DNA from: Pseudolabrys sp.
GTDB lineage: Bacteria; Pseudomonadota; Alphaproteobacteria; Rhizobiales; Xanthobacteraceae
Length of the DNA stretch: 64,000 nucleotides
Assembly (NCBI GenBank): GCA_030684935.1
Contig: JAUXXH010000016.1
Span: 1-64,000, forward strand
Reading direction: 5' to 3'
This document shows positions 1 to 64,000 of this stretch, in pieces. A program made the translations under genes and the position numbers. Position 1 is the first letter of the stretch. Each line of letters opens with the position of its first letter. The notes beneath the pieces are model-generated. The model had not been told where the DNA came from and made no database searches. It was given only the letters and a program-made list of their open reading frames with translations.

Positions 1-9
1 TGGCCGACG

Positions 10-38
10 TTGACACACCCCGACCTCGGTAAGATAGT
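10..38 (+). promoter_or_regulatory. Candidate sigma-70 type promoter of argD
   Basis: A perfect TTGACA hexamer at 10-15 is followed after 17 bases by GATAGT at 33-38, a four-of-six match to TATAAT. A GC stem-loop (arms CCCCCGC at 45-51 and GCGGGGG at 57-63) lies in the leader before the ribosome binding site. This is a pattern match only; no start site is known. Confidence 0.4.
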
Positions 39-91
39 GCCCGACCCCCGCCAAAAGCGGGGGAATTTCACTTCTGAAGGAGGGTCTAGCT

Positions 92-1279
92 GTGATTACG
101 GCTGTTATGCCGACGTACGGTCGCAAGGACGTCGTGTTCGAACGCGGAGAGGGCAACTATCTCTACGCGACGGATGGCCGACGTTATGTCGACTTTACCT
201 CCGGCATCGCCGTCAACGCGCTGGGCCATTGCCACCCCGCCCTGGTCAAGGCTCTGAACGAGCAGGGCGCCAAGCTCTGGCACACCTCGAACCTGTTCCG
301 GATCGGCAACGGCGAGAAGCTGGCTCAGCGGCTGGCCGACCTCACCTTCGCCGACACGATGTTCTTCTGCAATTCCGGCGCGGAGGCGATCGAGGGCGGC
401 ATCAAGCTGATACGCAAGTACCAGTACATGAACGGCCAGCCGAAGCGCTACAAGATCATCTGCTTCCAGGCGGCGTTCCACGGCCGCCTGCTGAACGCAC
501 TCGCCGCCACCGGCAACGAGAAGTACCTCGAAGGCTTCGGCCCGCCGGCCGCCGGCTACCGCCACGCGCCGCTGAACAACGCCAACGTCGTGCGCGACAT
601 GATCGACGACGAGACGGCCGGCATCCTGGTCGAGCCGATCCAGGGCGAAGGCGGCATCCGCGAGACGACGCCGGAGTTCCTGAAGGCCCTGCGCGCGATG
701 TGCGAGGAGTTCGGCCTGCTGCTGTTCTACGACGAGATCCACACGGGTTTCGGCCGGACCGGCAAGCTGTTCGCCTATGAATGGTCGGGCGTCGCGCCCG
801 ACGTCATGGCGATCGCCAAGGGCATGGGCGGCGGTTTCCCGATCGGCGCCTTCATGGCGACCGAGAAGGCGGCCGTCGGCATGGTGCCGGGCACGCATGG
901 CTCGACCTACGGCGGCAACCCGCTCGCCACGGGCGTGGCCAACGCCGTGCTCGACGAGCTCTTGAAGCCCGGCTTCATCGACGGCGTGCACGAGCGCGGC
1001 AAGTACCTGAAGTCCGAGCTCGAGAAGCTGGTGGCCAAGCACCCCAAGGTGTTCGTCCAGCAGCGCGGCAGCGGCTTCCTGCAGGGCCTGCAGTGCGCGC
1101 CGGCGGTTACGGCCGGCGCAATGGTCGACCGCCTGCAATCGTTGGGCATGCTGGTCCCGCCGGCCGGCGAGAACGTCGTCCGCATCTTCCCCGCGTTGAT
1201 CGCCGACAAGGCGGTTCTCGACGAGGGCGTGGCCATTCTCGAGAAAGCCGCGCTGTCGTTCGAGGCAGAGAGCAAGTGA
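92..1279 (+). CDS. argD: Acetylornithine aminotransferase (ArgD)
   Basis: 395 aa, a PLP-dependent class III aminotransferase. It should interconvert N-acetylglutamate semialdehyde and N-acetylornithine in cytoplasmic arginine synthesis. Visible signs are the cofactor loop NSGAEAIEGG near residue 94, the acidic ring-nitrogen residue Asp214 in YDEIHTGFGRTGK, and the Schiff-base Lys243 in IAKGMGGGFPIGA. The GTG start at 92 is chosen because AAGGAGG lies about 8 bases upstream and the family N-terminus begins there. ArgF follows 6 bases downstream, so the two probably form one operon, which also makes ArgD a better call than other class III aminotransferases. Some homologues also act as succinyldiaminopimelate aminotransferase; this cannot be excluded. 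Confidence 0.93.
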   Translation: MITAVMPTYGRKDVVFERGEGNYLYATDGRRYVDFTSGIAVNALGHCHPALVKALNEQGAKLWHTSNLFRIGNGEKLAQRLADLTFADTMFFCNSGAEAIEGGIKLIRKYQYMNGQPKRYKIICFQAAFHGRLLNALAATGNEKYLEGFGPPAAGYRHAPLNNANVVRDMIDDETAGILVEPIQGEGGIRETTPEFLKALRAMCEEFGLLLFYDEIHTGFGRTGKLFAYEWSGVAPDVMAIAKGMGGGFPIGAFMATEKAAVGMVPGTHGSTYGGNPLATGVANAVLDELLKPGFIDGVHERGKYLKSELEKLVAKHPKVFVQQRGSGFLQGLQCAPAVTAGAMVDRLQSLGMLVPPAGENVVRIFPALIADKAVLDEGVAILEKAALSFEAESK

Positions 1280-1285
1280 CGACCC

Positions 1286-2224
1286 ATGTCGACACCCAAA
1301 CATTTCCTCGACCTGGACCAGGTCGACCCTAAGACGCTTCGCCAGATCCTCGACCAGGGCAAGGCGATGAAAAAGTCGCGCATCAACGGCGGGCACGACA
1401 AGCCGTTGGCCGGCAAGACATTGGCCATGATCTTCGAGAAGCCGTCGACCCGGACGCGCGTGTCGTTCGAGGTCGGCATGCGCGAGCTGGGCGGCGAGAC
1501 GATCATGCTCGGCCGCACCGACACCCAGCTCGGCCGCGGCGAGACCATCGCCGACACCGCGCGCGTGCTCTCCCGCTACGTCGACATCATCATGATGCGC
1601 ACCACCGTCGAGGAGAAACTCCTCGAGATGGCGAAATACGCGACCGTGCCGGTGATCAACGGCCTCACCGACAAGACCCATCCCTGCCAGCTCATGGCCG
1701 ACGTCATGACCTACGAGGAGCATCGCGGCTCGATCAAGGGCAAGTCGGTCGCTTGGTCGGGCGACGGCAACAACATGGCGACGAGCTGGATCCACGCCGC
1801 CGTGCAGTTTGACTTCGAGCTGCGCATCGCCTGCCCGCCGGAGCTCGTGCCGCCCGCCGATGTCGTGCAGTGGGCGGAGAAGTCGAAGGGCCGCATCCGG
1901 ATCGGCCACGATCCAGAGAAGCTGGTGAAGGACGCCGACTGCGTCGTCACCGACACCTGGGTATCGATGGGCGACGAGGATCCGCAAAGCCCGAGTGCCG
2001 CGCGACGCCACAACCTTCTGCGCGGCTACCAGGTCGACAAGCACCTGATGAAACAGGCCAAGAAGGACGCCATCTTCATGCACTGCCTGCCGGCGCACCG
2101 CGGGGAAGAAGTGACCGCGGACGTGATCGACGGGCCGCAGTCGGTGGTGTTCGACGAGGCGGAGAACCGCCTGCACGCGCAGAAGGGCCTGCTGGCCTGG
2201 TGCCTGCACGCCGACGGGCGGTAG
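1286..2224 (+). CDS. argF: Ornithine carbamoyltransferase (ArgF)
   Basis: 312 aa, the usual length for the anabolic enzyme. It transfers the carbamoyl group from carbamoyl phosphate to ornithine to make citrulline. The carbamoyl-phosphate loop STRTR is at residues 54-58, HPCQ at 132-135, the ornithine-binding DTWVSMG at 223-229 and the catalytic [11 protein letters not shown] at 266-276. It lies 6 bases after argD and is probably co-transcribed with it. All expected catalytic residues are present, and nothing suggests a catabolic or aspartate-specific relative. Confidence 0.95.
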
Positions 2225-2306
2225 GTTTCCCGTCATTCCGGGACGGCACGTTTGCCGCCCGGGCCACGGGGCTCGAAATTCCGCCATCGCGCTCTACATA
2301 AGGCCC

Positions 2307-3326
2307 ATGATCGGAACCATGACCCAGCCTGACATCTCGATTCCATCCCGTGCACCGGCGGCCGTGACCGCCGACGACACCGTGATGCCGTTTGAAGTGG
2401 CAACCCTCGATCTGCGCGGCCGCGTGGTCCGGCTCGGGCCGGTGGTCGACGAGATCCTGTCGCAGCACAATTACCCGGCCCCGGTCGCCAAACTGGTGGG
2501 CGAGGCGGTGGTGTTAACCGTCATGCTTGGCTCGGCGCTGAAGATCGACGGCCGCTTTATCCTGCAGACCCAGACCGATGGCCCGGTCGGGCTGCTGGTG
2601 GTGGATTTCACCACCCCCGGCCAGGTCCGCGCCTGCGCGCGGTTCGGCAAGGATGGCGTTGAGGCGTTGGTTGCGGCCGGCAAGGCCGATGCCGGCGCGC
2701 TGCTCGGCAAAGGTCATCTGGCCATGACCATCGACCAAGGCGCCGACACCAGCCGCTATCAGGGTCTCGTGGCGCTCGACGGCGGCACGCTGGAAGACGC
2801 CGCGCACGAATATTTCCTGCGCTCCGAGCAGATCCCGACGCGGGTCCGGCTCGCGGTGGCCGAGGAGTTGCGCCCAGAGAACGGCGGCGCCCGGCATCGC
2901 TGGCGCGCCGGGGGCATCATGCTGCAGTTCTTGCCGCAGTCGGCGGAGCGTGCCCGTGTCGCCGATCTCGATCCCGGCGACGCACCCGACGGCATGGTGG
3001 TGGAGGCCGCAGCGGAAGACGACGCCTGGGTTCAGGGCCGTGCGCTGCTTGAAACCGTCGAAGCCGTCGAACTGATCGACCCGGCCATTTCCAGCGAGCG
3101 GCTGGTCTATCGGCTGTTTCACGAGCCGGGGGTCCGCGTGTTTCGCACCTCGGACGTCAAGGCGCAGTGCTCGTGTTCGCGCGACACCGTCGAGTCGATG
3201 CTGAAGAGTTTTTCGCAGGACGACCGCGATCACATGGTCGAGGACGGACGGATTTCCGTGACCTGCGAATTCTGCAGCGCGAATTATGTCTTCGCGCCCG
3301 GCGAGGTCGATGCGAAGATAGTCTGA
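2307..3326 (+). CDS. hslO: Hsp33 redox-regulated chaperone
   Basis: 339 aa. Hsp33 is a cytoplasmic holdase switched on by oxidation of its zinc-bound cysteines. The C-terminal redox switch is intact: Cys288-Ser-Cys290 and Cys320-Glu-Phe-Cys323, followed by the typical NYVF segment. ArgF-Hsp33 adjacency is common in this order of bacteria. The first ATG at 2307 is used; a second possible start (MTQPDIS) lies four codons later. The stop codon overlaps the ATG of the next reading frame (TGATG), suggesting translational coupling. Confidence 0.93.
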   Translation: MIGTMTQPDISIPSRAPAAVTADDTVMPFEVATLDLRGRVVRLGPVVDEILSQHNYPAPVAKLVGEAVVLTVMLGSALKIDGRFILQTQTDGPVGLLVVDFTTPGQVRACARFGKDGVEALVAAGKADAGALLGKGHLAMTIDQGADTSRYQGLVALDGGTLEDAAHEYFLRSEQIPTRVRLAVAEELRPENGGARHRWRAGGIMLQFLPQSAERARVADLDPGDAPDGMVVEAAAEDDAWVQGRALLETVEAVELIDPAISSERLVYRLFHEPGVRVFRTSDVKAQCSCSRDTVESMLKSFSQDDRDHMVEDGRISVTCEFCSANYVFAPGEVDAKIV

Positions 3327-4108
3327 TGGCACCCCACGTCCGCTCATTCCCGCGCAAGCGGGAATCCAGGCTGCGCAAGCACTGGGTCCCCGCTTTCGCG
3401 GGGACGAGCGGGATGTGGCTGTTGCTTATGTTGGTGCCATCTTCTGCGCTGGCCCAAGGCTGTCCCGAGCCGCTGGCATCGGCCCAGCGTCTGGTGCTGG
3501 TCACCGCCGATACGTTTTCCAGCAACACCGCCAGCCTGCAACGCTTCACGCGCGTGACGCCGGTGTCGCCATGGCGGACGGATGGCGGGCCGGTCAGCGC
3601 CCTGATCGGCCGCAAGGGTGTTGCCTGGGCCCCTGCGTTCCGCGAATACGGCCGGCGCGGCGAACCGGTCAAAGTCGAAGGCGACAAGCGGGCGCCGGCC
3701 GGTTTCTACAAGATCGGCCGCAGCTTCGGCTTTGCGGCCTCGCCGCGGCCGAACTATCTGCGCGTCACCGACGGCACGGTCTGCGTCGACGATCTCGCGT
3801 CGCCGGCCTACAACACCATCACCTCGCGCGCGAAAGTCGGGTGGAAGGTGTCGGGCGAAAACATGTGGCGGGTGTCATTTTACCGCCAGGGGCTGCTGGT
3901 CGACTATCCGACCGATGCCGCGAGGCGAGCCGGTTCCTGCATCTTCATCCACGTGCGCAAGGCGGGCGCCACCGGCACCTCCGGCTGCGTGGCCGTGGAA
4001 GAGCCGGATGTGATGGCCTTGCAGGACTTCGCGCAAAGCGGCGCCGTGCTGGCCGTGCTGCCGCGCCAGGCGCTCGATCGCTTCAAGGGATGTCTGCCGC
4101 AGCGCTGA
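3326..4108 (+). CDS. L,D-transpeptidase family protein (YkuD-like), repeat-derived N-terminus
   Basis: 260 aa from the ATG that overlaps the hslO stop. An alternative and perhaps truer start is ATG 3413 (MWLLLMLVPSSALAQG), which gives a clean signal peptide and 231 aa. The C-terminal region has the YkuD pattern of a His (IFIHVRKAG) followed by SGCVAV with the probable catalytic Cys. Such enzymes form 3-3 cross-links in peptidoglycan or anchor proteins to it, acting in the periplasm. Residues about 6-29 from the upstream start (containing SFPRKRESR and WVPAFAGT) are the translation of a palindromic repeat, not family sequence. The Arg usually following the SGC motif is replaced by Ala-Val, so activity is likely but not certain. 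Confidence 0.75.
   Translation: MAPHVRSFPRKRESRLRKHWVPAFAGTSGMWLLLMLVPSSALAQGCPEPLASAQRLVLVTADTFSSNTASLQRFTRVTPVSPWRTDGGPVSALIGRKGVAWAPAFREYGRRGEPVKVEGDKRAPAGFYKIGRSFGFAASPRPNYLRVTDGTVCVDDLASPAYNTITSRAKVGWKVSGENMWRVSFYRQGLLVDYPTDAARRAGSCIFIHVRKAGATGTSGCVAVEEPDVMALQDFAQSGAVLAVLPRQALDRFKGCLPQR
3344..3411. repeat. Palindromic repeat inside a gene start
   Basis: Two adjacent hairpins, ATTCCCGCGCAAGCGGGAAT and a second one built on GTCCCCGC-TTTC-GCGGGGAC, make up this unit. Its translation (SFPRKRESR...WVPAFAGT) is a well-known signature of dispersed palindromic repeats in proteobacteria. It lies between two in-frame start codons of the L,D-transpeptidase gene. Confidence 0.8.
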
Positions 4109-4118
4109 CGCGGCCGCC

Positions 4119-4511
4119 TCAATTGATCGTCCGAACCGCCAGCGACGAATCGAGCGAGAATGCCGGAATCTCAATGTCGAAAGGCTCGCCTTCGATCGTG
4201 ATGAAGCCGTAGCTGCCGGTCATGAAACCGGACGGCGTCGGCAATGGAACGCCGCTGGTGTACTCGAATGACTCGCCCGGCTTCAGCGTCGGTTCCTCGC
4301 CGACCACACCGGGTCCCTTGACCTCCTGCAGCCGTCCCAAGGCATCGGTGATGCGCCAGTGCCGCGTCTTGAGTTGTACGGTCTCCGGTCCGCGATTGGC
4401 GATGTCGATGGTGTAGGACCAGAAATAGTAGCCGTTGTTGGGGGACGACCGCTCGGACACATAGCGCGGCGTCACCGTCACCTCGATCTTGCGGGTTACT
4501 GCACGGTACAT
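4119..4511 (-). CDS. apaG: ApaG family protein
   Basis: 130 aa, the full length of the single-domain ApaG fold (immunoglobulin-like beta sandwich). Characteristic segments are YFWSYTIDIANRGPETVQLKTRHWRITD and the glycine-rich VPLPTPSGFMTGSYGF. In enterobacteria ApaG is linked to divalent cation efflux and Ap4A metabolism; the biochemical role is unsettled. It is convergent with the L,D-transpeptidase gene, with about 10 bases between the stops, and is transcribed away from opgC. Confidence 0.92.
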   Translation of the reverse strand: MYRAVTRKIEVTVTPRYVSERSSPNNGYYFWSYTIDIANRGPETVQLKTRHWRITDALGRLQEVKGPGVVGEEPTLKPGESFEYTSGVPLPTPSGFMTGSYGFITIEGEPFDIEIPAFSLDSSLAVRTIN

Positions 4512-4600
4512 CTATATCCTTGCGGCGGCAGGCGTAGGGCATGTGCTAGGTTCGAGTCGCCGGATTATGGACGAAACGGGATACGAAAGAAAAGTCATTC

Positions 4601-5770
4601 ATGGCGGCACACCTGGCCCCGGTTTCGACCGAACGCGATCTGCGGCTTGACCTGTTTCGTGGCATCGCGCTTTGGCTGATCTTTCTCGGTCATATTCCGT
4701 CGAATACCGTGAGCTGGATCACCATCCGCAACTACGGCTTCAGCGACGCCACCGAAATTTTCGTTTTCATCTCGGGATATTCTGCGGCCTTCGTCTACGG
4801 CCGGGCCATGCAGAACGCCGGCTTCGTTGTCGCCGCCGCCCGCGTGCTCAAGCGCGCGTGGCAGATTTACGTGGCCCATGTGTTTCTGTTTGCGATCTAT
4901 CTAGCCGAGATCGCCTATGTGTCGAGAAATTTCGACAACCCGCTCTATACCGAAGAGATGGGTGTGCTCGATTTCATGAAAAACCCTGACGTCACCATTC
5001 TTCAGGCGCTGATGCTGAAGTTCAAGCCGGTGAACATGGACGTGCTGCCGCTTTATATCGTGCTGCTGCTCTGGTTCGCACCGATCCTGTGGCTGCTGTT
5101 GCGCTCGCCGACGCTGGCGCTGCTGGTGTCGGCGGCGATCTATGCGGTGATGTGGTTGTTCAACCTGAACCTGCCGAGCTATCCAAGCGGCGGCTGGGTG
5201 TTCAACCCGTTTGCTTGGCAGTTGCTGTTCGTGCTGGGCGCCTGGTGCGCGCTCGGCGGCGCCCAGCGCCTTACACGCTGGCTGAACTCTCCGGTGCTGA
5301 TCGGATTTGCCGTGCTGTATCTGGTGTTCGCATTCCTGATCGCCATGACCTGGTATATCCCGCGCCTGGCCGTCTATGTGCCGGCCTTTGTCGGCGAGGC
5401 GATCTATCCGATCGACAAGACCAATCTCGACGTGCTGCGCATCCTGCACTTCCTGTCGCTGGCGGTGATCACGGTTTACTTCGTGCCGCGCGACTGGCCG
5501 GGCCTGAAGCATCCGGCGTTCTGGCCGGCAATCGTGTGCGGCCAGCATTCGCTGGAAATCTTCTGCCTCGGCGTGTTCCTGTCTTTTGCCGGGCATTTCG
5601 TCTTCACGGAGGTGTCGAACCAGGTGGTTACCCATTTCATCGTCAGCTTCGCCGGCATCGCCATCATGGTTGGCACTGCGGCCCTGCTTTCATGGTATAA
5701 GCGGGTCGAACGACAAGGACCGCGTCCGCCCGCCAAGCAGCCGGGCTTCGCGGAAGGCGACGTGAGATGA
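4601..5770 (+). CDS. opgC: OpgC-domain integral membrane acyltransferase
   Basis: 389 aa with about ten hydrophobic segments. The N-terminus (LDLFRGIALWLIFLGHIPSN and the following FSDATEIFVFISGYSAAFVYGR) matches the OpgC family, which adds succinyl or other substituents to osmoregulated periplasmic glucans across the inner membrane. ATG 4601 fits the start of the conserved domain. The next gene, a secreted SGNH-fold protein, overlaps it by ATGA, so the pair is probably co-translated. This supports a joint role in adding or removing acyl groups on a periplasmic glycan. The substrate is inferred from the family only. Confidence 0.88.
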   Translation: MAAHLAPVSTERDLRLDLFRGIALWLIFLGHIPSNTVSWITIRNYGFSDATEIFVFISGYSAAFVYGRAMQNAGFVVAAARVLKRAWQIYVAHVFLFAIYLAEIAYVSRNFDNPLYTEEMGVLDFMKNPDVTILQALMLKFKPVNMDVLPLYIVLLLWFAPILWLLLRSPTLALLVSAAIYAVMWLFNLNLPSYPSGGWVFNPFAWQLLFVLGAWCALGGAQRLTRWLNSPVLIGFAVLYLVFAFLIAMTWYIPRLAVYVPAFVGEAIYPIDKTNLDVLRILHFLSLAVITVYFVPRDWPGLKHPAFWPAIVCGQHSLEIFCLGVFLSFAGHFVFTEVSNQVVTHFIVSFAGIAIMVGTAALLSWYKRVERQGPRPPAKQPGFAEGDVR

Positions 5771-6513
5771 AGCGAATACTACTTCTGGTGGTGATGACAG
5801 TGCTGGCCGGGGCGCAGGGGGCTTTGCCTCTGGCGGCCAAGCCCGTCGAATGCCGCGTGCCCGGCTTTCAGGTCGACCGGATTTTCGCGCTGCCGCTTGT
5901 GATGCGCGCCATCGAAGCGAAGCGGCTGAGCATCCTGGTGGTCGGCAACGGTTCTTCGCAGCTGCCAGGACCGACCGGCAATAATGTGTCCTATCCGGTT
6001 CGTCTGCAGGCCGCGCTGGCCAAGAAACTGCCGGGCGTCGAGGTGACAGTCGCGACAGAGATACAGCCCAGGCGCACCTCCATCGAGGCGGTGAAAGTCA
6101 TGCCGAAGGCGCTGGCCGTGACCAAGCCGACGCTGGTGGTGTGGCAGACCGGTACGGTGGATGCCATGCAGTCGACCGACCCCGACCAGTTTAGCCGGGC
6201 GCTCGACAAGGGCATCAACATTGCCCGTTCCGCCGGCGCCGATATGATTTTCGTCAATGCCCAGTACAGCCCGCGCACCGAATCCATGATCGCGCTGGGA
6301 ATCTATGCCGAGAACATGCGCTGGGCTGCGATGCAGCATGAGGTTCCCCTGTTTGACCGCTTCCGGTTGATGCAGCTTTGGTCCGATGTCGGGACGTTCG
6401 ACCTTTATTCCGCCACGAAAAAACTTGACATGGCGGTGGCTGTTCATGATTGCATTGGGCAGCTTCTCGCGGATCTGGTAATTGAGGCGGCCCGGACACC
6501 CAGCGGCCGCTAG
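5767..6513 (+). CDS. Secreted SGNH-fold protein with degenerate active site
   Basis: 248 aa with a signal peptide (MKRILLLVVMTVLAGAQGALPLAAK). It resembles the next gene product throughout and has the SGNH/GDSL layout: ILVVGNGSS with Ser63 in block I, WQTGT in block III, and a late His. Block III reads GTV where the neighbour has GTN, and the usual DxxH block V is not recognisable (DMAVAVH instead). It may be a poor or inactive esterase or an acyl-binding partner. It overlaps opgC by 4 bases, which links it to glycan substitution. Confidence 0.72.
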   Translation: MKRILLLVVMTVLAGAQGALPLAAKPVECRVPGFQVDRIFALPLVMRAIEAKRLSILVVGNGSSQLPGPTGNNVSYPVRLQAALAKKLPGVEVTVATEIQPRRTSIEAVKVMPKALAVTKPTLVVWQTGTVDAMQSTDPDQFSRALDKGINIARSAGADMIFVNAQYSPRTESMIALGIYAENMRWAAMQHEVPLFDRFRLMQLWSDVGTFDLYSATKKLDMAVAVHDCIGQLLADLVIEAARTPSGR

Positions 6514-6585
6514 TATTAGGATTGAGCGTGCGGTCTGCGAGTTCAAAACGCGGTTTTCGGCCAGGATTATGCGCAAGCAATTCTC

Positions 6586-7401
6586 ATGGGTGGAGCGACT
6601 GCTGTGCGTGTGACTAGGGCCGCCCTTCGGGCGATCAAGGCTTTTTCGGTTGCGGCGCTGTTCGCCGGCCTGATGTTGCCGGCTCATGCCGCCGAACCCC
6701 AGCCTGCCTGCGAGTGTCCGATGGACCTCGTTCGCTTCACCAGTCCCTTGCCGCGGGTGGCCAAGAAGCTGATCGCCGGAATCCCGATCACCATCGTTGC
6801 CATCGGCTCGTCATCGACCGCCGGCGCCGGCGCCAGCACGCCGGCCGGCAGTTACCCGAGCCGGCTGGCGGAAGAACTCAGGAAGACCTTTCCGACCCAG
6901 ACGTTCAATGTGATCAATCGTGGCGTGAACGGCGAAGAAGTGCCGGACATGCTCAAGCGTTTCGACAGCAACGTGATCGCCGAGAAGCCCGATCTGGTGC
7001 TGTGGCAGTTCGGCACCAATTCGCTGATCCGCGATCAGGAGATGGACCGCAAGGACGCCACCATCCGCTCGGGGCTCGACAAGATCCGCGCCATCGGCGC
7101 CGATGTGGTGCTGATCGATCCGCAGTTTGCGCCGAAGGTGATTGCCAAGCCCGCACACCTGAAGATGGTCGCGTTCATGGCCGAAACGGCGAAGCGCGAG
7201 AACGTTCAGCTGTTCCGCCGTTTCGCGGTGATGAAGCGCTGGAACGAGGTCAACCGTCTGCCGTTCGAGACCTTCGTCACGGCCGATGGCCTGCACCAGA
7301 ACGACTGGAGCTATGCCTGCATGGCCAAGGGTCTCGGCATCGCGATCGCCGAGGCCGCGCAGCGGCCGGTGCTGTCGGCCACGGCGCTGCCGGCGCGCTG
7401 A
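6586..7401 (+). CDS. Secreted SGNH/GDSL-family esterase
   Basis: 271 aa from ATG 6586; GTG 6604 is an alternative start. A signal peptide ends near AHAAEPQ. Block I is AIGSSSTAGAG (Ser near 76), block II contains NRGVNGEEV, block III is WQFGTNSLI with the oxyanion Asn, and block V is TADGLHQND with the DxxH-type Asp and His. All catalytic blocks are therefore present, unlike the paralogue upstream. It probably hydrolyses or transfers an O-acyl group on a periplasmic glycan. It lies 72 bases after its paralogue, in the same direction as opgC. Confidence 0.8.
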   Translation: MGGATAVRVTRAALRAIKAFSVAALFAGLMLPAHAAEPQPACECPMDLVRFTSPLPRVAKKLIAGIPITIVAIGSSSTAGAGASTPAGSYPSRLAEELRKTFPTQTFNVINRGVNGEEVPDMLKRFDSNVIAEKPDLVLWQFGTNSLIRDQEMDRKDATIRSGLDKIRAIGADVVLIDPQFAPKVIAKPAHLKMVAFMAETAKRENVQLFRRFAVMKRWNEVNRLPFETFVTADGLHQNDWSYACMAKGLGIAIAEAAQRPVLSATALPAR

Positions 7402-7416
7402 CGCTTCAGGCTTCCC

Positions 7417-8607
7417 TTACACCTTGTCGAGCGCCGTCATCAGATCCTCGATGATGTCGTCGGGATGTTCGAGCCCCGCCGAATAGCGCACCAGCCCGTC
7501 GCCGATGCCGAGTTCGGCGCGCTGCTCCGGCGTCAGCCGCTGATGGGTGGTTGTGGTCGGATGCGTGACCAGGCTCTTGGCGTCGCCGAGATTGTTGGTG
7601 ATGCCGAGCAGTTCCAGGCCGTTGAGAAAGCGGAACGCGCCTTCCTTGCCGCCCTTCACTTCAAACGCAACGAGCGTCGAGCCGGCGGTCATCTGCTTCT
7701 TGATGATGTCGGCCTGCGGATGGTCGGCGCGGCCCGGATAGATCAGCCGGCTGATCTTCTTGTGGCCGGCGAGCGCCTCCGAAACCGCGGCCGCTGTCTG
7801 GGTTTGCCGGACCACGCGCACCGACAAAGTCTCAAGGCCTTTCAACAACACCCAGGCATTGAAGGGCGACAGCGACGGTCCGGTCTGGCGCAGCAGCTGC
7901 TGGTAGCTGTCCGTGATCAGCTTCTCGGCGCCGAGGATGCAGCCGCCGAGCACGCGGCCCTGGCCGTCGATGTGCTTGGTCGCCGAATAAACGACGACAT
8001 CGGCGCCAAGCGTCAGCGGGCTCTGGTACAGCGGCGTGGCGAACACATTGTCGACCACAAGTTTCGCCCCGTTGCCGTGGGCGATGTCGGCGACCGCCTG
8101 AATGTCGATCACTTCGAGCGTTGGATTGGTCGGCGTCTCCATGAAGTAGACGGTGGTGTTCTTCTGCGTGGCCTTCTTCCATTGCGCGATGTCGGTGCCG
8201 TCGACCAGCGTCGAGGTGACGCCGAAGCGCGGCAGCCATTCCTCCACCACCCAGCGGCAGGAGCCGAACAGCGCCTTGGCGGCGACCACATGATCGCCGG
8301 CCCGCACCAGACCCATCAGCGCGGTGGTCACCGCCGCCATGCCGGTGGCGGTCGAGCGTGCCGCTTCGGCGCCTTCGAGCGAGGCCATGCGCTGCTCGAA
8401 CATGCTCATGGTCGGATTGGAGTAGCGCGAATAGACGTAGCCGGGGATCTTGCCGGAAAAGCGCGCCTCGCAGTCTTCGGCGCTGTCGTATTTGTAGCCC
8501 TGCGTCAGGAAGATCGCTTCCGACATCTCGTTGAATTGCGAGCGCAGGGTGCCGGCATGAACCAGGCGGGTTTCGGCACGGTAGGACTTGGCTTTTGACT
8601 CGGACAC
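7417..8607 (-). CDS. metZ: O-succinylhomoserine sulfhydrylase (MetZ)
   Basis: 396 aa, a Cys/Met-metabolism PLP enzyme. It makes homocysteine from O-succinylhomoserine and sulfide in methionine synthesis. The cofactor lysine is Lys211 in YSATKHIDGQGR and the pyridine-binding Asp186 is in VVDNVFATP. The GTG start at 8607 is chosen because AAGGAGG stands 5 to 6 bases upstream and family homology begins there. A longer frame up to 8664 would run into the terminator and riboswitch. The SAM-II riboswitch upstream indicates repression by S-adenosylmethionine and strengthens the MetZ call over cystathionine enzymes. Confidence 0.94.
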   Translation of the reverse strand: MSESKAKSYRAETRLVHAGTLRSQFNEMSEAIFLTQGYKYDSAEDCEARFSGKIPGYVYSRYSNPTMSMFEQRMASLEGAEAARSTATGMAAVTTALMGLVRAGDHVVAAKALFGSCRWVVEEWLPRFGVTSTLVDGTDIAQWKKATQKNTTVYFMETPTNPTLEVIDIQAVADIAHGNGAKLVVDNVFATPLYQSPLTLGADVVVYSATKHIDGQGRVLGGCILGAEKLITDSYQQLLRQTGPSLSPFNAWVLLKGLETLSVRVVRQTQTAAAVSEALAGHKKISRLIYPGRADHPQADIIKKQMTAGSTLVAFEVKGGKEGAFRFLNGLELLGITNNLGDAKSLVTHPTTTTHQRLTPEQRAELGIGDGLVRYSAGLEHPDDIIEDLMTALDKV

Positions 8608-8627
8608 GCGGGCCTCCTTCGGCCAAC

Positions 8628-8676
8628 AAAAAACCGGCCGGGAAATATCCTCGGCCGGGCACACGTGTCCCCGGCC
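8628..8676 (-). terminator. Terminator/antiterminator switch of the metZ leader
   Basis: On the minus strand CCGGCC (plus 8653-8658) can pair with GGCCGG (plus 8634-8639), and six T residues follow (8628-8633), which is a classical intrinsic terminator. The same 8653-8659 arm can instead pair with the CCCCGGCC block at 8669-8676, immediately after the riboswitch, giving a mutually exclusive antiterminator. The pairings are visible in the sequence; the switching model is inferred. Confidence 0.72.
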
Positions 8677-8730
8677 TTTTAGCGACTTATTTTACGTGGC
8701 TGCAAGCCGGCCGGCTCAAATGACCACGGG
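8675..8730 (-). promoter_or_regulatory. SAM-II riboswitch
   Basis: On the minus strand the leader reads CGTGG...CCACG (stem P1) around GGCTTGCAGCC, followed by AAGTCGCTAAAAGG. These are the conserved parts of the SAM-II (metA-type) aptamer: the U-rich loop ATTTGAGCC, the TTGCAGCC strand, and the 3' GCTAAAA that forms the pseudoknot. It lies about 70 bases upstream of metZ, a classic target in alphaproteobacteria. It should reduce metZ expression when S-adenosylmethionine is abundant. Confidence 0.93.
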
Positions 8731-8866
8731 ATAAGCCATGTGTAGCGGGGCCTGTGGCTTCCCGTCAAGGCGCCCGTCGGGTTAGATCGCGGCTCACGTC
8801 ACCCTTCAGGCTGGTTCGAAGCGCCGCTTGCGGCCCGGGGGTGATGGGGTAGGGCAGGAGCGTTGC

Positions 8867-9970
8867 GTGCCACTTTCCTTCGCCGTCGACGACAAGGGCA
8901 TTCTGCCCGACCGGATGATCGCGGCGCTGGCCGCGGCCGGCGGGATTCTGCCGGCGACCGACTTCGTGCCCGACCAGATTCAGCCGGCCAGCCTCGACCT
9001 GCGGCTCGGTGACATCGCCTACCGCGTGCGCGCCAGCTTCCTGCCGGGGTCGACCACGGTGGCCCAGCGCATTGACGAACTGAAGCTGCACGAGTTTTCG
9101 CTGACCGACGGCGCGGTGCTGGAAACCGGCTGCGTCTACATCGTGCCGTTGCTGGAAAGCCTGGCGCTGCCCGACGACATTTCCGCTGCGGCCAATCCGA
9201 AAAGCTCGACCGGCCGGCTCGACGTCTTCACCCGCGTCATCGCCGACGAATTGCGCGGCTTCGACCGCGTCGAGGCCGGCTATCACGGGCCGTTGTATAC
9301 CGAGATCAGCCCGCGCACCTTTCCGGTGCTGGTGCGCGAGGGCTCGCGGTTGTCGCAGATCCGCTTCAGGCACGGCTCGGCGCTGCTTGGCGGCGATGCC
9401 TTGCGCGAGCTTCACGCGCGCGAGCGGCTGGTCGATGCCGACGACGCCGATGTCAGCGAAGGCGTCGCGGTCGGCGTCGACCTGTCGGGGCTCGGCCCCG
9501 GCGGTCTGGTCGGCTACCGCGCCAAGCGTCACACCGGGCTGATCGATGTCGAGCGCCGCGCTGGTTATTCGATCCTCGACTTCTGGGAGCCGATGCAGGC
9601 GCGGCCGGACAAGAGCCTGATCCTCGACCCGAACGAGTTCTACATCCTGGCGTCGAAGGAGGCGGTGCAGGTGCCGCCCGACTACGCCGCCGAGATGGTG
9701 CCGTTCGATCCGCTGGTCGGCGAATTCCGCGTTCATTACGCCGGCTTCTTCGATCCGGGCTTCGGCTATGCCGGAGCTGGCGGCACCGGCGCGCGCGCCG
9801 TGCTCGAAGTGCGGTCGCGCGAGGTGCCTTTCATTCTCGAGCACGGGCAGATCGTCGGCCGTCTGGTCTACGAAAAGATGCTGGCCAAGCCCGACCGGCT
9901 GTACGGGCAGGGCATCGGCTCGAACTATCAGGCGCAGAGCCTGAAACTGTCCAAGCACTTCAAGAACTGA
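8867..9970 (+). CDS. 2'-deoxycytidine 5'-triphosphate deaminase, two-domain form
   Basis: 367 aa, about twice the length of a single Dcd. The first half holds the dUTPase/Dcd core (LPDDISAAANPKSSTGRLDVFTRVI, then ADELRGFDRVEAGYHGPLYTEISPRTFPV), and the second half repeats the fold (HYAGFFDPGFGYAG, VPFILEHGQIVGRLVYEKM). The reaction is dCTP to dUTP in thymidylate supply. GTG 8867 is chosen because GCAGGAG lies 6 bases upstream. This duplicated form beside metZ is common in Hyphomicrobiales. The gene is divergent from metZ. Confidence 0.88.
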   Translation: MPLSFAVDDKGILPDRMIAALAAAGGILPATDFVPDQIQPASLDLRLGDIAYRVRASFLPGSTTVAQRIDELKLHEFSLTDGAVLETGCVYIVPLLESLALPDDISAAANPKSSTGRLDVFTRVIADELRGFDRVEAGYHGPLYTEISPRTFPVLVREGSRLSQIRFRHGSALLGGDALRELHARERLVDADDADVSEGVAVGVDLSGLGPGGLVGYRAKRHTGLIDVERRAGYSILDFWEPMQARPDKSLILDPNEFYILASKEAVQVPPDYAAEMVPFDPLVGEFRVHYAGFFDPGFGYAGAGGTGARAVLEVRSREVPFILEHGQIVGRLVYEKMLAKPDRLYGQGIGSNYQAQSLKLSKHFKN

Positions 9971-10147
9971 GCGCGACGTTTCCCGTGCGAACGCGCGCGT
10001 CGTACGTCGTTCGCGTGCAGCCGCGTCAAAGCAGTGTTGCAGCATAGTCAACAGACGCGCGGCGCGTGCGCTGCACGATTGCACGCGCAATCGGGCATGT
10101 TAGAAGTGCCCAACGGCTAACAACAAAATGCCGAATGGGAGAGAAAC

Positions 10148-11131
10148 ATGCAGCACAAATGGGCGTCGATTCTCCATGGCGTTATCGTCGGACTGACCGT
10201 CGCTCTGATGCCGGCCGCGGCGCAGGCGCAAGCCTGGCCGACGGCACAGCCGATCAAGGTCATTGTTCCGTTCACCGCCGGCAGCGGTACCGACCTGGTG
10301 GCGCGCGCCGTATTCGATCAGGTTTCGGTTCAACTCGGCCAAACCATCATCATCGAGAATCGCGGCGGTGCCGGTGGTACGCTCGGCGTCAACGCCGTCG
10401 CCAAGGCCGCACCCGATGGCTACACGCTGCTGGCGCATTCGTCGTCGCACACCGTGTCGGCCGTGACCTTTTCGCAGCTGCCTTACGACGCCGTCAAAGA
10501 CCTGAAGGCGATCATCCCTCTGGCCAATCTGCCGAACGTTCTCGTCGTCGCCACCGCCAAGGGCTACAAGACGGCGAAGGACATGGTGGCGGCCGCCAAA
10601 GCCAAGCCCGGAAGCTTCAACTACGCCACCGCCGGCGCCGGCACCGCGTCGCATTTCAACGCCGAGCGCTTCAAGCAGGCGGCAAAATTCGAGGCGACGC
10701 ATGTACCGTTCAAGGGCGGCCCGGAAGCGTTGCGCGAAGTGCTGTCGGAGCGCTGCGACTTCTATTTCGTGCCGTATCTGCCGGCCAAGGGGCTGGTCGA
10801 AGCCGGACAGCTCCAGGTGCTGGCGGTCAGTTCGTCGCAACGGGCCAGCGCCCTGCCGAATGTTCCGACCACCGTGGAGGCAGGATTCCCGGATTCCGAA
10901 TTCAACTTCTGGGTCGGTGCGCTGGCACCGAGCCAGACGCCCGCGCCGATTCTGGACCGGCTGCACGCAGAAATCAGCAAGGCGCTGGCCAATCCTGATG
11001 TCCGCGAAAAGCTGGCGCGGCTCGGCGCCGACCCGATGCCAATGTCGGCGGCCGATTTCGAGGCGCTGATCGTCAAGGAAATCGCTCAGAACAGAGACCT
11101 GGTGAAGGCCGCCGGCATCAAGGTGAACTAG
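10148..11131 (+). CDS. Bug/TctC-type periplasmic solute-binding protein
   Basis: 327 aa with a signal peptide ending at AQAQA. The start of the mature protein (WPTAQPIKVIVPFTAGSGTDLVARA) and IIENRGGAGGTLGVNAVAKAAPDGYTLL are hallmarks of the Bug family, the binding proteins of tripartite tricarboxylate transporters. Ligands are usually carboxylates or aromatic acids; the ligand here is unknown. No TctA/TctB membrane genes lie next to it, which is usual for orphan Bug proteins. It precedes a class III dioxygenase pair, so an aromatic or derived acid is a reasonable guess. Confidence 0.87.
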   Translation: MQHKWASILHGVIVGLTVALMPAAAQAQAWPTAQPIKVIVPFTAGSGTDLVARAVFDQVSVQLGQTIIIENRGGAGGTLGVNAVAKAAPDGYTLLAHSSSHTVSAVTFSQLPYDAVKDLKAIIPLANLPNVLVVATAKGYKTAKDMVAAAKAKPGSFNYATAGAGTASHFNAERFKQAAKFEATHVPFKGGPEALREVLSERCDFYFVPYLPAKGLVEAGQLQVLAVSSSQRASALPNVPTTVEAGFPDSEFNFWVGALAPSQTPAPILDRLHAEISKALANPDVREKLARLGADPMPMSAADFEALIVKEIAQNRDLVKAAGIKVN

Positions 11132-11169
11132 GCGCGCAGCGCGAGAGAGTTAAGAGAAGGAGTGCCGAC

Positions 11170-12000
11170 TTGGCGAAAATCGTCGCGGCGTATGGTTTGC
11201 CGCATACGCCGTTCTTTCCGTCCCGCGTTGAGGAGGAGGGCCCGCAATCGCCGACCGGACTGATGTTCGGCCAGGCGCGCGATTCGCTTGCCGCCGCCCG
11301 GCCGGACGTCATTCTGATCTTCGATACCGACCACTACAATACGTTCTTCTTCGACAACTTCCCGATCCTCGCCATCGGCATCGACGACAAATTTGTCGGC
11401 CCGGTCGATGAGCCGCGTGGCGGCATGACGGTCTACACCGTGCCGTCGGCGCCAAAGCTCGCCGACTATCTGCACCAGCACACCGTGCGCGCCGGTTACG
11501 ATGTGGCGTCGCTGCGCGAGTTCGTCACCGATCACTCCGTCATGGTGCCGCTGCACTTCGTCAATCCGGATATGCGCATTCCGGTGATCCCGGTGTTCAT
11601 CAGCGGCCACGTGCCGCCATTGCCGCCGGCGCAACGGTGTTTCGACTTCGGCCGCGCGATCCGCACGGCGCTTGAGGCCTGGCCGGAGAACCTGCGCGTC
11701 GCCATCATCGGCACCGGCAGCTTCTCGCTCGAAGTCTTCGGCCCGCGCATCGACCCCGGCAAGACCGACGGCGTGCCCGATCCGGACTGGGTGCACGAGG
11801 TGTGCCGCTATATCGAAGCCGGCGACACCGAGGGCCTGATCGCCGCTGCCGTCGAAGACCGCATGCACGCGGCCGGCAATGTCGGCGGCGAATTGCTCAA
11901 CTGGATTGCCATGTTCGCCTTCACCGATAACCGAAAGCCTGACTTCCTGATCAAGCAGATGGAAAACGGCCATGCCTATGCCGGCTGGCGCTGGGAGTAA
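11170..12000 (+). CDS. Class III extradiol dioxygenase, LigB-like catalytic subunit
   Basis: 276 aa from a TTG start with GAAGGAG upstream. It belongs to the LigB superfamily of non-haem Fe(II) ring-cleaving enzymes. Metal-ligand candidates are the His in GLPHTPFFPS and the His in FDTDHYNTFFFDN, with a conserved Glu near the C-terminus (NVGGELLNW). The usual GTGG-x-SH motif with the catalytic His reads GTGSFSLEVFG, with Leu at the His position. Substrate and activity are therefore uncertain. The LigA-like small subunit follows after 3 bases. Confidence 0.78.
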   Translation: MAKIVAAYGLPHTPFFPSRVEEEGPQSPTGLMFGQARDSLAAARPDVILIFDTDHYNTFFFDNFPILAIGIDDKFVGPVDEPRGGMTVYTVPSAPKLADYLHQHTVRAGYDVASLREFVTDHSVMVPLHFVNPDMRIPVIPVFISGHVPPLPPAQRCFDFGRAIRTALEAWPENLRVAIIGTGSFSLEVFGPRIDPGKTDGVPDPDWVHEVCRYIEAGDTEGLIAAAVEDRMHAAGNVGGELLNWIAMFAFTDNRKPDFLIKQMENGHAYAGWRWE

Positions 12001-12003
12001 GCC

Positions 12004-12267
12004 ATGTCGGTGAATGCGCTCAACAGGCTGTGCCGGGAAGTGCTGCGCGATCATGCCTTCCGCGCGGCGATGAAGGACAATCCCGAGGCCGCCATTGCCG
12101 CCTACGATCTGACACCGGAAGAGCGGCGGGCCTTGCTCGACGGCGATGTCGTCACGCTGCATGCCATGGGGGTCAATGACTTCCTGATGGGCTATCTCGC
12201 CCGTTTCGGCTCCTGCGGGCTAAGCGTGCTGTTGTTCAACGAGCGGATACGCTCGGTCCCGCACTGA
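12004..12267 (+). CDS. LigA-like small (alpha) subunit of extradiol dioxygenase
   Basis: 87 aa, all alpha-helical in appearance. The pattern LNRLCREVLRDHAFRAAMKDNPEAAIAAYDLTPEERRALLDGDVVTLHAMGVNDFLM matches the LigA subunit fold seen in protocatechuate 4,5-dioxygenase and related two-part enzymes. In that family it closes over the active site of LigB. It starts 3 bases after the LigB-like gene, consistent with a stoichiometric partner. Confidence 0.8.
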   Translation: MSVNALNRLCREVLRDHAFRAAMKDNPEAAIAAYDLTPEERRALLDGDVVTLHAMGVNDFLMGYLARFGSCGLSVLLFNERIRSVPH

Positions 12268-12315
12268 GGTCGCCGCTGGATATGCCGGTGCTTTGGCGGT
12301 AAGCTAGGCCTGCGC

Positions 12316-12389
12316 GCGGGCGTAGTTCAATGGTAGAACGGCAGCTTCCCAAGCTGCATACGAGGGTTCGATTCCCTTCGCCCGCTCCA
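12316..12389 (+). tRNA. tRNA-Gly (anticodon CCC)
   Basis: A 74-nt cloverleaf with CCA encoded. The acceptor stem GCGGGCG pairs with CGCCCGC, the anticodon arm is GCAGC-TTCCCAA-GCTGC, and the T-loop is TTCGATT. It reads GGG codons, plausible in a genome this GC rich. The flank from 12390 to 12628 shows no convincing gene or terminator. Confidence 0.95.
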
Positions 12390-12628
12390 ACAACTTTAAG
12401 GATACGATCGGCGTGGATGTGCTCAGCCCTCGGCTGACTCATTCATTGCGCTCGCCGTAAAGTGGCAGCGCGCAGCGGTTAAAGGCTGAAATCACTTTCC
12501 ATCCTCGCGAAACGGGTTATTAGATGCGGCCATCAGCCGCCGACCAGCGACGGCGACGCCCAACCGGACCGAGCGCACATTCGATGCGCTCCCGATAATC
12601 GGTCCGGACCCACGTGGAGGATAAAATC

Positions 12629-13828
12629 ATGGTTCGCGCGACGCTCAAACACAGCCTGATTCTGGCCGGCATGCTGGCCATCTCGACCGCGCCTTCGTCG
12701 GTTCGCGCCGACGACGAATCCCTCGAGTCGCTCATGAAGAGCACCAGCGTTGCGCAGGACTGGGCCAATGGAAAGCTGGCCGATTACAATGCGCCGCCGG
12801 TCACCTATACCGGAGCGCCGATCACGATCCGCCTCACCAATCACCAGCCGGAGGTGAGCGCGCAGGTCAAGTTCCTGAAACAGTCCTTCGCCGTTCTCGA
12901 AAAGATGTCGAACGGGAAGCTCAAGGTTGAGGCGCGCTGGAACGGCACCGTTCACAAGGTGTCGGAGGGCTTCGACGCCAACCGCTCCGGTCTCACCGAT
13001 ATGGCCGCCTGCTTTACCTTCCTCAACACCGCCAGCTTCCCGCTGACCGAGGCACTGTCGCTGCCGGGCCTGTTTCCGAACGAGGCGGTGATGTCGCTGG
13101 TTGCGGAAAAGCTGGCGGAAAAGTATTTCCGTGCGGAGTTCGAGAAGCAGGGCGTCTATCTCAACGGCATCACCGGCAGCACGCGCTTCAACCTGTTTTC
13201 GAACAAGCCGATCAAGACCCTGGAAGACCTCAAGGGCCTCAAGGTTCGCTCAGGCACCGGGATCAGCCAGCGCGCATTCGAATCGCTGGGCGCCGTTCCG
13301 GTCAACATGAGCTCGGCCGACTTCTTCTCGGCGCTGCAGCGCGGCCTGCTCGACGCCGTGTTCACCTCAGATACGGCGGCGAGGACGTTTCGCATCAACG
13401 AGGCCGCCAAGCAGCACACCGACACCCGCATCAACAACCTGCCGCTCGAGTGGTGCATGAACCGGCGTACCTACGACGCCCTGCCGGCCGATCTGCAAAA
13501 GGTGTTCTACGTGTGGTCGCGCCAGAACCATCAGGCGGACACGCAGGTCGCGTTCATGCTGTCGTCGGCGCAGGCGCGCGACCAGTTCAAGAAAGAGGGC
13601 ATTGTCTTCAACGAGATCGCCCCCGATGAATGGAAGCGTTGGGAAGCCCGGTTCGAGCCGGTGCTCGAAGACTACATCAAGACCAACGAGGCCAAGGGCC
13701 TTCCCGCCCGCCAGCTCGTCGCCGACATCCGCGAACTGGTAAAGAAGTACGGCAAGATGAGCATGAACGAACTGATGATGGAAACCATCAAGAACCCGGT
13801 CATGGGCGTGTCGCCGCTTCGCAAGTAA
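12629..13828 (+). CDS. TRAP transporter solute-binding protein (DctP family)
   Basis: 399 aa with a signal peptide ending near SVRADDE. The DctP fold is recognisable by LTNHQPEVSAQVKFLKQSFAVLEKMSNGKLKVEA and GSTRFNLFSNKPIKTLEDLKGLKVRSGTG, where the conserved Arg that binds a ligand carboxylate is expected. ATG 12629 is preferred to GTG 12614 because GGAGG sits 8 bases before it. It is the periplasmic component for the two permeases that follow. Ligand unknown, most likely a carboxylate. Confidence 0.9.
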   Translation: MVRATLKHSLILAGMLAISTAPSSVRADDESLESLMKSTSVAQDWANGKLADYNAPPVTYTGAPITIRLTNHQPEVSAQVKFLKQSFAVLEKMSNGKLKVEARWNGTVHKVSEGFDANRSGLTDMAACFTFLNTASFPLTEALSLPGLFPNEAVMSLVAEKLAEKYFRAEFEKQGVYLNGITGSTRFNLFSNKPIKTLEDLKGLKVRSGTGISQRAFESLGAVPVNMSSADFFSALQRGLLDAVFTSDTAARTFRINEAAKQHTDTRINNLPLEWCMNRRTYDALPADLQKVFYVWSRQNHQADTQVAFMLSSAQARDQFKKEGIVFNEIAPDEWKRWEARFEPVLEDYIKTNEAKGLPARQLVADIRELVKKYGKMSMNELMMETIKNPVMGVSPLRK

Positions 13829-13834
13829 CAAGGA

Positions 13835-13863
13835 GGCGCGGCCGGGCTTGGCCCGGTCGCGCC
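13835..13863 (+). terminator. Hairpin between TRAP binding protein and permease genes
   Basis: The arms GGCGCGGCCGGGC and GCCCGGTCGCGCC pair over 13 positions (one G-T) with a TTG loop. There is no T-tract, so this is more likely an mRNA-stabilising or expression-tuning hairpin than a full terminator. Such hairpins are common after binding-protein genes that need higher expression than their permeases. Confidence 0.6.
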
Positions 13864-13884
13864 TTCCAGCCCGGAAAACCCGCC

Positions 13885-14400
13885 TTGACCAAGATCGTCG
13901 GAACCATCGCGCACGTGCTTGACACCTTCGGCAGCCTGGTGGTGTTGCCGCTGCTGACGCTGCTCGTCACCGCCGATGTCGTGCTGCGCTATGTGTTTCT
14001 GAAGCCGCTGTCCTGGGGCCTCGAGGTGTCGTCGCACCTGCTGCTGGTGTTCTTCCTGCTCGGCCTGGCGCAATCGTTTCGCGCCGGCGACCACATCAGC
14101 ATGGAGCTGGTGGCCGCGCAGATCCCGCGGCGAGGACGCCGCGTCATTGCCCTGGTCCAGGCGGCGCTGGTGGTGCTGATCTTCTATTTCATCCTGGCGA
14201 AGACCATTGAGGAAATTCCGTTCCTATATTCGCTGCCGCAACTGTCACCGGAGCTGAATTGGCCTGTCTGGCCGGTCTACGCCTTCATCGCCTTCATCTC
14301 GGCGCTGGTCATTCTCTACGTCGTCGGCGCCGCCATCGCGATCGTGCGTGGTGAGCGCGACACCATCGAAGAGATCGAGGGCGTGGGAGAAAAGCATTGA
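13885..14400 (+). CDS. TRAP transporter small permease (DctQ family)
   Basis: 171 aa with four predicted membrane helices, the DctQ layout. The pattern ADVVLRYVFLKPLSWGLEVSSHLLLVFFLLGLAQSFRAGDHISMELV is typical. No ATG fits; TTG 13885 is chosen because it directly precedes the conserved region and follows the upstream hairpin. The start is the weakest part of this call. The stop overlaps the start of the large permease (TTGA). Confidence 0.82.
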   Translation: MTKIVGTIAHVLDTFGSLVVLPLLTLLVTADVVLRYVFLKPLSWGLEVSSHLLLVFFLLGLAQSFRAGDHISMELVAAQIPRRGRRVIALVQAALVVLIFYFILAKTIEEIPFLYSLPQLSPELNWPVWPVYAFIAFISALVILYVVGAAIAIVRGERDTIEEIEGVGEKH

Positions 14401-15701
14401 CCCCGACCCTGATCGGTATCGTCGCCCTCGGCGGTCTGCTTGGGCTGATTGCGCTGGGCATTCCGATCGCCATCGCCTTGCTGGCGGTAGGCGCCATCGG
14501 CCTCGTCGTCATGGGCGGGCCGATCTTCGCCGAGACGCAGCTTCTGCTGAACATCATCGACCAGGGCACCAATTTCGCGTTCATCGCGATCCCGCTGTAT
14601 CTGTTGATGGGCCAGATCGTGTTTCAGACCGGTCTCGCTACCGATATGTACGACTGCATCTACAAGTGGGTCGGCCGGTTGCCGGGCGGCCTGGCCATCG
14701 CCTCGGTGGTGGCGTCGGCCGGGTTCGGCGCCGTCTCCGGCGGCAGCGCCACGTCGGTCGCGACCATCGGCCCGATGTGCATGCCGGAGATGCGCCGGTT
14801 CAAATATGACGGCGGCCTCGGTGCGGGGTCGATCGCCTCGGCCGGCACGCTCGGCATTCTGATCCCGCCCAGCATCTTCATGGTGGCTTACGGTCTGTGG
14901 ACCGAGACCTCCATCGGTTCGCTGTTCCTGGCCGGCATCGTTCCCGGCCTGATCATGACGGTCGCGTTTTCCGTGCTGATCCTGGTCCGATGCACGCTGA
15001 ACCCGGCGCTGGGACCGATCGGCGAAAGCTTCCCGCTCGGCGCCAAAATGCGTTCGCTGGGGAAGCTGCTGCCGATCGTCGCCATCTTCCTGCTGATCAT
15101 CGGCGGCATCTATGGCGGTGTGTTCGATCCGACCGAAGCCGCCGCCATCGGCGTGGTCGGCGTGCTCATGGTCGCCGCGGTGATGGGCCGGCTGAACTGG
15201 CCGGCGCTGAAGCGGGCGCTGCTGGGCACGACCCGCACCAGCCTGATGATCTTTCTGATTGTGTTTGGCGGGCACGTGATCGCCCGGTTCCTGGTGCTGA
15301 CCGAGGTGACGTCCAATCTGGTCAATGCCATCACTGCCTACAATCTTTCGTCGACGGTCCTCATCCTCTGCTTCACGGTGATGTACATCGTGCTCGGCAT
15401 GGTGCTCGATATCTGGGCCATGCTGATCCTGACCATTCCTTTCGTGTTTCCGGTCATTGTCGCGCACGGCATCGATGCGGTGTGGTTCGGCATCTACATC
15501 ATCATCATGTGCGAGCTGGCGGCGATCACGCCGCCGGTCGGCCTCAACGTCTACATCATGGCGCGCGTCGCGCCCGAGGTGCCGATCAACAAGATCTTCC
15601 GCGGTGTGCTGCCGTTTTTCCTGACCGCGCTGGCGGTGCTGGCGCTGCTGACCGCTTTCCCGGGTATCGTGACGTGGTTGCCCCAGCAGGCGATGCGTTA
15701 A
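14397..15701 (+). CDS. TRAP transporter large permease (DctM family)
   Basis: 434 aa, very hydrophobic, with about twelve helices. It is the sodium-coupled transport subunit. Family segments include GFGAVSGGSATSVATIGPMCMPEM and GTLGILIPPSIFMVAYG early and AITPPVGLNVYIMARVAPEVP near the C-terminus. It starts at TTG 14397 within the stop of the small permease. With the binding protein and small permease it forms a complete uptake system, followed 18 bases later by a CocE-type hydrolase that may act on the imported compound or its precursor. Confidence 0.92.
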   Translation: MTPTLIGIVALGGLLGLIALGIPIAIALLAVGAIGLVVMGGPIFAETQLLLNIIDQGTNFAFIAIPLYLLMGQIVFQTGLATDMYDCIYKWVGRLPGGLAIASVVASAGFGAVSGGSATSVATIGPMCMPEMRRFKYDGGLGAGSIASAGTLGILIPPSIFMVAYGLWTETSIGSLFLAGIVPGLIMTVAFSVLILVRCTLNPALGPIGESFPLGAKMRSLGKLLPIVAIFLLIIGGIYGGVFDPTEAAAIGVVGVLMVAAVMGRLNWPALKRALLGTTRTSLMIFLIVFGGHVIARFLVLTEVTSNLVNAITAYNLSSTVLILCFTVMYIVLGMVLDIWAMLILTIPFVFPVIVAHGIDAVWFGIYIIIMCELAAITPPVGLNVYIMARVAPEVPINKIFRGVLPFFLTALAVLALLTAFPGIVTWLPQQAMR

Positions 15702-15719
15702 TCAAAGTGAGGTCGTCCT

Positions 15720-17414
15720 GTGAGTAATGGTCCGTATACGCTGCGCGTGGAGAAAGACGTCCCGATCGAGATGAATGACGGCATCGTGCTGCGCGCGAAT
15801 GTCTACCGCCCGGCCGAAGAGGGCCGGTTTCCGGTCATCATGGCGCACGGCGTCTACGGCAAGGACGCGCACTTCGCGGACGCCTTCAAGCCGCAGTGGG
15901 ACACGCTGCTCAAGATTTATCCTGACCTTTGCCGCAACGGCTCGACCGGAAAGTATCTGCGCTGGGAGATCGTCGATCCCGAACGCTATGTCCCCGATGG
16001 GTTCATCGTCATCCAGGTCGACGCACGCGGCACCGGCAAGTCGCCGGGCTATCTCGACCCGCGCTCGCCCCGCGAATTGCAGGACTATTACGAGTGCATC
16101 GAATGGGCCGGCACCCAGCCGTGGTCGAACGGCAAGGTCGGCCTCTGCGGCATCTCCTATTTCGCCTTCACGCAATGGGGCGTTGCGGCGCTGCGGCCGC
16201 CGCATCTTGCCGCCATCTGCCCGTGGGAAGGTTTCGTCGACTATTACCGCGACTCGACGCACCAGGGCGGCATCCTGTCGAACGTCTTCACCGGCGCCTG
16301 GTGGCCGCGCCAGGTGCTGGTCAATCAGTATGGCAACGCCAACACCACGCACCGCGACCGCGAGACCGGGGAGCGCACCACCGGCGGTCCGGCGCTGAGC
16401 GAGGATATCCTGCGCGGCAACCGCGCCGATTACCCAGGCGACCTGGTGCGCCATCCGCTGGACGACGCCTGGTACGCCGAGCGCACGCCGGATTTGTCGC
16501 GCATCGACGTGCCGGTCCTGTCGGCCGGCAACTGGGGCGGTCCGGGCCTGCATCTGCGCGGCAATGTCGAAGGCTATCTCGGCGCCGGCTCGAAGCAGAA
16601 GTGGCTGTCCATGCATGACGGCACCCATTTCGAGAGCTTCTACCTCCCTGAATACGTGGCGATGCAGAAGCGGTTCTTCGGCCACTTCCTCAAGGACGAG
16701 GACAATGGCTGGGACAAGGAAGTCCCGGTGCAGGTTTCGGTTCGCCGTCCGGACGGTCCGTCGTCGCGGCGCATGGAGCGGGAATTCCCGCTCGCCCGCA
16801 CGCAGTATACCAAGTTCTATCTCGATGCCGCCGACACCAGCATCGGCAGTGCCAATCCCGGCAAGCCCGCCAGTGTCCGCTATGAGGCGTTGGGGTCGGG
16901 AATCAGTTTTTCGACGGCGCCGTTCACGGAAGAGACCGAAATCTGCGGCTTCATTACGCTGCGGCTCTGCGTGTCGTCGTCGACCACCGACATGGACATT
17001 TTCGCCGCGTTGCGTGTATTCGGCCCCGACGGCAAGGAAGTCACCTTTGTTGGCGCGCATGAACAGACGGTCATGGCCAAGGGCTGGCTGCGCGCCTCGC
17101 ACCGCAAGCTCGATCCGGCGCGGTCGCTGCCGTACCGCGTTTTCCATGCCCACGACGAGATCCAGAAGCTGGTGCCGGGCGAGATCTACGACGTCGACGT
17201 TGAAATCTGGCCGTCCAGCATGGTGTTCCCCGCAGGCTACCGGCTGGTCCTGACCCTGCAGGGGCGCGATTTCGAGTTTCCGGACGTCCCGGGCCGGATG
17301 CTGCACAATCACCCGGACGATCGTACCGCTACCGAATTCGGCGGCGTCAACACCGTCACCACTGGCGGCGAACGGGCATCCTATCTGCTGCTGCCGGTGA
17401 TCCCGAAAGCCTAG
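15720..17414 (+). CDS. CocE/NonD family serine hydrolase
   Basis: 564 aa. An alpha/beta-hydrolase domain with nucleophile Ser146 in GISYFAFTQWG is followed by the jelly-roll C-terminal domain seen in X-Pro dipeptidyl peptidases and cocaine esterase. The N-terminal signature VPIEMNDGIVLRANVYRP is also typical, and no signal peptide is visible. The GTG start is supported by AGTGAGG upstream. It hydrolyses an ester or amide; the substrate is not predictable. Immediate linkage to a TRAP transporter suggests a catabolic role. A paralogue lies at 35647-37332. Confidence 0.86.
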   Translation: MSNGPYTLRVEKDVPIEMNDGIVLRANVYRPAEEGRFPVIMAHGVYGKDAHFADAFKPQWDTLLKIYPDLCRNGSTGKYLRWEIVDPERYVPDGFIVIQVDARGTGKSPGYLDPRSPRELQDYYECIEWAGTQPWSNGKVGLCGISYFAFTQWGVAALRPPHLAAICPWEGFVDYYRDSTHQGGILSNVFTGAWWPRQVLVNQYGNANTTHRDRETGERTTGGPALSEDILRGNRADYPGDLVRHPLDDAWYAERTPDLSRIDVPVLSAGNWGGPGLHLRGNVEGYLGAGSKQKWLSMHDGTHFESFYLPEYVAMQKRFFGHFLKDEDNGWDKEVPVQVSVRRPDGPSSRRMEREFPLARTQYTKFYLDAADTSIGSANPGKPASVRYEALGSGISFSTAPFTEETEICGFITLRLCVSSSTTDMDIFAALRVFGPDGKEVTFVGAHEQTVMAKGWLRASHRKLDPARSLPYRVFHAHDEIQKLVPGEIYDVDVEIWPSSMVFPAGYRLVLTLQGRDFEFPDVPGRMLHNHPDDRTATEFGGVNTVTTGGERASYLLLPVIPKA

Positions 17415-17487
17415 CTGGCGCGCTTCGGCTGGAATGGCTCTTGCATGCCTTCGGTCGATACGTCCGGGGACACTGCTTTTGGTCGAA

Positions 17488-18126
17488 ATGCGCAAAGGAT
17501 CCGAACCGCCCGGCCACGGGGCACCGTCGCCCGGTGGACATCGGGATTCGACGCTGAAGATCGCCATTGTCGACGAAAGCCCGGTCCGCGCCGCGATCCT
17601 GGAGGATGGGCTGCGGGAGGCGGGCTTCACGCTGGTCGAGCGGATCGGCGAGACCCGCAACCTGCTGGCGCGGGTCTATGCGCTTGACCCCGACGTGATC
17701 CTGATCGGGCTGGAAAACCCCAGCCGCGACGTGCTGGAGCAGATGTTCCAGATGAGCCGGGCGGTGAAGCGCCCGGTGGCCATGTTCGTCGACCAGAGCG
17801 ACAGCGCCTCGATCGAGGCCGCGGTCGATGCCGGCGTCTCCGCCTATATCGTCGACGGGCTGAAGAAAGAGCGTATCACCAGCATCCTCGATCTGTGCAT
17901 TTCGCGCTTCAATTCGTTCGCCCGGCTGCAGGCCGAACTCGACAAGGCCAAGGACGCGCTCGAGGACCGGAAGATCATCGATCGCGCCAAGGGTGTGCTG
18001 ATGAAAGCCCGGAATTGCACGGAAGAAGAGGCCTACGCGCTGCTGCGCAAGACGGCGATGAACGAGAACAAGAGGATCGCTGAAATCGCACAATCAGTGC
18101 TGACCGCCGCGGAGATGTTCAAATGA
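17488..18126 (+). CDS. nasT: NasT-type ANTAR antiterminator
   Basis: 212 aa from ATG 17488; homology begins near KIAIVDESPVRAAILEDGLREAG. A receiver-like N-terminal domain is followed by a coiled region (RLQAELDKAKDALEDRKIIDRAKGVLMKARN) and an ANTAR RNA-binding domain (EEAYALLRKTAMNENKRIAEIAQSVL). NasT proteins bind leader RNA of nitrate assimilation operons and prevent termination. The position normally holding the phospho-acceptor Asp is Gly74 (DVILIGLENPSRD), so control by phosphorylation is unlikely. In known systems control is by the NasS partner, encoded next with an ATGA overlap. Confidence 0.9.
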   Translation: MRKGSEPPGHGAPSPGGHRDSTLKIAIVDESPVRAAILEDGLREAGFTLVERIGETRNLLARVYALDPDVILIGLENPSRDVLEQMFQMSRAVKRPVAMFVDQSDSASIEAAVDAGVSAYIVDGLKKERITSILDLCISRFNSFARLQAELDKAKDALEDRKIIDRAKGVLMKARNCTEEEAYALLRKTAMNENKRIAEIAQSVLTAAEMFK

Positions 18127-19313
18127 CGCACGCCAGACTTCGCATCGGCTTCATCCCGCTGGTCGACGCCACCGCGCTGCTCGTCGCCGCCGACCTGGGT
18201 TTTGCCAAAGAGCAGGGGCTCGATATCGAGCTGGTGCGCGAGGTGTCGTGGTCGAACGTCCGCGACAAGCTCAACATAGGCCTGTTCGATGCCGCGCATC
18301 TGCTGGCGCCGGTGGCGGTGGCGTCCAGCCTCGGCATCGGCCACGTCCGGGTGCCGCTGATCACGCCGTTCAATCTCGGCATCAACGGCAACGCCATCAC
18401 GGTGTCGCAGCGGCTTTTTGCAGGCCTAGCCGCGACGGCCGATGGCGATATTGCCGATCCGATCGTGTCGGCGCGCGCGCTCGGCCGGCTGGTGGCCGAG
18501 CGCAAGAAGCAGAGCGCCGAGCCGCTGACGTTCGGCATGACCTTCCCGTTCTCGCACCACAATTACCAGCTGCGCTACTGGATGGCGGCGGCCGGCATCG
18601 ACCCGGACGAGGACGTGCGGCTGGTGGTGCTGCCGCCGCCTTATATGGTGGATAGCCTGACCAGCGGCCACGTCGACGGTTTCTGCGTCGGCGCACCGTG
18701 GAATTCGGTTGCGGTGGATTCCGGCGTCGGCCGCATTCTGCATTTCGGCTGCGAGATCCAGGCGCGTGTCACCGAGAAAGTGTTCGCGGTGCGCCAGCGC
18801 TGGGCTGACGACAATCCCGACACGCTGGCGGCGCTGATCCGCGCGCTCGCTGCGGCGGCCAATTTCGTTGAAGATCACGCCAACCTCGCCGCCGTGTCGG
18901 AGGCAGTGGCGCGGCGGCTCGACGTCGCGCCGGAAGTGGTGACGCGCGCGCTCACCGGAAACTTGAAGGTTTCGCCGGACGGGACCGTGCGGAGCGACAG
19001 CCGCTACATCATGATTGGCCGCAACGGCGCGGCGCGCCCGGATCCGGTGCAGGCGGCGTGGATCTATGCGCAGATCGTGCGCTGGGGACAGGCGCCGCTG
19101 CGCGACGATCTGCGCGCGACCGTGCAGGCGGTGTTCCGGCCTGACCTCTACGATGCCGCGCTTGGCGCCTGTCCGCCGCTCGGCGGGGGCGAGCCACCGG
19201 ACGGTATCGGCGCCTTCGCCGGCCCGGCTTTCGAGGCCGCCGATATTGCCGGGCACCTTGAATCCTGGCGCATCAAGCGGCCCGGCGCACCGCGCCTGTC
19301 GCTGGTGCGCTGA
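18123..19313 (+). CDS. nasS: NasS-type cytoplasmic nitrate sensor
   Basis: 396 aa, homologous to NrtA/CmpA nitrate-binding proteins but with no signal peptide (MTHARLRIGFIPLVDATALLVAAD). Shared family segments are FGMTFPFSHHNYQLRYWMAAAGIDPDEDV and VDGFCVGAPWNSVAV. In Azotobacter, Paracoccus and Bradyrhizobium NasS binds nitrate and, when unliganded, holds NasT inactive. The overlap with nasT and its place before the nitrate operon support the same role here. It is paralogous to the exported NrtA 330 bases downstream. Confidence 0.9.
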   Translation: MTHARLRIGFIPLVDATALLVAADLGFAKEQGLDIELVREVSWSNVRDKLNIGLFDAAHLLAPVAVASSLGIGHVRVPLITPFNLGINGNAITVSQRLFAGLAATADGDIADPIVSARALGRLVAERKKQSAEPLTFGMTFPFSHHNYQLRYWMAAAGIDPDEDVRLVVLPPPYMVDSLTSGHVDGFCVGAPWNSVAVDSGVGRILHFGCEIQARVTEKVFAVRQRWADDNPDTLAALIRALAAAANFVEDHANLAAVSEAVARRLDVAPEVVTRALTGNLKVSPDGTVRSDSRYIMIGRNGAARPDPVQAAWIYAQIVRWGQAPLRDDLRATVQAVFRPDLYDAALGACPPLGGGEPPDGIGAFAGPAFEAADIAGHLESWRIKRPGAPRLSLVR

Positions 19314-19426
19314 CGTGCTGCACTGCACATTGTTTTCGCAGGATGCGGCCGATGTGAGCATCGCCGGCCCGCGGGCGCAGGATCCGGAACGGTCAACCAA
19401 AGCGTCATCGCGCTGAATTCATTGAG

Positions 19427-19582
19427 CAAGCCGTGCCGGAAGCAAACTGGCACGGCGCTTGAATAGAACTGTTCGAGAGGCGCCGTCTTTGGCGCCCAAT
19501 TGGTCCAACGACGGGCCGACAAGCAACGCCGCTGTCCTGGGGAGGTGCGCATTCCATGCGCCTCGGGACTGCGGCTTTTTTT
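19427..19582 (+). promoter_or_regulatory. Nitrate-operon leader with hairpins and intrinsic terminator
   Basis: Three structures precede nrtA. Hairpin 1 pairs GCCGTGCC (19430-19437) with GGCACGGC (19449-19456), extended by CAAG/CTTG. Hairpin 2 is GGCGCC-GTCTTT-GGCGCC (19479-19496) with a six-base loop. The third is a long imperfect stem from GCCGC (19528) to GCGGC (19575) followed by seven T residues (19576-19582), a strong intrinsic terminator before the coding sequence. This is the layout expected of a NasT antitermination target. The loops do not show the A-n-n-G-n-n pattern reported for other ANTAR targets, so exact contacts are unknown. The remaining bases from 19314 to 19641 contain no gene. 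Confidence 0.72.
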
Positions 19583-19641
19583 ATGTGCTGACGGCCAAGA
19601 GACGACAGACCGGGTCACTCGAAAGCAAGGACGATGACACA

Positions 19642-20961
19642 ATGACGATCAACAAGGCCAGGAACGACAATACCGGGATCAGCCGCCGTTCGCTGCTGAA
19701 GGCCAGCGCCGGCACGGCCGCACTGCTCGGTGCGGTCGGGACGCAATTTCCGTTCGGGATCCACATTGCCGAGGCCTCCAGTCCGGAGGTGAAGAAAGCG
19801 ACGCTGGGTTACATCGCGTTGATGGATGCTTCGCCCCTGGTGATAGCCAAGGAGAAGGGCTTTTTCGCCAAGCATGGCATGCCGGATGTTGAAGTTGCCA
19901 AGCAGGCGTCATGGGGCGCGACCCGCGACAACCTCGTGCTCGGTTCGGAGAGAAATGGCATCGACGGCGCGCATATCCTGACGCCCATGCCGTACCTGAT
20001 CTCGGCCGGCAAGGTAACGCAGAACAACGTGCCGACGCCGATGTATCTGCTGGCGCGCCTAAACCTCGATGCGCAGGCGATCTCGGTCTCCAACGAATAC
20101 AAGGATCTCAAGGTCACCGCCGACGCCTCGCCCCTCAAGGCCGCCTTCGCCGCCAAACGCGCCGCCGGCAAGGAAGTGAAGGTGGCGATGACCTTCCCGG
20201 GCGGCACGCACGATCTCTGGATCCGCTACTGGCTCGCCGCCGCCGGCATCGACCCCGACAAGGACGTCTCCACCATCGTTGTGCCGCCGCCGCAGATGGT
20301 GGCCAACATGAAGGTCGGCAACATGGATGCATTCTGCGTCGGCGAGCCGTGGAATGAGCAGCTCGTGAACCAAGGGATTGGCTTCACCGCCTGCTCGACC
20401 GGCGAAGTCTGGGCCAAGCACCCGGAAAAAGCGCTCGGCATGCGCGCCGCCTGGGTCGACAAGCATCCCAACGCCACACGCGCCCTGCTGATGGCGGTGA
20501 TGGAAGCCCAGCAATGGTGCGACAAGCCGGAAAACCGGCAGGAAATGTCGACCATCGTCGGCAGGCGGCAGTGGTTCAACGTGCCGGTCGCCGACATCAT
20601 CGGCCGCGCCAATGGCGACATCAATTACGGCAACGGCCGGGTCGAGAAGGGCACCAAGCAGTTCATGAAGTTCTGGCAGGACCACGCGTCCTACCCGTTC
20701 AAGAGCCATGACTCCTGGTTCGTCACAGAAGACATCCGCTGGGGCAAGTTCGAGCCGACCACCGACATCAAGGCGATGGTCGACAAGGTGAATCGCGAGG
20801 ATCTCTGGCGCGACGCCGCCAAGACTCTCGGCGTTGCAGTCGCCGACATTCCGGCCACCAGTTCGCGTGGCAAGGAGACGTTCTTCGACGGCAAGGTGTT
20901 CGATCCGGAGAATCCGTCGGCCTATCTCAAGGCCCTTTCGATCAAGCGCGTCGAAGTCTGA
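19642..20961 (+). CDS. nrtA: Nitrate ABC transporter substrate-binding protein (NrtA family)
   Basis: 439 aa. The N-terminus (GISRRSLLKASAGTAALLGAVG) carries a twin-arginine export signal. The mature part matches CmpA/NrtA proteins: TLGYIALMDASPLVIAKEKGFF, VAMTFPGGTHDLWIRYWLAAAGIDPDKDV, FCVGEPWNEQLV. It binds nitrate or nitrite in the periplasm for the permease and ATPase that follow. ATG 19642 is the only start after the leader terminator that preserves the Tat signal. Expression probably depends on NasT antitermination. Confidence 0.91.
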   Translation: MTINKARNDNTGISRRSLLKASAGTAALLGAVGTQFPFGIHIAEASSPEVKKATLGYIALMDASPLVIAKEKGFFAKHGMPDVEVAKQASWGATRDNLVLGSERNGIDGAHILTPMPYLISAGKVTQNNVPTPMYLLARLNLDAQAISVSNEYKDLKVTADASPLKAAFAAKRAAGKEVKVAMTFPGGTHDLWIRYWLAAAGIDPDKDVSTIVVPPPQMVANMKVGNMDAFCVGEPWNEQLVNQGIGFTACSTGEVWAKHPEKALGMRAAWVDKHPNATRALLMAVMEAQQWCDKPENRQEMSTIVGRRQWFNVPVADIIGRANGDINYGNGRVEKGTKQFMKFWQDHASYPFKSHDSWFVTEDIRWGKFEPTTDIKAMVDKVNREDLWRDAAKTLGVAVADIPATSSRGKETFFDGKVFDPENPSAYLKALSIKRVEV

Positions 20962-20968
20962 CGCATCA

Positions 20969-20992
20969 GGGCCGCCCGGTCGCGGGCGGCCC
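20969..20992 (+). terminator. Hairpin between nrtA and nrtB
   Basis: GGGCCGCCCG and CGGGCGGCCC form a perfect ten-base-pair stem with a GTCG loop, followed by CCTTATT. The weak T-tract suggests partial termination or 3'-end protection, favouring the binding protein over its permease. Confidence 0.62.
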
Positions 20993-21023
20993 CCTTATTG
21001 GTTCAAACCGGAGCATTCCCGCG

Positions 21024-21932
21024 ATGAATATGCCATTGGCGAAATCCGTGATCTCGGCCGGCGTTCGATCGGCCCCGCCTGCGCCTGTCGCTGCAAAGGT
21101 CCTGCCGCTGCCGGTCAAGCAGAAGGCGATGAACACTCGCGCCTACGAAACCCTTGGCAATATGGCGGCCACCGTGGTCCCGCCGGTGGTGATGGTCCTG
21201 CTGCTGCTGACGGTATGGCAGGTGCTGTGCATGCGCCCCGGGGCGACGCTGCCGCCGCCGAGCAAGATCTGGACCGAGGCCTATGATCTGATCGTCGATC
21301 CGTTCTTCGTCGCCGGCCCGCAGGACATCGGGCTTGGCTGGCGCGTCCTGGTCTCGCTTGAGCGCGTCGCCATCGGCTACGGCCTGGCGGCTGTCTTCGG
21401 CATTGCGCTGGGCACGCTGGTCGGCCAGTCGGTCTGGGCGATGCGCGGGCTCGATCCGATCTTTCAGGTGCTGCGCACAATTTCGCCGCTGGCCTGGCTG
21501 CCGATATCGCTGGCAGCGTTCCGCGACAGCCAGCCGTCGGCGATCTTCGTGATCTTCATCACCTCGGTTTGGCCGATCATCATCAACACCGCGGTCGGCA
21601 TTCGCAACATTCCGCAGGACTACCGCAACGTCGCCGCCGTCTTGCGGCTCAATCCGCTCGAGTTTTTCTGGAAGATCATGATCCCGTCGGCGGCGCCGTA
21701 CATCTTCACCGGCCTGCGCATCGGGATCGGTCTGTCCTGGCTGGCGATCGTCGCCGCGGAAATGCTGACCGGCGGTGTCGGCATCGGCTTCTTCATTTGG
21801 GATGCCTGGAATTCGTCGCGGCTGCCCGACATCTTCATCGCGCTCGCCTACATCGGCATCGTCGGCTTTATCCTCGACCGTATCGTCGCCGGCCTCGCGT
21901 CGGTGGTGACGCGCGGCACCGCAGCCAACTAG
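21024..21932 (+). CDS. nrtB: Nitrate ABC transporter permease (NrtB family)
   Basis: 302 aa with about six membrane segments after a hydrophilic 45-residue N-terminus. The BPD_transp_1 core includes LRTISPLAWLPISLAAFRDSQPSAIFVIFITSVWPIIINTAVG and the EAA-type loop that contacts the ATPase (YRNVAAVLRLNPLEFFWKIMIPSAAPYIFTGLRIGIG). It sits between nrtA and the ATPase gene and forms the transmembrane homodimer of the importer. Confidence 0.92.
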   Translation: MNMPLAKSVISAGVRSAPPAPVAAKVLPLPVKQKAMNTRAYETLGNMAATVVPPVVMVLLLLTVWQVLCMRPGATLPPPSKIWTEAYDLIVDPFFVAGPQDIGLGWRVLVSLERVAIGYGLAAVFGIALGTLVGQSVWAMRGLDPIFQVLRTISPLAWLPISLAAFRDSQPSAIFVIFITSVWPIIINTAVGIRNIPQDYRNVAAVLRLNPLEFFWKIMIPSAAPYIFTGLRIGIGLSWLAIVAAEMLTGGVGIGFFIWDAWNSSRLPDIFIALAYIGIVGFILDRIVAGLASVVTRGTAAN

Positions 21933-21944
21933 GGAAACACGATC

Positions 21945-22739
21945 ATGACCGCTTATTGCAGAATCGATCACGTCGACAAGACCTACAAGCGCGGCACCAC
22001 CGAGACATGCGTGCTCAAGGAGATCACCCTCGACATCGAAAAAGGCGAGTATGTCTCCATCATCGGACATTCCGGCTGCGGAAAATCGACGCTGTTGAAC
22101 ATCGTGGCGGGCTTGACACCGGCCACCAACGGCGGCGTCATTCTCGAGGGCCGCGAGGTTAATGACCCGGGGCCGGACCGCGCCGTGGTGTTTCAGAATC
22201 ACAGCCTGCTGCCGTGGCTGACCGTCTACGACAATGTGCGCCTCGCGGTCGACAAGGTCTGCTCGGCGACAAAATCGCGTGCCGAACGGCACGCCTGGAC
22301 CGTCCACAATCTCGATCTGGTGCAGATGACGCACGCCAAGGACAAGCGTCCGTCGGAGATTTCCGGCGGCATGAAGCAGCGCGTTGGACTGGCGCGCGCA
22401 TTGTCGATGGAGCCCAAGGTTCTGCTGCTCGACGAGCCGTTCGGCGCGCTCGACGCGCTGACCCGTGCGCATCTGCAGGACACCGTGATGGGCCTGCACC
22501 AGAAGCTCGGCAACACCGTGATGATGATCACCCACGACGTCGACGAGGCCGTGCTGCTGTCCGATCGCATCATCATGATGACCAACGGGCCGGCGGCGCA
22601 GATCGGCGAAATCCTGCCGGTGCCGCTGGCGCGGCCGCGCAAGCGGCTCGAACTGGTGGCCGACGCCACGTTCCTGAAGTGCCGCCAGCGGGTGCTCGAG
22701 TTTCTGTACGAGCGCCATCAGTTCGTCGAGGCGGCGTAG
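21945..22739 (+). CDS. nrtD: Nitrate ABC transporter ATPase (NrtD family)
   Basis: 264 aa with a complete ABC ATPase: Walker A GHSGCGKST at 41-49, Q-loop in VFQNHSLLPWL, signature SGGMKQRVGLARAL, Walker B VLLLDEP, and the switch His in MMITHDVDEA. It has no NrtC-like C-terminal sensor domain, so it is NrtD-like. It powers nitrate import with the upstream NrtA and NrtB. The start is 12 bases after the nrtB stop. Confidence 0.92.
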   Translation: MTAYCRIDHVDKTYKRGTTETCVLKEITLDIEKGEYVSIIGHSGCGKSTLLNIVAGLTPATNGGVILEGREVNDPGPDRAVVFQNHSLLPWLTVYDNVRLAVDKVCSATKSRAERHAWTVHNLDLVQMTHAKDKRPSEISGGMKQRVGLARALSMEPKVLLLDEPFGALDALTRAHLQDTVMGLHQKLGNTVMMITHDVDEAVLLSDRIIMMTNGPAAQIGEILPVPLARPRKRLELVADATFLKCRQRVLEFLYERHQFVEAA

Positions 22740-22765
22740 CCGCCAATACCGGAGGGAGAGCTGTC

Positions 22766-23188
22766 ATGACACCCGACCAGGTTTCGCTTGTGCAGCAGAG
22801 CTTCTCGAAGGTGGCGCCGATCGCCGACCAGGCGGCGACGCTGTTCTATGGCCGGCTGTTCGAACTGGCGCCCGAAGTGAAGCCCCTGTTCAAGGGCGAC
22901 ATGACCGAGCAGGGACGCAAGTTGATGGGTACGCTCGCCGTCGTGGTCGGCGGCCTGACCAAACTGGAGTCTGTTCTGCCGGCGGCCAGCGCACTGGCCA
23001 AGAAGCATGTCGGTTACGGGGTCAAGCCACAGCACTACACGCCGGTCGGCGCAGCGCTGCTGTGGACGCTGGAGCAGGGGCTTGGTCCGGCCTGGACGCC
23101 AGAGACCGCGGAGGCCTGGACCAGCGCCTACACCACGCTGTCCGGCTACATGATCGCGGAAGCTTATGGGCAAGGCGCGGCGGCGTGA
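22766..23188 (+). CDS. Single-domain globin
   Basis: 140 aa, the size of one globin domain without a reductase part. The start MTPDQVSLVQQSFSKVAPIADQAATLFYGRLFELAPEVKPLF is the bacterial flavohaemoglobin-type globin, and the proximal haem ligand is probably His81 in LAKKHVGYGVKP. RBS GGAGGGA precedes ATG 22766. Bradyrhizobium nitrate assimilation clusters encode a similar haemoglobin (Bjgb) that removes nitric oxide formed from nitrite. The same role, perhaps with the adjacent FAD protein as reductase, is inferred here. Confidence 0.88.
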   Translation: MTPDQVSLVQQSFSKVAPIADQAATLFYGRLFELAPEVKPLFKGDMTEQGRKLMGTLAVVVGGLTKLESVLPAASALAKKHVGYGVKPQHYTPVGAALLWTLEQGLGPAWTPETAEAWTSAYTTLSGYMIAEAYGQGAAA

Positions 23189-23219
23189 TGACGAAGGGGA
23201 TCAGCCCAAGGATCGATCC

Positions 23220-24452
23220 ATGAGCGAACAACTCGTCGTGATCGGCAACGGCATGGCTGCGGTGCGGCTGGTCGAGGAACTGAGCCGCCGCGCGCTCGGT
23301 CGCTACGCCATTGCCGTGATCGGCGACGAACCGAGTCTGGCCTACAACCGCGTGCTGCTGTCGTCGGTGCTGGCGCGCGAGGTGTCGCCCGCCGACGTCG
23401 AGTTGAAACCCGCCGCGTGGTGGCGTCATCACGGCGTGACGCTGCTCTATGGTCAGGCAGCGACCGCGATCGATGCCGATATTCGCCGGGTCCGGCTCGC
23501 CAGCGGCGCGACGCTGCCGTTCACACGGCTGGTGCTGGCGACCGGCTCGCGGCCGATCCGTCTCAACGTGCCCGGGATGGACTTGCCGGGCGTGATGACG
23601 TTCCGCGATCTCGGTGACATTGCCGCGCTGGAAGCCGCGGCGGCGGCCGGCGCCAGGGCCGTGGTCATCGGCGGCGGCCTGTTGGGGCTGGAAGCAGCCT
23701 ACGGCCTTGCCAAGGCGGGCGCCGCCGTGTCGGTGGTTCACCTGATGGACCGGCTGATGGAACGCCAGCTCGACGCGCGCGCCTCCGCCATGCTCAAGCG
23801 CGCGGTCGAGGCGCGCGGCATCGCGGTTCATCTCAATGCCGACACCGCCGCCATCCGTGGCCAGCGCCGGGCCGAAGCCGTGATGCTGAAAGACGGACAG
23901 GAATTGCCGGCCGATCTGGTGGTCGTCGCGGCCGGCATCCGGCCCAACATCGATCTCGCCCGCACCGCCGGTCTCGACATCGGCCGGGGCGTCGTTGTCG
24001 ACGACCACCTGCAAACCAGCAAGGCCGGCATCCATGCCATCGGCGAATGCGCCGAGCATCGCGGCGTTTGCTATGGGCTGGTCGAGCCGGCGCACGAACA
24101 GGCGCGGGTGCTCGCCGCGCATCTGTGCGGGGACGACACCCAGCACTACGCCGGCAGCGTGCTGGCGACCAACTTGAAGGTGTCCGGCGTCAATGTCTTT
24201 TCCGCCGGTGACTTCGAGGGGGCGCCCGGCACCGAGCAGGTGATCCTCTCCGATCCCGGCCTCGGCAGCTACAAGAAGCTGGTGATCGCCAAGGGCCGCC
24301 TCGCTGGCGCGGTGCTGTTCGGCGATACCGGCGACGGGCTCTGGTATCAGCAGTTGATCCGCACCAGCGCCTCGATCGAGGCGATCCGCGACGACCTGGT
24401 GTTCGGCCGCGCCCTGGCCGAGCGCGCGATGCCCATCGATCGGGCGGCGTGA
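23220..24452 (+). CDS. NAD(P)H-dependent FAD oxidoreductase of the nitrate cluster
   Basis: 410 aa. An FAD-binding GxGxxxxR motif (VIGNGMAAVRLVEEL) opens the protein, an NAD(P) Rossmann motif (VVIGGGLLGLEAA) lies near residue 150, and HAIGECAEH closes the FAD domain. It resembles the N-terminal part of NirB/NasB-type nitrite reductase and rubredoxin reductase-like proteins. It is close to the Flp protein placed next to Bjgb in Bradyrhizobium. It may feed electrons to nitrite or nitrate reductase, or to the globin. Start ATG 23220 was chosen at the homology boundary. Confidence 0.85.
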   Translation: MSEQLVVIGNGMAAVRLVEELSRRALGRYAIAVIGDEPSLAYNRVLLSSVLAREVSPADVELKPAAWWRHHGVTLLYGQAATAIDADIRRVRLASGATLPFTRLVLATGSRPIRLNVPGMDLPGVMTFRDLGDIAALEAAAAAGARAVVIGGGLLGLEAAYGLAKAGAAVSVVHLMDRLMERQLDARASAMLKRAVEARGIAVHLNADTAAIRGQRRAEAVMLKDGQELPADLVVVAAGIRPNIDLARTAGLDIGRGVVVDDHLQTSKAGIHAIGECAEHRGVCYGLVEPAHEQARVLAAHLCGDDTQHYAGSVLATNLKVSGVNVFSAGDFEGAPGTEQVILSDPGLGSYKKLVIAKGRLAGAVLFGDTGDGLWYQQLIRTSASIEAIRDDLVFGRALAERAMPIDRAA

Positions 24453-24455
24453 CCG

Positions 24456-26222
24456 ATGTCCAGCGACTTCAACCCGGACCAGAAACGCTACCTCGAAGGC
24501 TTCGCCTCCGGCCTGACGGCGGCGCGGGCCGCGCGCGGCCAACTCCCGGCCGGGACCAAGGCCGCGGGCGAGCCTACCGGCCCGGACGCCATCCACATCA
24601 AGGCGCAGGACCGGGTGCTGGCGGCGGGCGGCAAGCTCAACGACCAGGAGAAGATCAAGCGCGAGCAGCATCCATTCGATGCCTATGAGCGGCTAAAGCA
24701 GCAGGCGCGCAGGAACGAAGCGCCGAAGCCCGCCGACAATTTCCGCTGGCGCTATTACGGCCTGTTCTACGTGGCGCCGGCGCAGACGTCCTATATGTGC
24801 CGGCTGCGGATTCCGAATGGCATCGTGAAGCACTGGCAGATGACGGGGCTCGCCGACCTGGCCGACCGCTACGCGCACGGCTATTCGCACGTCACCACCC
24901 GCGCCAACCTGCAGATGCGCGAGATCGCGCCGAAAGATGCGGTCGAGATGGTGGAGTCCATCATGGACCTCGGACTCAGCTCGCGCGGCACCGGCGCCGA
25001 TAATATCCGCAATGTCACCGGCACGCCGACCGCCGGCATCGACCCGCAGGAGCTGCTCGATACGCGGCCCTATGCGCGCGAATGGAATTTCCACATTCTC
25101 AATGAGCGGGCGATGTACGGCCTGCCGCGCAAGTTCAACGTCGCCTTCGACGGCGCCGGCCTGGTGCCGGCGCTGGAGGATACCAACGACATCGGCTTCC
25201 AGGCGGTTGAGGTCAAGGATGGCTTCGGCGTCGAACCGGGCGTCTGGTTCCGTCTCGCGCTCGGCGGCATCACCGGCCACAAGGACTTCGCCAAGGACAC
25301 CGGCGTCATCGTGCGCCCGGACGAGGCGACACAGGTCGCCGACGCCATCGTCCGCGTCTATATCGAGCACGGCGACCGCACCGACCGCAACAGAGCGCGG
25401 CTGAAATACGTGCTCGACGCCTGGGGGCTGGAGAAGTACCTCGCCCATGTCGAGGAGAAACTCGGCCGCAAGCTGGTGCGTGTCCCGGCCGAGGCGATCG
25501 CGCCGCGCCCGGCTTTCGACCGGGCCGCGCATATCGGCGTGCACAAGCAGAAGCAGCCGGGCCTCAACTGGATCGGCGTGGTGCTGCCGGTCGCCAAGAT
25601 GACCGCCGGCCAGATGCGCGGCCTTGCCAGGATTGCCGCCGATCTCGGCGACGGCGATATCCGTTTTACGGTCTGGCAGAATCTGCTGCTTTCCGGCGTC
25701 GCCGACGACAAGGTGGCGCTGGCCTGCGCCGCGGTCGAGGCGCTCGGCCTTGCCACCAAGGCGAGCGCGATCCGCACTGGCCTCGTGGCCTGTACCGGCG
25801 CCACCGGCTGCCGCTTTGCTGCTGCCCATACCAAGGAGAACGCCGAGGAGATCGCGCAATGGTGCGAGGCGCGCGTCGACCTCGACGGCCCGGTTAATAT
25901 CCATCTGACCGGCTGCCATCATTCCTGCGCGCAGCATTACATCGGCGACATAGGGCTGATCGCCTGCAAGGTCGAGGAAGGCGAGGATCAGGTCGAGGGC
26001 TATCACGTGCTGGTCGGCGGCGGCTTCGGCCCCGAGGCTGGCCTGGGCCGTGAACTCTATCGCGACATCAAGGCGGTCGACGCGCCGCGCACCATCGAGC
26101 GCATGCTCAAGGGCTATCTGGCGCACCGCGCCGCGCCCGACGAAACGTTTCTCGCCTTCGCGCGCCGCCATGAGGTCGCGGCGCTGAAGTCGATGTTCGA
26201 CGCCGCCGAGGTGTCGCCATGA
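24456..26222 (+). CDS. nirA: Ferredoxin-type assimilatory nitrite reductase (NirA)
   Basis: 588 aa with sirohaem and [4Fe-4S]. It reduces nitrite to ammonium with six electrons. The cluster cysteines are Cys446 and Cys452 (ACTGATGCRFA) and Cys487 and Cys491 (LTGCHHSCAQHYIGD). The two half-repeats of the sulfite/nitrite reductase family are visible, the first with SHVTTRANLQMREI and the second with DIRFTVWQNLLLSG. It is cytoplasmic and needs sirohaem from the CysG encoded at the end of the operon. Its stop overlaps the next start (ATGA). Confidence 0.93.
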   Translation: MSSDFNPDQKRYLEGFASGLTAARAARGQLPAGTKAAGEPTGPDAIHIKAQDRVLAAGGKLNDQEKIKREQHPFDAYERLKQQARRNEAPKPADNFRWRYYGLFYVAPAQTSYMCRLRIPNGIVKHWQMTGLADLADRYAHGYSHVTTRANLQMREIAPKDAVEMVESIMDLGLSSRGTGADNIRNVTGTPTAGIDPQELLDTRPYAREWNFHILNERAMYGLPRKFNVAFDGAGLVPALEDTNDIGFQAVEVKDGFGVEPGVWFRLALGGITGHKDFAKDTGVIVRPDEATQVADAIVRVYIEHGDRTDRNRARLKYVLDAWGLEKYLAHVEEKLGRKLVRVPAEAIAPRPAFDRAAHIGVHKQKQPGLNWIGVVLPVAKMTAGQMRGLARIAADLGDGDIRFTVWQNLLLSGVADDKVALACAAVEALGLATKASAIRTGLVACTGATGCRFAAAHTKENAEEIAQWCEARVDLDGPVNIHLTGCHHSCAQHYIGDIGLIACKVEEGEDQVEGYHVLVGGGFGPEAGLGRELYRDIKAVDAPRTIERMLKGYLAHRAAPDETFLAFARRHEVAALKSMFDAAEVSP

Positions 26223-27847
26223 CGCAGGCGCTGCCGCCGCCGATTCCGTCGCTGGTGCCGGAGACGGCGCCGTTCTCCGACGAGCAGCGTTCCTGGCTCA
26301 ACGGCTTCTTCGCCGGGCTGGTGTCGCTGGACAACACCGGCATCACGGCGCTGAGCAACGAACAGGCAGCGGCGTTGCTGGCCGGCCCGGCGCTGCCGAA
26401 GGCCGATGATGACGACATCGAGACGCCGTGGCACGACCAGACGCTGCCGTTGCCCGAGCGCATGCAACTGGCTGGCGGCCAGCCGTTGCGCTGGCGGATG
26501 ATGGCGGCGATGGCGCAGCAGGATTGCGGCCAGTGCGGCTACGACTGCAAGAATTATTCGGGCGCTATCGTGTCCGGCAAGGAAGAGCGGCTGAACCTGT
26601 GCGTGCCGGGCGGCAAGGAAACCGCCCGCATGGTCAAGAAGCTTTATGAAGAGCTGAAGGCCGCGCCGGATGCCGCCGTGCCGAAGCCCGCGGAGGCTGA
26701 TGCCGCCGTGCCGGCGCCGGTGACACTCGCCGCGCCCGGCACGTCGCGCGACAATCCGGTCGAAGCCAAAGTGATCTCGCGCCGTCTGCTCAACGGTCCC
26801 GGCTCGGAGAAGGAAACCTGGCACGTAGAATTCGATCTCTCGGCCTGCGGCCTCGATTACACCGTCGGCGATGCCTTTGGCCTGTTTCCCGCCAACGACC
26901 CGGCGCTGGTTGACGCGGTGATCGCCGCGCTCGGCGCTCCGGCCGATTTCCCGATCGGCGCGCGGACCTTCCGTGACGTGCTGCTCGACGGCGTGGCGCT
27001 GGCACCGGCGCCCGACATGCTGTTCCAGCTGTTCTCCTACATCACCGGCGGCGAGCGGCGGAAAAAGGCGCGGGCGCTGGCGGCCGGCGAGGACCCCGAC
27101 GGTGACGCCGAGACGCTCGACGTGCTGGCGGCGATCGAGAAATTCCCCGGCATCCGTCCCGATCCGGAAGCCTTCATCGAGGCGCTCGATCCGTTGCAGC
27201 CGCGGCTTTATTCGATCTCGTCGTCGCCCAAGGCGGTGCCCGGCCGTGTCGCGCTGACGGTCGATGCAGTGCGCTACGCGATCGGCAAGCGCCGCCGGCT
27301 CGGCGTCGCGTCGACCTATCTGGCCGAGCGCATCGCACCCGGCCAGGCGCTCAAGGTCTATGTGCAGAAGGCGCACGCCTTCGCGTTGCCGGCCGATCCG
27401 TCCGTGCCGGTGATCATGATCGGCCCCGGTACCGGGGTGGCGCCGTTCCGCGCCTTTCTGCAGGAGCGCCAGGCCATCGCGGCGCCAGGCCGCAACTGGC
27501 TGTTCTTCGGACATCAGCGGTCCAGTTGCGATTTCTTCTACGAGGATGAGTTCAAGGCGATGCGCGCGTCCGGCCTGCTGACGCGGCTGTCGCTGGCCTG
27601 GTCGCGCGACGACGAGCAGAAATTTTACGTGCAGGACCGCATGCGCGAGACCGGCGCCGACCTGTGGGCGTGGCTGGCCGACGGCGCGCATGTCTATGTC
27701 TGCGGCGATGCCAAGCGCATGGCCAAGGATGTTGAACTGGCGCTGGTCGATATCGTCGCCGCGCACGGCCAGCGCAGCGCCGAAGACGCCGCCGCCTTCG
27801 TCGCCGGCCTGAAGAAGCAGGGCCGCTTCCAGCTGGACGTGTACTGA
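26219..27847 (+). CDS. Fe-S/flavin reductase, CysJ-type FNR with RnfB-like cluster domain
   Basis: 542 aa. A small domain has cysteines at 103, 106, 110 and 128 (QDCGQCGYDCKNYSGAI...LNLCVPGG), a pattern like the 4Fe-4S domain of RnfB. A CysJ-like FAD/NADP(H) reductase follows (RLYSISSSP for FAD; GPGTGVAPFRAFLQER and a C-terminal aromatic Tyr for NADP). It lacks the FMN flavodoxin domain of CysJ. It is often annotated as a sulfite reductase subunit. Its position between nirA and nasA makes it the likely electron donor to nitrate and/or nitrite reductase from NADPH. No sulfite reductase catalytic subunit is nearby. Confidence 0.84.
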   Translation: MTQALPPPIPSLVPETAPFSDEQRSWLNGFFAGLVSLDNTGITALSNEQAAALLAGPALPKADDDDIETPWHDQTLPLPERMQLAGGQPLRWRMMAAMAQQDCGQCGYDCKNYSGAIVSGKEERLNLCVPGGKETARMVKKLYEELKAAPDAAVPKPAEADAAVPAPVTLAAPGTSRDNPVEAKVISRRLLNGPGSEKETWHVEFDLSACGLDYTVGDAFGLFPANDPALVDAVIAALGAPADFPIGARTFRDVLLDGVALAPAPDMLFQLFSYITGGERRKKARALAAGEDPDGDAETLDVLAAIEKFPGIRPDPEAFIEALDPLQPRLYSISSSPKAVPGRVALTVDAVRYAIGKRRRLGVASTYLAERIAPGQALKVYVQKAHAFALPADPSVPVIMIGPGTGVAPFRAFLQERQAIAAPGRNWLFFGHQRSSCDFFYEDEFKAMRASGLLTRLSLAWSRDDEQKFYVQDRMRETGADLWAWLADGAHVYVCGDAKRMAKDVELALVDIVAAHGQRSAEDAAAFVAGLKKQGRFQLDVY

Positions 27848-27877
27848 TGATGGCGCTCGCGCAAACTCTTCCTTATC

Positions 27878-28009
27878 CCTCCCCTGAAAGGGGAGGGTGG
27901 CTGTTCGCGCAGCGAACAGCCGGGTGGGGTGTGCTTGTTCTCGTGAGCTTGCCCCCACCCGTCCGCTCGCTTTGCTCGCGGCCACCCTCCCCCTGCGGGG
28001 GAGGGATGG
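27878..28009. repeat. BIME-like palindromic repeat before nasA
   Basis: The 169 bases between the reductase and nasA are almost entirely inverted repeats. They comprise CCCTCCCCTGAAAGGGGAGG at 27878-27897, CTGTTCGCGCAGCGAACAG, GGTGGGG facing CCCCACC, and a terminal CCCTCCCCCTGCGGGGGAGGG. A copy of the first hairpin lies inside nasA at 29673. It may influence nasA expression; no promoter is evident. Confidence 0.82.
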
Positions 28010-28016
28010 AGGGCCC

Positions 28017-30719
28017 ATGAACGCCCCCGCGCACCACCCGCCGGCCGTGCGCACGGCGTGCCCCGATTGCGGCGTCGGCTGTGGCATTCTGGCCAAGCCG
28101 GACGGGAGCGGCGGCGCGGTGATCGCCGGCGATCCGGAGCATCCGGCCAATTTCGGGCGGCTGTGTTCGAAAGGCTCGGCGCTTGGCGAGACGCTGGGGC
28201 TCGACAGCCGGCTGCTGCATCCGATGCTGCGCCAGCCCGACGGCGGCCTGTCGCGCACGTCGTGGGACGATGCGCTCGATCGCGTCGCCGACGGCTTTGC
28301 CCGCACCATCCGCCAGCACGGTCCGGATTCGGTCGCGTTCTATCTGTCGGGTCAGTTGCTGACCGAGGACTATTACGTCGCCAACAAGCTGATGAAGGGC
28401 TTTCTTGGTTCGGCCAATGTCGACACCAATTCGCGGCTGTGCATGGCATCGACGGTGGCCGGCCAGCGCCGCGCCTTCGGCGCCGATACCGTACCCGGCA
28501 CCTATGCGGATCTGGACACCGCGGACCTGATCGTTCTGGTCGGCTCCAACGCCGCCTGGTGCCACCCGGTGCTGTACCAGCGCATGATCGCCAACAAGCG
28601 CGCGCGTGGCGCCCGTATCGTTGTCATCGATCCGCGCCGCACCGCCAGCGCGGAGGATGCCGACCTGTTCCTGGCTGTGGCGCCGGGCATGGACACGGCG
28701 CTGTTTGCCGGCCTGCTGGTCCATCTCGCCGACACGCTGGCGCTCGACTACCAATATATCGAAGCGCATACCGTCGGCCTGACCGATGCACTGGTGCGGG
28801 CGCGCGAGATCGCGCCCGACATGGCGGCGACCGCGGCGGCAACCGGATTGCGCGAGGCTGACGTCGAAAAATTCTTCGCGCTGTTCCGCTCGACCGAAAA
28901 CACCGTCACGTGTTTCTCGCAAGGGGTGAACCAGTCGGCGCAGGGCACCGACAAGGTCACCAGCATCATCAACTGCCATCTCGCCACCGGCCGCATCGGC
29001 AGGCCCGGCATGGGACCTTTCTCGCTCACCGGTCAGCCCAATGCGATGGGCGGCCGCGAGGTCGGCGGGCTTGCCAACCAGTTGGCGGCGCACATGAATT
29101 TCAGCGCGCCGGAGATCGACCGGGTCGGCCGCTTCTGGAACGCGACCGCCATGGCCCGGCACGAAGGCCTCAAGGCGGTGCAGATGTTCGAGGCGATCGA
29201 GCGCGGCGCCATCAAGGCGCTGTGGGTGATGGCGACCAATCCCGCGGTGTCGTTGCCGCGCGCCGGCGCCATGCAAGACGCCATGCGCAAGCTCGATCTG
29301 TTCGTGGTGTCGGAGAACATGCTGTCCAACGACACCGTCAATGCCGGCGCGCAGATTCTGTTGCCAGCGGCGGCCTGGGGCGAGAAGGACGGCACCGTCA
29401 CCAATTCGGAGCGCCGCATCTCGCGGCAGCGGCCGTTTCTGCCACTGCCGGGCGAAGCCAGAGCCGACTGGTGGATCGTGGGAGAAGTGGCGCGGCGCAT
29501 GGGCTTCGGCGCGGCGTTCGATTATCGCTCGGCCGCCGACATCTTCCGTGAACACGCGGCGCTGTCGGCGTTCGAGAATGACGGCACGCGCGATTTCGAT
29601 ATCGGTGCCTTGGCTTCGCTCGGCGACGAGGATTACAACGCCCTCGACCCGGTGCAGTGGCCGGCTTCTTCACCCTCCCCTGAAAGGGGAGGTAAAGAGA
29701 AGCGGTTCTTCGCCGACGGCCGGTTCTACACGCCGGACGGCAAGGCGCGGCTGATCGCGCCGGAGCATCCGCTGCCGCGCGTGGCGCTGACGCCGGAGTT
29801 TCCTTTGCGGCTCAACACCGGCCGGGTGCGCGACCAATGGCACACCATGACGCGCACGGGCCTGAGCCCGCGACTCGGCGCGCATCTGCCGGAGCCGTTT
29901 GTCGAAGTGCACGCGGCTGACGCGGCGGCCATGGGACTCGTCGATGGTGGTTTTGCTCGCCTTGCCTCGCCCTACGGCGCGTGCGTGCTGAAGGTGAAGA
30001 TCAGCGAGGGCCAGCAGCGCGGCGCGCTGTTTGCGCCGATCCACTGGAGCCATGAGACGGCCTCATCGGCGCGCATCGGCGACCTGGTCGGGCCGGCCAA
30101 CGATCCATATTCCGGACAGCCCGAGTCCAAGGCGACGCCGGTCGTAATTGTGCCGGTTGATTTCGCCTGCCGTGGCTTCGCGCTGTCGCGCGCGCCATTG
30201 GCTTTGCCTGAGGGTACCTGGTGGGCGCGGGTCGCGGTGGCGCAGGGCGAGGGGTTGCTGCTCGCCAGCAACGACACGCCGGATGTTTGGCACGCCCGCG
30301 CGCAGACGATGTTCGGCACCGGCGCCGAACTGGCCGAATATGTCGACGCGCCGCGCCGTAGCTACCGCGTCGCCGCCTTTGTCGATGGCCGCCTGGTAGG
30401 CTGCCTGTTCATCGGCGCGGCCGGCGCCGTGCCGTCATGGGACGCGGTGAAGGCGCTGTTCGAGGCGGAGAATCTGGGCGAAGCGCAGCGGCGGTCTGTG
30501 CTGTCCGGCAAATCGGCCGACGGCCTCGCCGATCCGGGCCCGGTGATCTGCGCCTGCTTCGGCGTCGGATTGAACACCATACGCGCCGCGCTTGCGAGCG
30601 GCGCGGCGGCCAGCGTCGCCGACATCGGCGCCGCGTTGCGCGCCGGCACCAATTGCGGCTCCTGCCTGCCCGAACTCAAGAGGATCGTCAGCCATGACCG
30701 CATCCCGCAAACCGCTTGA
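28017..30719 (+). CDS. nasA: Assimilatory nitrate reductase catalytic subunit (NasA)
   Basis: 900 aa molybdopterin guanine dinucleotide enzyme reducing nitrate to nitrite in the cytoplasm. The N-terminal [4Fe-4S] cysteines are 15, 18, 22 and 50 (ACPDCGVGCG...GRLCSKG). Mo-cofactor contacts include SRLCMASTVAGQ and NPAVSLPRAG. The C-terminal 56 residues form a BFD-type [2Fe-2S] domain (Cys845, 847, 880, 883), typical of NasA rather than NarB. ATG 28017 is chosen after the intergenic repeat. Near residues 551-560 a repeat-derived insertion (SSPSPERGGKEK) interrupts family sequence in frame. The stop overlaps cysG by 26 bases. Confidence 0.92.
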   Translation: MNAPAHHPPAVRTACPDCGVGCGILAKPDGSGGAVIAGDPEHPANFGRLCSKGSALGETLGLDSRLLHPMLRQPDGGLSRTSWDDALDRVADGFARTIRQHGPDSVAFYLSGQLLTEDYYVANKLMKGFLGSANVDTNSRLCMASTVAGQRRAFGADTVPGTYADLDTADLIVLVGSNAAWCHPVLYQRMIANKRARGARIVVIDPRRTASAEDADLFLAVAPGMDTALFAGLLVHLADTLALDYQYIEAHTVGLTDALVRAREIAPDMAATAAATGLREADVEKFFALFRSTENTVTCFSQGVNQSAQGTDKVTSIINCHLATGRIGRPGMGPFSLTGQPNAMGGREVGGLANQLAAHMNFSAPEIDRVGRFWNATAMARHEGLKAVQMFEAIERGAIKALWVMATNPAVSLPRAGAMQDAMRKLDLFVVSENMLSNDTVNAGAQILLPAAAWGEKDGTVTNSERRISRQRPFLPLPGEARADWWIVGEVARRMGFGAAFDYRSAADIFREHAALSAFENDGTRDFDIGALASLGDEDYNALDPVQWPASSPSPERGGKEKRFFADGRFYTPDGKARLIAPEHPLPRVALTPEFPLRLNTGRVRDQWHTMTRTGLSPRLGAHLPEPFVEVHAADAAAMGLVDGGFARLASPYGACVLKVKISEGQQRGALFAPIHWSHETASSARIGDLVGPANDPYSGQPESKATPVVIVPVDFACRGFALSRAPLALPEGTWWARVAVAQGEGLLLASNDTPDVWHARAQTMFGTGAELAEYVDAPRRSYRVAAFVDGRLVGCLFIGAAGAVPSWDAVKALFEAENLGEAQRRSVLSGKSADGLADPGPVICACFGVGLNTIRAALASGAAASVADIGAALRAGTNCGSCLPELKRIVSHDRIPQTA
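29673..29692. repeat. In-frame copy of the palindromic repeat arm within nasA
   Basis: The 20 bases CCCTCCCCTGAAAGGGGAGG are identical to 27878-27897 upstream of the same gene. They encode part of SSPSPERGGKEK, inserted between DPVQWPA and RFFADGRFYTPDG. The frame stays open. Confidence 0.85.
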
Positions 30720-32106
30720 AGCACCTCCGCCGCGCATGGCGCCGCTGGCGCGGCTGCCGGTGTTTCTGGCGCTCGCCGGAAAGCGTGTGGTGCTGGTCGG
30801 CGACGGTCAGGCGGTGGACTGGAAGCGGGAATTGCTGGAAGCGGTTGGCGCCAATGTGCAGCGCTATGCCGTCAACGAATGGATGCCGGGCGATCTGCGC
30901 GGCGCCGCGATCGCCGTCGGCGGCTTTGACGACGATGCCGCGGCTCATGAATTTTGCGCGGCGGCGCGCGCCGCCGGCGTGCCGGTCAATGTGATCGACA
31001 AGCCCGCTTACTGCGACTTCGCCTTCGGCGCCATCGTCAATCGCTCGCCGCTGGTGATCGGCATTTCCACCGACGGCGCGGCACCGGTGTTCGCACAAGC
31101 GATCCGCGCCAAACTGGAGGCGCTGCTGCCGAACGGCTTTGCCGGCTGGGCCGCCGCGGCGGCGCGCTGGCGCGACGCGGTCAGGGAATCGGGGCTGTCT
31201 TTCGCCGGGCGCCGGAACTTCTGGCAGAAATTCACCGCGCATGCGGTCGCCCATCCGGATGCTACGCCGCGTGACGGCGACTTCGATCGCTTCATTGCCG
31301 ACGTCAAAGGGCTCGGCAGCGCGGTCGAACACGGTTCGGTGACGCTGGTCGGCGCCGGGCCGGGCGATCCCGAACTGCTGACGCTGCGCGCGGTGCGCGC
31401 GCTGCAAGCGGCCGACGTCATCCTGTTCGACGATCTGGTGTCGTGCGACGTGCTCGACTTCGCCCGCCGCGAGGCGAAGAAGATGCTGGTCGGCAAGACC
31501 GGCTTCGGCCCGTCCTGCAAGCAGGACGACATCAATGCGCTGATGGTGAGCCTCGCCAGACAGGGCAAGCGCGTGGTGCGGCTCAAGGGCGGCGATCCGC
31601 TGATCTTCGGCCGCGCCACCGAAGAGATCGAGGCCTGCGAGGCCGCCGGTCTTGCGGTCGAGATCGTGCCCGGCATCACCGCGGCGCAGGGCGCGGCGGC
31701 CAGGCTCGGCATCCCGCTGACCGGGCGGGCGCAATCGCGCCGCCTGCAATATGTCACCGGCCATGCGCGTGACGGCCAGTTGCCGGGCGACATCGACTGG
31801 CGGGCGCTGGCTGATCCGTCGACCACCACAGCGATCTACATGCCGGCCAAAACGCTGGAAGCGCTGGTGGCGCGCGCTATCGCCGAAGGGCTCGACCCGC
31901 AGACGCCGGCGCTGGCTATTTCACGGGCCACCCGGCCGGATCAAGCGCAAGTGGCGGCGTCCATTGCCGACCTGCCGGCGCGGCTGGCGGAAGCCAGGCT
32001 ACCCGGTCCAATGCTGGTCATGATGGGGCGCGTCATGGCGGTCAGAACGCAGCCGAACGCGGCCGGAGCCGATGCTCCGGCCGCTCAGCAAATGGTAATG
32101 GCGTAG
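30694..32106 (+). CDS. cysG: Sirohaem synthase (CysG)
   Basis: 470 aa, about the length of full CysG. The N-terminal domain (LPVFLALAGKRVVLVGDGQAVDWKRELLEAVGANVQ) is the NAD-dependent precorrin-2 dehydrogenase/ferrochelatase part. The C-terminal domain is uroporphyrinogen-III methyltransferase (VTLVGAGPGDPELLTLRAVRALQAADVILFDDLVS, then RLKGGDPLIFGRATEEI). It supplies sirohaem to NirA. The dinucleotide motif reads GDGQAVDWK where GGGxVAxRK is usual, so the N-terminal activity may be weakened. ATG 30694 lies inside the nasA 3' end, so it is the last gene of the operon. Confidence 0.9.
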   Translation: MTASRKPLEAPPPRMAPLARLPVFLALAGKRVVLVGDGQAVDWKRELLEAVGANVQRYAVNEWMPGDLRGAAIAVGGFDDDAAAHEFCAAARAAGVPVNVIDKPAYCDFAFGAIVNRSPLVIGISTDGAAPVFAQAIRAKLEALLPNGFAGWAAAAARWRDAVRESGLSFAGRRNFWQKFTAHAVAHPDATPRDGDFDRFIADVKGLGSAVEHGSVTLVGAGPGDPELLTLRAVRALQAADVILFDDLVSCDVLDFARREAKKMLVGKTGFGPSCKQDDINALMVSLARQGKRVVRLKGGDPLIFGRATEEIEACEAAGLAVEIVPGITAAQGAAARLGIPLTGRAQSRRLQYVTGHARDGQLPGDIDWRALADPSTTTAIYMPAKTLEALVARAIAEGLDPQTPALAISRATRPDQAQVAASIADLPARLAEARLPGPMLVMMGRVMAVRTQPNAAGADAPAAQQMVMA

Positions 32107-32124
32107 CGTGGACGTGCTGGACGT

Positions 32125-32208
32125 CTAGTACCAGCGTCCGCGGCCGTACCAGCCGCCGCCAGCCAGCAGCAGAACCAGAATAATGACAATCAGGAGGGTG
32201 CTGTCCAT
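32125..32208 (-). CDS. 27-residue hydrophobic peptide
   Basis: On the minus strand an ATG with GGAG 8 bases upstream opens MDSTLLIVIILVLLLAGG, followed by GWYGRGRWY and a stop. It is one hydrophobic helix with a short aromatic, basic tail, convergent with cysG. Small one-helix proteins of this composition are common in Hyphomicrobiales, but their function is unknown. The good RBS and clean membrane segment are the only evidence. Confidence 0.5.
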   Translation of the reverse strand: MDSTLLIVIILVLLLAGGGWYGRGRWY

Positions 32209-32275
32209 CGCCGTCACTCCGAGGTTGCATCTCTTCGATACAAGCGGCGGCGGCGGAGATTGTTCCAGCGAAAGG

Positions 32276-32323
32276 AGCCCCGTGACCGGCTCGGGGGGGC
32301 GAGGGGGAGGTCACGGGGCTTTA
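32276..32323 (+). terminator. Strong hairpin, probable terminator after the nitrate operon
   Basis: AGCCCCGTGACC (32276-32287) pairs perfectly with GGTCACGGGGCT (32309-32320) across a 21-base loop, followed by TTTA. The stem is strong but the T-tract is short. It lies 170 bases after cysG and 162 bases before the next plus-strand gene. Confidence 0.5.
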
Positions 32324-32484
32324 CGCGGTTTCCATCACGCATGATGAAGAACCCGAATCGCAACGTCTCGGCAGGCGATCCGTTCCCTGGAACGGCTTGC
32401 CATGAAGCGGCCACGACACGGCCCCGAATCAGGAACCTTCTGATCGGCCACAGATTCTCTGTCGAGACCCACGGGAAACGGATC

Positions 32485-32676
32485 ATGGCCGCGCGCGCGA
32501 AAAAGAAGATGCAGACATTCCACGCCACGATGATTGTGACGCGGGCCGAAGAGTGGTGCGTCGATGCCACTAGCGCCGAGGAGGCGAAGGCGCTGCTGGC
32601 GGCCGGCGAAGGCCACCGGTGCCGGCCGGGCGACGCCCTGCATGTCGAACTGGAGCAACTGTTCGACAACCACTAG
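32485..32676 (+). CDS. Small hypothetical protein
   Basis: 63 aa from ATG 32485 (MAARAKKKMQTFHATMIV...). The frame is open further upstream, but that part is arginine-rich and crosses the hairpin at 32276, so the later start is preferred. The sequence TFHATMIVTRAEEWCVDATSAEEAKALLAAGEGHRC looks like a small alpha/beta domain, and it ends in an acidic ELEQLFDNH. I do not recognise a family. Convergent with the PfkB kinase gene, 22 bases apart. Confidence 0.55.
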   Translation: MAARAKKKMQTFHATMIVTRAEEWCVDATSAEEAKALLAAGEGHRCRPGDALHVELEQLFDNH

Positions 32677-32698
32677 CCTAGCGGCAATATGTGCGCCG

Positions 32699-33646
32699 CT
32701 ATCGCGTTGGGATCTCGTCGATCTTCACGTCCGGCATCAGCCGCTTCACGTCGGCCTCGCTGCACAGTTCCGTGCCGGCGGTCATGACCGCTGCCGTCCC
32801 TGCCGCCATCGCCACCCGGAACGCCTCTGGCCATTCCTTGCCGGCCGCCAGCGCCGAGACCATGCCGCCCAGGAAACTGTCGCCGGCGCCGACTGCGCTG
32901 ACCGCCTCGATCTCCATCGGCTGCGCCCGCCAGACCTGATCCTTGGTCACCAGCATGGCGCCGTCGTGGCCGAGCGTCAAAGCGACCGCCTCGGTCCATC
33001 CGCGTCCGATCAGGTCGCGGCAGGCGCTGGCGCGGTCCGCGTCGGTCTCGAGCTTTCGGCCGCTGAATTCATTCAACTCGTTCTGGTTAGGCTTGATCAA
33101 TGTCACGCCTTCCTCCAGCGCCGCGCCCAGCGACGCGCCCGAGGTGTCGACGATGATCTTGGCGCCAAGTTTCTTGGCGCACTTCGCGGTCCGGGCAAAG
33201 AAGTCCTCCGGCACGCCGGGCGGCACGCTGCCGCTGGCGACGACGAAGCGCGGTCTGTCCGGCAGCGTGGCGAGTTTCTCGAGCACCGCTTCCCATTCGG
33301 CGCGGTGCAGCGCCGAACCCGGCAAAACGAAGCGATACAATTCGCCTGTCTCGGTTTCGTAAGCGGTGAAGTTTTCACGCGTCTCGACATGCGATGGTGT
33401 CACCATGCTGTCGATGCCTTCGCGTTCGACCAGGCGGTGCAGCAACTTGCCGATGGCGCCGCCGGTCGGGTAGATCGCGGCGACGTTGCCGCCGAGCCGG
33501 TGCGCCACCCGCGCGACGTTGATACCGCCGCCGCCGGCGTCGCGCCGCGGCGCCGAGCAGCGCAGCTTTCGCTCCGGCACGATGCGGCCGACATTCACAA
33601 ACAGGTCGATGGCGGGATTGATGGTGATGGTAACAATATCGGGCAC
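32699..33646 (-). CDS. PfkB-family hexose kinase (6-phosphofructokinase II-like)
   Basis: 315 aa from GTG 33646, where homology begins (VPDIVTITINPAIDLF). The ribokinase-fold signatures are both present: GGGGINVARVAHRLGG near residue 40 and SAVGAGDSFLGGMVSALA near residue 260, with the catalytic Asp in GAGDS. The closest family type is 6-phosphofructokinase II / 1-phosphofructokinase. No PTS genes are adjacent, which favours the PfkB type. An upstream extension to 33724 is open but non-homologous. Regulation unknown. Confidence 0.84.
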   Translation of the reverse strand: MPDIVTITINPAIDLFVNVGRIVPERKLRCSAPRRDAGGGGINVARVAHRLGGNVAAIYPTGGAIGKLLHRLVEREGIDSMVTPSHVETRENFTAYETETGELYRFVLPGSALHRAEWEAVLEKLATLPDRPRFVVASGSVPPGVPEDFFARTAKCAKKLGAKIIVDTSGASLGAALEEGVTLIKPNQNELNEFSGRKLETDADRASACRDLIGRGWTEAVALTLGHDGAMLVTKDQVWRAQPMEIEAVSAVGAGDSFLGGMVSALAAGKEWPEAFRVAMAAGTAAVMTAGTELCSEADVKRLMPDVKIDEIPTR

Positions 33647-33886
33647 GTTCTGGATTCCATTCCGTCGGTCGCTGAAATTGCTCAGGCTAATCAAGGGAGA
33701 TTGGTATATTTGTCGCGATGACAACCCTAAGTCGGGTAAATCGGCCGGTAACGGGGATAACTCAACGTTTGCTGGTGCCGAGCGTTCCGCCGTCCCTGTC
33801 GCGGGCTGCCGGTGTAGCTGCCATTCGGTTCGGTGCTATATTGCAGGGCGATTCCGCAACGATTCCTTTCGGTGACTGACGCTGCC

Positions 33887-34702
33887 ATGATTCTCCCCGC
33901 ACGAGCGCGTCTTGCGGCTGTAGCCGTACTGGGGGCGTCGCTGCTGTCGGCGGCGGGTCCTTCGGCCTGGGCGGAGGGGCGACTCGCGTCGCATTACACG
34001 ATTTCGATGGCCGGCGTGCCGATCGGCCGGATCGTCTGGATCGTCGACATCGCGGAGACGCGTTACACCGCCACCGCCAGCGGAAAGGCCGGCGGCGTGC
34101 TGAGCGTGCTGGTGAGCGGCGAGGGTACGGTGACGGCGCAGGGCGCGATCGCCGATCGTCAGCTCAAGCCCGCCACATTCGTGTCCGCCATCACCGATGA
34201 AGATGGCGATGGCGAGTTGCGCATGCGTTTTGAGAACGGTGCCGTCAGGGATCTGGTTGCGCCGGTACTGCCGCAGAAGCGCGTGCCGGTCACCGAGGCC
34301 CATCGCAGCGGTGTGAGCGATCCCCTCAGCGCGGTGCTGATTCCGGAGACCGACGGCGATCCGCTGGCGTCGGCGAACTGCAACCGGGTGCTGGCGGTCT
34401 TCGACGGCCGCCGGCGCTATGATCTCGCGATGACGTTCAAGCGGGTCGACAAGGTCAAGCTCAAGCAGGGCTACACCGGCCTGGTGCTGGTGTGCGGCGT
34501 CGTCCTGCATCCGATTGCCGGCCATCGCGCCGACAGTGTTGTGGTGAAATATGTGGCGGGACGCCGCGACATGGAGGCCTGGTTTGCGCCGATTGCCGGC
34601 GCCGGCGTTATCGCACCGGTCCGGGTCATGATTCCAACCTTGCTTGGCACGCTGGAGGTGGCGGCCGACCAGTTCGAGGCCGAACGGGCGCCGCCGCGAT
34701 GA
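33887..34702 (+). CDS. DUF3108 exported protein
   Basis: 271 aa with a signal peptide (MILPARARLAAVAVLGASLLSAAGPSAWAEG). The body matches DUF3108, beta-rich periplasmic proteins (YTISMAGVPIGRIVWIVDI, VRVMIPTLLGTLEVAADQFE). Function is unknown; an envelope-associated role is likely. ATG 33887 gives the signal peptide directly. The 240 bases between it and the divergent kinase hold no further gene. Confidence 0.82.
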   Translation: MILPARARLAAVAVLGASLLSAAGPSAWAEGRLASHYTISMAGVPIGRIVWIVDIAETRYTATASGKAGGVLSVLVSGEGTVTAQGAIADRQLKPATFVSAITDEDGDGELRMRFENGAVRDLVAPVLPQKRVPVTEAHRSGVSDPLSAVLIPETDGDPLASANCNRVLAVFDGRRRYDLAMTFKRVDKVKLKQGYTGLVLVCGVVLHPIAGHRADSVVVKYVAGRRDMEAWFAPIAGAGVIAPVRVMIPTLLGTLEVAADQFEAERAPPR

Positions 34703-34853
34703 GCGCGGGGGCAGAGCCGTGCCACATTTCGTGGCGACGAGATGTCATACCCGGAATGTGGTTTCCCCGGATGACCGGTCCGCCCGATTGGGGTATGAGA
34801 CGACGGCTCCCGCCGCGCGCTGCGCCCATTCCCTCCCCGGTAGACCGCTTATC

Positions 34854-35513
34854 ATGACCGACAGTCCCGCCTCCAAGTCCCGCCTCAGCCGCCGTTCGAT
34901 GATGCTGGGCCTCCCTTTGTTCGTGGCCGGGTGCGGCTTGGGCCCCGACGGGTTCGACGGCTGGCCAGGTTTCGGCGGCGGCTACGGCACTATCAGTGAT
35001 GGCGGTTTCATCATCCCGGCGCTCGACACGACCTCCATCGATTCCAGTCTGCTGCGCCGGAGCGTCGCCTGGCGCGGCACGCAACGGCCGGGCAGCATCG
35101 TCGTCAATATTCCGGAGCGGAAACTCTATCTGATCGCCGAGAACGGGCGGGCCTTGCGCTATTCCGTCGGCGTCGGCCGCGCCGAAGGCCTGAATTTCCG
35201 CGGCACTGGCGTCATCGGCCGCAAGGAGAAGTGGCCGCGCTGGACGCCGACCGCCAACATGATGGTGGCGATGCCGCAATACAGGGCCTACGCCGGTGGC
35301 ATGCCCGGCGGCCTCGACAATCCGCTCGGTGCGCGGGCGCTGTATCTGTTCCGCGGCGGCGCCGACACCTATTTCCGGCTGCACGGCACCACCGAGCCGG
35401 AGAGCATCGGCCGCGCCGTCTCCAGCGGCTGCATCCGCCTTTTCAACCACGACATCATCGATCTCTACGAGCGCGTGCCGACCGGTACAACCGTCACCGT
35501 GGTCCAGCGCTAA
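34854..35513 (+). CDS. L,D-transpeptidase, YkuD domain, probable lipoprotein
   Basis: 219 aa. The N-terminus combines LSRRSMMLG (Tat-like) with a lipobox ending at Cys27 (LFVAGC). The catalytic core is complete: HGTTEPESIGRAVSSGCIRLFNHDI with the His and the SxGCxR Cys and Arg. It should cross-link peptidoglycan or attach proteins to it from the outer face of the inner membrane. The 151 bases upstream contain a short palindrome (GTCATACCCGG...CCCCGGATGAC) and no gene. This is the better-conserved of the two L,D-transpeptidases in the window. Confidence 0.9.
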   Translation: MTDSPASKSRLSRRSMMLGLPLFVAGCGLGPDGFDGWPGFGGGYGTISDGGFIIPALDTTSIDSSLLRRSVAWRGTQRPGSIVVNIPERKLYLIAENGRALRYSVGVGRAEGLNFRGTGVIGRKEKWPRWTPTANMMVAMPQYRAYAGGMPGGLDNPLGARALYLFRGGADTYFRLHGTTEPESIGRAVSSGCIRLFNHDIIDLYERVPTGTTVTVVQR

Positions 35514-35646
35514 GTCTCAACGCCGCAACTAGCGGCGTTCACTGGCACATTTCAGGATGAATTGCCGCGCGGTTTATGCCAGCCTCGCGGGCCGCCGCGT
35601 TTTTCTGCCGGGAGCGCGGCCAACAAGTCCCTGAGGAAACAAGTTC

Positions 35647-37332
35647 ATGAACGTGCATGCCGCCCCAGCCACCACCGAATCCATTCTGATCGAGAAAGAC
35701 GTCGACGTGCCGATGCGCGATGGCGCGCGGCTCAAGGCCGACGTTTTTCGTCCCAAAGACGGCGCGCGCGTGCCGGCGCTGCTGAACCTCGGTCCTTATC
35801 AAAAGGACAAGCTCTGGCTGACACCCGATACCCTGGAGGAAAAGCAGAACCCGTACATGAACTGGGAGACGGCCAATCCGCTGTGGTGGGTGCCGAATGG
35901 CTACGCCACCGTGCGCGTCGACGGCCGCGGTAGCGGCAAGTCGTCCGGTCACTTCGAGCCGTGGTCGTTGTCCGAGGCTATCGACTTTTACGACGCCATC
36001 GAGTGGGCGGCGAAACAGCCCTGGTGCAACGGCAATGTCGGGCTGACCGGGATTTCCTACTACGCGATGAACCAGTGGTTCGTCGCCAATCTCAATCCGC
36101 CATCACTGAAGGCGATCATGCCGTGGGAAGGCGCCGCCGACCTGTACCGCGACGCGCTGTTTCACGGCGGCATCCTCAACGTGTTCATGACCAACTGGGT
36201 CACCGCGCATACCCTGCACCACTTGCTGGGCCGCGCTTCGCGCGAGGAACCCGATCGCTGGCGCACCAACGCGCTGTACCGCTGGGTCCGGGCCAGCCTC
36301 GACAGCGGTGAACTGCGCGACTCGCAGGCGCAGTGGGACCAGATCAAGGTGCCGATGTACACGGTCGGCAACTGGTCCGGCTTCGGCCTGCATTTGCGCG
36401 GCAACACCGAGGCCTACAACCGCGCCGCATCGAAGCACAAGAAGATGCGTATCCACGCCGGCAGTCACGTGCACGCCTTCTATACCGAGGAGGGGCGCAC
36501 CGATCAGTTGCGCTTCTTCGATCACTGGCTCAAGGGCGTCGACAACGGCATCATGAAAGAGCCGCCGGTGAAGCTGGCGATCCGCAAGGGCAACGACGTG
36601 CTGGAGTGGCGGCACGAAAACGAATGGCCGCTGGCGCGCACGCAGTGGACCAAGATGTATTTCGATCTGTCCAAGGCGCCGCCGGAAGGCCAGCCGCAGA
36701 CCGGGCAACTGGTGACCGAAAATCCGAAGACCACGAGTTCCAGCACCTATTCCACCTTCGGTCTCGGCACCATGGGATCGACCTCGGCCGCTTCGTCGCA
36801 GGTGATGGGCGGCGGCGGCATCAAGCCGGGCATGGGCGTGGCGCTGGAAACACCGCCGCTGCTGAACGATGTCGAGGTCACCGGGCCGCTGATGGCGAGC
36901 TTCTGGGTGTCGAGCGAATCCGAGGACATGGATCTGTTTCTGACGCTGCGGCATTTCGACGGCGATGGAAATGAAATTCTCGAGACCGGGCAGCAGGGCG
37001 CGCCGGTTCCGGTGGCGAAGGGGTGGCTGCGTGTGTCGCACCGCGAGCTCGATCCCGAATTGACGCTGCCCTATCGCCCCTATCACAAGCATCAGCGCCG
37101 GCAGTATCTGGAACCCGGCGAAATCGTGAAGGTCGAGGTCGAGATCTGGCCGACCTCGATGGTGTTCTCAAAAGGCCATCGCATCCGGCTCGATGTGCAG
37201 CCACGCGACGGCGCCGGCAGCGCGGGCTATCTGCACTACCACGCCGATTACAACACCGGGCGTAACACCATCTATGCCGGTGGCGAGCGGGAGTCCTATC
37301 TGCTGCTGCCGGTCATCCCGGCGAAAGCCTGA
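35647..37332 (+). CDS. CocE/NonD family serine hydrolase (second copy)
   Basis: 561 aa, the same architecture as the hydrolase at 15720: VDVPMRDGARLKADVFRP at the N-terminus, nucleophile Ser137 in GISYYAMNQWF, a cap region, and a C-terminal jelly-roll ending in GGERESYLLLPVIPAKA. A serine-, glycine-rich stretch (TTSSSTYSTFGLGTMGSTSAASSQVMGGGG) near residue 360 is absent from the other copy. No transporter lies beside it. Substrate unknown. The preceding 133 bases carry no gene. Confidence 0.85.
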   Translation: MNVHAAPATTESILIEKDVDVPMRDGARLKADVFRPKDGARVPALLNLGPYQKDKLWLTPDTLEEKQNPYMNWETANPLWWVPNGYATVRVDGRGSGKSSGHFEPWSLSEAIDFYDAIEWAAKQPWCNGNVGLTGISYYAMNQWFVANLNPPSLKAIMPWEGAADLYRDALFHGGILNVFMTNWVTAHTLHHLLGRASREEPDRWRTNALYRWVRASLDSGELRDSQAQWDQIKVPMYTVGNWSGFGLHLRGNTEAYNRAASKHKKMRIHAGSHVHAFYTEEGRTDQLRFFDHWLKGVDNGIMKEPPVKLAIRKGNDVLEWRHENEWPLARTQWTKMYFDLSKAPPEGQPQTGQLVTENPKTTSSSTYSTFGLGTMGSTSAASSQVMGGGGIKPGMGVALETPPLLNDVEVTGPLMASFWVSSESEDMDLFLTLRHFDGDGNEILETGQQGAPVPVAKGWLRVSHRELDPELTLPYRPYHKHQRRQYLEPGEIVKVEVEIWPTSMVFSKGHRIRLDVQPRDGAGSAGYLHYHADYNTGRNTIYAGGERESYLLLPVIPAKA

Positions 37333-37485
37333 CCGCGGGGGCGTCCGGCCAGAAAGCCCGGATTGATGGGTTTTTGGGCGCAGACATGGTAAATGCGGCC
37401 CGCGTCGGCGGGCCGCATTCGGGGCGCGTTGCGATCTTGGCCGATCGGCCTTATCTGCAAGGGGAACGAGGTCCGAGGAAGCCCG

Positions 37486-37674
37486 ATGCCAGCGACCAAG
37501 GCGAACGACGAACCGACCGGCGACACGGCCGTTAGTGCCGTCTTGTCGCGACCGCTGCTGGTGTTCGCCGTGTTCGGCGCGCTGATGGTGGCGGCAACCA
37601 TGACGCTGTGGGGCTACTACGGCACCGCAGTCTTCTTCGAAATGGTCCGCGCCGGCTTCATCGCCTGTTTCTAG
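37486..37674 (+). CDS. Small single-helix membrane protein upstream of SCO
   Basis: 62 aa with one membrane helix (SRPLLVFAVFGALMVAATMTLWGYYGTAVFFEMV). RBS GAGGAAG precedes ATG 37486. The 22-base gap to the SCO gene suggests one operon and perhaps a link to respiratory copper delivery. I do not recognise a named family. The 150 bases before it contain only a GC-rich stem (ATGCGGCCCGCGTCGG...CGGGCCGCAT). Confidence 0.65.
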   Translation: MPATKANDEPTGDTAVSAVLSRPLLVFAVFGALMVAATMTLWGYYGTAVFFEMVRAGFIACF

Positions 37675-37696
37675 ACAATCAAGGCAGTAACCGTTC

Positions 37697-38296
37697 ATGA
37701 CCGCGCGCGCGTCGCATTTTCTGCTCGTTCTGGCAGCCTTCCTCACCGGCCTGGCGATCTTTCTCGGCGTCTTCATCTATGCGACCGGTCAGATGGGCCG
37801 CGGCGGCGCGCCGGGCAGTTCAGCGATCGGCGGGCCGTTCAGCCTAATCGATCAGGACGGCAAGCCGATCACCGACCAGGACATGAAGGGCAAGCCGTTT
37901 TTGGTGTTCTTCGGCTTTACCCATTGCCCCGATGTCTGCCCGACCGCGCTGTTCGAGGTGTCGGAAGTGCTGCGCGCCCTGGGCACAGACGCCGATCGTA
38001 CCGGCGCCTTGTTCATCACCGTCGATCCGGAGCGCGACACGCCCGAGGTTCTGAAGAGCTATCTGTCGAGCTTCGATCCGCGGCTGCGCGCGGCGACCGG
38101 TGATGCCGCGGCGGTGACGGCGGCGGAGAAAGCCTACCGTGTCTATTCCAAGAAAGTGCCGACGACCGGGGGCGACTACACCATGGATCACACCGCGCTG
38201 GTCTACCTGATGGATAAGCAGGGCCGCTTCGTCGCGCCGTTCAATCTCAAGCGGAAGCCCGAGGAAGCCGCCGACGAGTTGCGGAAATATCTCTGA
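37697..38296 (+). CDS. SCO1/SenC family copper chaperone
   Basis: 199 aa with an N-terminal membrane anchor and a periplasmic thioredoxin-like domain. The copper ligands are Cys77 and Cys81 (THCPDVCPT) and His165 (YTMDHTALVY). Such proteins deliver copper to the CuA or CuB site of cytochrome oxidase or guard against oxidative stress. The last 30 bases of the gene are part of a 34-bp direct repeat whose second copy lies beyond the toxin-antitoxin genes. Confidence 0.92.
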   Translation: MTARASHFLLVLAAFLTGLAIFLGVFIYATGQMGRGGAPGSSAIGGPFSLIDQDGKPITDQDMKGKPFLVFFGFTHCPDVCPTALFEVSEVLRALGTDADRTGALFITVDPERDTPEVLKSYLSSFDPRLRAATGDAAAVTAAEKAYRVYSKKVPTTGGDYTMDHTALVYLMDKQGRFVAPFNLKRKPEEAADELRKYL

Positions 38297-38300
38297 CGCC
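38267..38300 (+). repeat. 34-bp direct repeat, left copy (end of SCO gene)
   Basis: It begins GCCGCCGACGAG and ends CTCTGACGCC, spanning the SCO C-terminal codons and stop. It is repeated at 38986-39019 with one mismatch (AAATAT versus AAGTAT). Confidence 0.9.
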
Positions 38301-38305
38301 GGCCG

Positions 38306-38602
38306 TCATTCCGCCAGCGCCCGCGTGACTGCGGCCGGGTCGGATTGAACGATCTTTAGCAGAATGCGCGCGCTGCGCTCCGGATGCCGGCGGCCTTGCT
38401 CCCAGTCCCTCACCGCCGATAGCGCAAAGCCGTAGGTCGCGGCGAACGCCTGCTGCGACAGGCCGAGTTCCTTGCGGATTTTCTTGACGTCGATACTGTC
38501 GGGCACGTGCACGCGATAGCGCCGCTTGTCCGCGGTGCCATCCAGAAAAGCCCGCGCATCGTCGAGCCCCGCCTTGATCTTGTTGAATGCGCGCTTGCTC
38601 AT
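38306..38602 (-). CDS. HTH antitoxin (HigA/NadS-like)
   Basis: 98 aa. The C-terminal half is a Cro/C1-type helix-turn-helix (DVKKIRKELGLSQQAFAATYGFALSAVRDWEQGRRHPE). The short N-terminal arm resembles antitoxins of the HigA/NadS type. It starts within the toxin stop (ATGA overlap), in toxin-first order. It probably neutralises the toxin and represses the promoter upstream of the toxin gene. Confidence 0.85.
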   Translation of the reverse strand: MSKRAFNKIKAGLDDARAFLDGTADKRRYRVHVPDSIDVKKIRKELGLSQQAFAATYGFALSAVRDWEQGRRHPERSARILLKIVQSDPAAVTRALAE

Positions 38603-38958
38603 GAGTGTCTCCGGTAGTCATCCAGCATCTTTGCGATCTGTTTGGCTAAATCAGCGCGCTCCGCTGCCGTCAGGTCCGATTTTTCATTTTTGGCGAAAAC
38701 TGCCAGCAGAAAAACCGGCACGTCATCGCCGCCGAAAAGGTAGACCACACGTGCGCCGCCTCGCTTTCCGCGTCCGCCAAAACCGATTCGAAGCTTTCGA
38801 ATGCCCCCTGATCCCGGAACGACCACGCCGCATCGCGGTTCTGACGCAACGCGGTCAACGATTGCTGACCTCTCTGCTTCGGTAAACAATCGCTCTGCAT
38901 CGGCTAGGTAAGGCGGTGTTTCGACCACGGCCTGCACGGAAATCTCCATATACGGCAT
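38599..38958 (-). CDS. RelE/HigB-superfamily toxin
   Basis: 119 aa from ATG 38958, or 116 aa from 38949 (MEISVQAVVETPPYL). The segments GSGGIRKLRIGFGGRGKRGGARVVYLFGGDDVPVFLLAVFAKNEKSDLT match the COG4737-type RelE/HigB fold, with the basic and aromatic residues used to cleave ribosome-bound mRNA. It is the first gene of a two-gene operon with the HTH antitoxin. The pair lies between two 34-bp direct repeats. Confidence 0.85.
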   Translation of the reverse strand: MPYMEISVQAVVETPPYLADAERLFTEAERSAIVDRVASEPRCGVVVPGSGGIRKLRIGFGGRGKRGGARVVYLFGGDDVPVFLLAVFAKNEKSDLTAAERADLAKQIAKMLDDYRRHS

Positions 38959-38985
38959 TGCCGTAGTTGCTTCAAGGGCGGGCCC

Positions 38986-39019
38986 GCCGCCGACGAGTTG
39001 CGGAAGTATCTCTGACGCC
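38986..39019 (+). repeat. 34-bp direct repeat, right copy
   Basis: Second copy of the end of the SCO gene, differing by one base. It now supplies the altered C-terminal codons of the glycosyltransferase read on the minus strand. The unit bounded by the two copies is about 719 bp and contains only the toxin-antitoxin pair. Confidence 0.9.
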
Positions 39020-39824
39020 GTTCGAAGCTGGCGGCAGTTCGCCGCTCTCGTTCATCGCCTGGAGTTCGCGCTCCAGCGCCAGCAGCGCGCGCATGCGGCT
39101 GGCGGCGCGTCGCGACGTCCTGGCCAAACCGTGCTCGGTCTTTTCCCAGGCGTGGGGCGCGGTGATGAGTTGAAACAGCGCCCGCCATGCCGCCAGCGAC
39201 AGCAGCAGCCAGTGAACCGGCGTCAGGACCAGCACCCAGGCGGTTGAGGTCAGGCCGCGCCGTGACAGGCCGATCCAGCCGAGCAGGGCCGATGTCAGAT
39301 ATCCGATGACGATATTGGCGCCGTAGATCAGCGCCAGCGCCTTGGCCGTCGTGTTCTGGCTGTCCCACATTCCCGCCTCGCTCACCATCGCGTGGACAAG
39401 ACCGGCCATGAACAGCGGATGCACCAGCGCCGCCAGCACGTTGCCGCCAACGACAAGTTGAAAGGTGACAAAGCCCGCCGGGCCCAGATCGCGCAGCAGC
39501 CGTCGCGGCTGCCGCATGTGCACGCGCCAAGTCTGCATCCAGCCTTTGAACCAGCGGGTGCGCTGGCGAAGCCAGGGGCCGAATTGCGCCGGCGCTTCTT
39601 CATAGGTCGTCGAGGTGATCATGTCCGAGCGATAGCCGAACCGCGCCAGCCGCATACCGAGGTCGGCGTCTTCTGTGACATTCCAGGAGTCCCAGCCACC
39701 GGCCGCGCGCAAGGTCGCGGTGCGAAAGTGGTTGGACGAACCGCCGAGCGGGAGCGGCAGCCGCAGCGTGGCGAGGCCGGGCAGGAACACGTCGAACTGG
39801 CCGGCATAGTCGGCGGTGAACAAA

Positions 39825-39832
39825 CGTGCGAG
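39825..39832. repeat. 8-bp target-site duplication, left copy
   Basis: CGTGCGAG lies directly outside the left inverted repeat and again at 43562-43569 outside the right one. The 8-bp length is that expected for IS1595-family transposition. Confidence 0.92.
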
Positions 39833-39858
39833 CGGCCTTAGGTAGCAAATGCACCAAC
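39833..39858 (+). repeat. Left terminal inverted repeat
   Basis: 26 bases that match the reverse complement of 43536-43561 without mismatch. They contain the block GGTAGCAAATGCACCAAC. Confidence 0.95.
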
Positions 39859-39921
39859 TATTCTGCCGATATCCCCGGTCTGTTCGGCTACCGTTCCCGC
39901 TTATAACGAGCGGTGATTGCA

Positions 39922-39972
39922 ATGAAACCCTTCAAAGCGGCTAGGCTTCGCGGCGGCACGGGCCGCGCATGA
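39922..39972 (+). CDS. Possible 16-codon leader peptide
   Basis: ATG 39922 opens MKPFKAARLRGGTGRA, whose stop overlaps the ATG of the 145-aa gene (ATGA). TATAAC at 39902-39907 could be a -10 element, but no good -35 is seen. Translation of this peptide could couple to the next gene, which has no clear RBS of its own. The frame is too short for confidence. Confidence 0.3.
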   Translation: MKPFKAARLRGGTGRA

Positions 39973-40406
39973 ACGCCAAGGGCAACCAATACGCCATTCA
40001 CGCCTTGAAGGACCGCCGCGCCACGATGGCCGGGGAGATAGCCGCCTTCAAAGAGGCCATCCGGCACCGCGAAGAACAACTGACGCATCTGGACGCCACG
40101 CTGCGGGTTCTGGACCCCTCTTACAGGGTGGACACCATCCCGCCCAAGCGCCTCCGCAGGGTGAAGTTATTCGGGAGCGGGGAGTTGAACCGGCTGGTGC
40201 TGGACGCGCTGCGGCGCGCGGGCGGCAGGCCCATGACCAACGTGGAAATTGCCGACGCCATCATTACCGCCAAGGGCTACGGGCACGAGGCGCGGCACGC
40301 GCTTATTCGGCGGGTGCGGGCGAACCTGTCCTATCTGCTGCGGGAGCGGAACGCCGTGGTGAAGCAGGGCGACCGGTTGACGGCGCGTTGGGCGCTGCCG
40401 CGCTAG
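39969..40406 (+). CDS. Passenger protein, coiled coil plus winged-helix-like domain
   Basis: 145 aa, family not recognised. Residues about 10-48 (ALKDRRATMAGEIAAFKEAIRHREEQLTHLDATLRVLD) form a coiled coil. The C-terminal part (LNRLVLDALRRAGGRPMTNVEIADAIITAKGY...LIRRVRANLSYLLRERNAVVKQGDRLTARWAL) has the helix pattern of a winged helix with a basic wing, like many small DNA-binding repressors. It is the first gene inside the left end of the transposon. A regulator or structural DNA-binding protein is a guess. Confidence 0.7.
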   Translation: MNAKGNQYAIHALKDRRATMAGEIAAFKEAIRHREEQLTHLDATLRVLDPSYRVDTIPPKRLRRVKLFGSGELNRLVLDALRRAGGRPMTNVEIADAIITAKGYGHEARHALIRRVRANLSYLLRERNAVVKQGDRLTARWALPR

Positions 40407-40716
40407 CCTGTGTCTGCCGCTCTGATTCGCGGGCTGATTCGCCAAATCGCGAGTTATTTGTCGTCTTATGGCGGCAGTTAGTCGTGAAAAATGGCCGAAG
40501 CCACAGGTTTTTCAAGCCGCTAGATGTTGTGGTGCTTTAAGGGACTCGGTCTTGACCGCTTTACTACATCTTGTGCTTTAAGCGTTTAAACGGCTCTGTG
40601 AATAGCAAGGTTTTGTGTGGTCGGCCGTTGAATTATCCAAAGGAACCGTACATAAAGAAACGCCTCGCCCGTGAGGGCGAGGCGTCTTTGACGGCTAGAA
40701 GTCTTCAAAGATAGTC
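40407..40716. other. Non-coding stretch within the transposon
   Basis: 310 bases without a credible gene. Two direct repeats are visible: CTGATTCGC at about 40422 and 40432, and GTGCTTTAAG at about 40533 and 40572. A terminator-like hairpin lies at 40656-40690. An unrecognised small RNA is possible but not supported by more than this. Confidence 0.45.
40656..40690. terminator. Bidirectional terminator-like hairpin before the tRNA
   Basis: ACGCCTCGCCC (40660-40670) and GGGCGAGGCGT (40675-40685) form an 11-bp stem with a GTGA loop. TCTTTG follows on the plus strand and TTCTTTATG on the minus strand. It would insulate the tRNA-like gene from upstream transcription. Confidence 0.65.
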
Positions 40717-40807
40717 GGTCCGGTAGCTGAACTGGAAGACTGGCAAGTCGCACAGCACCCGATTTGTAATCGGGAGAATGTTGGTTCGAGTCCAACCCGG
40801 ATCGCCA
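40717..40807 (+). tRNA. tRNA-Thr(UGU)-like gene with enlarged D-loop
   Basis: Acceptor stem GGTCCGG pairs with CCGGATC (one G-T), discriminator G and encoded CCA. The anticodon arm is CCCGA-TTTGTAA-TCGGG, giving UGU (Thr). The variable loop is five bases, and the T-arm GTTGG-TTCGAGT-CCAAC is standard. The D-stem is GCTG/CAGC, but the loop has 23 bases and contains a small hairpin, GACT-GGCA-AGTC (40738-40749). Removing those 12 bases leaves an ordinary 11-base D-loop, AACTGGAAGCA. It is carried inside the IS element and has its own terminator. Whether it is charged and decodes is unknown. Confidence 0.8.
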
Positions 40808-40813
40808 CTTCTA

Positions 40814-40845
40814 GGGCTCCCTCGTAAGAGGGGGCCCTTTTCTTT
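40814..40845 (+). terminator. Intrinsic terminator of the tRNA-like gene
   Basis: GGGCTCCCTC and GAGGGGGCCC pair with one G-T around a GTAA loop, followed by TTTTCTTT. It starts 6 bases after the encoded CCA. Confidence 0.85.
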
Positions 40846-40896
40846 AGCGAACAAACGTACCGAATGTCGATTCGCTTTCCGTTAAAGAGTGTAAGA

Positions 40897-40934
40897 CAAT
40901 GCCCCTACATTGCAAATACAATGTGAACACATTG
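40897..40934. promoter_or_regulatory. Operator-like array of CAATGT half-sites
   Basis: Alternating half-sites CAATG (40897), ACATTG (40907), CAATGT (40919) and ACATTG (40929) are spaced about 10 to 12 bases apart and lie directly before the RHH-like gene. Such arrays are typical of self-regulating ribbon-helix-helix proteins. Confidence 0.6.
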
Positions 40935-40953
40935 CGTGTGCGGGGTGTGGACA

Positions 40954-41151
40954 ATGGCGGAGCCGAAGCCGTTTACAATCAATCTGCCTCGTCAAGCCCA
41001 TGAAATGATTGAGGAATTAATTGAGACTGGGTTGTATGGAGCCAATAGAGCCGAGGTTGCCCGCTCCCTTATTCTCGGTCGTCTAGAGCAACTGGTCGCC
41101 GGGCAAACGCTGGTAAGGGCGCGGACAAAGGACAGAGCATCCGCTTCTTAA
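40954..41151 (+). CDS. Small RHH-like DNA-binding protein
   Basis: 65 aa (MAEPKPFTINLPRQAHEMIEELIETGLYGANRAEVARSLILGRLEQLV...). A short strand (PFTINLP) followed by two helices is the ribbon-helix-helix pattern of CopG/ParD-type proteins. An array of inverted half-sites lies just upstream. No toxin gene follows; the next gene is the convergent transposase, so it is probably a stand-alone regulator of the element. Confidence 0.68.
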   Translation: MAEPKPFTINLPRQAHEMIEELIETGLYGANRAEVARSLILGRLEQLVAGQTLVRARTKDRASAS

Positions 41152-41162
41152 ATTGATGGCTA

Positions 41163-42128
41163 TCAAATACGCCGCTGCCAATATCCCTTCCAGTTCCGGC
41201 TGACCTTGTGATTGAGCGCCAGACCAAGTGCGCTATAGGTCAGCGCGCCGTTGTCGAGGCGGCTGTTATTCTCCAGCCAAGCGGCGTGCGCGGCGTACTG
41301 GTGAAGGTACTGCGGCGACACCGCGTGGTGCTGGCCATCCACCATGCGGCGAAGGCGTGAGAAAAACGACTCGGCTTGGTTCGTGCAGCTTTCACCGTTG
41401 CTGTAAGCGAGCGAGTGATTGACGCGGCCAACTTGCCAGCCAGCGTGCAGGGCATCCCAGTGCGAGGCTTCGTCAGCGTGCATCACCGCCATGCGGTCAA
41501 CAACGCGCTTGGCGATTTCAACGCCTTCGGCTTCGTGGCGAACCACTGACGTAAGCGTGCGACCCTTGCGCTGGCGCAGCGCGATCACCACGCGGCGCTT
41601 GCCGGTTTGATGCTGCGCCAAGCGGCGGTCAACGCGGTTTTCAGCCTTATTCGACGGACGGATATGACCTCCGAAATACGCGCCGTCGATTTCAACTTCG
41701 CCCGTCAGCGAAGCGCCGTTGGTTTCCGACGCGAGGGCTTCACGCAGTTTGTGCGCCAGCACGAAAGCGGTCTTGTGCTGGCAATCCAGATCGCGCGCCA
41801 ACTGCAAGGCGCTGATGCCCTTCGCAGCGTTGGCGATGATGCAGAGCGCGGCCAGCAGATCGACAAACGACATCTTGCGGCTGGCGAGGATGGTGCCGGA
41901 CGTGACCGAGAATTGCTTGCCGCAGGCAGCACACTTGAAGCGGCGGCGCGTGGTGATCTCGTAGGCATCAACACCGCCGCAGTGCGGGCAGACCGCTTCG
42001 CCATCTGTGTTCGGCCAGCGCAGCTTGCGGAAGGTCGTGTAAGCCTTCTCCTCGCCACCGGCATAGATCGCCTTGAGGCTAAGGGTGCGGGCGGCGGCAG
42101 AAAGGAGAAAATGTTGGGCCATTGTCAT
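41163..42128 (-). CDS. IS1595-family transposase
   Basis: 321 aa. An N-terminal zinc ribbon (Cys47, Cys50, Cys66, Cys69) is followed by a helix-turn-helix-like region (GISALQLARDLDCQHKTAFVLAHKLREAL) and an ISXO2-type DDE domain. The likely catalytic residues are Asp148 (GEVEIDGAYFGG), Asp219 (VMHADEASHWDAL) and Glu253 (TNQAESFFSRLRR). It is full length and intact, so the element may be active. Its start codon lies inside an 18-bp repeat that recurs before the DUF6471 gene. Confidence 0.93.
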   Translation of the reverse strand: MTMAQHFLLSAAARTLSLKAIYAGGEEKAYTTFRKLRWPNTDGEAVCPHCGGVDAYEITTRRRFKCAACGKQFSVTSGTILASRKMSFVDLLAALCIIANAAKGISALQLARDLDCQHKTAFVLAHKLREALASETNGASLTGEVEIDGAYFGGHIRPSNKAENRVDRRLAQHQTGKRRVVIALRQRKGRTLTSVVRHEAEGVEIAKRVVDRMAVMHADEASHWDALHAGWQVGRVNHSLAYSNGESCTNQAESFFSRLRRMVDGQHHAVSPQYLHQYAAHAAWLENNSRLDNGALTYSALGLALNHKVSRNWKGYWQRRI

Positions 42129-42142
42129 CGCATCCGGTGATA
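42125..42142. promoter_or_regulatory. Operator-like repeat over the transposase start codon
   Basis: TCATCGCATCCGGTGATA matches 42191-42208 at 16 of 18 positions. The transposase start (reverse-complement ATG at 42126-42128) lies inside it, so a bound protein could block initiation. A second palindrome, GGTGA-TATTGT-TCACC, overlaps its right side. Confidence 0.6.
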
Positions 42143-42190
42143 TTGTTCACCAGATATCGCGATGGACTTCCCCACATGCAAGTATTATTA

Positions 42191-42208
42191 TCATCGCATC
42201 TGATGATA
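42191..42208. promoter_or_regulatory. Operator-like repeat before the DUF6471 gene
   Basis: TCATCGCATCTGATGATA lies within the palindrome TTATCATC-GCATCT-GATGATAA, 16 bases before the GTG start of the DUF6471 gene. It is a second copy of the repeat covering the transposase start. Confidence 0.65.
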
Positions 42209-42223
42209 ATTTAGGAGCTCGCC

Positions 42224-42481
42224 GTGGCCAAAAACTCCTTTAAAGACAATCCCTTAACGCAGGAATACGAGGAAAAGGCCAAAAACCTACTCAAATCGGA
42301 GCTAAAGCGTCGTGGCATCGGCTACCGGGAGCTTTCGGAAAAGTTGGCGGCTCTCGGCTTACAGGAGACGGAACGCAACCTCGCCAACAAGATCAGCCGT
42401 GGCGGCTTTTCGGCGGCTTTCTTTCTCCAATGTCTTGGAGCAATCGGGTGCACCACACTCAGGACGGCCGATGCCGACTAA
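42224..42481 (+). CDS. DUF6471 protein
   Basis: 85 aa from GTG 42224 with TTAGGAG upstream. The pattern AKNLLKSELKRRGIGYRELSEKLAALGLQETERNLANKISRGGFSAAFFLQCLGAIG is the DUF6471 family, which has the helix arrangement of a small helix-turn-helix protein (the RELSEKLAALG and NLANKISRG segments). It is divergent from the transposase and flanked by matching operator repeats, so a repressor of itself and of transposition is the simplest hypothesis. Confidence 0.8.
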   Translation: MAKNSFKDNPLTQEYEEKAKNLLKSELKRRGIGYRELSEKLAALGLQETERNLANKISRGGFSAAFFLQCLGAIGCTTLRTADAD

Positions 42482-42484
42482 GTC

Positions 42485-43447
42485 TTATTCGTCAAACAGG
42501 CTCGATTGCTTTGCTATTGGCCCAGCAGGGACAAACCGAATTACCTCCAGAACCTTATAGGACGGTTCGCCCTTCTTTCCCGCGCTATCAATTTCGGTCG
42601 TGATTTCTAGCTTCACTTGGTAGGCGTCCTCGACCATCGCGCCGCCGCGCTCCAAGGCTTCGTGAGCAATGTTCGTCTCAGATATGTCGGCGTAGATAAC
42701 ATCCTTGCCGAGTCTGAAACGCCAGCTAGGCGCGCGCTCATCATAAACGGGCGAGTAAACGCTGAGCCATGCAGGGGTGACTTCGACTTCCGGCTCCGTT
42801 TCCTTCGTCTCTTCGATACCGACGTTGCATGAAGCAACGATGTGCTCAACGTCGTCGTCCTTTATTTCGTCAACTACAACGTCGCCTTCCTTAAGTTGAA
42901 CCGTGTCAAACCCCTCCTGACCAAGAGGCAGAAGGGCGTCCCTGGTGGCCCTTAATGCCTTCGGATTTTCCGCTAGGTTGTAAATATGCTGGTGCACATG
43001 AACTGTGGCGTCGTCGCCCTGTATTCGGACCTCGACGGTCCCGGTTCTGTCAGAGTCAATTAGCGGAGTGACAGACTCAATTTTCCGACCGCGCCGCCAT
43101 TTTAAATACGCCAAGTAAGTCCCGGCGACCGTCGCGGGAGGCCCGCCTAATATACCAACCCACTCAAGGACGTTCTTGGCTGACTGGGCCTGCTCGGTCG
43201 AAAGCAGCTGCCGAACCTGCTCGTACAGGCCAACAACCAGCTCAAAATTAATATTGAAGCATTTATGCTCAAAGTCAGAGACAACCAACACCTTGGCGGT
43301 CGACTTCTTGCCGTTAAATTCCGAGTTTGCCTCGCGAAGAAGACGGCCAAAAGCCAGCAGCGCAGGCGCTAGCGTTTGCACGTCGATCGAATGATCGTCA
43401 CCGCGATCCTTGCCCAAATAGGCAACGGAAAACTCATGCCTGCTCAT
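42485..43447 (-). CDS. Unknown 320-aa passenger protein
   Basis: 320 aa from ATG 43447 (MSRHEFSVAYLGKDRGDDHSIDVQTL), with GGGG upstream. The N-terminal 100 residues look like a compact alpha/beta domain (LLAFGRLLREANSEFNGKKSTAKVLVVSDFEHKCFNINFELVVGL). A hydrophobic stretch (WVGILGGPPATVAGTYLAYLKW) may be a membrane helix. A C-terminal beta-rich half follows. I have the impression that similar proteins exist in other proteobacteria, but I know of no function. It is convergent with the DUF6471 gene and transcribed inward from the right end. A CCCCCCAG-AGTA-CTGGGGGG hairpin (43485-43504) stands upstream. Confidence 0.75.
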   Translation of the reverse strand: MSRHEFSVAYLGKDRGDDHSIDVQTLAPALLAFGRLLREANSEFNGKKSTAKVLVVSDFEHKCFNINFELVVGLYEQVRQLLSTEQAQSAKNVLEWVGILGGPPATVAGTYLAYLKWRRGRKIESVTPLIDSDRTGTVEVRIQGDDATVHVHQHIYNLAENPKALRATRDALLPLGQEGFDTVQLKEGDVVVDEIKDDDVEHIVASCNVGIEETKETEPEVEVTPAWLSVYSPVYDERAPSWRFRLGKDVIYADISETNIAHEALERGGAMVEDAYQVKLEITTEIDSAGKKGEPSYKVLEVIRFVPAGPIAKQSSLFDE

Positions 43448-43535
43448 GGCAGGCCCCTTATCATCTTCGGCCAAGAACCACCCTCCCCCCAGAGTACTGG
43501 GGGGATAGTCGCACAACCTAGGGGCGATGGGAACT

Positions 43536-43561
43536 GTTGGTGCATTTGCTACCTAAGGCCG
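43536..43561 (-). repeat. Right terminal inverted repeat
   Basis: 26 bases forming a perfect inverted copy of 39833-39858. It is followed directly by the second target duplication CGTGCGAG at 43562-43569. Confidence 0.95.
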
Positions 43562-44733
43562 CGTGCGAGCCAGCTGTCGCCGGTGTTGTCGATGCAGAGC
43601 CGCGCCTGCACGCACGCCAAATTGTCGTCACCGGCTGCGAACGCCTGCAAGGCGCGGCGCAGTTGGTTGGGTTCCGGCCTGTCCTCCGCGTCATAGACCG
43701 TCGCGAACGTGCCATGCGCAAACGGCAGCGCAACGTTGAGGGCCTTCGGCTTGGTGCGCGGGCCGCCGCTCGGCACCGGAATTACCGTCACCGGCAGGCG
43801 ATGAATGCGCGCGGCCAGCGCGGCGCGCGTTTCGCGGTCGTCGGCTTCCACCGCAATAATCAGATCGATTTTCTCGCGCGGATAATCGAGCCGCTCGAGC
43901 GCCGACAGCAAGCCGTCGACCGAGGCTGCTTCGCGGTACAGCGCGGCGATCACGGTGTAGACCGGCAGCGTGTCGTCGCCGCCGCCGGCCATCGGCGGCG
44001 GTCCGGGCTGCTCGAGCGTGGCGCAAAACAGGCGCAGGCCGAGCCAGGCCAGAAATACCGCGGCCAGCATCAGTTCGCAGGCGAGCAGAGTGATGCCGGG
44101 TGCGGCCGCGGCGGCCGCCAGCGTCAGCAGCCCGGCGGCCAGGACCGGCCATCGCGTGCCGCGCTTGGCCGATGGCGCGGCCGACAGCATCGGCCACACT
44201 TGCGCCAGCCGCTCCGCGGCGCGTGCGGCGATCGCCTGGCTTGCATGGCGCAGCACGAAACCGTTGAGCCGCGCCGCGCTGGTGAAGCAGAACCGGCGCG
44301 CCTGGGCGGGGTCGTCGTCGACAAGGCGCAGCAGTCTCCGCGTTGCCTGGCCGCGCGGGGCCACCACCAGGCGCAAACCGTCGCCCTCAATCAGCGGCAG
44401 CAGCCCGGCGGCGGCGGCGTCGATCAGCCGCTCGTCGCTCAGCGGGCACCGATCGCGCGAGACGCGGTCGAGCGGCTCAAACGCCACGCGGGTAGCGGCA
44501 CCAAGCGCGCGCAGGTAGTCGTCCTCACCGACGGCGCCGGCGGCGATCAGAGCCCGGTCGGCGCCAAAGCCGGTCTTGTCCGCTCGGTCCTCCGCGGCGG
44601 CGATGATGCCGGGAGCCAGCATCGGCCGCATGCAGTCGACCTCGGGAAAGCGGCTCGCGGGTGGACGACCGGCCGCGCCGCCATGAGGCCACAGGTCGGC
44701 GCGGGCCGCTCCGGTGCCAACTCCCGCCTGCAT
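43562..44733 (-). pseudogene. GT2 glycosyltransferase, N-terminal part (split by IS element)
   Basis: About 390 codons. The N-terminal region resembles the MshEN/GSPII-E-like domain found before some GT2 enzymes (PLSDERLIDAAAAGLLPLIEGDGLRLVVAPRGQATRRLLRLV). After two membrane helices the GT2 domain begins (LPVYTVIAALYREAASVDGLLSALERLDYPREKIDLIIAVEADDRETR and VYDAEDRPEPNQL with the metal-binding acidic residues). The frame stops just after the insertion point (GDSWLARGLR). The start may be 44733 or the Met codon at 44631. It would have synthesised or exported a surface polysaccharide; product unknown. Confidence 0.88.
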
Positions 44734-44877
44734 GCCCCCACCTGCCCATGCCGCCGCCCTGCGCGCGACTATACAGATGATACAACCCTAACGCGAGTCC
44801 GGAGTGTAGGGCTGCCATGCGGTGGACGACCCCGGCCCCGATAGCCCCGGCCTGCCGCCGGTGCTAGAAGCCGTTTC

Positions 44878-45072
44878 ATGTCAGGTTTCATGACCACTTT
44901 TCTGGTGCCGCTGGCGATCATTGCGGTGGCTGTCGTGCTGGTGCTCGGCCTCGTCAACATGATGCGCGGCGGCTCGCCCAACCGCTCGCAGTCGCTGATG
45001 CGATGGCGGGTGCTGCTGCAATTCGTCGCCATCATTGTCATCATGGTGTCGATCTGGATGATGGGCCGCTAG
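44878..45072 (+). CDS. Twin transmembrane (HIG1-like) protein
   Basis: 64 aa with two hydrophobic helices (FLVPLAIIAVAVVLVLGLVNMM and LLQFVAIIVIMVSIWMMG) joined by a polar loop, RGGSPNRSQSLMRWRV. This is the HIG1 / twin transmembrane pattern common in alphaproteobacteria, where related proteins are tied to the respiratory chain. It precedes the cobalamin adenosyltransferase by 16 bases and is probably co-transcribed. The long GT frame upstream runs the other way. Confidence 0.82.
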   Translation: MSGFMTTFLVPLAIIAVAVVLVLGLVNMMRGGSPNRSQSLMRWRVLLQFVAIIVIMVSIWMMGR

Positions 45073-45088
45073 AACCAGGGTCACCGCG

Positions 45089-45661
45089 ATGGTCGTGCTC
45101 AACCGCATTTACACCCGCACCGGCGACGACGGCACCACCGCGCTCGGCAGTGGCGCGCGGCGCAAGAAATACGACCTGCGGGTCGAGGCCTACGGCACCC
45201 TCGACGAGGTCAATGCCACGCTGGGCCTGGTCCGCCTGCACACCACCGGGGATGCCGCCTTCGATGCCGCGCTTGGCCGCATCCAGAACGACCTGTTCGA
45301 CGTCGAGGCCGATCTGTGCCTCGCCGAAAAAGGTCCGGGCGGCGCGCGGCTCACGGTCACCGACGTGCAAGTGGCCTGGCTGGAGGGTGAAATCGATCGC
45401 CTCAACGCCGACCTGGAGCCGCTGCGCTCCTTTATTCTCCCCGGCGGCAGTCCGGCCTCGGCCTATCTGCACCTCGCCCGCACGGTCTGCCGCCGCGGCG
45501 AGCGCATCATGGTGGCGCTGATGGACCAGGCCGGCGAGGAGGTCTCGGCGCCGTCGCTGAAATACGTCAACCGGCTGTCGGACTACCTGTTCGTCGCCGG
45601 CCGCTATGCCAACGACAAGGGCGCCAAAGACGTGCTGTGGTCGCCGGGACAGAATCGATAG
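45089..45661 (+). CDS. ATP:cob(I)alamin adenosyltransferase, PduO type
   Basis: 190 aa, full length for the PduO-type trimeric enzyme that adenosylates cob(I)alamin to form coenzyme B12. The ATP-binding N-terminus YTRTGDDGTTALGSGARRKKYDLRVEAYGTLDEVNATLGL is intact, as is RTVCRRGERIMVAL near the C-terminus. It belongs to a conserved neighbourhood with etfBA and 3-hydroxybutyryl-CoA dehydrogenase, probably linked to B12-dependent methylmalonyl-CoA metabolism; that link is inferred. Confidence 0.92.
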   Translation: MVVLNRIYTRTGDDGTTALGSGARRKKYDLRVEAYGTLDEVNATLGLVRLHTTGDAAFDAALGRIQNDLFDVEADLCLAEKGPGGARLTVTDVQVAWLEGEIDRLNADLEPLRSFILPGGSPASAYLHLARTVCRRGERIMVALMDQAGEEVSAPSLKYVNRLSDYLFVAGRYANDKGAKDVLWSPGQNR

Positions 45662-45765
45662 GCGCACCGGCCGCAGCGTGCGTCGCAGCATAAGCGTTGA
45701 CATGCCAACGGTGCGGCCTTTAGCTACCGCCGCCTGCCTGAAAGCCCATCTGGGAAAAGGGAAAT

Positions 45766-46515
45766 ATGAAAATTCTCGTGCCCGTGAAACGGGTGGTCGA
45801 CTACAACGTCAAGATCCGCGTCAAACCGGACGGCTCCGGCGTTGAACTCGCCAATATCAAGATGTCGATGAATCCGTTCGACGAGATCGCCGTCGAAGAG
45901 GCGATCCGTCTCAAGGAAGCCGGCAAGGCGACCGAGATCGTGGCGGTATCGATCGGACCGGCGCAGGCGTCCGAGACCATCCGCACTGCTTTGGCCATGG
46001 GCGCCGACCGCGGCATCCTGGTGAAGAGCGAAGGCACCGTCGAGCCGCTGGCCGTCGCCAAGATCCTCAAGGCCATTGTCGAGGCCGAACAGCCGGGGCT
46101 GGTTATTCTCGGCAAGCAGGCGATCGACGATGACAGCAACCAGACCGGCCAGATGCTGGCCGCGCTGCTGGGCTGGTCGCAGGGCACCTTCGCCTCCAAG
46201 ATCGTGATCGACGGCGACAGCGTGGCGGTGACGCGCGAAGTCGATGGCGGCCTGCAGACCGTGAAGCTGAAGGCGCCGGCGATCGTCACCACCGATCTGC
46301 GGCTGAACGAGCCGCGCTACGCCTCGCTGCCGAACATCATGAAGGCCAAGAAGAAGCCGATCGACGAGAAGTCGCCGGCCGATTACGGCGTCGACACCGC
46401 GCCGCGGTTGCAGGTGCTGAAGACCACCGAGCCGCCGGGCCGCAAGTCGGGCGTGAAGGTGGCCTCGGTCGCCGAACTGGTCGACAAGCTCAAGAACGAA
46501 GCGGGGATTCTATAG
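45766..46515 (+). CDS. etfB: Electron transfer flavoprotein beta subunit
   Basis: 249 aa, the normal length. It binds AMP and, with EtfA, accepts electrons from acyl-CoA dehydrogenases for ETF-ubiquinone oxidoreductase. Conserved segments include [37 protein letters not shown] and the loop [27 protein letters not shown] hexamer lies at 45697, but no good -10 follows it. EtfA starts 146 bases downstream, an unusual gap for etfBA caused by an inserted repeat. Confidence 0.95.
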
Positions 46516-46665
46516 ATGGCAACGCTTCTGCTCGCCGAGTTTTTCCCCTTGTCATGGCCGGGCTTGTCCCGGCCATCCCGATCGGGCAGGCGCAGTGCCC
46601 GCCTGAGCGGGATCACCGGGACAAGCCCGGTGATGACACTTCAGTTTGCGGGGACGTCTCAATGA
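46516..46665 (+). pseudogene. Relic of the original etfA start interrupted by a repeat
   Basis: Directly after the etfB stop, ATG 46516 opens MATLLLAE, nearly the same as the start of etfA ([11 protein letters not shown]). The frame then runs through a palindromic repeat (FFPLSWPGLSRPSRSG...) and stops after 49 codons in a TGA that overlaps the present etfA ATG. It is either a vestige of the ancestral start or a translated leader coupling etfB to etfA. Confidence 0.65.
46551..46637. repeat. Palindromic repeat between etfB and etfA
   Basis: GTCATGGCCGGGCTTGTCCC plus GG (46551-46572) is matched in inverse by 46616-46637 (CCGGGACAAGCCCGGTGATG plus AC), with two mismatches. The centre contains a further hairpin (GATCGGGCAGGCGC...GCCCGCCTGAGCGGGATC). 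This is a typical dispersed palindromic element. Confidence 0.85.
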
Positions 46666-47606
46666 CAATTCTTCTGCTCGCCGAACACGACAACAAGATC
46701 CTCAAGGACGCCACCCACAAGGCGCTCACCGCCGCCAAGGCGATCGGTGGCGACATCCATGTGCTGGTCGCCGGCAAGGATTGCCAGGCGGTCGCCGACA
46801 GCGCCGCCAAGCTCGACGGCGTCGCCAAGGTGCTGCTGGCTGACGCTGCGGCTTACGAACACAATCTGGCCGAGGGGCTGGCCGCCCTGATCGTGTCGCT
46901 GGCCGGGCCCTATGACACGCTGATCGCGCCGGCTACCACCAACGGCAAGAACGTGATGCCGCGCGTCGCCGCGCTGCTCGACGTCATGCAGGTGTCGGAT
47001 ATCACCAAGGTGATCGCGCCGGACACCTTTGAGCGTCCGGTCTATGCCGGCAACGCGATCCAGACGGTCAAATCGACCGACGCCAAGAAGGTCATCACCG
47101 TGCGCACCTCGACCTTCCAGGCCGCGGGCGAGGGCGGTTCGGCTAACGTCGAGGCCGCCACGGCCGCCGCCGATCCGGCGCTGTCGACCTTCGTCGGCGA
47201 GGAACTGTCGAAGTCGGACCGGCCCGAACTGACCTCGGCCAAGATCATCATCTCCGGTGGCCGCGCCATGCAGAACCGCGAGAACTTCGCCAAGTACATC
47301 GAGCCGGTGGCCGACAAGCTCGGCGCCGCGGTCGGCGCCTCGCGCGCGGCGGTCGATGCCGGCTACGCGCCCAACGACTGGCAGGTCGGCCAGACCGGCA
47401 AGGTGGTGGCGCCGGAGCTCTACATTGCGGTGGGTATTTCCGGTGCGATCCAGCATCTCGCCGGCATGAAGGACTCCAAGGTGATCGTCGCCATCAACAA
47501 GGACGAGGAAGCGCCGATCTTCCAGGTTGCCGACTACGGTCTGGTCGCCGATTTGTACCAGGCGCTGCCGGAACTGGATGCGGAACTGGCCAAACTTGGC
47601 CGCTGA
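46662..47606 (+). CDS. etfA: Electron transfer flavoprotein alpha subunit
   Basis: 314 aa. The FAD-binding C-terminal domain is complete ([71 protein letters not shown] and [10 protein letters not shown]). ATG 46662 gives the expected N-terminus [11 protein letters not shown]. It forms the ETF heterodimer with EtfB. The 5' end bears the scar of a repeat insertion with duplication of the first eight codons. Confidence 0.95.
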
Positions 47607-47727
47607 CCGGGTTGCAGGTTTAATGCGGCACCGGTGGCGTTACCGCGCGGTTCGTCGTAAAAGTGCATAGAAACTAAACCGAAACCGAAGCCAAGAGCCG
47701 GGTCTTCGCATCGATCGGACAAAAGTT

Positions 47728-48609
47728 ATGGCGGTGAATATTCAAACTGTCGGCGTCATCGGCGCAGGCCAGATGGGCAACGGCATCGCCCATGTCTGCG
47801 CGCTGGCCGGCTTTTCGGTGATGCTCAACGATGTTGCCCCCGACCGCATCAAGGCGGCGATGGCGACCATCAATGGCAACATGGCGCGTCAGGTCGGCAA
47901 GAAGCTGATTACCGAAGAGGACCGCAAGGCGGCGCTGGCGCGCATCAAGCCGGCGGAGAAATACGACGATCTGGTCGGCTGCGATCTGGTGATCGAGACC
48001 GCGACCGAGAAGGAAGAGGTCAAGCGCCGGATCTTCACCGACCTGTGCGCGTCGCTCAAACCCGACGCGATGATCGCCACCAACACGTCGTCGCTGTCGA
48101 TCACCCGGCTGGCCTCGTCGACCGACCGCCCCGAGCGCTTTATCGGCATTCATTTCATGAATCCGGTGCCGCTGATGGAACTGGTCGAAATCATCCGCGG
48201 CATCGCCACCGATGACGCGACCTTCGAGAGCAGCAAGGAATTCGTCGCCAAGCTCGGCCGCACCATCGCGGTGTCGGAAGATTTCCCGGCCTTCATCGTC
48301 AACCGCATTCTGCTGCCGATGATCAACGAGGCGATCTACACGCTCTACGAGGGCGTCGGCAATGTCGAGGCGATCGACACCGCCATGCGGCTCGGTGCGC
48401 ATCATCCGATGGGGCCGCTCGAACTGGCCGACTTCATCGGCCTCGACACCTGCCTGTCGGTGATGCAGGTGCTGCACGAAGGGCTGGCGGACACCAAGTA
48501 CCGGCCATGCCCGCTGCTGGTGAAATATGTCGAGGCCGGCTGGCTTGGCCGCAAGACCCAGCGCGGCTTCTACGACTACCGCGGCGACAAGCCGGTGCCG
48601 ACGCGGTAA
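47728..48609 (+). CDS. 3-hydroxybutyryl-CoA dehydrogenase
   Basis: 293 aa. The N-terminal Rossmann motif VGVIGAGQMGNGIAHVCALAGFSVMLNDV binds NAD(P), and the catalytic dyad His is in IGIHFMNPVPLMELVEIIRG. The C-terminal dimer domain has FIVNRILLPMINEAIYTLYEGVG and AHHPMGPLELADFIGLDTC. It interconverts acetoacetyl-CoA and 3-hydroxybutyryl-CoA in butanoate or polyhydroxybutyrate metabolism. Its place after etfBA is conserved in this group. Start ATG 47728 is unambiguous. Confidence 0.94.
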   Translation: MAVNIQTVGVIGAGQMGNGIAHVCALAGFSVMLNDVAPDRIKAAMATINGNMARQVGKKLITEEDRKAALARIKPAEKYDDLVGCDLVIETATEKEEVKRRIFTDLCASLKPDAMIATNTSSLSITRLASSTDRPERFIGIHFMNPVPLMELVEIIRGIATDDATFESSKEFVAKLGRTIAVSEDFPAFIVNRILLPMINEAIYTLYEGVGNVEAIDTAMRLGAHHPMGPLELADFIGLDTCLSVMQVLHEGLADTKYRPCPLLVKYVEAGWLGRKTQRGFYDYRGDKPVPTR

Positions 48610-48618
48610 CTTTTTCTT

Positions 48619-48744
48619 GTCCCGGGCGCGGCGCAATGCGAAGCAGTGCGCCGCTGAACCGGGACCGTCCAAATTCTGAATTCGTAACGATCCCGGGTCT
48701 GCGGCGCGCCGTTCACTGCGTTCACGCTGCGCCGCGCCCGGGAC
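48619..48744. repeat. Large inverted repeat between two convergent genes
   Basis: GTCCCGGGCGCGGCGCA (48619-48635) and its perfect 17-base inverse (48728-48744) bound 126 bases that contain two internal palindromes (GTGCGCCGCTGAACCGGGAC and GATCCCGGGTCTGCGGCGCG). It fills the gap between the dehydrogenase and GST stops and may act as a terminator for both. Confidence 0.8.
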
Positions 48745-48753
48745 GCGTATCTG

Positions 48754-49398
48754 CTACGCTGCCATGTCCTCAAAATCGCCCATCTGCGCATCGAGCGCCC
48801 GCTTGAACGCGGGGCGTGCTTCGCACCGCAGGCGATAGGCCTCCAGCACCGGGATGCTGGCGACCAGGTCGCACTGCCGCGGAATGCGCAGCACCGTCGT
48901 CATCAGCAGATCGGCAGCGGTGAAGCGATCTTCCAGATAGTCGCGATCGTTCAGCCATGCGGCAAGCGATTGAAGTCTCATCTGCGCCATTGCGAGCGCC
49001 TGCGGCCGGCGTTGTTTGGCCCAGTCCTCGTTCGGATCGAACAGGTCGATCGTCGTCAGGTTCTGGATCGGCGGCTCGATCGTGTTCATCGCCGCGAACA
49101 TCCAGGCGATCATGCGGCTGCGGCCGGCGGCGTCCGATGGCGCCAGCACGTCGGACTGTTCGGCGATGCGCATGACAATGGCGGCGGATTCAAACATCGT
49201 GAAGCCGTCGTCGTCGATGGCCGGCACCTGTCCGAACGGCTGCATCGCGCGATAGGCCGGCGTATCCTTGTCGTCCTGTCCGATCCGCAGCGTCTGGTAG
49301 GGCTGCCCGGTCTCCTCGAGCGCCCAGCGGACCCTCAGGTCGCGCACCAGCCCCTTGGCGAACGGCGGCACCGAACGAAATGCACTCAACGTGATCAT
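48754..49398 (-). CDS. Glutathione S-transferase family protein
   Basis: 214 aa from ATG 49398 (MITLSAFRSVPPFAKGLVRDLRVRWALEETGQPYQT). A thioredoxin-like N-terminal domain with the conserved cis-Pro and Glu-Ser pair (FGQVPAIDDDGFTMFESAAIVMRIAE) is followed by the all-helical C-terminal domain (DRFTAADLLMTTVLR). The substrate cannot be read from sequence. It lies 31 bases downstream of the DUF899 gene in the same direction, probably the last gene of the ArsR-led operon. Confidence 0.86.
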   Translation of the reverse strand: MITLSAFRSVPPFAKGLVRDLRVRWALEETGQPYQTLRIGQDDKDTPAYRAMQPFGQVPAIDDDGFTMFESAAIVMRIAEQSDVLAPSDAAGRSRMIAWMFAAMNTIEPPIQNLTTIDLFDPNEDWAKQRRPQALAMAQMRLQSLAAWLNDRDYLEDRFTAADLLMTTVLRIPRQCDLVASIPVLEAYRLRCEARPAFKRALDAQMGDFEDMAA

Positions 49399-49429
49399 GG
49401 TCCTGAACTTTCTGTTTGGATGAAGCGCT

Positions 49430-50161
49430 TCAGCCGCAGCACGCCGCTTTGGCGATCGGCGCCTGTTCGTATTCGTCGTGGCGCTTGACCCACGACATGG
49501 TGAAGGGCAGCGCATCCTCGTCGCGGCCTTTGGGCACGAGGTCGAGCAGGTTGTAGGCGCCGACGATGATGTCGAGACCGCGGGCATAAGTGGAGTAGGT
49601 GCGGAATACCTCGCCGGCTGTGTTCCGGACGAAGACGCTGATGCCCGGCATTTCGTCGCCATAGACCTCGGTCGAGCCGAAATTGTAGATGCCTTCCTTG
49701 CCGACCTCGTCTTTGGGGAACGAGACCTTGAAGTCGTAGTTGAAGTCGTTGCCGTTCGACGACACCCACTTGAATTTCCAGCCCATGCGCTTCTTGTAGG
49801 CCTCGATCTCGGCCAGCGGCGCCCGCGAGATGGCCAGCATCGTCACATCGCGCTGGCCGAGGTGCGGTATTGCGCCGTCGAAATGATCGGCCACATACGA
49901 GCAGCTCTTGCAGCCTTCGCCCCAGCCGGGCGCCAGCATGAAGTGGTAGACGATCAACTGGCTCTTGCCGGCGAACAGGTCGGCCAGCGTCTCGCGGCCG
50001 TGCGGACCGTCGAACACGTAGGGCTTGTCGACCTTGACCCAGGGCAGCGCGCGCCGCTCCGCACTCAGGGCGTCGCGCGCCTTGGTGAATTCCTTCTCCC
50101 GGGCGAGCAGCGCCTTGCGCGCCGCCATCCAGTCTTCCTGCGATACCGTCGTATGTTGCAT
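49430..50161 (-). CDS. DUF899 thioredoxin-like protein
   Basis: 243 aa. The segments RRALPWVKVDKPYVFDGPHG, YHFMLAPGWGEGCKSCSYVADHFDG and the C-terminal GRDEDALPFTMSWVKRHDEYE define DUF899, a thioredoxin-fold family of unknown function. Two cysteines (GCKSCSY) resemble a redox pair. It sits in an operon with VOC, SRPBCC and ArsR genes, a grouping often seen in Hyphomicrobiales and Actinobacteria. Confidence 0.88.
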   Translation of the reverse strand: MQHTTVSQEDWMAARKALLAREKEFTKARDALSAERRALPWVKVDKPYVFDGPHGRETLADLFAGKSQLIVYHFMLAPGWGEGCKSCSYVADHFDGAIPHLGQRDVTMLAISRAPLAEIEAYKKRMGWKFKWVSSNGNDFNYDFKVSFPKDEVGKEGIYNFGSTEVYGDEMPGISVFVRNTAGEVFRTYSTYARGLDIIVGAYNLLDLVPKGRDEDALPFTMSWVKRHDEYEQAPIAKAACCG

Positions 50162-50173
50162 GGCGTTCTCCTT

Positions 50174-50548
50174 TCACATCTTGACGGGTGTCATCCAGCA
50201 GATGCCGGCGCCACCGGGTTCGGTGAGGACGGCGATACGGCCGACCTCCGGGACATCGAAGATCGGCCGCATCAGCCGGGCGCCGAGGGCCTGCGCCTGC
50301 TTCACCCGGGCATCCACGTCGTCGACGGCGATGTAGGGCAGCCAGCCTTCCGGCACGTTCGCGCATTCGGGGCCCTCAAGCGGAAACAGGCCGCCGATGC
50401 GCTGGTCGCCCATCTTGGCGATCCAGTAGGTGCCGTTGGGACTGGGCATCGATTCAAAGGTCCAGCCCAGCGCCTTGGCGTAGAAGGCCTTCGCCTTGTC
50501 GATGTCGTGGGTCACCAGTTCGTTCCAGATGAAGCTGCCGTGGGCCAT
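50174..50548 (-). CDS. VOC family (glyoxalase-like) protein
   Basis: 124 aa with two beta-alpha-beta-beta-beta modules: GSFIWNELVTHDIDKAKAFYAKALGWTFE and WLPYIAVDDVDARVKQAQALGARLMRPIFDVPEVGRIAVLTEPGGAGICWM. Proteins of this type bind small molecules or metals, and some act in antibiotic or aldehyde detoxification. The substrate is unknown. It lies between the SRPBCC and DUF899 genes with gaps of 3 and 12 bases. Confidence 0.88.
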   Translation of the reverse strand: MAHGSFIWNELVTHDIDKAKAFYAKALGWTFESMPSPNGTYWIAKMGDQRIGGLFPLEGPECANVPEGWLPYIAVDDVDARVKQAQALGARLMRPIFDVPEVGRIAVLTEPGGAGICWMTPVKM

Positions 50549-50551
50549 CGT

Positions 50552-50992
50552 TCACGCCTCCAGATACGCGGTGAGTTTGCCGACGATCTCGGTCCAGCCG
50601 CGGTTGTGGCCGTCGCGCGCCGCCTCGTCGAAGAACTGCTCGTGCAGCAGCGTCATCAGGGAGCCGTCGCCGTCCGGCTTGATGGTGACCGTGACCAGCG
50701 ACTCCCGCTCCGGCGTCGACTTCCAGGCCCAGGTGAAGACCAGCTTTTCGTTCGGCACGACTTCACGATAGATGCCGCTGACGTCGTGCACGTCGTCGGC
50801 CATGATCATCTGGATGCGATAGCGTCCGCCGACCCGTGTGTCGCTCTCGGCGACCACCTTCTGGACGTCTGTCGGTCCCAGCCAGCGCGCCATCAGGTCC
50901 GGCGTGGTCCACGCCGCGAAGACTTTCGCCGGCGGGGCGTTGAGGCGGCGCTTGATGGTGAGGCTGGGTTTGACGGCGGTATCGGTGGACAT
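50552..50992 (-). CDS. SRPBCC/AHSA1 domain protein
   Basis: 146 aa from ATG 50992 (MSTDTAVKPSLTIKRRLNAPPAKVFAAWTTPDLMARWLGP). The hydrophobic-pocket START-like fold is indicated by ARWLGPTDVQ, GGRYRIQM, and the long C-terminal helix RGWTEIVGKLTAYLEA. AHSA1-type proteins of this size almost always accompany an ArsR regulator, as here. The N-terminal 100 bases lie inside the 3' end of the arsR-like gene in another frame. Confidence 0.88.
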   Translation of the reverse strand: MSTDTAVKPSLTIKRRLNAPPAKVFAAWTTPDLMARWLGPTDVQKVVAESDTRVGGRYRIQMIMADDVHDVSGIYREVVPNEKLVFTWAWKSTPERESLVTVTIKPDGDGSLMTLLHEQFFDEAARDGHNRGWTEIVGKLTAYLEA

Positions 50993-51321
50993 GGGTCTTC
51001 CTCCAGGAATGCGGCGAGTTGATCGAGACGGTCGGTCCAAAAGCGCTGGTAGCGGTTGAGCCAGTCGTTGGCGTCCCGCATCGGCTCGGCGCGCAGGCGG
51101 CACGACACCGTGCGGCCTTCCTTGTTGCGGGTGAGGAGGCCGGCCTCGGTGAGCACATCGAGATGTTTCATCACCGCCGGCAGCGACATCGCGAAGGGCC
51201 GGGCGAGATCGCTGACCGACAGCGCGTCGGTTTCGCTCAGCCGCGCCAGCAGCGCGCGCCGGGTGGGGTCGGCGAGGGCGGCGAAGGTGCGGTCGAGGGT
51301 CGGGGCTGAATAGTAAACCAT
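50893..51321 (-). CDS. ArsR-family transcriptional regulator
   Basis: 142 aa. A winged helix (DRTFAALADPTRRALLARLSETDALSVSDLARPFAMSLPAVMKHLDVLTEAGLLTRNKEGRTVSCRL) is followed by an extended proline- and serine-rich tail produced where the gene overlaps the SRPBCC gene. No metal-binding cysteine pair is seen, so the signal is not an obvious metal. An AACCA-TG-TGGTT inverted repeat at 51316-51327 covers the start codon and could be its operator. It heads a probable five-gene operon. Confidence 0.88.
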   Translation of the reverse strand: MVYYSAPTLDRTFAALADPTRRALLARLSETDALSVSDLARPFAMSLPAVMKHLDVLTEAGLLTRNKEGRTVSCRLRAEPMRDANDWLNRYQRFWTDRLDQLAAFLEEDPCPPIPPSNPASPSSAASTPRRRKSSRRGPRRT

Positions 51322-51417
51322 GTGGTTAAGTATAGGCGCGCGGCCGCCGCTGTCAAGCCATTCCGCCGCAGTCGCAGGTTCAGGTTTGATTCACTTTATC
51401 GCCCTAGCGTGGCCGGC

Positions 51418-51618
51418 ATGGCCCCGACATCCTTCGCCCATGCCATGGTGGCCGGCCAGATGAGCCAGTTGCAAAGCGCCATGGCGGCGAAAATGCTGCG
51501 CATGAATGCGGACGCCGCCGGCGACATCGTCAAGGTGATCGAGGCCGCGCAGCAGAACATGCAGAGCCTCGCCAACGTGGCGGCCGGCGTCGGTCAGAAC
51601 CTCAATATCAGCGTTTGA
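51418..51618 (+). CDS. Small protein, possibly YjfB-like
   Basis: 66 aa (MAPTSFAHAMVAGQMSQLQSAMAAKMLRMNADAAGDIVKVIEAAQQNMQSLANVAAGVGQNLNISV). It is an amphipathic helical protein with a short C-terminal strand. The layout resembles YjfB-type putative motility proteins, but I am not certain. It stands alone between the ArsR operon and the next small gene. GTG 51409 is an alternative start. Confidence 0.55.
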   Translation: MAPTSFAHAMVAGQMSQLQSAMAAKMLRMNADAAGDIVKVIEAAQQNMQSLANVAAGVGQNLNISV

Positions 51619-51781
51619 GGACGAGCACGGTCTCCGCCCCGATTGTTTCAGCCGACCAACGGCGCTTTGCTCGTTGAGCGCTTCTATTGCGCCCTGTTGT
51701 CGTCTTCACGGCCGCAGCCATATGGTCCTATTGTGCGGTTACACACGTCAAGGTAGCGTTCCCAATAAAGGGGGGCGGCCG

Positions 51782-52090
51782 GTGATAAAAATTACATTTG
51801 CTGCAGTTGCGCTCTTGCTAACCATTCCTTCTGCTGAGGCTCAGGTTGCACGGAACGTCGCCGAGTTTTGCCGTATCTTTAATTCGGTATGTATCAGAAC
51901 CTGTCCGACCGTGTCGGGGAATTGCGCGTCCGAGTGCGCGTCACGTCGCGCAGCATGCGTGAAGTCGGGATGTTTCCATTTCAATAGTCCGGGGCCGCGT
52001 TGCTTTAGCAATGCGAGCGACCGGGCGTTGACTGACGTGAGTCGCGCTCCCAACCCGGAGGCTGAACGGAAACGGCGTGGGATCAAATAA
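51782..52090 (+). CDS. Small secreted cysteine-rich protein
   Basis: 102 aa from GTG 51782 with AAAGGGGGG upstream. A signal peptide (MIKITFAAVALLLTIPSAEAQVA) is followed by eight cysteines in a short mature region (FCRIFNSVCIRTCPTVSGNCASECASRRAACVKSGCFHF...RCF). No family is recognised. The composition differs from the neighbours (less GC), which may indicate acquisition. The 163 bases before it show no gene. Confidence 0.5.
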   Translation: MIKITFAAVALLLTIPSAEAQVARNVAEFCRIFNSVCIRTCPTVSGNCASECASRRAACVKSGCFHFNSPGPRCFSNASDRALTDVSRAPNPEAERKRRGIK

Positions 52091-52170
52091 TGGTCTTAGT
52101 GCAGGAGTAATACGACACTGATTGCCGATGATTGGCATTGTCCAATCTGCCTGGAGCATCTTGCGGCACG

Positions 52171-52830
52171 TCACCGCAACGGGGCGGCGAGCGTGCTGTA
52201 TCCGGTCCACAGGATCTGGATGCCGATGCACAGCAGGATGAAGGCCGACAGCCGCACCACGACATTGGTGCCGCTCTTGCCCAGCAGCGCGATGGTGCGT
52301 TCGGCGAAGCGGTAGCAGATGTAGACCGTCAGCGCGACGGCCAGGATGCCGCCGATTGCCGATCCGGCCAGCAGCGCGAGATGCGGAAGGTCGACCGGCC
52401 CGGTCGGCCGCTGGCTGCCGAGCGCGATGGCGACCGAGATCGAGCCCGGGCCGACCGTCAGCGGCATGGTCAGCGGATAGAACGAATCGACCGCCGCCGG
52501 ATGGCGCACCGCGCCGGCCGCGCGCTGATCCTCGGAATCGGTGCCGCTGTGCAGCAGCTTCCAGGCAAAGGCGATCAGCACCAGCCCGCCGGCGATGCGC
52601 ACCACCGGCAGTGTGATGCCGAAGAACACCAGAAGATGGGAGCCGATGAACATCGAGCCGGTCAGCAGCAGCAGGCTGTTGATGGCGACGCGACGTGCCA
52701 GCATGTTGCGCTCGTCTTCCGAACAGGAAGCTGTCAGGCCGAGAAAGATCGGTGCGCCGCCGATCGGATTGACGATCGGAAACAGGCCGGCATAGACCAG
52801 CAGAAAGGCGTTGGAAAAATCGGCTGTCAT
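52171..52830 (-). CDS. MarC family integral membrane protein
   Basis: 219 aa with six hydrophobic helices. The start FSNAFLLVYAGLFPIVNPIGGAPIFLGLT and the central FYPLTMPLTVGPGSISVAIALGS are diagnostic for MarC (UPF0056). Despite the name, no role in multiple antibiotic resistance has been established and the transported substrate is unknown. It is downstream of the tlpA-type gene in the same direction, separated by 62 bases. Confidence 0.92.
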   Translation of the reverse strand: MTADFSNAFLLVYAGLFPIVNPIGGAPIFLGLTASCSEDERNMLARRVAINSLLLLTGSMFIGSHLLVFFGITLPVVRIAGGLVLIAFAWKLLHSGTDSEDQRAAGAVRHPAAVDSFYPLTMPLTVGPGSISVAIALGSQRPTGPVDLPHLALLAGSAIGGILAVALTVYICYRFAERTIALLGKSGTNVVVRLSAFILLCIGIQILWTGYSTLAAPLR

Positions 52831-52892
52831 GAGGCCCCCGCGCGTGCGCGCAGCCTAGTGGGGATTCGCTGCGGCGGGAACGGGCCTCTTTG

Positions 52893-53588
52893 CTACTTCG
52901 GCAGCGCCGCCTGGATCAGCCTGACGGCGTCGTCGCTGGCCCAGTCGGCCGGTCCGGCGATGGTGGCGATCTCGCAGCCGGACGGGTCGATCAGCAGCGT
53001 GGTCGGCATGCCGAAGGCGCGGCCGACCGCCTTGAGGTCCTGAAACGTCCTGGCGTTCGGATCGGCGTAATAGCCAAGTTTGTCGATGCCGACCTCCTTG
53101 AGCCACGCCTTCGGCTTGTTGGGATCGCGGGTGTCGATGTTGACCGCCACAACCTCGAAGCCGGGTCCGCCCAATTTCACCTGCAACGCCTCCAGCGCCG
53201 GCATTTCCTCGCGGCAGGGCACGCACCATGTCGCCCACAGGTTGAGCAGCACGGTGCGGCCGCGCCAGTGGGCCAGCGTCAGCGGTTTGCCGTCGGCGTC
53301 CTGGAAGGCGAGTTCGGGCACTTGCAACGGGCTCTTGGCGGCGCTGACGGCCGCCACCTCGCCGCGGGCGAAGGGGGCCACTTTCCGCGCCAATTCCACC
53401 GCCGGCCGGCAGGCGGCGGCCGCGGCCGTGTCGCTGCCCGCATTGCGAGTCAGGGTCGCAATCCCGTATACCCCGGCCAGACCGACGGCCACGCCGGCGA
53501 CACCGCCCAGCAGAACCAGCAGCAGCCGTTTCCGGGCCTGTTTCTGGGCGGGCGTTTTGGTGGGGCTTTCGGGGGCGGGTTCGGTCAT
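52893..53588 (-). CDS. tlpA: TlpA-family thiol:disulfide oxidoreductase
   Basis: 231 aa from ATG 53588. A cytoplasmic N-terminus and one membrane helix ([22 protein letters not shown]) anchor a periplasmic thioredoxin domain with the WCVPC active site ([19 protein letters not shown]) and cis-Pro (GMPTTLLID). TlpA proteins keep SCO and CuA cysteines reduced during cytochrome oxidase assembly, which would connect it with the SCO protein in this window. It is divergent from argH with only 27 bases between starts. Confidence 0.9.
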
Positions 53589-53615
53589 GAGCAGCGATAT
53601 TCCGGTGATAAAGTC

Positions 53616-55007
53616 ATGAGCAACAAAATGTGGGGCGGCCGGTTTGCATCCGGTCCCGGCGCGATCATGGAGGCGATCAACGTCTCCATCGACTTCGACC
53701 GGCATCTTTACCGGCAGGACATCGCCGCGTCCAAGGCCCATGCCGGCATGCTGGCCAAGCAAGGCATCATTACGGCCGACGATGCGAAAAAGATCGCTCA
53801 CGGTCTAGACACGATCCTGTCAGAGATCGAGTCCGGCAAATTCAAGTTCAAGCGTGCGCTGGAAGACATCCACATGAACGTGGAGGCCCGGCTGACCGAG
53901 ATGATCGGCGCCCCGGCCGGCCGGCTGCACACCGCACGCTCGCGCAATGACCAGGTCGCGACCGATTTCCGGCTGTGGATGCGCGACGCCATCGACGCGG
54001 CCGATATCGCGCTGGCCGACTTCCAGCGGGCGCTGGCGCAGAAGGCGCTCGAGCACGCCGACACGGTGATGCCGGGCCTGACCCATCTGCAGACCGCGCA
54101 GCCGGTGACCTTCGGCCATCACATGCTGGCCTATGTCGAGATGGCGGCGCGCGACCGCGGCCGCTTTGCCGACGCCCGCAAGCGGCTCAATGAATCGCCG
54201 CTCGGCTCCGGCGCGCTGGCCGGCACCTCGTTCGATCTCGATCGCGAGATGACGGCGAAGGCGCTCGGGTTCGACCGGCCGTCGGCCAATTCGCTCGACG
54301 CCGTGTCCGACCGCGACTTCGCCATGGAGACGCTGTCGGCAGCCTCGATCACGGCGGTGCACCTGTCGCGGCTGGCGGAGGAGATCGTGATCTGGACCTC
54401 GCCGCTGACCGGCCTCGCCAAGCTGTCGGACAAATACACCACCGGCTCGTCGATGATGCCGCAGAAGCGCAATCCCGACGCCGCCGAACTGGTGCGCGCC
54501 AAGGCCGGCCGCATCATCGGCGCGCTGAGCGCGCTGCTGATCGTGATGAAGGGCCTGCCGCTCGCCTATGCCAAGGACATGCAGGAGGACAAGGAGGGCG
54601 TGATGGACGCGCTCTCGGCGCTGTCGCTGTCGATCGCGGCCATGGCCGGCATGGTTGCCGATCTCGAGCCCGACACCAGGCGCATGCATCAGGCCGCCGG
54701 TGAGGGCTATGCCACCGCCACCGATCTGGCCGACTGGCTGGTGCAGGCGCTGAAGATTCCGTTCCGCGAGGCGCATCACATCACCGGCCGCATTGTCGGC
54801 AAGGCGGCCGACGAAGGCGTCGCGCTCGACGCGCTGCCGCTTGCGGCGATGCAGGCGATCGAGCCGCGCATCACCAAGGATGTGTTCAGCGTGCTGTCGG
54901 TCGAGCGCTCGGTGAAGAGCCGTGCCTGCTACGGCGGCACCGCGCCGAAGAACGTGCGCTCCCAGGCGCAGAAATGGCTCAAGAAGCTCGGCAAGGCCGG
55001 CGCCTAA
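53616..55007 (+). CDS. argH: Argininosuccinate lyase
   Basis: 463 aa, the normal length. It cleaves argininosuccinate to arginine and fumarate, completing the pathway begun by argD and argF 50 kb away. The fumarase-superfamily signature [12 protein letters not shown] is complete, including the catalytic Ser, and the N-terminal [24 protein letters not shown] and [13 protein letters not shown] are as expected. The TlpA/ArgH/LysA neighbourhood is conserved in Hyphomicrobiales. Start ATG 53616 fits the family N-terminus. Confidence 0.95.
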
Positions 55008-55011
55008 GCCA

Positions 55012-56457
55012 ATGCCGAACCCCGTGCAGAGCCGGGCCCGGCTGGGCGGTTTTCTCATCGGCCTCGCCGCCTTCGCGGCAAGCCTGCTGCTGCCGGCGCC
55101 CGAGGGACTGACGCCGGAAGCGATGCGGGTGGCCGGGGTCGCCGCCTTGATGGCGTCATGGTGGATCGTCGAGGTCATCCCGGTGTCGGCCACGGCGCTG
55201 CTGCCGGTGGTGCTGTTTCCGCTGGTCGGCATCGCGCCGCTGGGCGCCGCCACCGCGCCCTATGCCGATCCGATCGTTTTCCTGTTTCTCGGCGGCTTCA
55301 TTCTCGGCATCGCCACCCAGCGCTGGGAACTGCACCGGCGGATCGGCCTCGGCATCATCGCAGCGGTCGGTACCTCGCCGGCGCGCATGGCGGCCGGCCT
55401 CATGTTGGCCACCGGCTTTCTCAGCATGTGGGTCAGCAACACCGCGACGGCGCTGATGATGCTGCCGATCGCCACCTCGGTGCTGGCGCTGTTCGAGCGC
55501 AATCTCGACGACACGCGCTCCAAGGAAAATCTCGGTATTCTGTTGATGTTGTCGGTCGCCTATGGCGCCAGCATCGGCGGCCTCGCCACCCTGATCGGGA
55601 CGCCGCCAAACGCCTTGCTGGCCGGACTGATGGCGCGCGAATACGGCATCCAGATCGGCTTCGCGCAGTGGATGATGCTGGGTGTGCCGGTATCGGCGGT
55701 GATGCTGGCGGCGGCGTGGCTGGTTCTGACGCGGATGCATCCGGTGGCGCTGACCAATGCCGTCGACATGGACGACGTGATCGGCCGCGGCCGGCGCGAA
55801 CTCGGCGCGCTGACGCCGGCGGAAATCCGCGTCATCGGCGTACTGGTCGCCGCCGCGTTTGGCTGGATGTTCCGGCCGCTGTTGGCGCCGCTGCTGCCCG
55901 CGCTCAATGATACAACCGTCGCGGTCGCGGCGGCGCTGGCGTTGTTTCTGTTGCCGTCCGGCATGCCGAAGGGCGGCCGCCTGCTCACTTGGGACGATCT
56001 GCAAGCCTTGCCGTGGGGCGTGTTGCTGCTGTTCGGCGGCGGCTTGACGTTGGCGGCCGCGATCGATTCCTCGGGCCTGGCCGCCTGGCTGGCTTCGGCA
56101 ATGTCGGGGCTCGGCGCCTGGCCGGTGATCCTGATCGTCGCCGCCGTGACCGTCGGCATGATCTTTCTCACCGAACTCACCAGCAACACCGCGAGCGCGG
56201 CGACCTTTCTGCCGTTCGCCGCGGCCGTTGCCATCAGCCTTGGCCTGGCGCCGCTGGTACTGGCGGTGCCGCTGGCGCTGGCCGCCAGCTGCGCCTTCAT
56301 GCTGCCGGTGGCGACACCGCCCAACGCCATCATCTTCGCCAGCGGCCGCATCACCATCGCCCAGATGGCGCGCGCCGGCCTCTGGCTCAATGTCGTTGCA
56401 GCCGCTGTCATTATCGCGGCCGGTTATCCCCTCATCGGCTTTCTGTTCGCAAAATAG
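55012..56457 (+). CDS. SLC13/DASS family anion:sodium symporter
   Basis: 481 aa with about twelve membrane helices. Duplicated Ser-Asn-Thr motifs that bind sodium and substrate are visible as LSMWVSNTATALMMLPIATS and LTELTSNTASAATFLPFAAAVA, with the second hairpin ending in LPVATPPNAIIFASG. These transporters move dicarboxylates, citrate or sulfate. It starts 4 bases after argH and is likely in that operon. The substrate cannot be told from sequence. Confidence 0.9.
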   Translation: MPNPVQSRARLGGFLIGLAAFAASLLLPAPEGLTPEAMRVAGVAALMASWWIVEVIPVSATALLPVVLFPLVGIAPLGAATAPYADPIVFLFLGGFILGIATQRWELHRRIGLGIIAAVGTSPARMAAGLMLATGFLSMWVSNTATALMMLPIATSVLALFERNLDDTRSKENLGILLMLSVAYGASIGGLATLIGTPPNALLAGLMAREYGIQIGFAQWMMLGVPVSAVMLAAAWLVLTRMHPVALTNAVDMDDVIGRGRRELGALTPAEIRVIGVLVAAAFGWMFRPLLAPLLPALNDTTVAVAAALALFLLPSGMPKGGRLLTWDDLQALPWGVLLLFGGGLTLAAAIDSSGLAAWLASAMSGLGAWPVILIVAAVTVGMIFLTELTSNTASAATFLPFAAAVAISLGLAPLVLAVPLALAASCAFMLPVATPPNAIIFASGRITIAQMARAGLWLNVVAAAVIIAAGYPLIGFLFAK

Positions 56458-56499
56458 CCTTCCGGTCTGCTAAGCTGCGCCCCGAACGTGGAGTTGCCT

Positions 56500-56796
56500 G
56501 TGACCCGACCGAATCGCGATTTTTCCCGTCTTGCCCTGGTTGTGGCGCTGGCCGCCTCGCTCGGGCTGACGGCGTGCGGCCGCAAGGGCCCGCTCGATCC
56601 GCCGCCCGGCGCCCAGCAGCAAGGCCAGTCGCAACAAGCCGAGCCGCAGCCGACCGCTGCCGGGCTGCTCAATCCGATGGCGGCGCCGATCGGCGGCCAG
56701 ACCACCAGTGCCGGTGCCGGCGTCGATGCCGACGGCCGGCCCATGGCGCCGGTTGGGCCGAAGCGATCGTTTCCCCTCGATGTTCTGCTGAACTAG
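56500..56796 (+). CDS. LptM-like lipoprotein
   Basis: 98 aa from GTG 56500. The signal RLALVVALAASLGLTACGRKGPLDPP contains the lipobox LTAC and the diagnostic CGRKGPLDPP of LptM/YifL, a small outer-membrane lipoprotein that helps LptD mature. The rest is a proline-, glutamine-rich tail and a conserved-looking KRSFPLDVLLN end. It lies between the SLC13 gene and lysA, the usual position of yifL-type genes beside lysA. Confidence 0.85.
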   Translation: MTRPNRDFSRLALVVALAASLGLTACGRKGPLDPPPGAQQQGQSQQAEPQPTAAGLLNPMAAPIGGQTTSAGAGVDADGRPMAPVGPKRSFPLDVLLN

Positions 56797-56824
56797 AAAT
56801 CGCGCGCCACCGGGCTCACATCGG

Positions 56825-58090
56825 ATGCACCATTTTGCGTACCGCGACGGCGTCCTGCACGCCGAGCAGGTCAGGCTCGACACGCTGGCCGATGCGGTCG
56901 GCACGCCGTTCTATTGCTATTCGACCGCGACGCTGACCCGCCACTACAAGGTGTTCGCCGGCGCCTTCGCCGATGTCGACGCGCTGGTGTGCTACGCCAT
57001 GAAGGCGAATTCCAATCAGGCGGTGCTCAAGACGCTGGCCAATCTCGGCGCCGGCGCCGACGTGGTGTCGGAAGGCGAACTGAAGCGCGCCCGCGCCGCC
57101 GGCATTCCGGCGAACAAGATCATGTTCTCCGGGCTCGGCAAGACCGCGCGCGAACTGGCGCTGGCGGTCGATGAAGGCATTCTCTGCATCAACGTCGAGT
57201 CGGAGCCCGAGCTTGCCCTGCTGTCGTCGATCGCGGCGGCGAAGGGGCGCACGGCGCACATCTCGGTGCGCGTCAATCCCGACGTCGACGCCAGGACCCA
57301 TCACAAGATTTCGACCGGCAAGGCCGAGGACAAGTTCGGCATTCCCATCAGCCGCGCCCGCGCGGTTTACGCGCACGCGGCGACGCTGCCGGGCCTCAAA
57401 GTGGCCGGCGTCGATATGCACATCGGCAGCCAGATCACCGACCTCGATCCGTTCGGCGACGCTTTCGCGCTGCTGGCCGATTTCGTGCGCACGCTGCGCG
57501 GCGACGGCCACACCATCAGCCATGTCGATCTCGGCGGCGGGCTCGGCATTCCCTATCGTGACGACAACGAACCGCCGCCGCATCCCGAGCAATATGCCGA
57601 CGTGGTCAAGCGCGCCACGCGCGATCTCGGCTGCAAGCTGATCTTCGAGCCGGGCCGGCTGATTGTCGGCAATGCCGGCATCCTGGTCACGCGCGTGCTG
57701 TTCGTGAAGCACGGCGACGCCAGGCACTTCGTTGTCGTCGACGGCGCCATGAACGACCTGATCCGGCCGACGCTGTACGACGCGCATCACGAAATCTGGC
57801 CGGTCACCGAGCCGCAGCCGTCCGCGCCGCGCCTGCGCGCCGACGTGGTCGGCCCGGTCTGCGAGAGCGGCGATTTTCTCGCGAAGGACCGCGATCTGGT
57901 GGAGCCGGTATCCGGCGCGCTGCTGGCGGTGATGACGGCGGGCGCCTATGGCGCAGTGCAGGCTGGCACCTACAACACCCGCCCGCTGGTGCCGGAGGTG
58001 CTGGTGAACGGCACCGAATGGGCCATCGTCCGTCCGCGTTTGGATGCCGAGGCCCTGATCGCCCTCGACCGCCTGCCGGACTGGCTGTAG
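56825..58090 (+). CDS. lysA: Diaminopimelate decarboxylase
   Basis: 421 aa PLP enzyme of fold III; last step of lysine synthesis. The PLP lysine is Lys60 (CYAMKANSNQAVLKTL). The glycine loop (HVDLGGGLGIPY), the substrate-binding region (EPGRLIVGNAG) and the catalytic Cys (GPVCESGDFLAKDR) are all present. It starts 28 bases after the LptM-like gene. Nothing unusual is seen. Confidence 0.95.
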   Translation: MHHFAYRDGVLHAEQVRLDTLADAVGTPFYCYSTATLTRHYKVFAGAFADVDALVCYAMKANSNQAVLKTLANLGAGADVVSEGELKRARAAGIPANKIMFSGLGKTARELALAVDEGILCINVESEPELALLSSIAAAKGRTAHISVRVNPDVDARTHHKISTGKAEDKFGIPISRARAVYAHAATLPGLKVAGVDMHIGSQITDLDPFGDAFALLADFVRTLRGDGHTISHVDLGGGLGIPYRDDNEPPPHPEQYADVVKRATRDLGCKLIFEPGRLIVGNAGILVTRVLFVKHGDARHFVVVDGAMNDLIRPTLYDAHHEIWPVTEPQPSAPRLRADVVGPVCESGDFLAKDRDLVEPVSGALLAVMTAGAYGAVQAGTYNTRPLVPEVLVNGTEWAIVRPRLDAEALIALDRLPDWL

Positions 58091-58117
58091 CGGCGGCTTC
58101 AAGCCGCCTGCGCATTT
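58091..58117 (+). terminator. Possible terminator after lysA
   Basis: GGCGGC-TTCAA-GCCGCC forms a short stem directly after the lysA stop and is followed by TGCGCATTTT. The gap between stem and T-run weakens the call. The remaining bases to 58313 hold no gene. Confidence 0.4.
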
Positions 58118-58313
58118 TACCGCTCGAAGGCCGGTAACATCACGGTGATCGCGCTTGACGGTGATCCGTCGCCTTGATCCCGGCGCATTGATTTTGCTCG
58201 ATCGACCGCAATTGTCGGGGCCGTCATGCAACTCTGCGACTGGCCTGGGAATTGCCTCAGTTATAGGCTGACGTGCCAGTCTGGCGTGATAGCCTGTCGG
58301 AGACAGATTCTCC

Positions 58314-60941
58314 GTGCGCCCCGGCGTGGAGCCGCTTTTGGACGGTTTGGAAGACCAGCAAGACGGCCGGCCGCAATCGACGCGGCTTCTGCTGGCGCAG
58401 GCGCTGAAGCGCGCCCGCGGCAGCCTGCTGTGGGAACGGCTGTGGCCGGCGCTCGCCACACTCGCCACCGCGATCGGCCTGTTTCTGGCGCTGTCCTGGG
58501 CCGGGCTGTGGCTGGCGCTGCCGCCGCTGGCCCGCGCCATCGGCCTTGTCATATTCGGCCTGCTGACGCTGGCGGCCGCGTTCCCGCTGCTGGCGCTGCG
58601 CTGGCCGAGCGAGAACGAGGCGCTGCGCCGGCTTGACCGCAGCAGCGGCGAAACCCACCGGCCCGCCACCGCGATCACCGACGAACTCGCCGCCAACGGC
58701 CACGACCCGGTGTCGCAGGCGCTCTGGCAAGCGCATATCGAACGCGCGCTCTTGTCTGCCAAGAAACTCAAGGCCGGCTGGCCGTCGCCGAAACTGTCGC
58801 TGCGCGATCCGATGGCGCTGCGCGCGCTGACTCTCTTTCTCGTCGTGGCCACCTTCTTCGCCGCCGGCGGCGAACGCATATCGCGGGTCACCGCCGCGTT
58901 CGACTGGCAGGGCGTCGTGGCGCCACCGAATTTCCGCATCGACGCCTGGGTCAATCCGCCGGTCTATACCGGCCGTCCGCCGGTGATGCTGCAGGGCCTG
59001 CGGCCCGGCGAGACCGTGCAGAATGCCGGGCTGGTGGCGCCGCAGGGCACGGTGGCGGTGCCGGTCGGCAGTCACGTCGTGATCCGCTCGACCGGCGACG
59101 TGCAGTTCGACATCGTGCGCAGCGGCGGTCTGGAAGAGGCGCCGGCGGACGTCCGATCTCCGACGCAGGGCGCTGCCGGCGCCGTCGAACGCCGGCTGCT
59201 GGTCAAGGGCGATGGATCGGCCTCGGTGCGCGGCATCGCCGGCAGCAATTTGAGCTGGAGCTTCACCGCGATACCGGATCGCGCGCCGACCATCGAGATG
59301 ACCAAGGATCCCGAGCGGCAGGCGCGTGGCGCGTTGCGGCTCGAATACAAGATGGATGACGATTACGGCGTGATCGAATCCAAGGCGACCTTGGCGCTGA
59401 AGGAAACGGCGCAACCTGGCCAGCCGGCGAACAAGGCAGCCGCCAAGACCGCGCGTCCGCTGTTTCCGGCGCCCGAGTTTCCACTGACGCTGCCGCAGGC
59501 GCGGACCCGCTCCGGTGCGGCGCAGACGACGCACGATGCCACCGAGCATCCCTTCGCCGGCGCCGACGTGACCCTGACGCTGACGGCGCGCGACGAGGCC
59601 GGCAATGAGGGCCGCAGCGAGCCGCATGATTTGCAACTGCCGCAGCGCATCTTCGTCAAGCCGCTGGCGCGCGCCTTGATCGAGCAGCGGCGCGTGCTCG
59701 CGCTCGACGCCGAACAGCGGCCGCTGGTGATGACCGCGCTGGAGATGCTCACGCTGGCGCCGGAGCGTTTTACGCCGGAAGCCGGTATCTACCTCGGCCT
59801 GCGCTCGATCTATCACAACCTCAAGGGCGCCAAGAACGACGACGGGCTGCGTGAGGTGGTGGCGCGGCTGTGGGACATGGCGCTGCAGATCGAGGATGGC
59901 AACGTCAACCAGGCCGAGCAGGCACTGCGTCAGGCGCAGGAAGCGTTGCGCCAGGCGCTGGAGCGCGGCGCCAGCGACGAAGAACTCAAGAAGCTGATGG
60001 AGCAGTTGCGCGCCGCGATGGACAAGTTCCTGCAGGCGCTGGCCGAGGAAATGCGCAAGAACCCCGAGCAGCTTGCGCGTCCGCTCGATCGCAATAGCCA
60101 GACGCTCAGCCAATTGGACCTCAAGAGCATGTTGGACCGGCTCGAGCAGCTGGCCCGCTCCGGCAACAAGGATGCGGCGCGTCAGTTGCTCGACCAGTTG
60201 CAGCAGATGATGGAAAATCTGCAGATGGCGCGGCCCGGCGCCCAGGGCGAGCAGGGCGACGACGACATGATGTCGGCGCTCGATGAACTGGGCGACATGA
60301 TCCGCAAGCAGCAGCAGTTGCGCGACCGCACCTTCAAGGAAGGCCAGGACCGCCGGCGCGGGCAGCGCGGCCAGCAGGGCCAAAAGGGTCAACAAGGCCA
60401 GCAGGGCGAACAGCAGATGGGCGACCTGCGCCAGGATCAGCAGGCGCTGAAGGACCGGCTCAACAAATTGCTTGAACAGTTGAAGCAGCGCGGCATGGGC
60501 CAGCCCGGTCAGCAGGGCGAGGGCCAAGACCCCGGCGAACAGCTCGGCAGCGCCGGCGACGCCATGGGGCAGGCCGAAGGCGAGTTGGGCGAGGGCGACG
60601 CCGATGGCGCGGTCGGCAGCCAGGGCCGCGCGCTGGAGGCCATGCGCAAAGGCGCGCAGGGCATGGCGCAGCAGATGCAGCAGGGCCAGGGTCCCGGCGA
60701 AGGTCCGGGCCCCGGTCAGCCCGGCCGCAATGGCCGTCAGCGCGCCGACCAGAACACCGATCCGCTCGGCCGGCCGCTGCGTGGCCGTGACTATGGCGAC
60801 GATACCACGGTCAAGGTGCCGGGCGAGATCGACGTGCAGCGCGCGCGCCGCATTCTCGAGGAACTGCGCAAGCGGTTCGGCGAAAGCTTCCGCCCGCAGC
60901 TTGAACTCGATTACATCGAGCGGCTGCTGAAGGACTTCTGA
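58314..60941 (+). CDS. TIGR02302 / DUF4175 family membrane protein
   Basis: 875 aa from GTG 58314. Two membrane helices lie near residues 46-93 and one near 172-190. A large periplasmic region follows (RISRVTAAFDWQGVVAPPNFRIDAWVNPPVYTGRPPVML). Then comes a long glutamine- and glycine-rich coiled tail (residues about 640-810, with QGQKGQQGQQGEQQMGDL and similar). The C-terminal RARRILEELRKRFGESFRPQLELDYIERLLKDF is conserved. The family is typical of Hyphomicrobiales and adjoins lysA; function unknown. Confidence 0.92.
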   Translation: MRPGVEPLLDGLEDQQDGRPQSTRLLLAQALKRARGSLLWERLWPALATLATAIGLFLALSWAGLWLALPPLARAIGLVIFGLLTLAAAFPLLALRWPSENEALRRLDRSSGETHRPATAITDELAANGHDPVSQALWQAHIERALLSAKKLKAGWPSPKLSLRDPMALRALTLFLVVATFFAAGGERISRVTAAFDWQGVVAPPNFRIDAWVNPPVYTGRPPVMLQGLRPGETVQNAGLVAPQGTVAVPVGSHVVIRSTGDVQFDIVRSGGLEEAPADVRSPTQGAAGAVERRLLVKGDGSASVRGIAGSNLSWSFTAIPDRAPTIEMTKDPERQARGALRLEYKMDDDYGVIESKATLALKETAQPGQPANKAAAKTARPLFPAPEFPLTLPQARTRSGAAQTTHDATEHPFAGADVTLTLTARDEAGNEGRSEPHDLQLPQRIFVKPLARALIEQRRVLALDAEQRPLVMTALEMLTLAPERFTPEAGIYLGLRSIYHNLKGAKNDDGLREVVARLWDMALQIEDGNVNQAEQALRQAQEALRQALERGASDEELKKLMEQLRAAMDKFLQALAEEMRKNPEQLARPLDRNSQTLSQLDLKSMLDRLEQLARSGNKDAARQLLDQLQQMMENLQMARPGAQGEQGDDDMMSALDELGDMIRKQQQLRDRTFKEGQDRRRGQRGQQGQKGQQGQQGEQQMGDLRQDQQALKDRLNKLLEQLKQRGMGQPGQQGEGQDPGEQLGSAGDAMGQAEGELGEGDADGAVGSQGRALEAMRKGAQGMAQQMQQGQGPGEGPGPGQPGRNGRQRADQNTDPLGRPLRGRDYGDDTTVKVPGEIDVQRARRILEELRKRFGESFRPQLELDYIERLLKDF

Positions 60942-60993
60942 TTGGCCCGAATCTGCCGGTCGCCTGGACCGGCCGTCGCGTCAAAACAGCATT

Positions 60994-62307
60994 TTAAGTG
61001 GTTGGCGAGCGGGGATCGGCCCAGATCACTTGCGCCGCGAGAGCTGCGACCATCAGGGCATAGAAAGATGCGAGATACTTCAGGTTGAAGTTCTCGGTGC
61101 TCAGGCCGAAACAGAACACGGCAGCAATATAGGCCAGCCCGATCACACCCGCGGTGCGGGCGCCGGGCACCCGGGATCGCGCGGCCGACCAAAACACAAC
61201 GAGCGGCACCACGAACATCAGCACCGTTGAAATCAAGCCGAAGATTCCCGAGCGGACCATATTCTGCATCAGCTCATTGTGAGCGCCGTTATTAATGATC
61301 GCGTATTCCAGCGCCGGACTGTAATAGGAGGCGATGGCTGGAACCGACTGCAACGGCGGGATGCCGCTATCGCCAAAGCCGTGCAGGGGCTGCGTCAAAA
61401 ACAAATGCCAGGACGCCTGCACCAATGAGAGCCTCACACCAACCGAGGTATCCCGGTTGCTGCCGTCGAAATAGCTGGCGATGTCGCTGATAGCGGCATC
61501 CACACGCAGCTGCACAGAATCGATGAGGAGATAGGCAAGGAGACAGCCGACGGCCAGCGCGACGAAGCTGGCGAGCAGAAGCTTGACATCGCGGATGCGC
61601 ACGATTGCAACGAGCCAGATTGCAAATAAGACGGGCAAGGCGATCCAGGCCGATCGCGACCCCGATCCGATCGACATGCCCAACCCGACGAGAAAGGCGG
61701 ACAATTTCAGGGCGATCGCCGCCGGCCCGTCCTTTTCGACCGCGTTGATCATGAACAGCGAAAGAAAGCCGAGCAGAAGGCTGTACTGTCCAAAGGTCAG
61801 CGGATCGACGAAGTAGGTTGCCCATCGGTTTACCCAGAAAGCGGTGGGCGCGGGGTTGAACCATAGCGCAAATGCGCAGATCAGGACGGACAGAGGACAA
61901 GTCCATTGAAAGATCCGGATGAAGTCAACTTTGCGGACCACGAGAAGCAGCATGATGAAAATGCCCGCCAGCGGCCGGAGAGGACCATCATAGGCAGGGG
62001 GACGAATATCAAACCGCAGTATTTGGGCGGCGAGGATGGCGACGAAAGCCGAGCCCAGTGCTATGCTCAGCCACACAATGCGCCTGTCCCTCAACAAAGC
62101 GCGATAGGCGTTTGGAGTTTGAACCGCGTCGTAGATTGCGACCACAAACAGGACCAGCACGGCGGCGTTGATCCAGCTTTTCACTGTTAGGAAAAACAGC
62201 GGTGCAATGCCGATAACGATCGAAGCAATGATAGTGGTTCGGTCCGTTCCCGCGTATATTAGATTTCTAACCTGACGAGACGCGAACAAGCGCGATTTGA
62301 AACTCAT
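60994..62307 (-). CDS. O-antigen ligase / polymerase-like membrane protein (Wzy/WaaL type)
   Basis: 437 aa with ten to twelve membrane helices. The family landmarks are GSGSRSAWIALPVLFAIWL and, in the large periplasmic loop, LTQPLHGFGDSGIPP...YAIINNGAHNELMQNMVRSGIFGL, where the His-Asn-Glu region is the conserved ligase motif. It joins or polymerises O-antigen or exopolysaccharide units. Its start codon overlaps that of the divergent gene by the shared bases CATG, so the two lack any intergenic space. Confidence 0.85.
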   Translation of the reverse strand: MSFKSRLFASRQVRNLIYAGTDRTTIIASIVIGIAPLFFLTVKSWINAAVLVLFVVAIYDAVQTPNAYRALLRDRRIVWLSIALGSAFVAILAAQILRFDIRPPAYDGPLRPLAGIFIMLLLVVRKVDFIRIFQWTCPLSVLICAFALWFNPAPTAFWVNRWATYFVDPLTFGQYSLLLGFLSLFMINAVEKDGPAAIALKLSAFLVGLGMSIGSGSRSAWIALPVLFAIWLVAIVRIRDVKLLLASFVALAVGCLLAYLLIDSVQLRVDAAISDIASYFDGSNRDTSVGVRLSLVQASWHLFLTQPLHGFGDSGIPPLQSVPAIASYYSPALEYAIINNGAHNELMQNMVRSGIFGLISTVLMFVVPLVVFWSAARSRVPGARTAGVIGLAYIAAVFCFGLSTENFNLKYLASFYALMVAALAAQVIWADPRSPTT

Positions 62308-63322
62308 GGTCTACAGTTCCGTTCTCGTCATTTGTCCTGGCAATGCTGTTACCGCGGGGCCGGAGGCGCTGCATCAATTGGTTGCAGAACTCAATGGTTT
62401 CGGCAAGCCAGCCGCCATCGTTTATCACCCGTTTGACCGGCAGTTTGCCGTGCCCGAGCCATACCGGAAATACGACACTCCCGTCGGCCGCTATGCTGAC
62501 GAGGCTGGTACGCTGATCATATTTCCGGAGATATTTCCCACGCTGGCTCTGCGGGTCCGGCATGCGCGCGCCGCGATCTGGTGGATGTCGGTGAACAATT
62601 ATACATGCGTGCGATACGAGAGCGTCCTGCGCGACAAGATACGCTACACCCGAAATCTTCTTCTGGGGCGCCGACCGTGGCGCGGCATGTCGGCGCTGCG
62701 CAGCCTCAAGCACTTCGCGCAAAGCCATTATGCCGAATCATTTCTGGCGGGGTACGGCATCAAGGCTGCTCCGCTGTCGGACCCGATCCCTGTCTATCTC
62801 GAGCCGGAATATCTTGAGGCGCTTGCGCAACGTTCGCCGACTCCGCGTAAGGATATTATCCTCTACAATCCTACCAAAGGAGCCAAGGTAACGGCGCGCT
62901 TGCGGGAGGCTTTTCCGCAATGGCAATTTCGGCCCTTGCGCGGGCTCAATCGCGTGGAATTGGCGGAGGCCTTCCTGGGCGCCAAGGTATATATCGATTT
63001 CGGGCATCATCCGGGGAAAGACCGATTGCCACGCGAGGCGGCCATTCATGGTTGCTGCGTGATGACGGGCCGCAATGGATCGGCCGCCGATTCGATCGAT
63101 GTGCCTATTCCCGAACGGTACAAGTTCGATCCCCGCGCCGGCGATTTCGTCAGCCGGTTTGAAGCACTGGTCAGCGAGATTTTCCGGGACTTCGAATCTT
63201 GCAGCCAGGAATTCAGCGGCTATCGAGACATCATTCGACGGGAACCTGAGACATACCGCAATCAGGTCAAAGCGCTCATCGATGAGGTTTCGCCCCAGCC
63301 CGCCGGTCGTTCAGGCGGATAG
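62306..63322 (+). CDS. Glycosyltransferase-like protein
   Basis: 338 aa from ATG 62306. No named family is recognised with certainty. The C-terminal half has the look of a GT-B enzyme (DIILYNPTKGAKVTARLREAFPQWQFRPLRGLNRVELAEAFLGAKVYIDFGHHPGKDRLPREAAIHGCCVMTGRNGSA). Its divergent partner is an O-antigen ligase, so a role in surface polysaccharide assembly is likely. Base composition is visibly less GC-rich than in the housekeeping genes to the left, as is common for such loci. Confidence 0.68.
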   Translation: MVYSSVLVICPGNAVTAGPEALHQLVAELNGFGKPAAIVYHPFDRQFAVPEPYRKYDTPVGRYADEAGTLIIFPEIFPTLALRVRHARAAIWWMSVNNYTCVRYESVLRDKIRYTRNLLLGRRPWRGMSALRSLKHFAQSHYAESFLAGYGIKAAPLSDPIPVYLEPEYLEALAQRSPTPRKDIILYNPTKGAKVTARLREAFPQWQFRPLRGLNRVELAEAFLGAKVYIDFGHHPGKDRLPREAAIHGCCVMTGRNGSAADSIDVPIPERYKFDPRAGDFVSRFEALVSEIFRDFESCSQEFSGYRDIIRREPETYRNQVKALIDEVSPQPAGRSGG

Positions 63323-63353
63323 GCGCGGGACTTCTTCGCTTGTCGTGGCGTGG

Positions 63354-64000
63354 CTAGCGGGGTGTGCGCCGCATCATGTCCATCAGGGCATCGACGCAGG
63401 CGTCGGCGAAGGCCGCGTCGTTGATGTGGTGGGGCAGGTCGACAATCTTGTCATCTGACAGGTAACGCCGCAGCGCGTTGCGCCAGGCGCGGTCGGTGTC
63501 CGGTTGCGTCCAGGGACCGGTGGCGCGGCCGGCGAGATCGTGCGCTGTACGGCCGGCCAACTGGCTCCAGCCACCCGTCGGCACCAGCACGCGCACCGGG
63601 CCCTTGGCCGCGGCCAGCCGCTCGCCCATCAATTGGCCGAGCGCGGCGCATTCCGCGGCGTTGGTGCGCATCAGCAGGATCTCGACGTTGTATTGAAAGA
63701 ATTCGCGGTCGCGATACTTCTCCGGCACGCCGCCGACCCACCAGTTGGTGAAGTCGAGGCAGCCCGGCACCACGACCTGCGGAATTCCTGCCGCGCTGGC
63801 CGCGGTCAGGCGCGTGTCGCCGGCGCTGTAGACGCCGCCGGTCAGGCTGTCGGTCAGTTCCGACGTCGTCAGGTCGATGACGCCGGCCAGTTCGCCGCGC
63901 GCCGCCAGCGACTCCAGCGCCCGGCCGCCGGGTCCGGAGGCGTGGAAATGGATCACCTCGAAGCCGTCCTGCTCCAGCCGTGCGGTGATGCGATCGACCG
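63354..64000 (-). CDS. Tm-1-like / UPF0261 family protein (N-terminus beyond the window)
   Basis: The last 215 codons are visible, and the frame continues off the right edge (VDRITARLEQDGFEVIHFHASGPGG...). Segments GVIDLTTSELTDSLTGGVYSAGDTRLTAA, GIPQVVVPGCLDFTNWW and VRVLVPTGGWSQL match UPF0261, the bacterial relatives of the plant Tm-1 ATP-binding domain. Full-length proteins have about 400 residues. In bacteria they often accompany genes for TIM-barrel or catabolic enzymes. Function not established. Confidence 0.88.
   Translation of the reverse strand, partial: VDRITARLEQDGFEVIHFHASGPGGRALESLAARGELAGVIDLTTSELTDSLTGGVYSAGDTRLTAASAAGIPQVVVPGCLDFTNWWVGGVPEKYRDREFFQYNVEILLMRTNAAECAALGQLMGERLAAAKGPVRVLVPTGGWSQLAGRTAHDLAGRATGPWTQPDTDRAWRNALRRYLSDDKIVDLPHHINDAAFADACVDALMDMMRRTPR

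What the first reader, a model, noticed from the sequence alone, without database searches (positions are those of the whole stretch)
39825..43569. Complete IS1595-type transposon with five passenger genes splitting a glycosyltransferase
The sequence shows perfect 26-bp inverted ends, an 8-bp duplication CGTGCGAG and an intact transposase. The outside halves join in frame: 1172 + 853 bases = 675 codons including the stop, with the junction reading GDSWLARLFTADYAG. The IS1595 family is known to include members that carry extra genes. This set (coiled-coil/wHTH protein, tRNA-like gene, RHH, DUF6471, 320-aa unknown) is not one I recognise. With ends still perfect, insertion looks recent, so the host may have lost a surface polysaccharide recently.
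Basis: partly seen in the sequence, partly recalled or inferred. Interest (0 to 1): 0.8.

Follow-up and report, generated by a model that had tools for sequence, protein, structure and literature searches.

The report
Transposon that picks its own address
A complete jumping gene cluster in an alphaproteobacterium splits a sugar-transferase gene at a codon that related elements hit again and again, and a small protein it carries, predicted to bind DNA, is likely what steers it there, which would be a new address system for this transposon family.

Summary
In detail: a 3,729-bp IS1595-family transposon (39833-43561) with perfect 26-bp ends and an 8-bp duplication splits a 674-aa glycosyltransferase (GT) frame. 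I recovered 31 complete relatives (window included): transposase in 30, a ~145-aa winged-helix protein in 29, DUF6471 in 20. Real cargo varies: here a LAPAL/PDC-S42 defence-candidate gene and a tRNA-RHH cassette; elsewhere restriction-modification and antitoxin-like genes.

Insertion is not random: 20 of 31 lie in two host genes, this GT (12) and comM/yifB (8), at five fixed codon positions, in both orientations.

The winged-helix protein tracks the site. On its tree each site is one clade; its nearest relative shares the site in 19-20 of 20 elements, against 8 of 20 for the transposase and 3-10 of 20 for end sequences. Eight of eight usable held-out elements agree. One genome carries two elements in one GT gene, each at the site its winged-helix type predicts.

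Best reading: a modular, TnsD/TnsF-like target selector for an IS1595 transposase (likely; no biochemistry). Exceptions exist (L022, L068, L132 and others). The tRNA has a covarying hairpin inserted in its D arm.

The parts
39825..39832 (.). left copy of the 8-bp target duplication CGTGCGAG
   Evidence: sequence
39833..39858 (+). left 26-bp inverted repeat (IR-L)
   Evidence: identical to IR-R
39969..40406 (+). 145-aa coiled-coil + winged-helix protein, predicted target-site selector (core gene)
   Evidence: homolog in 29 of 31 elements; tracks the target site; AF2 pLDDT 88.4 winged helix
40717..40804 (+). tRNA-like gene, anticodon UGU, expanded D arm; CCA encoded at 40805-40807
   Evidence: Rfam RF00005 57.6 bits; sequence
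40738..40752 (+). 15-nt hairpin insertion in the D arm (GACU-GGCA-AGUC-GCA)
   Evidence: 3 of 4 pairs of this helix change on both sides across 5 relatives, 90% of cells paired
40813..40848 (+). intrinsic-terminator-like hairpin + T run after the tRNA
   Evidence: sequence; weak, below-cut-off Rfam hit to a hairpin of the same shape
40954..41151 (+). 65-aa ribbon-helix-helix-like protein, partner of the tRNA in a two-gene cassette
   Evidence: weak NCBIfam CdrS/ParD matches, below cut-off; relatives in L101, L102, L114, each with a tRNA upstream
41163..42128 (-). IS1595-family transposase, 321 aa (core gene)
   Evidence: PF12762, PF12760; NF033547 139.8 bits, cut-off 75
42224..42481 (+). DUF6471 protein (core gene in 20 of 31 elements)
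   Evidence: PF20075 111.4 bits
42485..43474 (-). LAPAL-family cargo protein (329 aa as in P0001)
   Evidence: NF053583 162.7 bits, cut-off 60; PADLOC PDC-S42 E 4e-46; C-terminal OB-fold in the model
43536..43561 (-). right 26-bp inverted repeat (IR-R)
43562..43569 (.). right copy of the target duplication CGTGCGAG
38972..39832 (-). C-terminal part of the split glycosyltransferase (host gene)
   Evidence: PF13632 56 bits; joined frame 674 aa
43562..44733 (-). N-terminal part of the split glycosyltransferase (host gene), interrupted at site A
   Evidence: PF13641, PF00535; intact homologs in genus

Best explanation
This is a complete IS1595-family cargo transposon inserted in a glycosyltransferase gene at a site used repeatedly by its relatives, and its 145-residue winged-helix protein is likely the target selector that brings the transposase to that codon. 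Shown by sequence: the element, its ends and duplication, its core genes, and the recurrence of five exact sites in two host genes (GT sites A, B, C; comM sites 1, 2). Also shown: winged-helix type and site go together across elements, while transposase, DUF6471, end repeats and neighbouring DNA do so far less. Inferred: the winged helix binds target DNA around the conserved motif, the long N-terminal helix dimerises or contacts the transposase, and exchanging this one gene re-addresses the transposon. Also inferred: the benefit of these addresses, which I take to be dispensable genes (comM loss would hinder removal by transformation; GT loss would alter surface sugar), and host benefit from defence-type cargo. 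The tRNA-RHH cassette is cargo; its tRNA is predicted to be a poor substrate for bacterial threonyl-tRNA synthetase.
Confidence: 0.8

Rival explanations
1. Hitch-hiking: each site was invaded once, its resident element kept the gene beside its end, and recombination between elements replaced the rest, so wHTH marks the site by descent and not by function.
For: wHTH usually starts about 70 nt from one end; elements clearly exchange parts, e.g. window and L123 share transposase (92.6% DNA) but not DUF6471 (69%).
Against: Opposite orientations occur at GT_B, GT_C and comM_1; duplications differ between species and follow the host's own codons; IR-L and the DNA between IR-L and wHTH track the site much less (10/20 and 8/20); in L084 the gene lies inside, reversed, and still groups with site comM_2. 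Matching duplications within an element are not independent evidence, because at most one mismatch was a condition for counting it.
Confidence: 0.11
2. The transposase itself prefers certain AT-rich 8-mers in GC-rich DNA, and survivors accumulate in two dispensable genes; wHTH is an ordinary repressor.
For: Duplications are AT-richer in the middle than their surroundings, in 'other' sites too; target label is somewhat clustered on the transposase tree.
Against: Exact codon recurrence within each gene; transposases 96-97% identical use different sites; transposase nearest-neighbour accuracy 8/20.
Confidence: 0.08
3. For the tRNA: it is just a spare tRNA-Thr(UGU) and not a functional oddity.
For: Complete cloverleaf, encoded CCA, terminator-like hairpin; UGU anticodon.
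Against: The host already has Thr CGU, GGU and UGU tRNAs; the element tRNA lacks their C2-G71 pair (G2-U71), has a covarying D-arm hairpin and none of the three is among its closest host tRNAs by body. Other elements carry Ser bodies with CCU, UUA or GAU anticodons, a pattern that spare tRNAs would not show.
Confidence: 0.3

Closest known systems
IS1595 family insertion sequences (groups ISPna2, ISH4, IS1016, IS1595, ISSod11, ISNwi, ISNha5)
   Same: zinc-ribbon + DDE_Tnp_IS1595 transposase, inverted ends, 8-bp duplications (family features read in passages of PMC8101967)
   Different: those passages describe a single transposase gene as usual; this group has a wHTH and often DUF6471 as core, two cargo slots and strong site preference. 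Members with passenger genes were described by Siguier et al. 2009 (recalled, not seen)
Tn7-like transposons with TnsD/TnsF selectors, notably Tn6022, and the non-Tn7 element Tsy, whose TnsF targets the Walker B motif of comM (PMC10293859, passages read)
   Same: dedicated, exchangeable selector; comM Walker-B region (site comM_2, FLDELPEF) hit by an unrelated machinery
   Different: no Tn7 genes found in the window element; the predicted selector is a 145-aa winged-helix protein, and insertions with 8-bp duplications occur in both orientations
Mobile elements that inactivate comM (PMC4774983, passages read; AbaR in Acinetobacter, PMC7508600, search listing only)
   Same: comM as a repeated insertion site across species
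   Different: the passages read speak of integrases or Tn7-type machinery; none of them names an IS1595 transposase
LAPAL family NF053583 / PADLOC candidate PDC-S42
   Same: NCBIfam match above cut-off, PADLOC match E 4e-46
   Different: I found no known function; the window member is cargo of a transposon

Membership tests
IS1595 insertion sequence family | DDE_Tnp_IS1595 domain | tested here: met
   PF12762 125.3 bits (cut-off 27), NF033547 139.8 (cut-off 75)
IS1595 insertion sequence family | N-terminal zinc ribbon | tested here: met
   PF12760 59.2 bits, cut-off 25.4
IS1595 insertion sequence family | terminal inverted repeats and 8-bp target duplication | tested here: met
   window; relatives:
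IS1595 insertion sequence family | named subgroup (such as ISNha5 or ISNwi) | not testable with these tools
   ISfinder is not held
Tn7-like transposon | TnsA/TnsB/TnsC/TniQ genes | tested here: not met
   Pfam scan of the element's five proteins: above cut-off only the IS1595 transposase domains and DUF6471
protein target selector (role of TnsD/TnsF) | selector type co-varies with target site independently of transposase | tested here: met
protein target selector (role of TnsD/TnsF) | binds target DNA specifically and is needed for targeting | not testable with these tools
   needs EMSA or a transposition assay
TnsD/TniQ/TnsF protein families | sequence homology to these families | tested here: not met
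   no Pfam, NCBIfam, PADLOC or PHROG family matched the wHTH at E 0.1
LAPAL_fam NF053583 | score above curated cut-off | tested here: met
   162.7 bits, cut-off 60
anti-phage defence gene (PDC-S42) | protects against phage | not testable with these tools
   profile match only; no paper with the term PDC-S42 found in the held library
functional tRNA-Thr | cloverleaf with UGU anticodon | tested here: met
   Rfam 57.6 bits; anticodon read from the cloverleaf
functional tRNA-Thr | C2-G71 pair, recalled as a bacterial ThrRS determinant and present in the host's own three Thr tRNAs | tested here: not met
   G2-U71 in the window tRNA; sequences

The most novel reading that the evidence does not exclude
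A Tn7-independent, two-part addressing system: one interchangeable 145-aa winged-helix protein re-aims an IS1595 transposase at a chosen conserved codon motif of a host gene, reaching the comM Walker-B motif by convergence with TnsF, and these self-addressing elements ship defence genes and anticodon-swapped or expanded tRNAs through Alphaproteobacteria.
Probability: 0.6. Interest if true: 0.9.

Novelty: new variant of a known kind. Interest (0 to 1): 0.85.

Why it matters
Protein-guided target choice is best known from Tn7. A one-gene selector in an unrelated, compact DDE transposon would show that modular addressing evolved more than once, help explain why unrelated elements converge on comM, and offer a small, swappable targeting module: the profile search returned 1,319 homologs, with no Pfam domain listed for any of the 120 shown. 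It turns the open question of how a small transposon chooses its site into a gene-swap experiment. It also maps a route by which restriction systems, candidate defence genes and odd tRNAs move.

Tried and rejected

Considered and rejected: chance insertion in a polysaccharide gene; transposase-encoded specificity; hitch-hiking of the end-proximal gene (see rivals). Readthrough of element genes by the UUA-anticodon tRNA of L114 was looked at only as stop-codon usage (TAA, TAA, TGA, TGA, TGA) and gave no signal.

Rows dropped before counts: the 31 complete elements were required to have both ends and at most one mismatch between duplication copies, so near misses such as L025 and L138 are not counted. 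The 23-element comparison left out elements with wHTH under 120 aa or transposase under 250 aa, and L132; L022, an exception, was among those dropped. In the held-out run 26 rows were printed; 9 had a GT/comM site; one of them (L110) is a second wHTH-like frame at the far end of the L145 element with only a 37-aa alignment and is not counted, leaving 8; 17 rows had no GT/comM site detected. Two of the 8 lie beside elements of the main set (L058 at 1007, L104 at 5464).

Literature: searches of the open-access library returned no listing whose title or shown start of abstract describes an IS1595 target selector or a function of DUF6471 or PDC-S42; I read passages only. Subscription papers and ISfinder were not available, so prior description cannot be excluded.

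Full report
What is there. The window (contig C38 of a 3.67-Mb assembly) holds a 3,729-bp element at 39833-43561 with identical 26-bp ends and an 8-bp duplication CGTGCGAG. It encodes, left to right, a 145-aa coiled-coil/winged-helix protein (+), a tRNA-like gene (+), a 65-aa RHH-like protein (+), an IS1595 transposase (-), a DUF6471 protein (+) and a LAPAL-family protein (-). It splits a GT whose halves rejoin into a 674-aa frame. In the genus, 39 of 43 genomes (own included) have a match to the N-terminal half, many in frames of 660-750 codons, so the usual state is intact. One other genus genome, G276, has its copy cut at the same place; contig number, length and coordinates agree with Pseudolabrys sp. 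Bin_72_2 (L123).

A transposon family. The end pattern hit 9 of 198 genomes of the family, own included, and 93 stretches in the named genome collection; 80 of these were listed, and those with an informative title are Alphaproteobacteria. From these I assembled 31 complete elements, window included, bounded by both ends and by duplications with at most one mismatch (a condition of the count; 30 are identical, L081 has one mismatch). A transposase or a piece of one is present in 30, the winged-helix protein in 29, DUF6471 in 20. The usual order is end - wHTH - slot A - transposase - DUF6471 - slot B - end. Hence wHTH and DUF6471 are machinery; cargo sits in slots A and B.

Cargo. Recognisable cargo includes two type IIG restriction enzymes (L021; the site-A element of the same genome, L058), N6/N4 methyltransferases (L128, L145; an Mrr-type nuclease domain is confirmed in L128 and present in two of the 70 scanned proteins), a SocA-like antitoxin (L022), HTH plus IrrE-type peptidase (L142), a Tle1-like protein and an HTH protein (L144), Bro-N/DinD proteins (L127, L161), and LAPAL in the window and L127. 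Several slot-B proteins scanned one by one matched nothing. LAPAL is known only as a profile (NCBI calls it a putative phage structural protein, PADLOC lists it as PDC-S42). Its model has a moderate-confidence body and a C-terminal OB-fold. LAPAL occurs in 6 of 296 family genomes including the window's. Of the other five loci, one keeps an end repeat, one a DUF6471 fragment, one sits beside a full-length comM frame, and two show neither. That is compatible with retention after the transposon decays, but proves no function.

Targets. Of 31 complete elements, 12 lie in homologs of this GT and 8 in comM/yifB. For L021, L092 and L128 only one flank shows the GT by the profile test; L021's other flank holds the 36 codons between sites A and B, and L128's other flank reads as the end of a second element. 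The positions are fixed: GT site A (DSWL|AR, reference residue 394; window, L123), site B (GGxSN|HF, 428; L021, L095, L127, L144, L145), site C (LDYP, 287; L079, L092, L114, L128, L142; L092 shifted by one base), comM site 1 (ELLEVSM, 260; L081, L101, L124, L125, L161) and site 2 (LDELP|EF, Walker B, 324; L084, L102, L129). In one search the automatic frame choice was wrong or misplaced for L021, L079, L092, L128, L084 and L129; for these I read the codons from the printed sites, and one search places the L021 and L129 ends at GT 429 and ComM 324. Among 63 unique single ends, 9 more lie in the GT and 5 in comM by the junction-profile test. The genes are about 3.6 kb of a roughly 4-Mb genome, so about 0.03 of 31 random insertions would be expected there (my arithmetic).

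Who chooses the site. Nearest-relative tests among the 20 targeted elements gave wHTH 19/20 by identity and 20/20 by alignment score, transposase 8/20, DUF6471 5/13, IR-L 10/20, IR-R 6/20, the 40 bp between IR-L and wHTH 8/20, and the 40 bp before IR-R 3/20. Label shuffles reached these values in 0 of 1000 for wHTH, 40 for transposase, 47 for DUF6471, 6 for IR-L, 176 for IR-R, 54 and 669 for the two stretches, so other parts are weakly clustered too. On the wHTH tree all five sites are single clades (GT_B 98/98, GT_C 100/99, comM_1 89/87, comM_2 89/89, GT_A 100/100), four changes in all, the minimum, with 0 of 200 shuffles as low. Adding three elements at other sites, the wHTH tree needs 5 changes and the transposase tree 13. 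The sharpest pairs: L128 and L145 have 97% identical transposases, 23% identical wHTH and different sites; L142 and L128 have 76% transposase, 58% wHTH and one site. Eight elements not used to define the classes all had as nearest wHTH one of their own site (L270, L115, L036, L083, L058 at 1007, L039, L286, L104 at 5464). In genome G093 one GT gene is interrupted twice, about 36 codons apart, by two elements with different wHTH types, each at its own site; the site-A element has a transposase only 47% identical to the window's and variant ends.

Exceptions, told as fully: L022 (GT_A-type wHTH, other place, broken transposase, drifted helix 3), L068 and L132 (comM-type wHTH, no comM seen at the flank), L088 (GT_C-type; no GT detected by BLAST, though the flank codons resemble site C by eye), L026 and L100 (GT_B-like fragments, other places). 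Off-target insertion, decay or flank divergence could explain them; I did not test which.

The tRNA cassette. Six of 31 complete elements contain a tRNA by Rfam (window, L101, L102, L114, L123, L065); of 47 further loci scanned, two single-ended elements do (L149, L032). All four elements with the RHH gene have the tRNA upstream of it on the same strand, 124-158 nt away. Related tRNAs, again followed by an RHH gene (G091, by homology) or an RHH-like frame (G346, by eye), occur without recognisable ends nearby. The window type (window, L101, G091, G346, and two of four viral contigs that hold its pattern, both with a CGU anticodon) has a hairpin inserted after A21 of the D arm; three of its four pairs change on both sides across five sequences, the innermost pair being unpaired in two of five. 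L102, L114 and L149 have tRNA-Ser bodies (the best five body matches all Ser) but CCU, UUA and GAU anticodons; the same body test, run against the window host's 41 tRNAs, placed 25 of 33 host tRNAs with their own amino acid. ARAGORN agrees on GAU for L149 and finds no tRNA in L102 and L114, whose anticodons I read from the cloverleaf. If charged, these would put serine at AGG, UAA and AUC/AUU codons; that is prediction only. A cassette in which RHH restrains a mis-decoding tRNA is a bold reading I cannot test here.

Verdict.

Noticed in passing
window 38306-38958 (-): HTH_3 protein and RelE-like protein (PF06296, E 4e-8) side by side next to the GT C-terminal part: a probable toxin-antitoxin pair outside the element.
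   Followed up: no
L058 1007-6698 and L104 around 5464: A second end type of the same family (CGGTATTATGGCGCAAACGCCACAA in L058) bounds an element at GT site A; L104 shows a further element at site C. A search with this variant would find more elements.
   Followed up: partly
L171 (about 7680 on its minus strand) and L173 (about 830 on its minus strand): D-expanded tRNA genes with CGU anticodon in viral contigs; some neighbouring frames look like terminase or portal genes by eye.
   Followed up: partly
L213 5189-6223: A solo LAPAL gene (83% identical) directly beside a full-length comM frame, without element ends.
   Followed up: partly
L074 near 632 and 4004; L047 near 533; L121 near 2636: A possible third repeated target: L074 and the L047/L121 genome are interrupted at a similar place of a homologous gene (CAGATTTG and CAGATCTG).
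   Followed up: no
L111 356-3285: Insertion inside a short tandem repeat (gagccaattc units).
   Followed up: no
own genome C15, C59, C14, C9, C12: Five further IS1595-type transposases, 27-36% identical to the window's.
   Followed up: no
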